A stretch of 36,999 nt of DNA, taken from NCBI GenBank assembly GCA_944324685.1, contig CALUXG010000030.1, positions 73,073 to 110,071 of the forward strand, read 5' to 3'. The position numbers and the translations under genes were made by a program. The first letter of the stretch is position 1. Each line of letters begins with the position of its first letter. Positions 1 through 36,999 of the stretch are shown in pieces. This DNA comes from an uncultured Elusimicrobiales bacterium (GTDB lineage: Bacteria > Elusimicrobiota > Elusimicrobia > Elusimicrobiales > Elusimicrobiaceae). The notes beneath the pieces were generated by a model. The model did not search any database and was not told the origin of the DNA. It saw nothing but the letters and a program-made list of their open reading frames with translations.

Positions 1-1
1 G

Positions 2-142
2 GATGCGCTGATTGAACGGGGCGTTCCCGCCGCCAATGTCAGCTATGCCGGATATGGGGCGGCCAATCCCGTAGCCACAAATGACACGCTGCTGGGCCGC
101 CGGCAAAACCGCCGCGTGGAACTGGATATTGACGTACAATAA
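2..142 (+). CDS. OmpA-family protein, C-terminal fragment
   Basis: The window opens inside this gene. Only the last 46 codons are seen, ending at TAA 140-142. The peptide contains the SYAGYGAANPVATN stretch followed by GRRQNRRVELDI, which is the end of the OmpA C-terminal peptidoglycan-binding domain (the family's conserved NRRVE signature). Proteins with this domain anchor the outer membrane, or a motor or lipoprotein complex, to peptidoglycan in the periplasm. The N-terminal part lies outside, so I cannot say whether it is a porin, a Pal-type lipoprotein or a MotB-like protein. A terminator follows directly, so it is the last gene of its transcript. Confidence 0.85.
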   Translation, partial: DALIERGVPAANVSYAGYGAANPVATNDTLLGRRQNRRVELDIDVQ

Positions 143-159
143 AGCATTTGGCAGTCCCC

Positions 160-192
160 AAAAAACCCCGCGCATACCCGCGGGTTTTTTTG
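160..192 (+). terminator. Intrinsic terminator after OmpA-family gene
   Basis: A CCCGCG/CGCGGG stem with a short loop is followed by a run of seven T, starting about 20 bases after the stop codon. The A-rich left flank could let it work for the facing minus-strand pilin gene too. Confidence 0.85.
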
Positions 193-237
193 ATATAAAA
201 TTTTCACCGGACAGTCCGCCCTCAAACGCCGCTTGAT

Positions 238-711
238 TTAACAACTGCCGCTGGAAGATTGAAAACCCATCGTGGTGCAAATGCGCTTACCAACGTCGTT
301 TCTAGCCAAACATTTGTCGTCCGGCAATTTTCCCCGCGTATTAGCCTGTTGATATACGCACAAGCTGTAATGCCCGTCCATATCATTCACCTGTACATAA
401 CCCGAGTTATCAATTGAAATCTGATAGTGCTTTGCCGTATAAACACTTCCACTGGCATTATCTAGTTCCAGCGGCAAAGAGCTGAATTTGGTGGGCATGA
501 CCTGTCCGTTGCCGCCGTATAATTGATCCAGAAAAACCGTGTCTCGCGCAGCGGCAATCTGATGCGCCAGCGAAAGTGCTTCCGTAAAATGCGCTCTCTC
601 CACCGAACGACTGTACGAACCTAAAGCAATACCCGCCAAAATGGCGATAATGGCCACCACGGCCATCAATTCCGCCAATGTGAATGCGCGGCGATTTAAA
701 AATATTTTCAT
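238..711 (-). CDS. Type IV pilin-like (prepilin) protein
   Basis: A 157-residue protein starting MKIFLNRRAFTLAELMAVV. The short basic leader, the cleavage point before F and the Glu at mature position 5 are the class III (prepilin peptidase) signal, followed by one N-terminal helix. The C-terminal half has four Cys that could pair (CVY, CLA, CTT and the final C). I chose the ATG at 711 because AGGAG lies just upstream; the reading frame stays open to 795 but that part runs through the promoter. The cleavage site has Ala instead of the usual Gly at -1 (RRA/F), which is less common. It could be a minor pilin or a type II secretion pseudopilin. It differs from the three other pilins in the window, which all have the LIELLVVVLII leader and lack this promoter type. 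Confidence 0.85.
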   Translation of the reverse strand: MKIFLNRRAFTLAELMAVVAIIAILAGIALGSYSRSVERAHFTEALSLAHQIAAARDTVFLDQLYGGNGQVMPTKFSSLPLELDNASGSVYTAKHYQISIDNSGYVQVNDMDGHYSLCVYQQANTRGKLPDDKCLARNDVGKRICTTMGFQSSSGSC

Positions 712-742
712 GTTTGTTCTCCTGTAAAATGCCTTTTCATCT

Positions 743-771
743 AGTATATAGGTTTTAAGCGGGAAATTCAA
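743..771 (-). promoter_or_regulatory. Promoter of pilin-like gene
   Basis: On the minus strand TTGAAT (766-771) and TATACT (743-748) are separated by exactly 17 bases, a good vegetative promoter. It leaves a leader of about 25 bases with an AGGAG ribosome binding site. Confidence 0.8.
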
Positions 772-817
772 ATTTTTATTGTTGAGTCTGAACAACGCAA
801 AACCGTCTGGAAAATAC

Positions 818-823
818 TATAAT
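818..823 (+). promoter_or_regulatory. Promoter -10 box of the nag operon
   Basis: A perfect TATAAT sits 36 bases before the nagF start. No good -35 box is present at 16-18 bases upstream, so an activator could be needed. It is back to back with the pilin promoter in a short divergent region. Confidence 0.55.
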
Positions 824-859
824 GAAAAAAATACCTTCTCTGCCGCACAAGGAGTTTGC

Positions 860-3373
860 ATGTCTGAACTGCACGTATTCTCGCCCGCCGACGGAACGTT
901 GGTTCCGTTGGAACAGGTGCCTGATCCGGCATTTAGCGAAAAAATGCTGGGCGACGGTATAGCTGTCGTCCCCGAAAAAGGTTTTACGGCCGCACCATTT
1001 GACGGCAAAGTCGTCAGCGTGCATAAAGCTTTACATGCCGTAGTGGTAGCTTGCGGCGCGGTGGAGGTACTTATCCACGTAGGGGTGGAAACCGTGGGAT
1101 TGCAAGGCAAAGGATTTAAGACCTTGGTCAAAGTCGGAGACAATGTCAAAAAAGGTCAAAAACTGACGGAATTTGATCCGGAGTTTCTGGCGAAACAAAC
1201 TCCTTGCAACTGGGTAATTTTGATTGTTACTTCCCCCGATAGAGCAAAAATAAACAAATTTCCCGCTCAACGCGTCAAAGCCGGCCAAGACGCTGTATTT
1301 TCCGTTTCCGAAGCCTTGGAGCAAACCTCTAAAGAGGAAAACCTTGACGGACGATGGCTCTTTTCCAAAGACATTATCATCACCGACTTAAACGGATTGC
1401 ATGCGCGGCCGGCGGGACGTTTGGCCGCGGCAGCGAAAAAATACGCTTTTCCCATTCAATTGCTTTGTGCGGAAAAAATTGCCGACGCCAAAAGCTTGGT
1501 AGCCGTTATGGGGCTTTCGCTGGCGCGCGGAAATACCGTACGCCTGCGCGCGCCCGCCGAAGAAGCGGCTGCACCGCAAGCGCTGCAGGAGTTGGCGCTG
1601 CTGCTCTCAAACGGCGCGGGAGAAACTGAAACGGAAGAAGATTCTCCGCTGCCGCTCTGTTCTGAAGAAAAGGATGCGTCTTTTCCGTCCAATACTTCTC
1701 CGTGCAAAGCCCTCACCGCTTGCGGCGGAATCGCTCGGGGACGAGCCTACATTTTTCAATCGGACGACATGGACTTTCCCCAAACCGCCAAAGATCCTCA
1801 AGAGCAACAGCAACTTTTGCGCCAAGCTCTTGAAGCGGTAACAAAAGATTTTGAGGCCGAAATAATCTCCGCCTCCTCTAAAACCGCCAAAGAAATTTTA
1901 CAGGCGCATGCAGAGCTTGCAAAAGATCCTTTTCTAGCCGAACAAACCGCCATTCAAATCCAACAGGGCGCCAGTGCGGCTTTTGCTTTCAGCCAAGCCA
2001 TAGACGCCGCGATAAACGTACTCCACAAAACGAAAAACCGCTTCCTGCGAGAACGCATAAGCGATTTCAAAGATTTACGCCGGCGCGTTTTGTTCAAACT
2101 TACCTCCGGCGACATAAAAAAACCGGATTTTCCCGACCCGTGCATCGTGGTGGCGAACGAATTGCTCCCTTCGGATTTATCTGTATTTGACGCCCGCGTG
2201 CGCGGCGTATTGCTGGCATACGGCTCCCCCACGGCCCACGTATCCATTTTGTTACGCAATATGGGCTTGCCCTCATTGGTAGGCGCGGGAGAGAAAATAT
2301 TATCCATCACCGAAGGAACGGAAGTGGCCCTAAACGCCACGGACGGCGTCGTATATGTAAACCCTGACAAAGAACAAAACGCACACATAGACCATCTGCT
2401 GGCCTTGCAGCAACAAACCTTGCTGCAAAACATGCAAGCTTCCTCCTCCCCCGCGAGTACCACAGATGGAACGCGCATATTCGTTTGTGGCAATGCTTCA
2501 CAGGAACGCGAAGCGTTAGCCGCCGCACAAAACGGCGCGGATGGTCTGGGACTGGTACGTACGGAATTTTCGTTCTTTCAAGCCAAAGAACCTCCAACGC
2601 AAGAGCAGCAGCTTACCCTGTACCAAAACATAACCGCCGCTTTGAACGGCAAACCCGTAACACTTCGCACATTGGACGTCGGGGGAGACAAACCCGTCCC
2701 CTATATGCCGCTGCCGCCGGAAGAAAACCCCATTGTCGGACTGCGCGGCATACGCAATTACGAAGCATACCGTGATATTTTCCTCACTCAAATACGGGCC
2801 ATGCTGCGTGTTACTCCGGCCGGTTTGGTGCGCATCATGCTGCCCATGGTAAGTTTTGTAGATGAATTTTCATATTATAAAAACCTCATTGAAACGGAAA
2901 AACAAAGGCTGGGCATATCCGCCCCCATTCAAATAGGCATGATGGTGGAAGTACCCGCCGCCGCGCTCTTGGCGCGGCAATTTGCGAACGAGGCGGACTT
3001 CTTTTCCATAGGAACAAATGACCTGACGCAATACGCTTTGGCTATAGACCGCGGCCACAAAACACTGTGTACGCAGGCAGACCATTTGCACCCCGCGGTA
3101 TTGCGCTTGATTGAGATGACTTGCCGCGGCGCGCAAACCAAAAGCCGGCCCGTCGCCGTATGCGGCGCCATGGCCGGAGATCTGCAGGCCGTACCGCTGC
3201 TCATAGGGCTGGGAGTAACGGAACTGGCCGTGGGAGCAAGCGCCATAGCACAGGTAAAAGCTTTGGTGAGAAAGCTGGATAAAAAACACTGCATACAGGC
3301 GGCGCAACATGCCTGCGAGCTGGATAATGCCGCAGAAGTACGCGCGTGGGTGAAAAAAGAATTCAACTTATGA
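860..3373 (+). CDS. nagF: PTS multiphosphoryl transfer protein, IIA-HPr-enzyme I fusion
   Basis: An 837-residue fusion of the soluble PTS parts. Residues about 1-145 are a glucose-type IIA domain with active-site His59 and His73 (LHAVVV, LIHVGVETV). Residues about 165-250 are HPr with His181 in GLHARPAG. Residues about 285-837 are enzyme I, with the phospho-His460 in SPTAHVSILLR, the PEP-site Cys768 in VCGAMAGD and the GTNDLTQYALAIDR motif. The protein would pass phosphate from PEP through EI and HPr to IIA and then to the IIB domain of the neighbouring NagE. The same architecture is known as NagF for GlcNAc uptake in Pseudomonas and relatives. The start at 860 follows AAGGAG at 849-854. The acidic stretch around residues 255-270 looks like a linker. 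nagE follows 16 bases later. Confidence 0.95.
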   Translation: MSELHVFSPADGTLVPLEQVPDPAFSEKMLGDGIAVVPEKGFTAAPFDGKVVSVHKALHAVVVACGAVEVLIHVGVETVGLQGKGFKTLVKVGDNVKKGQKLTEFDPEFLAKQTPCNWVILIVTSPDRAKINKFPAQRVKAGQDAVFSVSEALEQTSKEENLDGRWLFSKDIIITDLNGLHARPAGRLAAAAKKYAFPIQLLCAEKIADAKSLVAVMGLSLARGNTVRLRAPAEEAAAPQALQELALLLSNGAGETETEEDSPLPLCSEEKDASFPSNTSPCKALTACGGIARGRAYIFQSDDMDFPQTAKDPQEQQQLLRQALEAVTKDFEAEIISASSKTAKEILQAHAELAKDPFLAEQTAIQIQQGASAAFAFSQAIDAAINVLHKTKNRFLRERISDFKDLRRRVLFKLTSGDIKKPDFPDPCIVVANELLPSDLSVFDARVRGVLLAYGSPTAHVSILLRNMGLPSLVGAGEKILSITEGTEVALNATDGVVYVNPDKEQNAHIDHLLALQQQTLLQNMQASSSPASTTDGTRIFVCGNASQEREALAAAQNGADGLGLVRTEFSFFQAKEPPTQEQQLTLYQNITAALNGKPVTLRTLDVGGDKPVPYMPLPPEENPIVGLRGIRNYEAYRDIFLTQIRAMLRVTPAGLVRIMLPMVSFVDEFSYYKNLIETEKQRLGISAPIQIGMMVEVPAAALLARQFANEADFFSIGTNDLTQYALAIDRGHKTLCTQADHLHPAVLRLIEMTCRGAQTKSRPVAVCGAMAGDLQAVPLLIGLGVTELAVGASAIAQVKALVRKLDKKHCIQAAQHACELDNAAEVRAWVKKEFNL

Positions 3374-3389
3374 TATTTGGGAGAACAAC

Positions 3390-4871
3390 ATGCAAAACTT
3401 TAAGAATTTTTTGCCGGCTTGCGGCAGAGGTTTGGTAAAACTGGGCAAAGCGCTTATGCTGCCCATTGCCGTGCTGCCCATTGCCGGCTTGTTGCTGCGT
3501 TTGGGCCAGCCGGATCTTTTGAACATTGCTTTCGTGGCGGAAGCGGGACAAGCCGTATTTACCAATTTACCGGTGATCTTCGCTTTGGGTATAGCTATAG
3601 GTTTTGCCGATGAAAATCACGGTGCGGCGGCTTTGGCGGCATTTGTAGGCTATATTATTTTAACCGCTTCGCTGCGCGTATTGGATGAAAATATAGACAT
3701 GGGCGTACTGGGAGGCATTATTGTAGGCATTACCGCCGGCTTGCTGTACAACAAATACAAAAGCATAAAACTTCCTTCTTATCTTGCGTTTTTTGGAGGG
3801 CGGCGTTTTGTACCCATCATAACGGGCGGCGTTTGTCTGCTTATCGCGGCGGCGGCATATTTTATATGGCCTCCCATTGCACGCGTAATCGGCGCGTTTG
3901 GAGACTGGACCATTACTTCCGGAAATATCGGCCTTTTCTTCTACGGAGTGGCCAACCGCCTGCTTATTCCGCTGGGACTGCATCATATTTTGAATAATCT
4001 GGTCTGGTTTCAATTCGGCGATTTTGAAATCATCAAAGAAGGAGCCGTCAGCATGGTACATGGGGATTTGGCGCGTTTCTTCGCCGGAGATCCCATGGCC
4101 GGTCCTTTTATGGCAGGCTTTTTCCCCGTGATGATGTTCGGGCTGCCAGCCGCTTGTCTGGCCATGATCGCCACGGCAAAAAGTTCACGCAAAAAAGCCA
4201 TAGGAGGCCTTTTATTGTCCATGGCGCTGACGTCATTCTTAACCGGAATTACCGAACCCGTGGAATTTTCTTTTATGTTCTTGGCTTTTCCTTTATTTGT
4301 GCTGCATGCTTTGCTCACCGGCCTGTCCATGGTCATCATGAACGTATTAAACGTCAAGCTGGGCTTCACGTTTTCGGCGGGCTTATTTGACTATCTGCTC
4401 AGTTATGGCCTTGGGAAAAACGGGCTCTACCTCATTCCTGTGGGCATGGTGTACGGCGTGGTTTATTATTTTCTGTTTAAGTGGGCCATTGTGAAATTCA
4501 ATCTGGCCACCCCCGGCCGAGAACCCGAAGAACCGGCAGCTTGCGCGTTGGGCCCCGCCGCCACAGCAACGGCAAGCGCCTCCAACGCCGTCTTGCAAGA
4601 ACATTCCGATACGGCTTTTCCCCCCGTCTCAGACCAAAGCCTCGGGGCAAATTATTTGCGCGGATTAGGCGGAAAAGCAAATATAAAAAATATTGATGCC
4701 TGCGCCACCCGTCTGCGTCTGACGGTGGCCGATACGGAAAAAATAGACGTCGCCGCCCTGAAAGCTCTGGGAGCGCGCGGCGTCATCAAAGCCGCCGGAG
4801 GAGTGGCGCAAGTGATTATCGGACCGGAAGCGGACGGAATTTGCGACGAAATTAAAAAATACCTGAAATAA
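3390..4871 (+). CDS. nagE: PTS N-acetylglucosamine transporter, EIICB
   Basis: A 493-residue inner-membrane permease of the glucose/GlcNAc family. The N-terminal about 370 residues are the IIC channel domain, with hydrophobic helices and the DENHGAAALAAFVGY stretch typical of NagE. A linker rich in Ala and Pro follows. The last about 75 residues are the IIB domain with the phospho-Cys438 in IDACATRLRL. The IIA domain found at the end of E. coli NagE is absent here, and nagF upstream supplies it. GGGAG precedes the start. The substrate is inferred to be GlcNAc because nagB and nagA follow directly. Confidence 0.95.
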   Translation: MQNFKNFLPACGRGLVKLGKALMLPIAVLPIAGLLLRLGQPDLLNIAFVAEAGQAVFTNLPVIFALGIAIGFADENHGAAALAAFVGYIILTASLRVLDENIDMGVLGGIIVGITAGLLYNKYKSIKLPSYLAFFGGRRFVPIITGGVCLLIAAAAYFIWPPIARVIGAFGDWTITSGNIGLFFYGVANRLLIPLGLHHILNNLVWFQFGDFEIIKEGAVSMVHGDLARFFAGDPMAGPFMAGFFPVMMFGLPAACLAMIATAKSSRKKAIGGLLLSMALTSFLTGITEPVEFSFMFLAFPLFVLHALLTGLSMVIMNVLNVKLGFTFSAGLFDYLLSYGLGKNGLYLIPVGMVYGVVYYFLFKWAIVKFNLATPGREPEEPAACALGPAATATASASNAVLQEHSDTAFPPVSDQSLGANYLRGLGGKANIKNIDACATRLRLTVADTEKIDVAALKALGARGVIKAAGGVAQVIIGPEADGICDEIKKYLK

Positions 4872-4873
4872 TT

Positions 4874-5677
4874 ATGAAACTCATCATCACAAAGCACAAT
4901 TTAGGCCTTTGGGCAGCTTCTTATATACGCGCACGTTGGACGGCCCGTACCAAGGATCCGTTTGTACTCGGGCTTCCCACGGGAGGAACCGTCGTGGACA
5001 TGTATGCCGCTCTGGCGGCATTGGTTAAAAACGGAAAAATGTCTTTCAAGAATATAGTAACCTTTAACATGGATGAATATGTGGGTTTGGCACCGGACAA
5101 TGAGCAAAGCTATCATTATTACATGAAACATCATTTGTTTGATCAGGTGGACATATCTCCCCGCAACATACATATTTTGGACGGACAGGCGGAGGATTTG
5201 ACGGGGCAATGCGCCGCATATGAAGAAGCCATTAAACAAGCCGGCGGCGTAGACTTGTTTTTAGGCGGAGTAGGACGCAATGGACATCTGGCGTTTAATG
5301 AACCGAATTCTCCGTTTGATTCGCGTACGCGCGTCATGGAACTGACCGAAAGTACACGTCAGGCCAATGCGCGCTTCTTTCACAACGATCCTTTTCAAGT
5401 ACCCGCCAAAGCATTAACCGTAGGCATAGGCACGGTGCTGGAAAGCAGGGAGTTGCTGTTTTTGGCCAGCGGCAGACAAAAAGCCGAAGCCGTGGCGCGT
5501 TTGGCCCAAGGTCCTATTACCGAAAAATGGCCCATTACCGCGTTAAAAACACATCCGCGCGCAACATTGCTGGTAGACCCTGAAGCAGCCTCTGCACTGA
5601 CGGCTGACATGAAAGAACAAATAGGCCAAACGCGGCCTGCACAAAACAGCCAAGATCTGATACTTACCATAGAATGA
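4874..5677 (+). CDS. nagB: Glucosamine-6-phosphate deaminase
   Basis: A 267-residue protein, about the length of E. coli NagB. It converts glucosamine-6-P to fructose-6-P and ammonia, feeding amino sugars into glycolysis. Visible motifs are the phosphate loop LGLPTGGT, FNMDEYVGL with the catalytic Asp67, and GGVGRNGHLAFNEP with His138 and Glu143. The position of E. coli Asp141 holds Asn136, a substitution also known in Bacillus-type NagB enzymes, so activity is expected. It starts two bases after the nagE stop, which suggests translational coupling. Confidence 0.95.
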   Translation: MKLIITKHNLGLWAASYIRARWTARTKDPFVLGLPTGGTVVDMYAALAALVKNGKMSFKNIVTFNMDEYVGLAPDNEQSYHYYMKHHLFDQVDISPRNIHILDGQAEDLTGQCAAYEEAIKQAGGVDLFLGGVGRNGHLAFNEPNSPFDSRTRVMELTESTRQANARFFHNDPFQVPAKALTVGIGTVLESRELLFLASGRQKAEAVARLAQGPITEKWPITALKTHPRATLLVDPEAASALTADMKEQIGQTRPAQNSQDLILTIE

Positions 5678-5685
5678 GGACATGT

Positions 5686-6825
5686 ATGAAACATCAGTTA
5701 ATTATCAATGCACGCGTCATAACAGCGGAAAAAATACTGCCGGAACATTGTATAGAAATAAAAGACGGCAAAATTACCGTCGTGTTCCCCTGCCAACGGC
5801 TGCAGGCTTTGCAAAACGATATAGAAATTTATGACGCCAAAGGTGCATACGCCGCCCCGGGATTAATAGATGAACATATACATGGTTTTGCCGGTTTCGG
5901 GCCGGAACTGGCCAGCGAGGAAGCACTGCTATATATGTCGGAAAAGCTGGGCGAAAACGGCGTAACGGCTTTCTGCCCCACGCTTTACTGCGGACAGCCC
6001 AAAGATATGCTGCGCCGCATCCGAAATACCGTAGGCGCTTTTGGCAAAGAAAAAGGCGCACGCATTCTGGGATATCACTTGGAAGGCCCTTTTATATCTC
6101 CCAAAAAACCCGGGGTCATGAAGCCGCAAGATATTTCGCTGATAGATATTCCCGCATTGGAAAGACTGTACGAAGCGGCGCAAGGACGAATCATAAACAT
6201 GACCGTCGCACCGGAACTGCATGGTATTGAACTGCTGGTTAACTATTGCCATGAACATCATATTCGGCTGCAGGCAGGCCACACGGACGCCACATACAAG
6301 GAATTTATGTACGGAGCGGAACTGGGCATCACGCACGCGACACATGCTTTTAACGCCATGCGCGAATTCAGCCACCGCGAACCCGGGGCGGCGGGTGCAG
6401 TACTGTTTCAGCCGGAAATTTCCGCCGAAATCATAGCGGACGGAAGACATGTCCATCCGGAAGTAGTGGCTTTTTTGGCACGCGTCAAACCCATCAAAAA
6501 CATCGTGCTAATCACGGACGCTTTGCGGCCCACGGCTCAGACGCAGCCGCCGTTTACCGCCAATGAAGACGAGGTTTTTTTGGAAGACGGCGTATGGAAA
6601 CGCAGTTCCGATTCCGTCATAGCCGGCTCTGCTTTGACGATGCTGGAAGGAATCAAAAATCTGGTGTCTTTCGGGCTGACTCTGCCTCAGGCCGTAACCT
6701 GCGCTTCCGCCAATCCCGCACGCATATTGGGACTGACCAGTAAAGGCTCTTTGGAGCCGGGCATGGATGCGGATATTACGCTTTTTGACGCCAATTTCCG
6801 CCCCATACGAACTTTTCTGGCTTAA
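5686..6825 (+). CDS. nagA: N-acetylglucosamine-6-phosphate deacetylase
   Basis: A 379-residue amidohydrolase that removes acetate from GlcNAc-6-P, giving the substrate of NagB. The family residues are present: H64xH66 in DEHIHGF, Glu133 in HLEGPF, His199 in QAGHTD, His220 in HATHAFNAM and the catalytic Asp278 in LITDAL. I chose the ATG at 5686 because the AGGA overlapping the nagB stop is five bases upstream; another ATG at 5674 overlaps nagB but has no such site. It ends the operon before a hairpin terminator. Confidence 0.95.
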   Translation: MKHQLIINARVITAEKILPEHCIEIKDGKITVVFPCQRLQALQNDIEIYDAKGAYAAPGLIDEHIHGFAGFGPELASEEALLYMSEKLGENGVTAFCPTLYCGQPKDMLRRIRNTVGAFGKEKGARILGYHLEGPFISPKKPGVMKPQDISLIDIPALERLYEAAQGRIINMTVAPELHGIELLVNYCHEHHIRLQAGHTDATYKEFMYGAELGITHATHAFNAMREFSHREPGAAGAVLFQPEISAEIIADGRHVHPEVVAFLARVKPIKNIVLITDALRPTAQTQPPFTANEDEVFLEDGVWKRSSDSVIAGSALTMLEGIKNLVSFGLTLPQAVTCASANPARILGLTSKGSLEPGMDADITLFDANFRPIRTFLA

Positions 6826-6845
6826 ACCGCAGTTCACCACATAAA

Positions 6846-6882
6846 CAAAAACGGCGCGACAATATACGCTGCCCCGTTTTTG
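6846..6882 (+). terminator. Terminator of the nag operon
   Basis: The arms CAAAAACGG and CCGTTTTTG pair over nine bases, about 20 bases after the nagA stop, ending in a T-rich flank. Confidence 0.75.
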
Positions 6883-6934
6883 CCCTTTATTTTTATATTT
6901 TGTAGAATATATATATAAACTTACAGTCGTGTAT

Positions 6935-6971
6935 CCAAGCCGCCGCGCTGTTTAGGCGGCTTGGTTTTTCT
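6935..6971 (+). terminator. Terminator-like hairpin directly before the MATE gene
   Basis: A perfect 10-bp stem (CCAAGCCGCC / GGCGGCTTGG) with a 10-base loop is followed by TTTTTCT. It lies after the nag terminator and only 7 bases before the MATE start codon, so no gene upstream needs it. It may act as an attenuator in the leader of the transporter gene. AT-rich sequence at about 6905-6920 could hold the promoter. Confidence 0.7.
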
Positions 6972-6978
6972 GGTCCCC

Positions 6979-8364
6979 ATGAAGAAAAAACAAAACCAAG
7001 CAGGAAACCCTTTTAAGGCCCGCACCATATCCAGTTTACTGATTAAATTTTCGGCGCCGGCCGTGGCGGGCATGTTTGTCAGCGCGCTGTACAATATTAT
7101 CTCCCGTATTTATGTAGGACATGAATTCGGCGCACCGGGCATTGCCAGCATTACCCTGTTGTTCCCCATGGGATTTTTCTTCATGGCTTTCAGTGTGCTT
7201 ATCGGCGTAGGGGCCAATGCGCTCTTTTCCATACGTCTGGGAGAAAAAAAAGAAGAAGAAGCTCAGCTGATTATGGGCAATGCTTTTGTGGCCTTATCTC
7301 TTATCAGCGGCGTATTGATGGGCGCGGGTTATGTGTTCATGGAACCTATTTTGCTGTTTTTGGGAGCGGACGAGGTAACTTTGCCTTACGTAACGCCGTA
7401 TATGCAGCTGGTGCTGCCCGGATATGCCCTGTTTAATGTAGGCGCCGGCATGAACAACTTTATTCGCTCGTCCGGTTTTCCCAAAACAGCCATGGCTACA
7501 CAATTCATCGGCGCTTTCTTAAATTTAACCGTTGCGCCTATCACCATTTTTGCATTGGACTGGGGCATGCGCGGCGCAGCGGCGGCCACCGTATGCGGGC
7601 AGGTGGTATCCTTTGCATGGATTTTGCTTTTCTTTCTGGGACCGAGAAGCAAATATAAACTGCATTGGAGATATATGCGACTTCGTTGGCATATTTTATC
7701 GGCCAGCATGCTTATTGGCGTATCGCAAATGGTGTTTCAGCTGGCTTCCAGCGCCATGAATTTCTTACTTAACCACGCCTTGTTAAAATATGGCGGAAAT
7801 GTGGCGGTGTCTGCCATGGGCATAGCCATCAGCGCAAACGCCATTTTCCTCATGCCGATTTTAGGCTTAAGCCAAGGCGCACAGCCGCTTATCGGCTATA
7901 ATTACGGCGCACGCAAATACGCCACTTCTTTCCAAACCTTAAAAATGGCTTTACGCTGGGGAATTAGTTTTGGATTTATGGGATCTATGATTGCGCTGTG
8001 TTTTGCACCGTACATCGTACGCATCTTTAACGGTACGGATCAAGAACTTATCACCTTGGCGGCGCGCGCGGTGCGTATCTTGAATATTTTTACAGCTTTT
8101 GACGCGCTGCAAATTCTGGGCAGCAGCTTCTTCCAAGCCATCAACAAACCCTTCCGCGCAGCGGTGCTGAGTCTCTCGCGCCAAATACTGATTCTGATTC
8201 CGTTGGTGTTGATTATGCCGTTGATGTTCGGTTTGTACGGCGTATTCTTTGCCCCGCCGATAGCGGATTTTTTGTCCTGCGTACTGACGTATTTGATGCT
8301 GCGCGGATATTTTGCCAAATACCGCCAAAACTTTTTCTTCAGCAAGAAATTTTCCGCACGGTAA
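6979..8364 (+). CDS. MATE family multidrug/sodium antiporter
   Basis: A 461-residue polytopic membrane protein with about 12 hydrophobic segments. The N-terminal LIKFSAPAVAGMFVSALYN and RIYVGHEFGAPGIAS, and the repeat-half SQGAQPLIGYNYGARKY, match the MATE/NorM-DinF family, which exports drugs or metabolites in exchange for Na+ or H+. I chose the ATG at 6979; an in-frame TTG at 6961 lies inside the hairpin. No clear Shine-Dalgarno sequence precedes it, which together with the hairpin points to controlled translation or transcription. The substrate cannot be told from sequence. Confidence 0.9.
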   Translation: MKKKQNQAGNPFKARTISSLLIKFSAPAVAGMFVSALYNIISRIYVGHEFGAPGIASITLLFPMGFFFMAFSVLIGVGANALFSIRLGEKKEEEAQLIMGNAFVALSLISGVLMGAGYVFMEPILLFLGADEVTLPYVTPYMQLVLPGYALFNVGAGMNNFIRSSGFPKTAMATQFIGAFLNLTVAPITIFALDWGMRGAAAATVCGQVVSFAWILLFFLGPRSKYKLHWRYMRLRWHILSASMLIGVSQMVFQLASSAMNFLLNHALLKYGGNVAVSAMGIAISANAIFLMPILGLSQGAQPLIGYNYGARKYATSFQTLKMALRWGISFGFMGSMIALCFAPYIVRIFNGTDQELITLAARAVRILNIFTAFDALQILGSSFFQAINKPFRAAVLSLSRQILILIPLVLIMPLMFGLYGVFFAPPIADFLSCVLTYLMLRGYFAKYRQNFFFSKKFSAR

Positions 8365-8396
8365 AAAGGGGCCTTTTAAGGCCCCTGATTTTTTAG
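8365..8396. terminator. Bidirectional terminator between MATE and pilin genes
   Basis: The palindrome AGGGGCC-TTTTAA-GGCCCCT has an A-run on the left and a T-run on the right, so it can end transcription from both convergent genes. Confidence 0.85.
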
Positions 8397-8893
8397 AAAT
8401 CGTATATTAACGCCTGTGTTACGGAATCCGTTCGGGGATTTGTTTTTCCCGTCATGTTTTGACAAAGTCGTTGGGCGCGTTCTGCTCCGTCCGGATATGC
8501 CCAACAGCTTCTGGCCCCGTTTTTATAAGCCACATAATAACCTACTCCCGCTTTTTCATCTGTGGAATATAGATAAGAACTCTTGCGGGAATTACCGGAA
8601 AAACCCAAAAAAATGTGGAAATCGCCTTGGCCATACATTCCAGTTCCGCTTGCCAAAATTTTATATCCGGAGGGAAACAGGCCGCTGTCTAAATCATGAA
8701 AAGAAACTGCATAGACCCCGTTGGACATATAGTAAACCTGTTGGGCTTTATACATGGCATCTACATTGGACATAAGCTGCGTATAGCGTGATTTGTCCAC
8801 AACGGTTTGATATTGCGGCAAAGCAATAGCCGCCAAAATGCCGATAATCAGCACCACAACCAACAATTCAATTAATGTAAAACCTTGTTTCAT
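8393..8893 (-). CDS. Type IV pilin-like protein
   Basis: A 166-residue prepilin starting MKQGFTLIELLVVVLII. It has a minimal leader MKQG, cleavage after Gly, Glu at mature position 5, and the hydrophobic helix followed by ALPQYQTVVDKSRYTQ, as in PilA/PilE and pseudopilins. A YYMSNGVYAVSFHDLD segment is shared in style with the other pilins here. Cys residues in SCWAYP and RLCQNM could close a C-terminal disulfide loop. AGGAAG lies seven bases before the start. Its upstream region is almost identical to that of the pilin at 36073-36549, including a 30-codon overlapping ORF and a long T tract. Confidence 0.92.
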   Translation of the reverse strand: MKQGFTLIELLVVVLIIGILAAIALPQYQTVVDKSRYTQLMSNVDAMYKAQQVYYMSNGVYAVSFHDLDSGLFPSGYKILASGTGMYGQGDFHIFLGFSGNSRKSSYLYSTDEKAGVGYYVAYKNGARSCWAYPDGAERAQRLCQNMTGKTNPRTDSVTQALIYDF

Positions 8894-8960
8894 TTTTTCT
8901 TCCTATAACTGCGTTTAATCGTTCAAAAACACGTCTCAGCGGCGTTTGATTTTCCGCCAT
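8868..8960 (-). CDS. Conserved 30-residue upstream ORF overlapping the pilin start
   Basis: A short ORF beginning MAENQTPLRRVFERLNAVIG and ending with TGA 26 bases inside the pilin gene, in a different frame. The copy before the pilin at 36549 has the same length, same overlap and mostly conservative changes (E/K, R/Q, V/T, T/N, I/F, N/D). The pilin's AGGAAG lies inside it, so translation of the small ORF would pass over the pilin start. Codon evidence alone cannot prove that it is translated; the similarity could also be recent duplication. Confidence 0.45.
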   Translation of the reverse strand: MAENQTPLRRVFERLNAVIGRKNETRFYIN

Positions 8961-8970
8961 GTATAGGGTA

Positions 8971-8996
8971 TCAAAAAAAAAAAAAACAAATCAAGG
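8971..8996 (-). promoter_or_regulatory. Poly-T tract behind TTGATT, pilin promoter region
   Basis: On the minus strand a -35-like TTGATT (8989-8994) is followed by TG, then 14 T (8973-8986), then GATACCC and TATACA. The same arrangement with 13 T occurs at 26061-26081 and with 12 T at 36628-36647, each before a pilin gene. The spacing to possible -10 boxes changes with tract length. Confidence 0.5.
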
Positions 8997-9127
8997 CATG
9001 CCCGTTTTTCAACCAATAAACGGCCACGGCACAACGCCTACCGCCACGGCGAGGAGACAAAACAAACAGCTCAAAAAATCCCCCGCATCATACCCTGACG
9101 CCTTGGCCGTTCCGCGACCGTTCTTCA

Positions 9128-9155
9128 TAAAAAATCCCCGCTTTTCAGCGGGGAT
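9128..9155 (-). terminator. Terminator of the dnaB-radA operon
   Basis: On the minus strand ATCCCCGC and GCGGGGAT form a perfect eight-bp stem with a six-base loop, followed by six T. It lies 18 bases after the radA stop. Confidence 0.9.
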
Positions 9156-9173
9156 AAAAAATTCAATCATTTT

Positions 9174-10538
9174 TTAACGAAGTTTTACAGCCAATTCATT
9201 GATTTGCGTAATTTCCTGCACGGACAAGCCCGTCAATTTTTGTTTTTCCTGTTTGGAAAGCGGCGCCGTAAAAGCCGTCTTAAAGCCCAAACGCTGCGCT
9301 TCTTCCAAACGACGGTCCATCAAAGGCACTTTGGCAATTTGGCCCAAAATACCCACCTCCGCCAAAAACATACAATCATGCGCTATGGCGGTATCTTTGA
9401 CGGAACTGATGACGGCGGCGCACACGGCCAAATCCAGCGCGGGGTCTTTGAGTTTCACGCCGCCGGCTATGCTGACGTAAATATCTTTATTATCCAGAGA
9501 CAAACCTATATGTTTTTCAAGCGCGGCAAACAACATTAAGCAACGATTCAAGTCCACCCCCGTCGCCACGCGGCGCGGAAACGGATAATGCGTCGGGCTG
9601 GCCAAAGCTTGCACTTCCGTCAACAATGGACGGGACCCTTCCAGCGCCAAAGTATAAGCGCGGCCTTTTAAGGCGGAGCGGGCGGAAGTCTGCGCAAAAT
9701 ATTCCCCCGCATTTTCCACGCCCTCCAGCCCATGGCCGGTCATTTGAAAAAGTCCTATTTCTGACGTGGAGCCGAAGCGGTTTTTATGCGGCCGAAGCAA
9801 ACGCAGCACATTGTCTTTTTCCGTATCAAAATACAAAACGCTGTCCACCATGTGTTCCAAAATTTTCGGGCCGGCCAGTTCCCCGTCTTTGGTTACATGT
9901 CCCAGCACAAACGTGATAATGCCTTTCGGTTTGCACAAACGCACCAATTCCGATGTGCATTCGCGCACTTGGCCCACCGTGCCGGAGGAAGAAGTAAAAT
10001 CCGGATGATAAACGGTTTGAATGGAGTCCAACACCAAAACGTCCGGACTCACATTTTCCACCGCTTCAATAATATTCTGAATATTTGTCTGGCAATGCAA
10101 AAAGATATTTGCATTATTCACGCCCAAACGCTGGGCGCGGCCGGATATTTGACTGAGGCTTTCCTCTCCGGAAATATACAATACTTTCAGATGTTTGGCC
10201 AAAGCATCGGCCACCTGCAGCATCAGCGTGCTTTTGCCTATGCCGGGCGCGCCGGCCAGCAGCGTTATCTGCCCCTTTACCAAGCCCCCGCCCAATAAAC
10301 GGTCAAACTCTCCTATTCCCGTCGCAATACGTTCTTCTTGGACACAACGGCTGTCGGAAAGTTTGACAATTTCAGAAGAGAAATCCGTAAAAGAACGGCT
10401 TCGTTTTTCTTTTTTGTTTTCCTGTTGTTTGACCTCTTCGGCCAACGTGTTCCACTCCCCGCATTCGGGGCATTTGCCCGCCCACTTGGCCGACTCATAT
10501 CCGCACTTTTGGCATACGAACACCGTCTTAAATTTCAT
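9174..10538 (-). CDS. radA: DNA repair protein RadA/Sms
   Basis: A 454-residue RecA-like helicase that helps branch migration during recombinational repair. The N-terminal zinc ribbon has Cys9, Cys12, Cys23 and Cys26 (CQKC, CPEC). The Walker A loop GAPGIGKST is at 96-104, the RadA-specific KNRFG at 252-256, and the C-terminal about 170 residues are the inactive Lon-protease-like domain (GVDLNRCLMLFAALEK, IAGGVKLKDPALDLA). The AGGAG site before its ATG overlaps the mlaD stop region, with eight bases between the genes, so it is the last gene of the dnaB operon. Confidence 0.97.
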   Translation of the reverse strand: MKFKTVFVCQKCGYESAKWAGKCPECGEWNTLAEEVKQQENKKEKRSRSFTDFSSEIVKLSDSRCVQEERIATGIGEFDRLLGGGLVKGQITLLAGAPGIGKSTLMLQVADALAKHLKVLYISGEESLSQISGRAQRLGVNNANIFLHCQTNIQNIIEAVENVSPDVLVLDSIQTVYHPDFTSSSGTVGQVRECTSELVRLCKPKGIITFVLGHVTKDGELAGPKILEHMVDSVLYFDTEKDNVLRLLRPHKNRFGSTSEIGLFQMTGHGLEGVENAGEYFAQTSARSALKGRAYTLALEGSRPLLTEVQALASPTHYPFPRRVATGVDLNRCLMLFAALEKHIGLSLDNKDIYVSIAGGVKLKDPALDLAVCAAVISSVKDTAIAHDCMFLAEVGILGQIAKVPLMDRRLEEAQRLGFKTAFTAPLSKQEKQKLTGLSVQEITQINELAVKLR

Positions 10539-10546
10539 AGCCGCTC

Positions 10547-11815
10547 CTAATTAGCCATGGTGGCCAGCCCGAAGAACGAAGAAATATCCTGATCGTTAAA
10601 TGAAATATTGGCTTTCACGTTAAAATAATTGGTTTCCATGGCGTCGCGCATCCATGCCCCGACGGAGAAGTATTTGCTCACGCGGTAATCTATGCCATAA
10701 GAGACATTAGGTTTGTCAAAATGACGGTCATTGATAATACGGTCGCGGCCCCAATCGGTAAATTCAACACCCGCGGTAAAACGCTGCAGAAAATCATGTT
10801 TATAAAACGGCTTCAATTCCAGCGCCACGCCGCCCGCGCCGCGTATCATGCCGGCCGACAAATTGGCCCATTGATTGTACAAACCAAAACGCAAATCCAG
10901 CTTGTTGCGTTCCACATAATCTCCCTCGCCCAATTTGTCATCTTCATTACCGATGTTGGAAATACCCGCGCGATAATAAGTGTAACCGCTGGAAGGAAAA
11001 ATTTCCAACGCCAAATCACTGGTGGAAATGCCCGGGTCCGTGGCATAGAAAAAGTCATAATCCCAATACACGCGGAAGCGGCTCATTTTTCCCACAAAAG
11101 TTTTTACTTCCGTCATGGTGGTCTTTAACTCGCTGACGCTTTGTTTGACCTGTTCTTTCATTTCTTGATCTTTAATCAAACTGCCCAAAACGCCTTCCTC
11201 ATTGGAAATGCTGTCCATAACGGCATTCAGTTTATCCGTAATTTCCTGCAAATTTTTCATGGAATCGGTAACGTAAGGACGCATGGTAATTACCAATTGA
11301 TTTACGTTGGCGGAAAGCTGGCGTATATCGCGCATGGCGTCGTTAAGCTGCGCGCCGAACTGGCCCTGCCGGTTGATGCTGTCCACTAATTCTTTTACGC
11401 TGGTCATGGTATCGGCTATTTGCCGGTCCATAGGCACTTCATCGGAGCCACGCACATAGTCCCCCGCTTGTATCAACCCCGAACGCTCGTCCCCGGGTTC
11501 CACTTTGATGTATTTTGTGCCGATAATGCCCGTCATGGCCACGGAAAAACGGCTGCCTTTGTATAAAGGAATATCTTCATCCACCGCCGCTACCACAATC
11601 ACTTGTCCGTCTTCTATTTTAATATCTTTGACTTTGCCGATTTCTACGCCGGAAAGTTTGACTGCCGCTTTAACGGGCAGACCGGAAACGTCCTCAAACT
11701 TTACATTGACGTCATAAGAACGCGAAATGGAAAAGCCTCCCAAAAAATACAAACTAAATCCTAGGGCCGCCAGCCCTAACACAGTAAATAAGCCAAGTTT
11801 CGTTTCCGGTTTCAT
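10547..11815 (-). CDS. mlaD: MlaD/MCE lipid-transport protein with C-terminal beta-rich domain
   Basis: A 422-residue protein. Residues about 7-27 are one membrane anchor, and about 35-115 an MCE domain (YDVNVKFEDVSGLPVKAAVKLSGVEIGKV, GTKYIKVEPGD). Residues about 125-240 are helical or coiled. Residues about 240-422 have alternating aromatic strands (FRVYWDYDFFYATD, LDLRFGLYNQW, FNVKANISFNDQD), which looks like an outer-membrane beta-barrel or porin-like fold. The MCE ring normally moves phospholipids between the inner and outer membrane together with MlaE and MlaF, encoded just upstream. The extra domain is not present in E. coli MlaD. The barrel assignment is inferred from pattern only. The gap to mlaF is 62 bases and the Shine-Dalgarno sequence is weak. 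Confidence 0.88.
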   Translation of the reverse strand: MKPETKLGLFTVLGLAALGFSLYFLGGFSISRSYDVNVKFEDVSGLPVKAAVKLSGVEIGKVKDIKIEDGQVIVVAAVDEDIPLYKGSRFSVAMTGIIGTKYIKVEPGDERSGLIQAGDYVRGSDEVPMDRQIADTMTSVKELVDSINRQGQFGAQLNDAMRDIRQLSANVNQLVITMRPYVTDSMKNLQEITDKLNAVMDSISNEEGVLGSLIKDQEMKEQVKQSVSELKTTMTEVKTFVGKMSRFRVYWDYDFFYATDPGISTSDLALEIFPSSGYTYYRAGISNIGNEDDKLGEGDYVERNKLDLRFGLYNQWANLSAGMIRGAGGVALELKPFYKHDFLQRFTAGVEFTDWGRDRIINDRHFDKPNVSYGIDYRVSKYFSVGAWMRDAMETNYFNVKANISFNDQDISSFFGLATMAN

Positions 11816-11877
11816 ATTTTTATTCTACCTTAAAATAAATTAAAAATGCGGCATTTCGACGCAAAACCTTCCGCCAC

Positions 11878-12642
11878 TTAGTCTCTCATCAGTTTCATTT
11901 GTATGGGACCGTGGCTGGAGCCGTCTACAAACTGGCGCACATACGGATTATCCGTACGGCGGAAATCTTCCGGCGTGCCGTAAAGCATAATTTTTCCTTC
12001 ATACAAAAAAGCTATATAATCTGAAATCTTAAAAGCGGAATGCATATCATGCGTAATAACAACGGAGGTTACCCCTATCTTCTTTTTCATTTCCAAAATT
12101 AAATCGCTGATAATATCCGACATGATGGGATCCAGCCCCGTGGTGGGTTCATCATATAAAATACACTGTGGGCTTACCGCCAATACACGCGCCAAACTGA
12201 CGCGCTTGCGCATGCCGCCGGACAATTCGGAAGGATTTAGCTTTGCCACTTCCGGCTTCAGCCCCACCATGGCCAGTTTTTCTTTTACCACGCTGGCATA
12301 TCGGCTCTTGGGAATATCCGTCAAATATTCCAGACCAAAAGCAACGTTTTCCCCTACGGTCATGGAATCAAACAAAGCCCCCTCTTGAAACAAATACCCG
12401 AAATGGCGCCTTACCGCCGCCAAGCGAAAAGGATTCTGTACTTTGGTAATATCTTTGCCGCGGACGATAATTTCCCCGCCGTCCGCGTCCAACAGGCGCA
12501 TCATGCATTTAATCAGCGTACTTTTACCCGAGCCGGAACCACCTAAAATAGAAGTGATCTTTCCGTCTTCTATATTTAGGTTTACGTCGCGCAATACGTG
12601 ATGGGCACCAAAGCTTTTTTTAAGATGTTTTATTTCTATCAT
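11878..12642 (-). CDS. mlaF: Lipid-transport ABC ATPase MlaF
   Basis: A 254-residue ATP-binding subunit. Walker A GGSGSGKST is at residues 34-42, the signature LSGGMRKR and Walker B ILYDEPTTGLDP follow, then the H-loop VITHDM. The FQEGALFDSMTVGENVAF stretch is characteristic of the MlaF/TtgA2 group rather than of other ABC importers. It powers MlaE. The start at 12642 overlaps the mlaE stop by one base (TAATG), a sign of translational coupling. An in-frame ATG at 12708 lies inside mlaE and is unlikely. Confidence 0.95.
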   Translation of the reverse strand: MIEIKHLKKSFGAHHVLRDVNLNIEDGKITSILGGSGSGKSTLIKCMMRLLDADGGEIIVRGKDITKVQNPFRLAAVRRHFGYLFQEGALFDSMTVGENVAFGLEYLTDIPKSRYASVVKEKLAMVGLKPEVAKLNPSELSGGMRKRVSLARVLAVSPQCILYDEPTTGLDPIMSDIISDLILEMKKKIGVTSVVITHDMHSAFKISDYIAFLYEGKIMLYGTPEDFRRTDNPYVRQFVDGSSHGPIQMKLMRD

Positions 12643-13418
12643 TAAATCCCAAACGCCGTTAAAATGGCGGTCAAAAAATAATCCAGCACCAAAATCAACA
12701 CAATGCAAGTTACAACGGCACCGGTCGTGGATTTGCCCACTCCCTCCGCACCGCCGCGCGTACTGATGCCTTTATAGCAGCATACGGCAGCCACCATAAA
12801 CGCAAAAATAAAAGATTTAATAAATCCATGCATAAAATCGGAAGCGCCCATGAAAGTGGTAATATCGTTTAAGTACACTTCCCCGGGGACTTCAAGCGCA
12901 TATACAGCCACCAAATATCCGCCTATGACACCAAAAATATTGGAAAACACCGTCAATACAGGCATGGTCAAAAGAAAAGCCCCCATGCGGGGAATAATCA
13001 AATATTGCGTAGGGTTGGTCCCCAATGTATGCAGTGCATCCAGCTGCTCCGTTACGGCCATAGTGCCTATATGAGCCGTTACGGCCGCACCGGCGCGGCC
13101 AGCCACTACCACTCCCGTCAGCACGGGCCCCAACTCACGAATTAATGAAAATGAAACAATCGTTCCCACGAAAATCGGATCACCAAAAATATTATTAATG
13201 GTATTTCCCGCCTGCAGCGCAAGCACCATCCCCGTAAAAAGGCTGGTCAAGGCCGTTACACCGAAAGAATCCACCCCGATAGTAATGCTTTGGAGAACAA
13301 ATTGTTTAAATTCAAAACGCGCATGCACCAGCCAAAAACCGACCGAACGCACCATATCGGCCGCGCCGCCGGTTTGGTCCAACCAATGCATTACTTTTTT
13401 TCCTATTGCCGTCAGCAT
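12642..13418 (-). CDS. mlaE: Lipid-transport ABC permease MlaE
   Basis: A 258-residue inner-membrane permease with about five or six helices. Family motifs are FTGMVLALQAG, RELGPVLTGVVVAGRAGAAVTAHIGTM, EQLDALHTLG and NPTQYLIIPR. It forms the transmembrane part of the MlaFED complex that moves phospholipids across the periplasm. The ATG at 13418 follows the alr stop directly; a second in-frame ATG at 13391 has a better AGGA site about nine bases upstream and may be the true start, which would shorten the protein to 249 residues. Confidence 0.95.
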   Translation of the reverse strand: MLTAIGKKVMHWLDQTGGAADMVRSVGFWLVHARFEFKQFVLQSITIGVDSFGVTALTSLFTGMVLALQAGNTINNIFGDPIFVGTIVSFSLIRELGPVLTGVVVAGRAGAAVTAHIGTMAVTEQLDALHTLGTNPTQYLIIPRMGAFLLTMPVLTVFSNIFGVIGGYLVAVYALEVPGEVYLNDITTFMGASDFMHGFIKSFIFAFMVAAVCCYKGISTRGGAEGVGKSTTGAVVTCIVLILVLDYFLTAILTAFGI

Positions 13419-14525
13419 TTATTCTTTATAAAACCTCGGTACGCGGGGCATAATCAGCGTGGTTAACTCATAATCAATCGTCCCCGCCTTCTGCGCCAGC
13501 TCTTGAACGCGGATTTCTTCTGCGCCCTGCCGCCCGACCAATACAGCTTCATCGCCTACATGCGCATCCGGCACGGCAGAAATGTCCGCCATGCACATAT
13601 CCATGGTAATATTGCCCAGCACGCGACAGCGGACGCCTTTAATCAAAACATCGGCTTTATTGGACAAAGCCCGCAAATAACCATCTCCATACCCTATGGG
13701 AATGGTAGCCACTTTCATGGCCTTGGGAGCAATAAAGCTGCGATTATAACTGATGCTGGCTCCGGCGGACACTTCTTTGGCAAATACAATGCGGCTTTTC
13801 AAAGACAACACCGGCTCAAATCCCTCCGACAATCCAAAAGCGGCATGGCCTACCCGCACCATATCGCAATAACTGTCCGGCCTCCGCTCCACAGCCAAAG
13901 AAGCGGCAATATGAAACAAATGCACCGCAATTTTATGCAAACGCACATTGGTCATGGTATCGCGGAAATAACCTATTTGTTCCTCTGTATAGGCCGCGTC
14001 CGTATCTACGCTGGACAAGTGGGAAAACACCCCTTCCAGCTCTATCCACTCATCTCCGTTCAATTCGTGAATGATATGCATGACGCCGCCGCGGCGCGTG
14101 CCGATGCGGCCCATGCCGCTGTCCTGCTTGACGTGGCAGCGAGCTTTTCGACCCAATTTGCGCGCAATAGACTTAATAGCTTTAGCCGCTTCCATGCTGG
14201 CCACAGCCACAGACAAATCATAGCGTATGGCATACTCAAACGCCTCAAACGGATAAATGCTGCCCAACACCAGAATGGGCAATATCACGCCGGCGCGGCG
14301 CAGTAAAATGCCCTCTTCCACGGACGCCACGCCCACAAATTCGCACAATTGATGCGTCTGTGCATACAATCCCAGCCGTTCCGCCCCGTGGCCGTAAGCA
14401 TTGGCTTTCAGCACGGCCAAAATCTTAATATCCGGCCCCACTTTGCCGCGTATTTTGTGCAAATTGCGGCCGTAAGCGGCCAAATCTATATCGGCCCATG
14501 TAGGGCGCAAAAAAGGAATATCCAC
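13419..14525 (-). CDS. alr: Alanine racemase
   Basis: A 368-residue PLP enzyme of cytoplasmic peptidoglycan synthesis that makes D-alanine from L-alanine. Lys40 in VLKANAYGHG binds PLP. The second catalytic residue is the Tyr in ASISYNRSF, where many homologues have SYGRT, and MDMCMADIS is the substrate-side motif. The start is GTG at 14525, four bases after the dnaB stop, with GGAG overlapping the end of dnaB, so it is tightly coupled to dnaB. Confidence 0.95.
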   Translation of the reverse strand: MDIPFLRPTWADIDLAAYGRNLHKIRGKVGPDIKILAVLKANAYGHGAERLGLYAQTHQLCEFVGVASVEEGILLRRAGVILPILVLGSIYPFEAFEYAIRYDLSVAVASMEAAKAIKSIARKLGRKARCHVKQDSGMGRIGTRRGGVMHIIHELNGDEWIELEGVFSHLSSVDTDAAYTEEQIGYFRDTMTNVRLHKIAVHLFHIAASLAVERRPDSYCDMVRVGHAAFGLSEGFEPVLSLKSRIVFAKEVSAGASISYNRSFIAPKAMKVATIPIGYGDGYLRALSNKADVLIKGVRCRVLGNITMDMCMADISAVPDAHVGDEAVLVGRQGAEEIRVQELAQKAGTIDYELTTLIMPRVPRFYKE

Positions 14526-14528
14526 GGT

Positions 14529-15944
14529 TTACTCCGGCAATACCAAAGTCCCTTCTTCCGCAGGTCCCAAAGTCTGGTTTTCCGGCGGAGGATCGGTAAA
14601 AAGCGTATATTCGCCAAGGAAATTGAGATGCACGTCTCCCACCGGTCCGTTGCGCTGCTTGGCAATAATCAGCAAAGCTTTGCGCTGTTCTTCGGGCGGA
14701 AGCTCATCTTTGCTTTTATAATAACTGGGCCGGTGGATCAATGCCACAACATCCGCATCCTGCTCAATGGAACCGGACTCACGCAAATCCGACAGCTGCG
14801 GTTTATTATTTTGACGGCTCTTGTCTTCATTTTTACGGCTAAGCTGGGAAAGCGCCAGCACGGGAACTTGCAAATTGCGCGCCAGTTCTTTTAGCATGCG
14901 GGAAATTTCGGAAACTTCCTGCTGGCGGCTCTCCGTACGGCCCGAGGTGCGTATGAGCTGCAAATAATCAATGACAATCATGCCCAACTCTTTGCCCTGC
15001 TTGGCCAATTCATTGGCCAAACGGCGCGAACGCATGCGGATTTCGGTAATAGTGATGCCAGGGGTATCGTCTATGTATAAAGGCGCCTCGGACAAACGCC
15101 CCAACTCCCGCAATAAATCCGGCCAGCGGTTATATTGAAAATAACCGTTGCGCACCTGCTGCACATTAGCCATGGCAGCAGCGCAAAGCATACGTTCATA
15201 AATGGAACGTCGGTCCATTTCCAGCGAAAAAATAGCCGTTGGAAAACCGCAGTTAACGCTGGCGTGATGGGCGATATTTAACGCCAAAGCGGTTTTTCCT
15301 TGACTGGGCCGCGCGCCCAAAATAATCAAATCGGACTTGCGCAGGCCGCCCGTCGCCAAATCAAATTTGCGAAAACCCGTCGGCACGCCCTGAATGGGAT
15401 TTTTGGCCTTATGGGCTTTTTCTATCATGTCCATGACTTCCACGGCCAAATCCTTAGAGGAAACGAATCCGCGCAAGTCTTGTTTTTGACTAAGCCTAAA
15501 AATTTGCTCCTGCGCTATATCAATCAGTTTTTCGGGGGATTCTTCTTCTTTATAACACTGTTCCACCAATGAAGTGGCCGTATGTATTAAATCCCGCACG
15601 ATAAATTTGTTGTAAACAATATGCGCATAATGCTCCACATGGGCGGCAGTGGATACCTTATTGATAAGGTCGGTCAAATACAGCTCTCCCCCCACCTGCA
15701 AAAGCAAATTTTGGGTTTTCAGTTCTTCCGTCAGCGTAACCAAATCTACGGCGCGGTTTTTATCCACCAAGGTTTTAATGGCGGAAAAAATCTTTTTATG
15801 AGCGTCTTTATAAAAATGTTCCGGTTTTAGAATATCCAACGCCCGTTCCACGGCATCCGATTCCAAAAGCATAGACCCCAGAACGGCCATTTCCGCATCC
15901 AACGCCTGTGGAGGGATCTTTTCTTCCAGCAAATTACTCGGCAT
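14529..15944 (-). CDS. dnaB: Replicative DNA helicase DnaB
   Basis: A 471-residue hexameric helicase that unwinds DNA at the replication fork. The N-terminal domain (PPQALDAEMAVLGSMLLES, about residues 10-110) is the primase-interacting domain. The RecA-like domain has Walker A GARPSQGKTALALN, IVIDYLQLI as Walker B, and the C-terminal LSDLRESGSIEQDADVV that is diagnostic for DnaB. No intein is present. I chose the ATG at 15944 because AAGAGG precedes it; the frame is open further upstream but that part crosses the promoter. It is the first gene of a six-gene operon ending in radA. Confidence 0.96.
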   Translation of the reverse strand: MPSNLLEEKIPPQALDAEMAVLGSMLLESDAVERALDILKPEHFYKDAHKKIFSAIKTLVDKNRAVDLVTLTEELKTQNLLLQVGGELYLTDLINKVSTAAHVEHYAHIVYNKFIVRDLIHTATSLVEQCYKEEESPEKLIDIAQEQIFRLSQKQDLRGFVSSKDLAVEVMDMIEKAHKAKNPIQGVPTGFRKFDLATGGLRKSDLIILGARPSQGKTALALNIAHHASVNCGFPTAIFSLEMDRRSIYERMLCAAAMANVQQVRNGYFQYNRWPDLLRELGRLSEAPLYIDDTPGITITEIRMRSRRLANELAKQGKELGMIVIDYLQLIRTSGRTESRQQEVSEISRMLKELARNLQVPVLALSQLSRKNEDKSRQNNKPQLSDLRESGSIEQDADVVALIHRPSYYKSKDELPPEEQRKALLIIAKQRNGPVGDVHLNFLGEYTLFTDPPPENQTLGPAEEGTLVLPE

Positions 15945-15999
15945 ATAAGACCTCTTATGGCAAAAATAATCGGATTCCCGCACCGAAATCCTTTTAGTC

Positions 16000-16008
16000 A
16001 TTGTAGCA
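16000..16008 (-). promoter_or_regulatory. Extended -10 promoter of the dnaB operon
   Basis: On the minus strand TGC-TACAAT forms an extended -10 element 56 bases upstream of the dnaB start. No convincing -35 box is seen. Confidence 0.5.
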
Positions 16009-16105
16009 ATTTTGAACGCGGCGCGCGGGCTTTGAACAAACGGCCCTCCTTTTTCCGTCATTCATCACCACACAAACCAAAAATACGCAGAAAGCCGTTA
16101 TTTTA

Positions 16106-16118
16106 TATAATCAGAATA
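16106..16118 (+). promoter_or_regulatory. Promoter of HIT gene, apparently leaderless
   Basis: A perfect TATAAT (16106-16111) ends seven bases before the A of the ATG, which would place +1 at the start codon. No ribosome binding site is present. The -35 box is weak. Confidence 0.5.
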
Positions 16119-16453
16119 TGAACTGTATATTTTGCGACATTGCTAGCGGAGCCGTTAAAAGCCAAATCGTCTATGAAAACGACGACGTACTGGCTTTTAA
16201 GGATTTGAACCCTCAGGCTCCCACGCATATCTTGATTATTCCGAAGAAGCACATCAGCCGTTTGTCTGAAACGCAAAACGGCGACGCCGAACTGCTGGGC
16301 AAAGTATTGCTGGCCGCCCGTGATTTGGCCAAAAAATTTGACTTGGGAGATTTTCGTCTTGTTACCAATAACGGCAAAGGAGCCGGACAAACCGTAGACC
16401 ATCTGCACTTTCATCTCATGGCGGGACGGCGCTTTTTATGGCCTGCAGGATAG
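16118..16453 (+). CDS. HIT family nucleotide-binding hydrolase (HinT-like)
   Basis: A 111-residue cytoplasmic protein with the histidine-triad motif HLHFHLMAG near the C-terminus, and the HinT-type N-terminus CIFCDIASGAVKSQIVYENDD. Members hydrolyse AMP linked to lysine or other amines. The length and the PQAPTHILIIPKKHI stretch match bacterial HinT. It is divergent from the dnaB operon and seems to lie alone, ending before a hairpin terminator. It has no Shine-Dalgarno sequence. Confidence 0.95.
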   Translation: MNCIFCDIASGAVKSQIVYENDDVLAFKDLNPQAPTHILIIPKKHISRLSETQNGDAELLGKVLLAARDLAKKFDLGDFRLVTNNGKGAGQTVDHLHFHLMAGRRFLWPAG

Positions 16454-16474
16454 GCACCGCTCTTTCTCTGGCAA

Positions 16475-16512
16475 CAAAAAACGGTCCGAATGAAAATTCG
16501 GACCGTTTATCG
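16475..16512. terminator. Bidirectional terminator between HIT and secreted-protein genes
   Basis: A perfect 11-bp stem (ACGGTCCGAAT / ATTCGGACCGT) with a GAAA loop has A residues on the left and T residues on the right. Confidence 0.85.
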
Positions 16513-16538
16513 TGTGATTCATTATCTAAAAACACCGA

Positions 16539-17093
16539 TCAGCGGTAAGACCCTCCGCACATCAAAAATAAGCCTTTTTCTCCATTAAAAGTCAGATTCT
16601 GCCATGTAATCGTATTGTTGGAAGCGCTGCATTGCGGGAATTTTTTGCCATACAAAGCAAAGATTTTTGTTACATTGGCCTGATTGTTCACTTCCAGCGA
16701 GCGTACCTGATTATTCAGGAATTTATCAACATACAAGTCATGCGCAAAACGGATCGTGCCACTTCCCGTTGAAGAACTTGTACCTAAGGTCAACACGTTT
16801 GCCTGCAGAGTGGCCGACGGGGAAGAAGAAACCAAATTCAAAGAACCGCCGTTAAGAATAATTCTGCCCACATTCAAATTACCCGTCTTGTTTGCATCTT
16901 TCTGTACGACCAGACTTCCCCCTACTTCCAACTGGCACTGCTTCAAGATGCCAACGTCGGCCGTACCCGCAACGGACAAGTCTTTATAGGCGGCATAAGG
17001 AACCGGAAAATAAGTAACCATTTTAATATTGCTTTGCGCAGCACAAGGCCACGCCAACAACAAACAAACAAAAGCCCACAGCAGTTTTTTCAT
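16539..17093 (-). CDS. Secreted protein of unknown function
   Basis: A 184-residue protein with a signal peptide (MKKLLWAFVCLLLAWPCAAQ). The mature part begins SNIKMVTYFPVPYAAYKDL and then has a glycine- and serine-rich, beta-strand-like pattern with alternating hydrophobic residues. Cys residues in KQCQLEV, PQCSASN and LMCGGSY may form disulfides. I do not recognise a family. The repetitive beta pattern recalls surface or tail-fibre-like proteins, but this is weak. The ATG at 17093 has TAGGAG upstream, better than the ATG at 17111. It is a single-gene unit with its own promoter and terminator. Confidence 0.8.
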   Translation of the reverse strand: MKKLLWAFVCLLLAWPCAAQSNIKMVTYFPVPYAAYKDLSVAGTADVGILKQCQLEVGGSLVVQKDANKTGNLNVGRIILNGGSLNLVSSSPSATLQANVLTLGTSSSTGSGTIRFAHDLYVDKFLNNQVRSLEVNNQANVTKIFALYGKKFPQCSASNNTITWQNLTFNGEKGLFLMCGGSYR

Positions 17094-17127
17094 ACAATCT
17101 CCTACTTTCAAGCAAATATTTACTAAT

Positions 17128-17156
17128 AGTATAAACTATAAAATGAAAAAAAGCAA
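17128..17156 (-). promoter_or_regulatory. Promoter of secreted-protein gene
   Basis: On the minus strand TTGCTT (17151-17156) and TATACT (17128-17133) are 17 bases apart, leaving a leader of about 28 bases. Confidence 0.7.
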
Positions 17157-17231
17157 ACCGCGCCCATACACGCAAGGGACAAACTCCGTTCCAATCGGCC
17201 GTAAGTCTTTTTTTATACGAATCAGCTTGGC

Positions 17232-17263
17232 GCAAAAAGAAAACCCGCCCTTTCACGGGACGG
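17232..17263 (-). terminator. Terminator of lon
   Basis: On the minus strand CCGTCCC and GGGCGGG pair with a short loop and one mismatch, followed by TTTTCTTTTT, about 40 bases after the lon stop. Confidence 0.8.
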
Positions 17264-17305
17264 ATTTTCTTTTTTTCGTCTATAGCTTCCCCATCTATAA
17301 CGGGC

Positions 17306-19834
17306 TTATTTTTTCCGCCGAGAGGACTTGGCGGCGGATTTCTTCTTTTTTTTGCTTTCGCTTGACTTAACGTTCTTGGATCCTTTGGTTTGCGCCAAGA
17401 TACGGCGCGGCTTTTTTACTTCCGCTTTTTTAACCGGTCCAGCCGCGCGGGATTTTTTCTTTTGGCCCGTTTTTTCCGCCGAATGAACCGTTTTGGAAGC
17501 CTTAAAACCCTCCAAAGCCAAAGGCAGCACTTCATCCATGTGCGAAACGGGAATCAACGTCAGTTCTTTGCGCACTTTTTCAGGCAATTCCGATACGTCT
17601 TTCTCATTGGTGTGCGGGAAAAGAATGGTTTGCACGCCCTCGCGGTACGCAGCCAAGAATTTTTCTTTAATACCGCCCACCGGCAATACGCGGCCCGTCA
17701 GCGTTACCTCTCCGGTCATGGCCAATTTCTTTTTTACCGGCAGGCCGGAAAGCAGACTGACCAATGCGGTGGTAATCGTGATCCCTGCAGAGGGGCCGTC
17801 TTTCGGCACTGCTCCCTCCGGAAAGTGGATATGAAAGTCCGTACGGTCAAAATTCACGCCTTTGCCAAAGCCGCGGCTTCTGGCATACGTCAACGCGGCA
17901 CGGACGGATTCTTTCATAACATTTCCCAACATACCCGTCAAAATCAGCTGCCCTTTGCCGGGGATTTTGGCCGCCTCAATGGACAGCGTTTCTCCTCCCA
18001 CGCTGGTCCATGCCAAGCCGGTAGCTATCCCCACGCCGTTTTCTTCCGCGGCAAAGTTGGAATACTTCGGCACGCCCAGATATGCATGCAGGTTCTTGGC
18101 GTCCACCGTAATTTTTTTGCCGCCGTTTTCCACATATTCTTTGGCGGCCTTGCGGCACAAACTGCCTATTTCTCTTTCCAAATTACGCACGCCCGCTTCG
18201 CGCACATATTCCCGCATAATCAAGGCTACCGCGTCCTTGGCAATCGCCAAGGAACCGTCTTTTAAGCCGTGCAGTTTCATTTGTTTAGGAATGAGATAAT
18301 GATCGGCTATTTCATGTTTTTCATAGTCGGTATAACCGGAGAAATCAATAATTTCCAAACGGTCGCGCAAGGTGTTGGGAATGCCGCCTAACGAATTGGC
18401 CGTCGTGATAAACATCACCTTGGATACGTCATAAGGCACATCCAAGAAATGATCTACAAAATCCTTATTTTGCTCCGGATCCAGCAACTCCAGCAATGCC
18501 GCGGCCGGATCTCCGCGCCAATCCGATCCCATTTTATCTATCTCATCCAGCAGAAAAACGGGGTTGGAACTTTTGGCCTTGCTGATACCCTGTATAATGC
18601 GCCCGGGCATGGAACCGATATAGGTGCGCCGGTGGCCGCGTATTTCACTTTCGTCGCGTACGCCTCCTAAAGACATGCGTACAAATTTACGGCCAATGGC
18701 CCGCGCGATGGATTTGGCCAAAGACGTCTTGCCCACTCCCGGAGGACCTACAAAACACAAGACCGGCCCGCGCAAACCTTCGGTCAACTTGCTGACGGCG
18801 ATATACTCCAAAATACGCTCTTTGGGTTTATCCAATCCAAAATGATCTTCATCCAATATTTTTTTGGCCTGCGCAATGTCCAGCACATCTTGCGTCGTGA
18901 CGTTCCACGGCATATTGACCAACCAGTCCAGATACGTGCGCGACACCGTCGCCTCCGGAGAAAACGGTGCCATTTTCTGCAGCCGTTCCACTTCTTTGTC
19001 AGCGGCCTCTTTAGCGGCGGGAGGCAGTCCGTTTTTCTTAATTTTGGCTTTTATGGCATCAATTTCTTTTTGAAAATCATCTTTTTGGCTCAGCTCTTTT
19101 TGAATGGCTTTCATTTGCTCATTCAAATAGTATTCTTTTTGATTCTTTTCTATCTGCGCGCGAACCTTGGAATGTATTTTTTCTTCCAGCCCTAAAATTT
19201 CCACTTCGCTGGTAATAAGTTTCAAGATTTTTTCCAAGCGTTCTTTTACATCGGTCGCCTCCAAAATCTCTTGGCGCTGCTCCGTTTTGACCACCATATT
19301 GGAAGCAATGGTATCTGCCAGCTTGGAAGGATCTTCTATCTGACGCAAGAAAGATACGCCTTCCACGGCAATGCGGCGAGAAACGCGGGCATAATGATCA
19401 AATTCATCCAACACTTTGCGCATCAAAGCCTGCACGACGGGGCTGTTGTCTTCCTCTTCTTCTATATATTGCACGGTGGCAAACCACGTATTTGTCATGG
19501 GGTTGATTTCCAGCTTTTCCACGCGGGCGCGCACCAAACCCTGCAAAAATACTTTGATGGATCCGTCCGGCATTTTCAGCGACTGCGTAATCTCGCTTAA
19601 CACCCCAAAATGATAAATGTCATTCTCTTTTGGATCTTCAATCTCTGCAGCTTTCTGAGACAAAGCCAATACATATTTGCCCGTTGATTCCAAAGCTAAA
19701 TCAATGGCGACGATGGATTTCTCCCTGTCCACCGACAAAGGCAAAGACATCCCGGGAAACATGACCACATCCCGTATCGCCACCGCCGGTATCACCTTAG
19801 GCAGGGACAGTGTTCTTTTTATCATATTTTCCAT
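17306..19834 (-). CDS. lon: ATP-dependent protease Lon with basic C-terminal tail
   Basis: An 842-residue cytoplasmic protease that degrades misfolded and regulatory proteins. The N-terminal substrate domain starts at [13 protein letters not shown]. The AAA+ domain has Walker A GPPGVGKT and the motif [11 protein letters not shown]. The protease domain has the Ser in [10 protein letters not shown] and the Lys in [12 protein letters not shown]. After the normal end ([11 protein letters not shown]) there is a tail of about 63 residues with 20 Lys and 5 Arg, ending in [11 protein letters not shown]. This is absent from ordinary Lon and looks like a nucleic-acid-binding tail. I chose the ATG at 19834 because GGAG is six bases upstream; ATGs at 19846 and 19825 are less well placed. 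A CIRCE element controls the promoter. Confidence 0.96.
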
Positions 19835-19906
19835 ATACCTCTCCATAATTTACAGGTTAAATCTTGGCCCGAAGCACATATGTGTGCCTTGAGGCTCTTT
19901 GTAAAA

Positions 19907-19935
19907 AGTATAGCACATTCGCTTAAAATTAGCAA
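19907..19935 (-). promoter_or_regulatory. Promoter of lon
   Basis: On the minus strand TTGCTA (19930-19935) and TATACT (19907-19912) are 17 bases apart. The -35 box overlaps one arm of the CIRCE element. Confidence 0.75.
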
Positions 19936-19955
19936 GTGGTTTCTTTGAGTGCTAA
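19929..19955. promoter_or_regulatory. CIRCE element (HrcA operator) at lon
   Basis: On the minus strand TTAGCACTC, nine bases, then ACTTGCTAA. The first arm is a perfect match to the CIRCE consensus (TTAGCACTC-N9-GAGTGCTAA) and the second matches seven of nine. It covers the lon -35 box, so HrcA binding would block transcription and release it on heat shock. Confidence 0.85.
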
Positions 19956-20005
19956 TTTTGAGCATCTTCTGTGTCCAAAACGACGGCGCAAGAACTTGTG
20001 CTCCC

Positions 20006-20035
20006 TTGCAAAAACATTTCAATAAGATATATAAA
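20006..20035 (+). promoter_or_regulatory. Probable promoter of secreted coiled-coil gene
   Basis: TTGCAA (20006-20011) and TATAAA (20030-20035) are 18 bases apart, about 30 bases before the start codon. Confidence 0.5.
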
Positions 20036-20064
20036 TAATAAAATACATGATCTATGGGGCATAT

Positions 20065-20700
20065 ATGAAACATCTTCGTCTTATTCTTGCCGGAACGGCT
20101 TTTACGCTCTTGTTGGCGGCGCCAATAGCTCTTAACGCTCAAAAATATCCTTCATACGACGGCCGGAACGAATCGAAACCGTCCATTAATTATGAAGACT
20201 TACGCATTCTGCAGGAAGTAGTCAGGCAGGGATATGCCAATTTTCAACAACACCGCCGGAAAGGAACATTAAACGATAATGAGCGGAAAATCCAGACCAT
20301 TTTGGACGAAACGCTGCCCGCGCTGGAAGCAAAAGGACAAAAACAAATGGAATTGATTGAAGAAGAATATGCCAAACTGCTGGAGCAAATTCTCACCCAA
20401 GGCAACCATTCATCCGCATCCTGCATAACACGGCAAGAAAAACAAGCGGAAAAACGCTTTCAGTCCCAATGCACGGAAATGGCTGAGCGATACCAACGGG
20501 AATTACGGCATATCACTTCTTGTTTGTTTGAAGCATTGGCGGCCAATCAAGACGCTTATCCCCATTATGTTCCTTCCAATAAACCAGAAGTTATTCAATG
20601 TTATGTACTGGCGGTTTATACCGCTTACGGACTGAACAAACTCGCCCCGCCAATACAAGAAGAAGCTATAAAAGCCTTGCGGGCCATGTTCTCTTTTTAA
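20065..20700 (+). CDS. Secreted helical protein of unknown function
   Basis: A 211-residue protein with a signal peptide (MKHLRLILAGTAFTLLLAAPIALNAQ). The mature region is highly charged and predicted helical (ILDETLPALEAKGQKQMELIEEEYAKLLEQ), likely a coiled coil, with Cys in ASCITRQ, SQCTEM, TSCLFE and IQCYVL. I do not recognise a family. The ATG at 20065 gives the signal peptide a normal N-terminus; the ATG at 20047 would put six uncharged residues before it. It lies between lon and clpP but is transcribed the opposite way, so a link to proteolysis is not shown. Confidence 0.75.
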   Translation: MKHLRLILAGTAFTLLLAAPIALNAQKYPSYDGRNESKPSINYEDLRILQEVVRQGYANFQQHRRKGTLNDNERKIQTILDETLPALEAKGQKQMELIEEEYAKLLEQILTQGNHSSASCITRQEKQAEKRFQSQCTEMAERYQRELRHITSCLFEALAANQDAYPHYVPSNKPEVIQCYVLAVYTAYGLNKLAPPIQEEAIKALRAMFSF

Positions 20701-20760
20701 GAAACCGCTAGGCTTTCAAAAACCGCTTTTTTCCCTTTTGCCGGACAAATTTTGATATAC

Positions 20761-20787
20761 AAAACCCCCGCCTGTCTGGGGCGGGGG
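20761..20787 (-). terminator. Terminator of clpP
   Basis: CCCCCGCC and GGCGGGGG pair perfectly with a short loop; on the minus strand TTTTG follows the stem, about 20 bases after the clpP stop. Confidence 0.75.
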
Positions 20788-20805
20788 CTGGCACATAAAG
20801 CTTTT

Positions 20806-21396
20806 TTATTTTTCTCTCAGCTGCAAAACTTCGTCAATAATGCCGTAAGCTTTGGCCTCTTCAGCAGACAGATAATAATTGCGTTCGCTGTCTTGACGTA
20901 ATTTTTCTTTGGGCTGGCCCGTATGTTTGGCTAAAATATCCAACAGGTGTTCCTTGTTATCTTTAAGCTCTTTGGTCTCAATCTCGATATCCGTTACTTG
21001 ACCGGAAATGCCTCCGCCCCAAATCAACGGCTGATGAATCATAATGCGTGCATGCGGCAAAGCGTAACGGCGCCCTTTTGAACCGGCAGCCAGCAATACC
21101 GCGCCGAAGCTCATGGCTTGACCCATGCAAATCGTCGTAATAGGAGCCTTAATAAACTGCATGGTATCGTAAATGGCCAGTCCGGCTGTTACCAATCCCC
21201 CGGGAGAATTGATATACAGGTTTATTTCCCGCTGAGAATCCTCAGCATCCAAGTACAACAGCTGCGCAATGATCATATTTGCGCTGGCGGTGTCCACTTC
21301 TCCTTCTCTGCCGCCCACAAAAATAATACGGTCTTTCAACAAGCGTGAAAAAATATCATAACCGACGTTTTTCTCTATAATAGTAGGTATAATCAT
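20806..21396 (-). CDS. clpP: ATP-dependent Clp protease proteolytic subunit
   Basis: A 196-residue serine protease that forms a tetradecamer and works with ClpX, ClpA or ClpC. The catalytic triad is Ser96 (GQAMSFGA, where most ClpP have ASMGA), His121 (RIMIHQP) and Asp169 ([15 protein letters not shown]). The [18 protein letters not shown] stretch is also diagnostic. GGGAGAG precedes the start. The -10 sequence TATAAT lies at 21421-21426 (minus strand). clpX is not adjacent, so the gene is a single unit. Deviations around Ser96 suggest a diverged ClpP but all three catalytic residues are present. Confidence 0.95.
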
Positions 21397-21420
21397 CAGA
21401 CTCTCCCTTTATTTTTTTTA

Positions 21421-21426
21421 ATTATA
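21421..21426 (-). promoter_or_regulatory. clpP promoter -10 box
   Basis: TATAAT on the minus strand, about 25 bases upstream of the clpP start. The -35 region is not convincing. No CIRCE is seen here. Confidence 0.5.
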
Positions 21427-21517
21427 CGAAAAACTATCCTTTTCCGCCAGAGACGGCGCGCCAACGACATGTATTCCACTCATTCAAATACCGCCATACG
21501 TCTTTCATGTCGCTTTT

Positions 21518-21742
21518 TCATATGGACTTTTCGGCAACGCCGCGGTAGGCGCGAATATAATAAGGAAATAGCAATAAATAAGCTAAATTACCAGATTTAT
21601 TTGGCGGTATCATGCAAGGAACCAACCAACGAAACAGCGGCCACAGCAACGCCGTAGCGGCACAATAAACACATCGCAAACACCGACTCGTCAAGCCCAG
21701 ACGGGTGGCAGCGGTCTTTACAGCCGCTTTCATCTCATTCAT
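21518..21742 (-). CDS. Small hydrophobic ORF overlapping the rex stop
   Basis: A 74-residue frame starting inside the last codons of rex (start 21742, rex stop 21735-21737), a geometry seen with coupled genes. The middle is hydrophobic and cysteine-rich (CLRCVYCAATALLWPLFRWLVPCM), which could be a membrane segment. I do not recognise it. The nucleotide sequence around 21610-21660 is similar to short stretches near the pilins at 9010-9060 and 36655-36715, so it could instead be a decayed repeat. Rest of the gap 21427-21517: nothing recognised. Confidence 0.35.
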   Translation of the reverse strand: MNEMKAAVKTAATRLGLTSRCLRCVYCAATALLWPLFRWLVPCMIPPNKSGNLAYLLLFPYYIRAYRGVAEKSI

Positions 21743-22376
21743 GCGCTTTCAAACGCGCGCATAATTCCGCCAGACCGGCGGCAATATCTTCCTGCTGAAC
21801 AATGACATCAGCGGGAACATTTAGTTTGACCGGCGCAAAATTCCAAATCGCTTTTATGCCGCATCCGACCAACGTATCCGTAATGCCCTGCGCTGCCGAT
21901 ACGGGAACCGTCAAAACGGCTATTTTCAATTTTTTCTCGGAGATTATGCTTTTCAACTGTGCGGTATGATATATATGTATGCCGTTTATTTCATTGCCCA
22001 CGCGCTGCGGATGTGTATCAAAAGCAGCCACAATTTCCAAACCATGATTTTTAAAACCTGAAAATCCCAGCAGTGCCGCCCCCAAATGGCCCGCTCCTAC
22101 CAAAAAAGCTTTGTTCAGATTATTCCAGCCCAAAAAATTTTCTATGGCTTCTATGGAACCTTGTACCTTAAATCCCGCGCGCATTTTACTGGGAGCATGT
22201 ACGGTCTGCAAATCCTTTTTGATGACTATGGGAGGAACTTGAGTTTCTTCGGCCAATTCCGTAGAGGACACCAACAAACGCCCATAAGCGTGAAGATTGT
22301 ACAAAACACGCAAATATTGCGGCAAACGTCGGACAGTTTGCACACTGATGGCTGTCTTTTTATGAAACAGAGACAT
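21735..22376 (-). CDS. rex: Redox-sensing transcriptional repressor Rex
   Basis: A 213-residue repressor that reads the NADH/NAD+ ratio. The N-terminal winged helix (VRRLPQYLRVLYNL, STELAEETQVPPIVIKKDLQ) matches Rex. The Rossmann domain has GAGHLG at 94-99, then FDTHPQRVGNEINGIHI. The C-terminal domain-swap helix is present. When NADH is high Rex leaves DNA and fermentation genes are expressed. It is divergent from adhE, a classical Rex target, and both promoters carry the same palindrome. The ribosome binding site is poor. Confidence 0.95.
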   Translation of the reverse strand: MSLFHKKTAISVQTVRRLPQYLRVLYNLHAYGRLLVSSTELAEETQVPPIVIKKDLQTVHAPSKMRAGFKVQGSIEAIENFLGWNNLNKAFLVGAGHLGAALLGFSGFKNHGLEIVAAFDTHPQRVGNEINGIHIYHTAQLKSIISEKKLKIAVLTVPVSAAQGITDTLVGCGIKAIWNFAPVKLNVPADVIVQQEDIAAGLAELCARLKAHE

Positions 22377-22399
22377 ACAAAAAAATAACCCGCCTTACT

Positions 22400-22446
22400 G
22401 GATATTTTAATATCTATATAATATAGTTTTCCTGCTTTTTTGTCAA
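22400..22446 (-). promoter_or_regulatory. rex promoter with candidate Rex operator
   Basis: On the minus strand TTGACA (22441-22446), 17 bases, TATTAT (22418-22423). Directly downstream, over the expected +1, is the palindrome AGATAT-TAAA-ATATCC (22400-22415). This predicts autorepression by Rex. Confidence 0.7.
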
Positions 22447-22475
22447 GCCGGATATATAGTTCTTTAGAGGATATA

Positions 22476-22522
22476 TTGACATGCTTTTCCAAAACATATA
22501 ATATATGGATATAAAAATATCT
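22476..22522 (+). promoter_or_regulatory. adhE promoter with candidate Rex operator
   Basis: TTGACA at 22476-22481 is followed by TATAAT/TAATAT at about 22497-22504 (15-17 base spacing). The palindrome GGATAT-AAAA-ATATCT lies at 22507-22522, over the expected +1. The half site GGATAT/AGATAT occurs again near 22450, 22470 and 22541. Confidence 0.7.
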
Positions 22523-22565
22523 AATTAGTAATTCCATAAAGATATTTTGAATAAGGAGAACCGTT

Positions 22566-25211
22566 ATGGCGGACAAGAAAAAAACTACTCCGGCTGTCGC
22601 TACTCCGGAAGAATTGGCCCATCTGGACCAGATTGTGGAGAAAGTGAAAAAAGCCCAACGCACGTATGCAGAATACACGCAGCAGCAGGTGGATAAAATC
22701 TTTCGCGCGGCTGCCATAGCCGCCGCCCAAAACCGCATTCCGCTGGCCCAGATGGCCGTGGAAGAAACCAGAATGGGCGTCATGGAAGACAAAGTTATCA
22801 AAAACCAGTTTGCTTCCGAATACATTTACAATCAGTACAAAGACACCAAAACCTGCGGCGTCCTTTCGGATGATGACTCTTTCGGTTACCGCCAAGTGGC
22901 AGAACCTATCGGCCTGATTGCGGGCATTATTCCGACCACCAACCCCACTTCCACGGCTATTTTCAAAAGCTTATTGGCCTTGAAAACCCGAAACGGCATT
23001 ATTTTTTCCCCGCACCCGCGCGCAAAACAATGCACCATTGAAGCGGCGCGCATTGTGCTAAACGCCGCCGTAGAAGCAGGCGCTCCGGAAGGGATTATCG
23101 GTTGGATAGACAACCCGACCATGCCGCTGTCCAACGCACTCATGCACCACAAAGACATCAACCTTATTTTGGCCACCGGCGGCCCGGGCATGGTCAAAGC
23201 GGCTTATTCCTCCGGCAAGCCGGCCATCGGCGTCGGAGCGGGCAACACTCCCGTAGTCATTGACGCCACCGCCAATATCAAAATGGCCGTCAGTTCCGTT
23301 ATTATGAGCAAAACCTTTGACAACGGCACCATTTGTGCCAGCGAGCAATCCGTCATTGTGGAAGACGCCGTCTATGAAGAAGTGAAAAAAGAATTCATCG
23401 CGCGCGGCTGCCATTTCGTTACCGGCAAAGACCGCAAAAAATTGGCCGAAACCATCGTCAAAGATGGCAAACTCAATTCCGCTATTGCCGGACAAAGCGC
23501 CGAACAAATAGCCGAAATGGCCGGCATCAAAGTTCCCGCCGACACCAAAATCTTAATAGCGGAAGCGGAAAAAGTAAGCGATGAGGAGCCCTTCGCCCGT
23601 GAAAAACTTTCTCCCGTTTTGGCTTTTTACCGCGCCAAAGACTTTGCAGACGCCGTAGAAACCGCCCGCGATTTGATTTTGTACGGCGGAGCGGGGCACA
23701 CTTCCGTGCTGTATACCGATGAGGCCAACGAAGCGCATATCGATATTTTCAAAGATATGCCTACCGCCCGCACGCTGATTAACATGCCGTCCTCTCAGGG
23801 CGCCATCGGCGACGTGTACAATTTCAAACTCGCACCGTCGCTTACGCTGGGATGCGGCTCTTGGGGCGGCAACTCCGTCAGCGAAAACATCGGAGTAAAA
23901 CACCTTATGAACGTAAAATCCGTCGCGGAACGCCGCGAAAACATGTATTGGTACAAAGTACCTTCCAAGATTTACTTCAAACGCGGCGCACTGGAGCAGG
24001 CTTTGGCCGAATTGGCCGGCAAGCAGCGCGCTTACATCATTACGGACAAAACCATGGAGCAGCTGGGCCATGTGCGCGCCGTGGCCGACGTGCTGGAAAA
24101 CGTGGGCATTAAATTTCGCGTGTTTTCTAACGTTATTCCCGATCCGAACATTGAAAACGTTACCGAAGCGTTGACCATAGCCAATTCTTGGCAGCCGGAC
24201 GTCATCATCGGGCTGGGCGGCGGTTCGGCCATGGACGAAGCAAAAATGGTGTGGCTGATGTATGAAAACCCCGACACAAGCTTTGAAGACATCGCCATGC
24301 GCTTTATGGACATTCGCAAACGCATTTACGCCGCACCCCCGTTGGGCAAAAAAGCCGTCATGGTCGCTATTCCAACCACGTCCGGCACCGGCTCTGAAGT
24401 TACGCCGTTTACCATTATTACGGATGAAAAAACGGGCACCAAATACGCCATCACCGACTATGCTTTGACGCCGGATATGGCTATTATTGATCCGGAATTT
24501 GTGCTGAATATGCCCAAAAGTTTGACGGCGTTCTCCGGCTTGGACGTATTGACGCATGCCATTGAAGCGTATACTTCCGTATTCGCCACCAACTTTACCG
24601 ACGGGCAGGCTTTGGAAGCCATGCGCTTGGTGTTCAAATATTTAAGAAGCTCTTACAATAAAGGCGCGCAAGATATTAATGCCCGTGAAAAAATGCACTA
24701 TGCGGCCACGATTGCCGGCATGGCTTTTGCCAATGCGTTTTTAGGGCTGTGCCACTCCATGGCGCACAAACTCGGCGCCATGTACCACGTGCCGCACGGT
24801 TTGGCCAACGCCATGCTGCTGACTTATGTCATTGAGTTCAACGCTACGGACAAACCCACCAAACAGGGCCTGTACCCGCAGTATAAATATCCGTTTGTCC
24901 GCGGCCGCTACGCCAAAATTGTGGATTTCCTGCTGCCAAACAATGACATGGGCGATGACAAAGACGCAAAAGTACAGAAGCTCATCGAAATGGTGGAGTC
25001 GTTAAAAAATGACCTCAACATTCCAAAATCGCTCAAAGAATACGGTATTCAGGAAAAAGACTTCTTGGATAATTTGGACAAACTCTCCGTGCTGGCCTTT
25101 GACGACCAGTGCACCGGCGGAAACGCCCGCTACCCGCTGGTAAGCGAAATTAAAGAGCTGTATCTGAAAGCGTACTACGGAGAGCCTGTCAAACACAAAA
25201 GAAGCAAATAA
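22566..25211 (+). CDS. adhE: Bifunctional acetaldehyde-CoA/alcohol dehydrogenase
   Basis: An 881-residue cytoplasmic enzyme that reduces acetyl-CoA to acetaldehyde and then to ethanol, regenerating two NAD+. Residues about 1-450 are the aldehyde dehydrogenase domain with catalytic Cys257 (GTICASEQ). Residues about 465-881 are the iron-dependent alcohol dehydrogenase with GGGSAMDEAK near 550, and His730 and His734 in CHSMAHKLGAMYHVPHG as part of the metal site. The length matches E. coli AdhE (891). AAGGAG precedes the start at good spacing. Its position next to rex indicates redox control. It points to ethanol as a fermentation product. Confidence 0.97.
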   Translation: MADKKKTTPAVATPEELAHLDQIVEKVKKAQRTYAEYTQQQVDKIFRAAAIAAAQNRIPLAQMAVEETRMGVMEDKVIKNQFASEYIYNQYKDTKTCGVLSDDDSFGYRQVAEPIGLIAGIIPTTNPTSTAIFKSLLALKTRNGIIFSPHPRAKQCTIEAARIVLNAAVEAGAPEGIIGWIDNPTMPLSNALMHHKDINLILATGGPGMVKAAYSSGKPAIGVGAGNTPVVIDATANIKMAVSSVIMSKTFDNGTICASEQSVIVEDAVYEEVKKEFIARGCHFVTGKDRKKLAETIVKDGKLNSAIAGQSAEQIAEMAGIKVPADTKILIAEAEKVSDEEPFAREKLSPVLAFYRAKDFADAVETARDLILYGGAGHTSVLYTDEANEAHIDIFKDMPTARTLINMPSSQGAIGDVYNFKLAPSLTLGCGSWGGNSVSENIGVKHLMNVKSVAERRENMYWYKVPSKIYFKRGALEQALAELAGKQRAYIITDKTMEQLGHVRAVADVLENVGIKFRVFSNVIPDPNIENVTEALTIANSWQPDVIIGLGGGSAMDEAKMVWLMYENPDTSFEDIAMRFMDIRKRIYAAPPLGKKAVMVAIPTTSGTGSEVTPFTIITDEKTGTKYAITDYALTPDMAIIDPEFVLNMPKSLTAFSGLDVLTHAIEAYTSVFATNFTDGQALEAMRLVFKYLRSSYNKGAQDINAREKMHYAATIAGMAFANAFLGLCHSMAHKLGAMYHVPHGLANAMLLTYVIEFNATDKPTKQGLYPQYKYPFVRGRYAKIVDFLLPNNDMGDDKDAKVQKLIEMVESLKNDLNIPKSLKEYGIQEKDFLDNLDKLSVLAFDDQCTGGNARYPLVSEIKELYLKAYYGEPVKHKRSK

Positions 25212-25220
25212 GTTGTTTTG

Positions 25221-25253
25221 AAAAACCCCCGCTCTTAAAAGCGGGGGTTTTTT
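25221..25253. terminator. Bidirectional terminator between adhE and pilin
   Basis: AAAAACCCCCGC and GCGGGGGTTTTTT form a long stem with an eight-base loop; A and T runs on both sides serve both convergent genes. Confidence 0.9.
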
Positions 25254-26052
25254 ACTTCATTAAATAATATTTATTGGAATTTCCGCTGTGGTCATATTTA
25301 CCGTAGGTAGCACAGATGGCATTGGCGGAAACCGAATCTTCCGGAGCCAAACACCATCTCAATCGGTCGTCTCTTAAAGAAAATTCAAAAGCCAACCCCC
25401 CGTATATTTGCGACTGAGCATAATTACGCCAATACTCTCCCACATGTACGGTGGAATAGCTAAATGAAGAACTGTCTTTGATTTGTATATCCAATAATGA
25501 CAAGTCTGTTGTGTAGGTTCCATTGGCCATATAATAACGCTGCTGTGCCTGTTCCAATGCGGTCAATGTAACTACCGCCTCAGCCGCACGGCTTCGCGCC
25601 ACGGCTTTTTCATACTGCGGCAGCGCAATGGCGGCCAATATGCCGATAATCAAGACGACAACCAAAAGTTCAATCAGCGTAAAGCCGGCATGTTTTATAG
25701 AATAAGGGAGAGATCCTGAGTAACGACACCTCAGGATGACTTCTTTTATATTGTCGTCATGGCCAAATGTTTTTGTGGGACATCCCAGCTTAACGCCGTC
25801 ATGCCGAGACGCTTTTACTCGGCATCCCCGTATATTGGAGTCATGCCGAGATGTCTTTACTCGGCATCCCCGTATATTGGAGTCATGCCGAGACGCTTTT
25901 ACGCGGCATCCCGACCGCTTTATACTCTCAAAAGGACGAGATCCTGAGTTACAACCCCTCAGGATGACTTTATCCATAAACCCACTTAAAACGTCTTTAG
26001 AGCGGTTTTTTGCACTTGGATACATTTTTTGATAAATTTTGTTCATAAACAA
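25252..26052 (-). CDS. Type IV pilin-like protein with repeat-derived 5' extension
   Basis: The C-terminal about 148 codons (25252-25698) encode a normal pilin, HAGFTLIELLVVVLII onward, with the ANGTYTTDLSLLDIQ stretch and Cys in RWCLAP and AICATYG. Where the other pilins have the start ATG, this one has ATA (25696-25698) and no in-frame ATG, GTG or TTG or ribosome site close by. The frame is open to an ATG at 26052, but those about 118 codons run through palindromic repeats, including a 14-residue unit (GCRVKASRHDSNIR-like) repeated by 42-bp tandem copies. A 118-residue N-terminal extension would not suit prepilin peptidase. I think an element was inserted between promoter and gene, so it may be a pseudogene or start at a rare codon. 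Confidence 0.6.
   Translation of the reverse strand: MFMNKIYQKMYPSAKNRSKDVLSGFMDKVILRGCNSGSRPFESIKRSGCRVKASRHDSNIRGCRVKTSRHDSNIRGCRVKASRHDGVKLGCPTKTFGHDDNIKEVILRCRYSGSLPYSIKHAGFTLIELLVVVLIIGILAAIALPQYEKAVARSRAAEAVVTLTALEQAQQRYYMANGTYTTDLSLLDIQIKDSSSFSYSTVHVGEYWRNYAQSQIYGGLAFEFSLRDDRLRWCLAPEDSVSANAICATYGKYDHSGNSNKYYLMK
25711..25971. repeat. Cluster of REP-like palindromic repeats
   Basis: Three tandem copies with 42-bp period start at 25798, 25840 and 25882; each contains arms ATGCCGAG and CTCGGCAT (last copy CGCGGCAT). They are flanked by two direct copies of a second palindrome, GATCCTGAG...CTCAGGATGAC, at 25712-25740 and 25940-25969. A diverged unit is at 25757-25787. Such palindromes are usual in intergenic DNA; here they lie in the reading frame of a pilin. 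Confidence 0.85.
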
Positions 26053-26066
26053 AATTTATCAAAAAA
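26025..26066. repeat. Perfect 19-bp AT-rich inverted repeat
   Basis: Arms at 26025-26043 and 26048-26066 are fully complementary around a four-base loop. It lies between the poly-T tract and the repeat-filled part of the pilin frame. It could be an operator, a cruciform site or the end of an inserted element. Confidence 0.7.
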
Positions 26067-26083
26067 AAAAAAACAAATCAAGG
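26061..26083 (-). promoter_or_regulatory. Poly-T tract behind TTGATT, third pilin promoter region
   Basis: On the minus strand CCTTGATTTG is followed by 13 T (26061-26073) and GATAAATT. TTGATT (26076-26081) and TAAATT are 17 bases apart. Same arrangement as at 8971-8996 and 36628-36647. Confidence 0.5.
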
Positions 26084-26131
26084 CATTCTAATTCGTTCGG
26101 CGGGCAAAAATCTGGCTTCATGACTCACGGC

Positions 26132-26159
26132 TTGCGAAGGCAATTAGTTTTTGTATAAT
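26132..26159 (+). promoter_or_regulatory. Promoter of secreted Ala/Pro-rich gene
   Basis: TTGCGA (26132-26137) and a perfect TATAAT (26154-26159) are 16 bases apart. Confidence 0.65.
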
Positions 26160-26187
26160 AAAGTATCTTCGTTTTACGGAGCAGACT

Positions 26188-26913
26188 ATGAAAAAATATT
26201 TTTCTATTTTCGTCTTTTCTTTGACGGCCGTACCCGTATTTGCCGCCGCGTCTACGTGTGAAACGCGCGTGGACAAACACCAAGGCGCCACCACCGCCGA
26301 ACGCGTGGAATACTGTTTGACCGAAGAACCCGCCGCCGAAACGCAAGATGTAACAGAAGTGATATTATCGGATGTTTATTCCGTGCAATATCCCCAGCCT
26401 AAAGCGAAAAAATCCGCACCCCAGCAAGAAGAAACTAAAATTTATTCCAAAGAACCCGTCTCCATGGAATATTTGGACAGAGACGATTATCCCGCTTTCC
26501 GCAATGATATTTTGCCCAGCTTCAGCGATGAGCAGGCACATAAAACCGCCATGGAAGCGATAGCCAGCCACACGGAAACGAAAGCCAAAACCGGCAAAAA
26601 AAGTTTGAAAAAACCCGCACGCACGATGAAAGCCGCACAGCCCCAAGAGACCGCACCGGCTGTTACCGATACGGCTTCTTCTTATCCGCAGACGGCAACG
26701 CCGGCGGCAGCCGCCGCTTATCCGCCTGCCGCGGATTTCCCTGCGCCTTCGGCGACTGCCGTGCAAGCGGGGGCAAATACGGCAGCGGCGGCCACCGCCG
26801 CATCCATGCCAGCCGCACCCACTGCCGACGGAGTACCGGTGGGTTTTGACGGAAACGTTCTAGATCAAAGCAATTTTGGCTATAACGCCACCGATCCGGC
26901 GTTTCAGCCGTAA
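26188..26913 (+). CDS. Secreted Ala/Pro-rich protein of unknown function
   Basis: A 241-residue protein with a signal peptide (MKKYFSIFVFSLTAVPVFAA). The mature N-terminus STCETRVDKHQGATTAERVEYCLTEE contains two Cys about 20 residues apart. The middle is charged, and the C-terminal about 100 residues are low-complexity Ala, Pro and Thr (TPAAAAAYPPAADFPAPSA), likely an unstructured periplasmic or wall-spanning part. GGAG lies six bases before the start. No family recognised. The next gene has its own promoter, so an operon is not required. Confidence 0.8.
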   Translation: MKKYFSIFVFSLTAVPVFAAASTCETRVDKHQGATTAERVEYCLTEEPAAETQDVTEVILSDVYSVQYPQPKAKKSAPQQEETKIYSKEPVSMEYLDRDDYPAFRNDILPSFSDEQAHKTAMEAIASHTETKAKTGKKSLKKPARTMKAAQPQETAPAVTDTASSYPQTATPAAAAAYPPAADFPAPSATAVQAGANTAAAATAASMPAAPTADGVPVGFDGNVLDQSNFGYNATDPAFQP

Positions 26914-26916
26914 CAG

Positions 26917-26952
26917 TTGACAAACTCTCTTCGGAAGATTACAATACATTTA
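26917..26952 (+). promoter_or_regulatory. Strong, apparently leaderless promoter
   Basis: TTGACA (26917-26922), exactly 17 bases, TACAAT (26940-26945). The expected +1 is 26952, the A of the start codon. Confidence 0.75.
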
Positions 26953-27245
26953 TGATGACTATATTACATACGATGTTTATCAAGCCGTTTACGGCTAAGG
27001 GTTTTTTGTGGGGGCTGGTCGATGTCATAGTAAAAGCCCTCACCGTCATTGTATGGGTGTACTTGATGTGCATTCAGCTTTCGCTGGTGTGGCAGTCCAT
27101 TCAACTGGACTACAACCCCATGACCCAGCTGTGGTGGTTTTCTTACGCTTTCTTAATGTTTTTTGGAGGGTCTCTTTTGGCGTATATTTTATTGTTTGTA
27201 CGCGACTACAATGAAATATACGAAGACGAAACCTCCGAAAAATAA
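26952..27245 (+). CDS. Small membrane protein of unknown function
   Basis: A 97-residue protein with two strong hydrophobic segments (VDVIVKALTVIVWVYLMCIQL and SYAFLMFFGGSLLAYILLFV) and an acidic C-terminus (DYNEIYEDETSEK). It is likely an inner-membrane hairpin with both ends in the cytoplasm. No family recognised. The start ATGATG coincides with the expected transcription start, and no ribosome site is present at normal distance, so it is a leaderless candidate. A terminator follows. Confidence 0.75.
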   Translation: MMTILHTMFIKPFTAKGFLWGLVDVIVKALTVIVWVYLMCIQLSLVWQSIQLDYNPMTQLWWFSYAFLMFFGGSLLAYILLFVRDYNEIYEDETSEK

Positions 27246-27260
27246 TTATTTCTCCGTTCC

Positions 27261-27286
27261 AAACCCGCCAAAAGGCGGGTTTTTTA
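27261..27286 (+). terminator. Terminator of small membrane protein gene
   Basis: AAACCCGCC and GGCGGGTTT pair around AAAA, followed by more T. Confidence 0.9.
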
Positions 27287-27323
27287 TGCCCATAATCTCT
27301 GCCTACACCGCGTTGGAACTCAT

Positions 27324-27358
27324 AAAAAGCCCCGCCGGCTGAAAGCCTAAGCGGGGCT
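27324..27358 (-). terminator. Terminator of the baiN-like/ywqK-like operon
   Basis: On the minus strand AGCCCCGC and GCGGGGCT form an eight-bp stem followed by TTTT, about 25 bases after the stop codon. Confidence 0.85.
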
Positions 27359-27384
27359 GTATCGTACGCATTTATATTTACTGT

Positions 27385-28056
27385 TTAATATACTTTCTTC
27401 AGCGTAAGCACGCCGTCTTCAAAGAACCATTCTTCCACCAGTTCTCCCGTTTCGCTGAATTTTTTGGTTACGCCGTTGGGTTTGCCGTCTTTATGCGGCG
27501 AAATTAACGCAATAGTCCCGTTGGGATGGTAAATAATTTTATCGCCGATGATTTTATCGTTTTTATATGTACATTCAGAACGCAAATCCCCGTCCTGCGT
27601 ATACACGCGGCACAAACCGTTCAGATAGCCTTTTCTGTATTCGGCCACTTCCAGAATTTTGCCCGAAGGATAATATTTGGTCTGGCGTCCTTCTTGGCTG
27701 TCATTGACGTAATGCATTTCTTTATGCAGGCGCCCCGTCGGGTGAAAGACGCGCACCAGCCCTTGCAGCTGGCCGTTTTCATAAGATTTTTCTATACTGA
27801 CTTTTCCGTTTTCAAAATAGATGCGGCACAAACCGTTGCGCTGACCGTTTTTAAATTCACATTCAAAATACAGCTTTCCATTATCAAAAAATTCTTTTAC
27901 CGTGCCGTCCGGCAAAGCCCCTTCTTTTTTTACAATATCCAGATTTTTATCCAATGTCTCGCGATATACTTCTTTTCCTTCCAGCAAATACGTGCGTACA
28001 AAGCCTACGTGCAACGGATCATTTAAGCTGGCGGTTTTGCGTACGATGTCTGCCAT
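27385..28056 (-). CDS. MORN-like repeat protein, YwqK family
   Basis: A 223-residue protein built of about seven repeats of roughly 22-24 residues with the pattern Y.NG....G..k.Y...Gk (for example FDNGKLYFECEFKNGQRNGLCR and YENGQLQGLVRVFHPTGRLHKE). This is the repeat of the YwqK-type group, sometimes labelled an antitoxin of a contact-dependent toxin. No toxin is seen next to it. No signal peptide is visible. It starts three bases after the end of the flavoprotein gene with GGAGGA at good spacing, so both are co-transcribed. Function unknown. Confidence 0.85.
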   Translation of the reverse strand: MADIVRKTASLNDPLHVGFVRTYLLEGKEVYRETLDKNLDIVKKEGALPDGTVKEFFDNGKLYFECEFKNGQRNGLCRIYFENGKVSIEKSYENGQLQGLVRVFHPTGRLHKEMHYVNDSQEGRQTKYYPSGKILEVAEYRKGYLNGLCRVYTQDGDLRSECTYKNDKIIGDKIIYHPNGTIALISPHKDGKPNGVTKKFSETGELVEEWFFEDGVLTLKKVY

Positions 28057-28059
28057 ACC

Positions 28060-29286
28060 TTATTCCTCCGGCATTGCTTTGGCGGCCACATAGCCACAAG
28101 CCCATGCGAAATGTAAATTAAATCCTCCGCTGCGGCCGTCCACATTGAGCAACTCCCCCAACACATACAAACCGTCGCAACACAAGGATTCCAAACTATT
28201 ATAGTTTATTTCGGCGCAATTTACACCCCCCGCCGCCGCCATAGCTTCATTCCATGGCCGCAAAGACATGACCGTAAAAGGCCACGCGCCCAATGTCTTC
28301 GCCACGTTTTTCAATGTGTTTTCCGTCCAATTGGAAACGGGTGCATTCTTTCTTATTCCGGCAAAATCAATAAGCAGATTGGCTATATTTTCATGCAGCA
28401 TACCAGCAAAAAACTCTTTCGCCGTCCGGCTGCCGAACTGTGCCGCGCGCTTGCGTAAAAAGGTTTCTTTTTCTTGAATCTCCGGAAAAAAATCCACATA
28501 AAGCGTTACCGGCCCTCCGGCTAAAGCTTTGCCCAACGGCCCGCTAATGTTTAACACCGCCGGCCCAGACAAACCGTACGCCGTAAAAAGAATCTCTCCC
28601 GCACTGCTTAGTTGTTTCTCCGTTTGCGGCCACGCATTTACGCGCACCTGCGCGCGTATGCCTTGCAAACGGGCAACAGCCTTTTCTTTTACGCATACCG
28701 CGCATAAAGCGGGTGTAGGCTCGATAATGCTGTGCCCCAATGAAGAGGCCAACCGGTACCCGCTTTCCGTTCCCCCCGCCTGAGGATAGGCTTTGGATCC
28801 GCAGGCCAACACGAGATATTTGGAAGTAAAAATTGCGCCGCTTTGCAAGTAAGCGCTAAAATATTTTTTCTTATTTATCCTAACGACTTCACTTTCCGTC
28901 TTTAATTCCACGCCCGCTTCGCGGCAGGCCAGCCGCAGAGCTTCCGCCACGGCCGTGGATTTTCCCGTTAAAGGAAAAACACGCCCTTGACCTTCCTGCA
29001 CGGTCAGTACGCCTAAGTCATGAAAAAAATTCACACACTGCTCAAACGAAAACTGCGCCAGTATTTTTTCCGCCAGCTGCGGCGTTGCGCGATAGTCGTC
29101 CGCACAGACAAAGGCATTCGTCAAATTGCAGCGTCCGTTTCCGCTGACTAAAATTTTTTTGCCGCACTGATGTTCCTTTTCCAGCAATAATACGCGTTTT
29201 TTGCGCCGCGCACATTGCAGCGCGCACATCAGCCCGCTGGCGCCGGCACCAACAATAATAACATCGTATGAAGGAGAATCTTTCAT
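28060..29286 (-). CDS. FAD-dependent oxidoreductase, BaiN/HI0933/YhiN family
   Basis: A 408-residue flavoprotein. The N-terminal dinucleotide motif VIIVGAGASGL is followed by KKILVSGNGRCNLTN, the hallmark of the HI0933 family, and the C-terminal GELLNVDGRSGGFNLHFAWACGYVAA completes the FAD site. The reaction is unknown for most members; BaiN acts on bile-acid intermediates but that cannot be assumed here. I chose the ATG at 29286 because the protein then starts right before the Rossmann strand; the open frame further up crosses the promoter. There is little room for a leader. Confidence 0.92.
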   Translation of the reverse strand: MKDSPSYDVIIVGAGASGLMCALQCARRKKRVLLLEKEHQCGKKILVSGNGRCNLTNAFVCADDYRATPQLAEKILAQFSFEQCVNFFHDLGVLTVQEGQGRVFPLTGKSTAVAEALRLACREAGVELKTESEVVRINKKKYFSAYLQSGAIFTSKYLVLACGSKAYPQAGGTESGYRLASSLGHSIIEPTPALCAVCVKEKAVARLQGIRAQVRVNAWPQTEKQLSSAGEILFTAYGLSGPAVLNISGPLGKALAGGPVTLYVDFFPEIQEKETFLRKRAAQFGSRTAKEFFAGMLHENIANLLIDFAGIRKNAPVSNWTENTLKNVAKTLGAWPFTVMSLRPWNEAMAAAGGVNCAEINYNSLESLCCDGLYVLGELLNVDGRSGGFNLHFAWACGYVAAKAMPEE

Positions 29287-29293
29287 CTTTTTT

Positions 29294-29299
29294 ACTATA
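29294..29299 (-). promoter_or_regulatory. -10 box of flavoprotein gene, near-leaderless
   Basis: TATAGT on the minus strand ends eight bases before the start codon, so +1 would be at or one base before the A of the ATG. The -35 is weak. The remaining gap to 29561 holds no gene I can support. Confidence 0.4.
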
Positions 29300-29561
29300 C
29301 AAAATTTAAGCAGACAAAAAAGGACTTCCCATCTACAGAGAGGCAGCTGAGCCGACAAAGCCGCTGGCCGTCGGCGGAAAAATCTGCCACTTTTGGCACC
29401 CGCTTCTTGGTTTTGATAATTTGCGCTTCCGTGTGCGCCGCCAAGTCAGGGGCAACATAATAGCCGGCCATACAACCTCGAACCGGCGTAAAAGAAGGCA
29501 AATGTACAAAATGCTTGGCAAACGCCTTAAGCATAATCACAAAAACTGCCGTTTTATAAAC

Positions 29562-29586
29562 AAAAACCCCGTCTGTTGGACGGGGC
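29562..29586 (-). terminator. Terminator after tRNA-Met
   Basis: On the minus strand CCCCGTC and GACGGGG form a seven-bp stem with a five-base loop followed by TTTTTG, seven bases after the tRNA 3' end. Confidence 0.85.
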
Positions 29587-29592
29587 ATAAAG

Positions 29593-29666
29593 TGTCACCG
29601 GGTGGGCTCGAACCACCGACCTAGCGCTTATGAAACGCTCGCTCTAACCAGCTGAGCTACGGTGAC
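29593..29666 (-). tRNA. tRNA with CAT anticodon, probably elongator tRNA-Met
   Basis: A complete cloverleaf: acceptor GTCACCG/CGGTGAC, D arm GCTC...GAGC, anticodon stem AGCGT/GCGCT with loop TTCATAA, T arm GGTGG-TTCGAGC-CCACC, discriminator A. The CCA end is not encoded. A CAT anticodon can also belong to tRNA-Ile2 (modified to lysidine) or initiator tRNA; the A-U-closed D region and lack of three G-C pairs in the anticodon stem argue against the initiator. Confidence 0.95.
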
Positions 29667-29683
29667 GTAAATCAGATATGTAT

Positions 29684-29713
29684 ATTATAGCAAAAGCACG
29701 ACAACTATGGCAA
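29684..29713 (-). promoter_or_regulatory. Promoter of tRNA gene
   Basis: TTGCCA (29708-29713) and TATAAT (29684-29689) on the minus strand are 18 bases apart, 17 bases before the tRNA 5' end. Confidence 0.65.
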
Positions 29714-29738
29714 TTTTTTCTTGTACAGCGTGGAAAAA

Positions 29739-30335
29739 TTAATCTATCATCGTATATACATTTAATTTTTCCGGCACTTGTCCGCTTTTGGCCATTTCAA
29801 AATCTTTTTCCGCCTCTTCATTGAGACCCTGTTTCAAATAGGCCGCACCACGGGCATTATATACGTCCGCCGCAGGACGCAGCTGCAAAACATACGAATA
29901 GTCCGCCACGGCTTGATCATATTGTCCCAGCATAAAATGAATACCGCCGCGGGAAAAGAAAATTTCCGGCTTGGTCGGCGCCAGCATCAGCGCCATATTC
30001 AGCACTTTCAACGCGTCTTCATAAAACCCTTGCGCGGCCAATACCGCCCCTAAAGCAGAATAGCCTTCCGCATCGTGGGGGTTTGTCTCCACCACTTTCA
30101 AAAAATCTTGCTGCGCCGCTTCATAGTCTCCCGTAAAAAAATAGGCCGCGCCGCGCGACGCATATACGGCCAAATTGTCGGGATTTATATCTAACGCTTT
30201 ATCATAAGCGGCCAATGCCTCCTGAGGCCGTCCATCCTTAAAATATCCATCTCCTCTCGCCAACCATTCTGAAGACGTAGGCAATGTCTGGCAGGCCGCA
30301 GTTAAAACAGCGCAAAAAACAATCAGCCTCTTCAT
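29739..30335 (-). CDS. TPR-repeat lipoprotein
   Basis: A 198-residue protein with a lipoprotein signal; the lipobox is LTAAC with Cys15 as the lipidated residue. About five TPR units follow (WLARGDGYFKDGRPQEALAAYDKAL, NLAVYASRGAAYFFTGDYEAAQQDF and so on), forming a protein-binding solenoid in the periplasm. Such lipoproteins often act in pilus assembly (PilF-like) or outer-membrane biogenesis, and the many pilin genes make the first attractive, but the sequence does not decide it. GGAGGA precedes the start; TGA-TATAAT at 30371-30379 (minus strand) is an extended -10 promoter. Confidence 0.88.
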   Translation of the reverse strand: MKRLIVFCAVLTAACQTLPTSSEWLARGDGYFKDGRPQEALAAYDKALDINPDNLAVYASRGAAYFFTGDYEAAQQDFLKVVETNPHDAEGYSALGAVLAAQGFYEDALKVLNMALMLAPTKPEIFFSRGGIHFMLGQYDQAVADYSYVLQLRPAADVYNARGAAYLKQGLNEEAEKDFEMAKSGQVPEKLNVYTMID

Positions 30336-30386
30336 GATTCTTCCTCCAACCCCTGTCCAATATTTTCAAAATTATATCACAAAAGA

Positions 30387-30425
30387 CCTAAAAATTTCTA
30401 GGTACAAAACATATAAATTTTTAGG
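30387..30425. repeat. 11-bp inverted repeat upstream of TPR lipoprotein promoter
   Basis: CCTAAAAATTT and AAATTTTTAGG are perfectly complementary and 17 bases apart. The left arm alone overlaps a smaller palindrome (CCTAAAAATTTCTAGG). It lies just upstream of the lipoprotein -10 box and may be an operator. Confidence 0.5.
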
Positions 30426-30469
30426 CCCAAAGACCCTGTTGTTTCTTCAGAGAGAATGTTAAAGTATGA

Positions 30470-30571
30470 ATATAAGCAACACACGATTTATCCCCCCAAA
30501 CCGCTGCAGTCCCAAACCCTGCTGCAGCGGTTTCCCTTTCAAACCCTGCGCAACACGCGCGGGGTTTTTTC
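30470..30571 (+). ncRNA. Candidate small RNA between divergent genes
   Basis: Two consecutive hairpins: a perfect 12-bp stem (30498-30509 with 30522-30533), then a GC-rich hairpin at about 30543-30564 ending in TTTTTT (30565-30570). The second is an intrinsic terminator on the plus strand, yet no plus-strand gene precedes it, as the gene to the left points the other way. This implies a short transcript of about 100 nt starting near 30470. A good promoter is not obvious (TATGAA at 30465-30470). Confidence 0.4.
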
Positions 30572-30619
30572 TTCTCAGTCTGCGGCCGTATATGATAAAA
30601 TAAACGCAACGGAGGAAAT

Positions 30620-31378
30620 ATGTCGGACCGGATTTCTTTGTTTATTATCGCCAAAAATGAAAGCAAAAATATTGCCAATTGCATTTTAAGCGCAAAAGAA
30701 CTGGTAAGCGAAATTATTGTAGTAGACGGATTTTCCAAAGACGATACCGTGAATATTGCGAAAAGTTTGGGCGCGCAGGTATACCAACGTGCCTTTGACG
30801 GATTCGCCAATCAAAAAAATTTCGCTCTCAGTAAAGTCAATTCAGCTTGGGCATTAAATTTAGATGCCGATGAAACGCTGACCCCGCAGCTCCGCGAAGA
30901 AATCCTCCAAACGCTGCCTCACACGGCTCATGCAGGTTTTATGCTTCCTTTTTCCAATTTCTTTTTAGGCCGGCAAATGAAATACAGTGGCTTAAATAAA
31001 GAGCGCCATTTGCGTTTGGTACGCACCGAAAACGCACGTTATATCGGCGGGTTGGTACACGAAGGATTGGAAGTGCGCGGAACTGTGGGAAATATGCGGC
31101 ATTTTGTTTGTCATTTTCCTTACAACACCATGGAACGCTATTTTGACAAGTTTAACAAATACACGACTTTGGCCGCCAAACAAATGTACAAAAACGGCCG
31201 GCGCTTTAACTTATTGTTTGTGCTGATCACCGTCCCTTTTGAGTTTTTCAAGCGCTATGTGCTGAAACTGGGCATATTGGACGGTATGCGCGGACTTTTG
31301 TGGGCTTCGTTTTCCTCTTTTTATGTATTTGTAAAATATATGAAACTGTGGTTTTTGCAGCAAAAGGATAATGCATGA
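30620..31378 (+). CDS. Family 2 glycosyltransferase (LPS core type)
   Basis: A 252-residue cytoplasmic or membrane-associated transferase with a GT-A fold. IIAKNESKNIANC at the N-terminus binds the nucleotide, IVVDGFSKDDT follows, and LNLDADETL carries the DxD metal site (Asp82, Asp84). NKERHLRLVRTENARYIGGLVHEGLEV resembles the WaaE/KdtX beta-glucosyltransferases of LPS inner core. The C-terminus is hydrophobic and basic. GGAGGA precedes the ATG. The deacetylase gene overlaps its stop by four bases. Confidence 0.92.
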   Translation: MSDRISLFIIAKNESKNIANCILSAKELVSEIIVVDGFSKDDTVNIAKSLGAQVYQRAFDGFANQKNFALSKVNSAWALNLDADETLTPQLREEILQTLPHTAHAGFMLPFSNFFLGRQMKYSGLNKERHLRLVRTENARYIGGLVHEGLEVRGTVGNMRHFVCHFPYNTMERYFDKFNKYTTLAAKQMYKNGRRFNLLFVLITVPFEFFKRYVLKLGILDGMRGLLWASFSSFYVFVKYMKLWFLQQKDNA

Positions 31379-32148
31379 CATGGATTTTGATTATTTTCAT
31401 ATTGTCTCTGCTGGCCGCCGCTTACCGGTGGCAGTTTTGGCGTATTCCGCGCCGAGGATTGTTAGCGCTGATGTACCATCATATAGCGCAAACAAATCCT
31501 CAAGACCCTCAATATCCTTTTACCATTACGCCGCAGCGTTTTGAAGAACAATTGGATATGTTGCAAAAATACGGGTTTTCCCCCGTAGGTTTAGAAGAAA
31601 TAAAAAACGCGGCCGACAATCCCCAACATCTGCCGTCAAAACCCGTCGTATTGACTTTTGACGACGGCTATGAAGACAATTTCACTCAACTCTTCCCCAT
31701 TCTGCTGAAAAGAAAAATAAAAGCCGTCATTTTTCTGATTACGGATTATATCGGCTCTAAACCGGGCTATTTGTCCTGGGAGCAGGTATATCAAATGCAA
31801 GAAAGCGGCCTTGTGCAATTTGGCTCCCACACGCTTGACCATGCACGCCTCCGCCGTCTCTCTGACGCGGACATTCTAAAACAACTGGCTCAAAGCAAAA
31901 AAATACTGGAAGAAAAACTGGGCCGTCCATGCGAAGCTTTTTGCTATCCATTCGGCTCAGGCGGATCCGACAAACGTGTACGACCGCTGGTATTTCAAGC
32001 CGGTTACTTGTTTGATTTCAGCACAAAAACGGGTATTAATCCTTGGCCGTGGAAAGGTAAAAAAACACTGCGGCGCGCTTTTCCGCGCGGCGGAGAAACT
32101 TTAACCGATTTCTATATCCAAATCACCCGCGGAAAAAGTAAATTTTAA
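31375..32148 (+). CDS. Polysaccharide deacetylase (NodB family), membrane anchored
   Basis: A 257-residue protein with an N-terminal membrane anchor (WILIIFILSLLAAAY). The NodB homology domain has TFDDGYEDN (Asp96, Asp97), SHTLDH (His152, His156) and YPFG, so the metal site and catalytic base are complete. It would remove acetyl groups from a GlcNAc-containing surface or cell-wall glycan in the periplasm. It overlaps the glycosyltransferase stop (ATGA) and is followed after five bases by a diverged copy. Confidence 0.93.
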   Translation: MTWILIIFILSLLAAAYRWQFWRIPRRGLLALMYHHIAQTNPQDPQYPFTITPQRFEEQLDMLQKYGFSPVGLEEIKNAADNPQHLPSKPVVLTFDDGYEDNFTQLFPILLKRKIKAVIFLITDYIGSKPGYLSWEQVYQMQESGLVQFGSHTLDHARLRRLSDADILKQLAQSKKILEEKLGRPCEAFCYPFGSGGSDKRVRPLVFQAGYLFDFSTKTGINPWPWKGKKTLRRAFPRGGETLTDFYIQITRGKSKF

Positions 32149-32153
32149 CATCT

Positions 32154-32924
32154 ATGTTCTTTTGCGTTCTAATTCTTGTATGTTTAATCGGCGTCTTTTA
32201 CGCTGCCCCTTTGCTAAGGCCGCGCAAAATGACGATGCCCATACTGTTTATGAGTAAAATAGGCACGCCGCCAAACGGCAGCAAAGACAAAAAATTATGG
32301 CTCTCCGTTCATAAATTGAATAAATTGCTCGCTACGCTGAAAAAAAAAGGATATACTCCTGTTTTGCCGCGAGAAATAGTATCGGGAACTTTACCAAAAA
32401 ATCCCGTGTGTTTGCTTTTTGGCGGTGGATATGAAACTTTTTACTCGTTGGTTTTTCCTTTATTGGAAAAATATAATTTTAAGGCCGCAGCCGCATTATC
32501 CGCTTCCCTTATAGGCCAATATGACGCTTGGCAAAGCCCGCAAACGGGACCTTGGCAAAAGTTACTCACGGCCAAACAAATACAGCAATTGCAGGCATCG
32601 GGACGAGTGGAATTCATATCCGCCTCCGTAGACGGCCTGCCAGTTGATCCGGAAGACGATGACAAAGCCATATGGCAAATGCGGGAAAATAAAACACGTT
32701 TGCTGAATTTGCATAAATTGGACGTGTGCGCCGTCTATTTTCCCCAGAGAAATCCACGTCGGCCCGCCGTATGCCAACAGGCCCGCGCTTTATTTGCACT
32801 GCTTATAGGAAATGACAAAGGGAATAATATGCAGCCCGTCAATTTTTCCGAACCGCTGCGAGTTTTCCGCGTCAAGAACACTTCGTCTATTTTGCGGCTT
32901 ATTTGGCGACTTTCCCGCTCTTAA
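32154..32924 (+). CDS. Catalytically inactive NodB-like paralogue
   Basis: A 256-residue protein that aligns by layout with the gene before it: N-terminal anchor (FFCVLILVCLIGVFYAAPLL), then MPILFMSKIG, ...KKKGYTPVLPREI and LLFGGGYETFYSLVFPLLEKY. The two catalytic Asp of TFDDGY are Gly90 and Gly91 here, and SHTLDH is replaced by SASVDG, so neither base nor metal ligands remain. The frame is intact over the full length, which argues for a kept non-enzymatic role such as glycan binding or partnering the active enzyme. No clear ribosome site is seen, so translation may be coupled to the upstream gene. Confidence 0.8.
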   Translation: MFFCVLILVCLIGVFYAAPLLRPRKMTMPILFMSKIGTPPNGSKDKKLWLSVHKLNKLLATLKKKGYTPVLPREIVSGTLPKNPVCLLFGGGYETFYSLVFPLLEKYNFKAAAALSASLIGQYDAWQSPQTGPWQKLLTAKQIQQLQASGRVEFISASVDGLPVDPEDDDKAIWQMRENKTRLLNLHKLDVCAVYFPQRNPRRPAVCQQARALFALLIGNDKGNNMQPVNFSEPLRVFRVKNTSSILRLIWRLSRS

Positions 32925-33244
32925 TCTTTATTTTCACGGCATTTTATCACTGGCAAATGAAAAGAAATTCGTAAAGGATTTTCTTTTCTTTCCCCTCCAA
33001 AGGAATGCGCAAAGGCGGCGTTTTCGGCTTTTTCTTGCTCAGTCGCCTGCAGGAGAAAAAGACGATTCTCTCCAGCAAAAAAACGTTCATACAACGCAAG
33101 CAACGCCTGCAAAAGCGGCGTAGTTGGCACAGCATGCAATGAGCCGTTTACGCTATACAACGCACAGCCGGCCAGCTCCGCTGAATAAAAAATCAAATTT
33201 TCCAAACTAATTTTATCCCACTGTGCACGCGCTTCTTTTTTCAT
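32921..33244 (-). CDS. Hypothetical protein
   Basis: A 107-residue frame starting MKKEARAQWDKISLENLIFYSAELAG, with AGCALYSVNGSLHAVPTTPLLQALLALYERFF as a moderately hydrophobic middle and a regular-looking end (PLRISFHLPVIK). Composition looks protein-like and the stop overlaps the convergent gene by four bases. The ribosome site is weak. The frame is open further to an ATG at 33424 but that part crosses a GC-rich hairpin. I do not recognise a family. Confidence 0.5.
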   Translation of the reverse strand: MKKEARAQWDKISLENLIFYSAELAGCALYSVNGSLHAVPTTPLLQALLALYERFFAGENRLFLLQATEQEKAENAAFAHSFGGERKENPLRISFHLPVIKCRENKD

Positions 33245-33291
33245 ATAAAGATTCTTTATTTTCTTTGCCGCGTGAAGAGTATTTCGGCAAA

Positions 33292-33320
33292 CGGAAAGGG
33301 GCGCGGTGCGCCCCTTTCCG
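33292..33320. repeat. 13-bp GC-rich perfect hairpin
   Basis: CGGAAAGGGGCGC and GCGCCCCTTTCCG are fully complementary with a three-base loop. No T-run follows directly on either strand, so it is not a standard terminator. It lies in the 5' region of the hypothetical gene ending at 32921. Confidence 0.7.
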
Positions 33321-33457
33321 CGTCCGCGCGCTGTTTTTATCACGTGCGCCGCGCGACGTAAAATTATCTCATTCCCAGCCATTCGTCCGCCAACAAGCCC
33401 AAGCCCAACATCCACAATACGCACAAAATACAGGTTAAAGCATTCATAAAACTAACA

Positions 33458-33545
33458 GAGTTAGCAAAGCTTATCCTGAGTTTGCAGCATATTCTCCACG
33501 TAAACGCCGAGTTTTTCTTTGCCTAGGGTTTGGCTTTGCTAACTC
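33458..33545. repeat. 13-bp inverted repeat enclosing a 62-base loop
   Basis: GAGTTAGCAAAGC (33458-33470) and GCTTTGCTAACTC (33533-33545) are perfectly complementary. On the minus strand the second-arm sequence can instead form CTAAC-TCT-GTTAG followed by TTTT (33447-33463), a terminator that excludes the long stem. This has the look of a switchable leader or of a small mobile repeat. Confidence 0.6.
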
Positions 33546-33563
33546 AACTTCCTCTTTATTTGC

Positions 33564-33690
33564 TAGAATAAGACCGCATAGATCAGGCAAGAAATATGCG
33601 GTCGGGACGGGGAAGAACAACGTAGCACGAAGCTGTGATACCGGACCAGAAGACGGTCCTTCTCCACCAACGCCATGACGGCGTTTTTCC
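33564..33690 (+). ncRNA. Candidate structured RNA 1 upstream of the regulator gene
   Basis: Extended -10 TGC-TAGAAT (33561-33569) would start an RNA near 33573. It begins with a perfect nine-bp stem (GACCGCATA/TATGCGGTC), continues with GGGGAAG pairing CTTCTCC around the hairpin GGACC/GGTCC, and ends with AACGCC-ATGAC-GGCGTT plus T5 (33669-33688). On the minus strand a strong promoter at 33728-33757 also points into this region and the nine-bp stem followed by TTATTCT could be its terminator, so the strand is not settled. No match to 4.5S, 5S or 6S RNA hallmarks was seen. Confidence 0.45.
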
Positions 33691-33727
33691 GTCCGAAGAT
33701 GCAGGAAAGAACTGCTTAAGTAATGTT

Positions 33728-33757
33728 AGTATAGTAAGTTTTGTTAGCATTTGTCAA
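33728..33757 (-). promoter_or_regulatory. Strong minus-strand promoter next to the regulator gene
   Basis: TTGACA (33752-33757), 18 bases, TATACT (33728-33733) on the minus strand. Direct repeats TGTTAG at 33724-33729 and 33742-33747 (plus strand) lie across it and may be sites for the regulator at 33812. Confidence 0.65.
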
Positions 33758-33811
33758 GCTTTTTTCTTTCTTGCCGCTAAATATGCCCATTTATACAAGC
33801 AGAGATACCCT

Positions 33812-34510
33812 ATGAATAAATTTGAAAAACAGTTGGAAAAATGGAATAAAGGAATACTTAGAGGCGCACAAGCGAAGTTAGCAAAAACGCTGGGCGTCTC
33901 TACAGCCACTACTGCTTTATGGACTACGGGAAAACGTTCTCCCTCCAAAGGATACGTGGAACAAATGGCTAAATTATTTGACATGGATGCGTTGGACGTA
34001 TATAAACTGTTTGACAGACGCTCCGTCATTTATCCCGACCCGCCAAACGTTTCATCTGCACGCATGCTGCATGACCGACACAGCAATGAGTTTGGATACA
34101 ATATGCAGCCCCATAGTATAAACGAGGAAAAAACAGAACCGAGCAACAGCGTACAATTACCCTTTCTAAATGAGGTTCCAAGCAATGTGGAAGAACATAA
34201 CGAAAACGATATTTTGGAATGGTGGAGCGTGCCAAGACGCTTTGCACAAGGCAGCAAATGTATTTTGAGGGCCAGTCAAATCGGTTTACAGCACGTAAGC
34301 AGCGACGATCTGTGCTTTATAAAACCCTTTACACGTGAACAAGAAAATGAATGGGTCGTATTCCGTACGCCAACAGGCCAACATGTGTGCCGGCAAATAC
34401 GCCTGCACAAAGGACAAACCCTCTATTGTCAGCCGGAAAGCCAAAATGGCCAAAAACAAAAACCGGGCCGGCCCATAGGAGTAGTTATTAAATTGATACG
34501 CCAGCTATAA
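33812..34510 (+). CDS. Phage-repressor-type regulator: HTH plus S24-like domain
   Basis: A 232-residue DNA-binding protein. Residues about 17-45 are an XRE-like helix-turn-helix (GAQAKLAKTLGVSTATTALWTTGKRSPS). After a polar linker, residues about 140-232 resemble the LexA/CI C-terminal domain (DDLCFIKPF, EWVVFRTPTGQHVCRQIRL, GVVIKLIRQL). The usual catalytic pair (Ser in G-S-M, Lys before R-L) is not intact: RASQIG with Ser155 keeps a Ser but Arg194 stands where Lys is expected, so self-cleavage is doubtful. The start at 33812 gives a clean N-terminus; the open frame upstream crosses RNA 1. It lies between two RNA candidates and may regulate them. Confidence 0.8.
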   Translation: MNKFEKQLEKWNKGILRGAQAKLAKTLGVSTATTALWTTGKRSPSKGYVEQMAKLFDMDALDVYKLFDRRSVIYPDPPNVSSARMLHDRHSNEFGYNMQPHSINEEKTEPSNSVQLPFLNEVPSNVEEHNENDILEWWSVPRRFAQGSKCILRASQIGLQHVSSDDLCFIKPFTREQENEWVVFRTPTGQHVCRQIRLHKGQTLYCQPESQNGQKQKPGRPIGVVIKLIRQL

Positions 34511-34514
34511 CCCC

Positions 34515-34542
34515 TTGTTTTTTACAAAAAAAACCTTATACT
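34515..34542 (+). promoter_or_regulatory. Promoter of structured RNA 2
   Basis: TTGTTT (34515-34520), 16 bases, TATACT (34537-34542). The predicted start is about 34549, directly before the first hairpin of the RNA. Confidence 0.6.
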
Positions 34543-34548
34543 TATAGT

Positions 34549-34953
34549 ATCCTCGGACAGAGTCCGAGATATGCGGGACAGAAAATGTGCGTCCCGCGCC
34601 AGCTTTGCCCGGTGATGCAAGGCGGCAAAAGACGCATAAACTGGTCGGGCCGCGCCGGTCAGATACCGTGAAGAGCGGTGAAACGTAAGTACGCGGCTTT
34701 GAAGCAGAAAAGAAATGTTCCTTGACTGTTGCAAAGTTAGATGTTATCGGCAGCCTGTAGGCGGTGCGCACGCTGCGGCCGCACTCTGGGGACAGAGGGC
34801 ATATGGACCGCGGAACGGACCGAAGGTTGCGGAGCTTTGCCGGAGCATGTTACTGCCCCGTGATCTGGCGGGCTGACATCTGAGGAAGGAAAAAACATGA
34901 AAGACTGCAGCTAGGGTCCTCCGTATTTATGGAATACGGGGGACTCTTTTTTT
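34549..34953 (+). ncRNA. Large structured RNA of about 405 nt, unidentified
   Basis: No reading frame of note lies here, but the strand is full of compensating stems: CTCGGAC/GTCCGAG (34552-34568), GCGGGAC/GTCCCGC (34573-34597), a possible pseudoknot (CCAG 34599 with CTGG 34641, and GCCCG 34607 with CGGGC 34646), ACCG/CGGT around 34665-34679 inside a CCGCG/CGCGG stem, GTGCG/CGCAC near 34764-34784, and a GGGG/CCCC pairing 34788-34859. It ends in a strong terminator. Length is like RNase P or tmRNA, but RNase P's GAGGAAAGTCC and tmRNA's TTCGA T-loop and tag frame are missing. A mini-frame MKDCS with GGAAGGA before it lies at 34897-34914. Confidence 0.65.
34916..34953 (+). terminator. Terminator of structured RNA 2
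   Basis: A 12-bp stem with one G-T pair (34916-34927 with 34933-34944) is followed by TCTTTTTTT. Confidence 0.92.
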
Positions 34954-34997
34954 GTCCTTTGTATCATTTGGCGAGATAAAATAGCTACCTGAAAAAA

Positions 34998-35026
34998 TTG
35001 AGTATTTAAGTAAATTTTGATATAAT
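34998..35026 (+). promoter_or_regulatory. Promoter of yggS-yggU
   Basis: TTGAGT (34998-35003), 17 bases, TATAAT (35021-35026). The leader is about 8 bases but still has AAGG five bases before the ATG. Confidence 0.75.
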
Positions 35027-35040
35027 ATGTCAAGGTTTTT

Positions 35041-35751
35041 ATGAACGCGGCAGACAGAATAGAGCGAAATGTACAACGGGTGGAAAACGCCATTTGCGCG
35101 GCATGCCGACGCAGCGGGCGCAACCCTCAGAACGTAACGCTCATGGCGGTAACAAAATACGCCACAGATGAAGACGTGTGGGCTTTGTTGTCATCAGGAC
35201 GTATACGCCATATTGGGGAAAGCCGCGTACAACAAGCCGCCGCCCGCTGGACGTCTGCTCGTTTTGCATCCTGTCAAACCATCAAGCATTTTATCGGGCA
35301 TTTGCAAAAAAACAAAGCCGCGCAAGCCGCCGAACTGTTTGATTTTATTGATTCCATAGACGATATTCGGACCGCTTGTTCTTTGAACGATCATGCTCTG
35401 CGTTTACAAAAAACGCTGCATGTATTGGTGCAGATTAAATTAACACACAAAGAAAGTCAGTCCGGCGTGTCTTTGGAAGAAGCACCCGTATTAGTGCGGC
35501 AACTGCAGAATTTGCAAAACCTTCGCCCATGCGGTTATATGGCCATTGCGCCGCAAACGGACGACCCACAGACGCTGCGCCCGTTGTTTAGGCAAGTAAA
35601 GAACGCTTTTGACAGAGATTTTCCGCCCGCTCTGCCGCAAAGATATTTGTCTTTGGGTATGAGCGCCGATTTTGAAACGGCAGTGGAGGAGGGGTCCACA
35701 TTGCCGAGAGTAGGAAGCAAATTGTTCGCCACAGATTCGGAGGAGTTATGA
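35041..35751 (+). CDS. yggS: PLP homeostasis protein, YggS/PROSC family
   Basis: A 236-residue PLP-binding protein with the alanine-racemase-like barrel but no known catalytic reaction; it balances free PLP and amino-acid pools. Lys39 in LMAVTKY binds PLP. Other family motifs are IGESRVQQA, HFIGHLQKNKA, GYMAIAP and SLGMSADFETAVEEGST.PRVGSKLF. The length is normal. yggU overlaps the stop by four bases, as in many bacteria where both are kept together. Confidence 0.96.
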   Translation: MNAADRIERNVQRVENAICAACRRSGRNPQNVTLMAVTKYATDEDVWALLSSGRIRHIGESRVQQAAARWTSARFASCQTIKHFIGHLQKNKAAQAAELFDFIDSIDDIRTACSLNDHALRLQKTLHVLVQIKLTHKESQSGVSLEEAPVLVRQLQNLQNLRPCGYMAIAPQTDDPQTLRPLFRQVKNAFDRDFPPALPQRYLSLGMSADFETAVEEGSTLPRVGSKLFATDSEEL

Positions 35752-36014
35752 TTATAAAGGTCCGCGTCATTCCCACTACGGGGCGCAACGAAATCATCAG
35801 CCGCATAGGCAGCGTGCTGCGCATGAAAATCAAAAATAAAAAGGTGGATGACGAGCCTGCCAACGCCATGATGAAAACTTTTTTGGCGGATTTCTTTGCC
35901 GTGAGAGAAGATCAGATTATCATCGTCAAAGGCGCCAAAGGCAAAGAAAAAACCGTAGAAGTACGCGACAAAAGCGAAGAAGAGCTGCGCAAAATCATGG
36001 ACTCCATTCCGTAA
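35748..36014 (+). CDS. yggU: DUF167 family protein YggU
   Basis: An 88-residue protein of the YggU/DUF167 family: IIKVRVIPTTGRNEII at the N-terminus and the conserved basic segment near DDEPANAMMKTFLADFFAV, EDQIIIVKGAKGKEKTVEV. Function is unknown; it is usually next to yggS. The start ATG overlaps the yggS TGA (GGAGTTATGA), with GGAG as ribosome site, so translation is coupled. Confidence 0.93.
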   Translation: MIIKVRVIPTTGRNEIISRIGSVLRMKIKNKKVDDEPANAMMKTFLADFFAVREDQIIIVKGAKGKEKTVEVRDKSEEELRKIMDSIP

Positions 36015-36031
36015 AATAGATTTCATATTGT

Positions 36032-36060
36032 AAAAACCGGACAGTAAGTCCGGTTTTTAT
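36032..36060. terminator. Bidirectional terminator between yggU and pilin
   Basis: AAAAACCGGAC and GTCCGGTTTTT form an 11-bp stem around AGTAA. Confidence 0.92.
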
Positions 36061-36072
36061 ACACGTTTTAGC

Positions 36073-36549
36073 TCACATAATATAAGCGGCACCTTTTTTC
36101 TTTCCGGTGGATATCTTAGGGCACCATTTTTCCGCCACATCATAATCTACACAGTAAACCGTATTGTCTTGCGGCACAACGTATAAATAATATTTTTTAC
36201 CATATGGCAGGCGGTTGGCTAAAGCGATAAATTTGCCCACTTGCGAACTTACTCCATCCGTACCCGTAGGGGCATAATTAAAATCTTTTGTCTGCAAACG
36301 AATGAGGCCGGCATTTTCCACCTTTTCCCCGGGCAGTTCGATGTCCAAATCCGTATAATCGCCGGTATAAACGCCATTGGCCAAACGATATCGTTCATTG
36401 GCCTGTGCTATGCTGCGAAGCATCAGCATGGCTTCCGAAGCGCGTGCTTTTTCCACCGCACGCTCATATTGCGGCAAGGCAATGGCCGCCAATATGCCTA
36501 TAATTAACACAACCACCAACAATTCAATCAAAGTAAAACCTATTCTCAT
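36073..36549 (-). CDS. Type IV pilin-like protein
   Basis: A 158-residue prepilin starting MRIGFTLIELLVVVLII, with leader MRIG, cleavage after Gly and Glu at mature position 5. The following ALPQYERAVEKARASEAMLMLRSI and YRLANGVYTGDYTDLDIELPGE are close in style to the pilins ending at 8393 and 25252. Two Cys (VYCVDYD, KWCPKI) near the end may form a disulfide loop. AGGAAG precedes the start by seven bases. About 90 bases upstream are nearly identical to the region before the pilin at 8893, so the two arose by duplication of gene and control region. Confidence 0.92.
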   Translation of the reverse strand: MRIGFTLIELLVVVLIIGILAAIALPQYERAVEKARASEAMLMLRSIAQANERYRLANGVYTGDYTDLDIELPGEKVENAGLIRLQTKDFNYAPTGTDGVSSQVGKFIALANRLPYGKKYYLYVVPQDNTVYCVDYDVAEKWCPKISTGKKKGAAYIM

Positions 36550-36616
36550 TTTTTCTTCCTATAGTAGCGTTTAATTGTTCAAAAACACGTCTCAGCGGCG
36601 TTTGATTTTTCGCCAT
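36524..36616 (-). CDS. Conserved 30-residue upstream ORF overlapping the pilin start, copy 2
   Basis: Starts MAKNQTPLRRVFEQLNATIG and ends with TGA 26 bases inside the pilin. Length, frame offset and overlap equal those of the copy at 8868-8960. The pilin ribosome site lies within it. Confidence 0.45.
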   Translation of the reverse strand: MAKNQTPLRRVFEQLNATIGRKNENRFYFD

Positions 36617-36625
36617 GTATAGGGT

Positions 36626-36649
36626 ATAAAAAAAAAAAAACGAGTCAAG
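36626..36649 (-). promoter_or_regulatory. Poly-T tract behind TTGACT, pilin promoter region
   Basis: On the minus strand TTGACT (36642-36647), CG, 12 T (36628-36639), then ATACCC and TATACA. Equivalent to the 14-T and 13-T tracts at the other two pilins. Confidence 0.5.
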
Positions 36650-36691
36650 GATGAAGAGGTTTCCAGCGAGTAAACGGCAACGCCATAACAG

Positions 36692-36814
36692 CTACAGCAA
36701 CAAGCGAAATAAAACCTCAGAATTATTCCGATAACGGCATAAAGGCCGCAACACCGGCCCAACAATCCCGACGAGAATGCCTCCGTAAAACAAAAATCCA
36801 ATCCATTTTGTCAT
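36692..36814 (-). pseudogene. Possible decayed small membrane-protein gene
   Basis: A 40-codon frame MTKWIGFLFYGGILVGIVGP... with AGG before the ATG encodes one hydrophobic helix, then continues in other frames (…SLVAVAVMALPFTRWKPLHP ending just before the pilin -35 box). A similar peptide end (LAVAVGVVPWPFIG, stop, KTGMP) occurs before the pilin at 8893. This looks like the remains of a membrane-protein gene carried along with the pilin cassette. The rest of 36815-36948 shows nothing I can name. Confidence 0.3.
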
Positions 36815-36948
36815 GCCTGCCTATGTTTGTCGGAAGCTGTATCAAGTTCGCTTTTGATAAAGCAAAGATTGCCGACTCCTGCTTTTGAAAATGACGGTGT
36901 AAATTGTTCGTCTCGGCGGACGCGCGAAGAACTCTTTTTGACCTCCAA

Positions 36949-36973
36949 CAAAAATCCCCCGCCAAGGCGGGGG
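36949..36973 (-). terminator. Terminator of a minus-strand gene beyond the window
   Basis: CCCCCGCC-AA-GGCGGGGG, followed on the minus strand by ATTTTTG. It should end a gene that starts to the right of the window. Confidence 0.75.
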
Positions 36974-36999
36974 AGAATTTTTTTATCCAAAAGCCCAAA

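Follow-up and report, generated by a model that had tools for sequence, protein, structure and literature searches.

A conserved structured RNA of about 400 nt that ends in a five-to-six-codon minigene in one genus of gut Elusimicrobiaceae

Results

A structured RNA gene next to a phage-type repressor gene

We found that nearly all members of one genus of gut Elusimicrobiaceae (Ca. Avelusimicrobium-type) carry a previously undescribed RNA gene of about 400 nt, here called RNA-A, that folds into an elaborate structure, ends in a minigene of five or six codons, and matches no known RNA family. Homologues were found in 62 of 66 genomes of the genus, and a model of the 3' domain matched none of 275 genomes from other genera of Elusimicrobiota. 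That this is a conserved, structured RNA gene is close to certain. In contrast, its function is a matter of inference.

RNA-A was found in a 36,999-nt stretch of DNA (the window) from an uncultured Elusimicrobiales bacterium (assembly GCA_944324685.1, contig CALUXG010000030.1, positions 73,073 to 110,071 of the forward strand). It lies between a gene for a CI/LexA-like repressor and yggS (Table 1). A first-pass annotation, made from the sequence alone, had proposed an unidentified structured RNA with its own promoter and a 12-bp terminator, a possible pseudoknot, and a mini-frame encoding MKDCS, and had suggested either a new large RNA class or a very diverged known one. Our results support the first of these readings, although not the pseudoknot.

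Table 1. Features of the RNA-A locus and its surroundings (positions in the window)
Feature	Position	Strand	Details
Promoter of RNA-A	34515-34542	+	TTGTTT (34515-34520), 16-nt spacer, TATACT (34537-34542); start of transcription expected near 34549
RNA-A, whole transcript unit	34549-34953	+	
Closing helix, 5' strand	34564-34581	+	Pairs with 34853-34869; ends in the invariant ACAG; 16 pairs, 7 with changes on both sides
5' domain, modelled as R1	34577-34711	+	Hairpin arms between the conserved ACAGAAAA (34578-34585) and GCAGAAAA (34704-34711), both invariant in group 1
Closing helix, 3' strand	34853-34869	+	
Shine-Dalgarno-like sequence	34886-34890	+	AAGGA, in the unpaired tail
Mini-ORF	34897-34914	+	AUG AAA GAC UGC AGC UAG (MKDCS)
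Intrinsic terminator	34913-34953	+	16-pair stem and T tract (also given as 34913-34947), beginning at the stop codon
CI/LexA-like repressor gene	33812-34510	+	HTH_3 N-terminus
yggS	35041-35751		
Promoter of yggS	34998-35026		TTGAGT-17-TATAAT, conserved in group 1
tRNA	29593-29666		
RNA-B	33566-33721	-	Closing hairpin at 33572-33603
Promoter of RNA-B	33757-33728	-	TTGACA-18-TATACT
Small hydrophobic protein	33364-33447	-	MNALTCILCVLWMLGLGLLADEWLGMR; downstream of RNA-B
Operator-like repeats	33461-33470, 33533-33542, 33726-33735		TTAGCAAAGC/TTAGTATAGT; around RNA-B

RNA-A has its own promoter and terminator. The promoter was read directly from the sequence and is conserved in relatives as TTGATT or TTGACA, a 16-nt spacer, and TATACT. 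A generic promoter scan did not list it, because TTGTTT falls below the threshold of that scan. The terminator is stronger than the 12 bp of the first-pass annotation. We found no longer conserved protein frame; the longest open reading frame varied from 43 to 110 residues among representatives of the family.

RNA-A does not match known RNA families

We compared the window to 4227 Rfam families. At gathering score there was no match in the whole window except for a tRNA, and there was no match up to E = 10 in the region from 34400 to 35100. The RNase P RNA (RF00010, 207.7 bits) and the tmRNA (RF00023, 129.9 bits) of this genome are on other contigs. That is, RNA-A is not a diverged version of either one.

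Other housekeeping RNAs are unlikely. There was no hit to 6S RNA (RF00013) in the genome, and RNA-A is about 400 nt and multi-branched, different in size and shape from 6S RNA. We noticed no helix-8 motif of SRP RNA in RNA-A, and it did not match RF00169 or RF01854. This absence is weak evidence, as neither model had a hit anywhere in this genome. More generally, we found no SRP RNA with RF00169 in 61 Elusimicrobiales genomes (this genome and 60 relatives) or with RF01854 in 21, and it is possible that SRP RNA is strongly diverged in this order. However, relatives outside the genus also had no SRP RNA hit and lack RNA-A, so RNA-A does not explain that gap.

RNA-A is nearly universal in, and confined to, one genus

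BLASTN identified matches in 11 of 61 genomes, including that of the window. A covariance model of the 5' domain (R1) reached 35 genomes of the same genus over two searches, with full-length hits in relatives, and these included a second, strongly diverged group. A model of the 3' domain (R2), built from the diverged groups, reached 45. (Groups of homologues are numbered below.) Together the two models identified RNA-A in 61 of 66 genomes of the genus, and one more (G027) was added by reading the sequence. Of the remaining four genomes, G003 is cut by a contig end, G022 and G035 (both incomplete) had neither the repressor nor the RNA, and G064 had the repressor, followed directly by yggS, without the RNA, indicating that the RNA is not strictly essential. 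Record titles name the organisms as gut Elusimicrobiaceae, including Candidatus Avelusimicrobium. There were no hits in viral, phage, or plasmid collections.

Covariation supports the fold of RNA-A

The predicted fold of RNA-A (MFE -167.8 kcal/mol) is far more stable than that of shuffled sequences (z = -4.9; 0 of 100 shuffles were as low). Nine representatives of the family, including that of the window, had z = -1.7 to -5.4. We tested for covariation on 14 homologues from group 1. In a model with 87 pairs, 89.4% of cells were paired and 52 pairs had changed on both sides, compared to 26.5 in shuffles (0 of 500 were as high). When partners were slid by 1-3 columns, this dropped to 16-23 pairs and about 37-47% paired. 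The structure was derived from the same alignment, which favours it over the slid versions, but the compensatory counts also beat the shuffles. In groups 2 and 3, 13 of 20 pairs in the 3' domain had changes on both sides. The ends of the domain pair with each other and close a multi-helix domain. In contrast, the one candidate for a pseudoknot (CCCGGU with GUCGGG) could often form but showed no covariation, and so is not supported.

A minigene of fixed length abuts the terminator

The mini-frame proved to be the most conserved hint of function. In every homologue whose tail was read, except that in one genome (G030) that has the RNA without a recognisable minigene, the tail contains AUG, four or five further sense codons, and a stop codon, directly followed by the terminator stem. 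There were 42 distinct sequences encoding 35 peptides, 19 with five codons and 23 with six, and UGA, UAG, and UAA were all used. Every sense codon varied. That is, the peptide changes but the length is always 5 or 6 residues. Between groups 1 and 2 (AUG AAA GAG UCG ACC UAG compared to AUG GAA GAG UCG ACU AGA UGA), a change in length keeps an in-frame stop at the stem. Shuffling each sequence gave a chance of about 0.055 that a lone stop falls exactly there. These values cannot simply be multiplied because the sequences are related, and only frames of 4-8 codons were considered. The Shine-Dalgarno-like sequence is AAGGA in group 1 but is weaker (GAGAG/GUGAG or AAGG) in other groups. In the window, the tail is unpaired in the predicted fold. 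We infer that the minigene is likely translated.

Genes flanking RNA-A

The repressor (HTH_3, E = 2.4e-5 in a relative) is present in 63 of 66 genomes of the genus and is directly upstream of RNA-A wherever both were seen. Repressors from group 4 keep the GDSM and Lys positions and the PAG site typical of self-cleaving CI/LexA-type repressors. Those from groups 1-3 seem to have lost these residues while keeping a nearly invariant DNA-binding domain, indicative of a possible domesticated phage repressor. In one genome (G084), RNA-A is present without the repressor. We also looked at 18 loci with related phage-like repressors in the same and other genera and saw no RNA of this kind. The gene downstream from RNA-A changes between groups and is often convergent, which argues for action in trans.

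A second conserved structured element, RNA-B, lies in front of the repressor gene on the opposite strand. The minus-strand reading folds better (-39.7 compared to -18.9 kcal/mol) and has 43 G-U against 3 A-C cells, whereas the plus strand has 5 against 13. RNA-B had no Rfam match above gathering score. In many relatives it is followed by a gene for a hydrophobic protein of about 27-32 residues.

Discussion

Our results indicate that RNA-A is a structured RNA gene with its own promoter and terminator, a covarying fold, and no fixed downstream gene, consistent with a large structured RNA that acts in trans. We infer, from sequence comparison and without expression, ribosome-profiling, or genetic data, that ribosomes initiate on its single-stranded tail. 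The terminator stem starts 16-21 nt after the A of the AUG. This is probably about the reach of an initiating ribosome, so initiation would need no unfolding but elongation would meet a strong stem at once. RNA-A might thus hold or cycle a ribosome beside its structured domain, perhaps functioning in translation tuning, peptidyl-tRNA release, or RNA protection, and its production may be linked to the adjacent repressor. We consider this the best explanation overall, but about as likely as not; that RNA-A works by engaging ribosomes is an inference and somewhat less likely than not. A stronger version, in which the act of translation rather than the peptide is the working step, is not excluded but remains doubtful. 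A large RNA that is nearly universal in a genus, evolves fast in sequence, and keeps both its fold and a minigene of fixed length regardless of what is encoded points to an unknown RNA function tied to translation, and gives a testable case of selection on the act of translating rather than on the product.

It is also possible, although unlikely, that RNA-A is the mRNA of a very short peptide gene, with the structured part functioning as a regulatory 5' leader (a sensor) and the peptide as the product, for example a signal or a precursor. The conserved start, stop, and length of the frame are consistent with this. Several of the peptides end in Asn, as the 7-residue microcin C precursor probably does, but the last residue is not fixed (K/N/T/S/R/Q), and we set that possibility aside. 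The peptide sequence is not conserved, no conserved modifying or export gene follows, and a 350-nt leader for a 15-nt frame would be unusual.

Alternatively, and with similarly little support, RNA-A could be the regulatory RNA of a domesticated phage-type immunity locus, in which the repressor, operators, and two flanking RNAs form a switch and RNA-A acts on the repressor or its targets, as small RNAs do in some phage immunity regions. The position and type of the repressor, RNA-B, and the operator-like repeats are consistent with this notion. The repeats are conserved in position across relatives and are possible binding sites of the repressor. However, the motif TTAGYAWAGT is not enriched in the window as a whole, and claims about operators rest on conserved position only. 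In addition, RNA-A and the repressor can each occur without the other (G084 and G064), related phage-like repressors have no such RNA behind them in the loci examined, and there was no match in phage or viral collections.

It is very unlikely that RNA-A is a cis-acting leader or attenuator of yggS, with translation of the mini-frame blocking the terminator: the stop codon touches the terminator stem and yggS follows in group 1, but there yggS has its own conserved promoter, and in other groups the downstream gene differs. It is equally unlikely that RNA-A is a very diverged housekeeping RNA, even though it is single copy and nearly universal in the genus, given the absence of an Rfam match and the comparisons above.

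Large orphan bacterial RNAs are already known, and RNA-A adds a new one to this small set. We consider it a new kind because no known RNA family matches and because we know of no other RNA that joins a closed structured domain, a minigene of fixed length, and a terminator. The raiA-motif RNA (ModT of Clostridioides difficile; PMC11706538) is also an independently transcribed, structured, conserved bacterial RNA, and is reported to be abundant and to act in trans. However, ModT spans more than 2,500 species of Bacillota and Actinomycetota, and no terminal minigene is described in the abstract of that report. The OLE, ROOL, and GOLLD RNAs (PMC12286853) are large, ornate, and mostly orphan RNAs whose covariation supports an elaborate fold; RNA-A is smaller, has a repressor neighbour, and ends in a conserved frame. 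Like RNA-A, tmRNA is about 350-400 nt, has paired ends, and contains a very short reading frame, but the frame in RNA-A starts with AUG behind a ribosome site and we saw no tRNA-like part. Minigenes such as bar of phage lambda (discussed in PMC8012679) also consist of AUG followed by very few codons and a stop, and can cause peptidyl-tRNA drop-off. In contrast, RNA-A attaches the minigene to a large conserved structured domain and a terminator, and the length is held at 5-6 codons.
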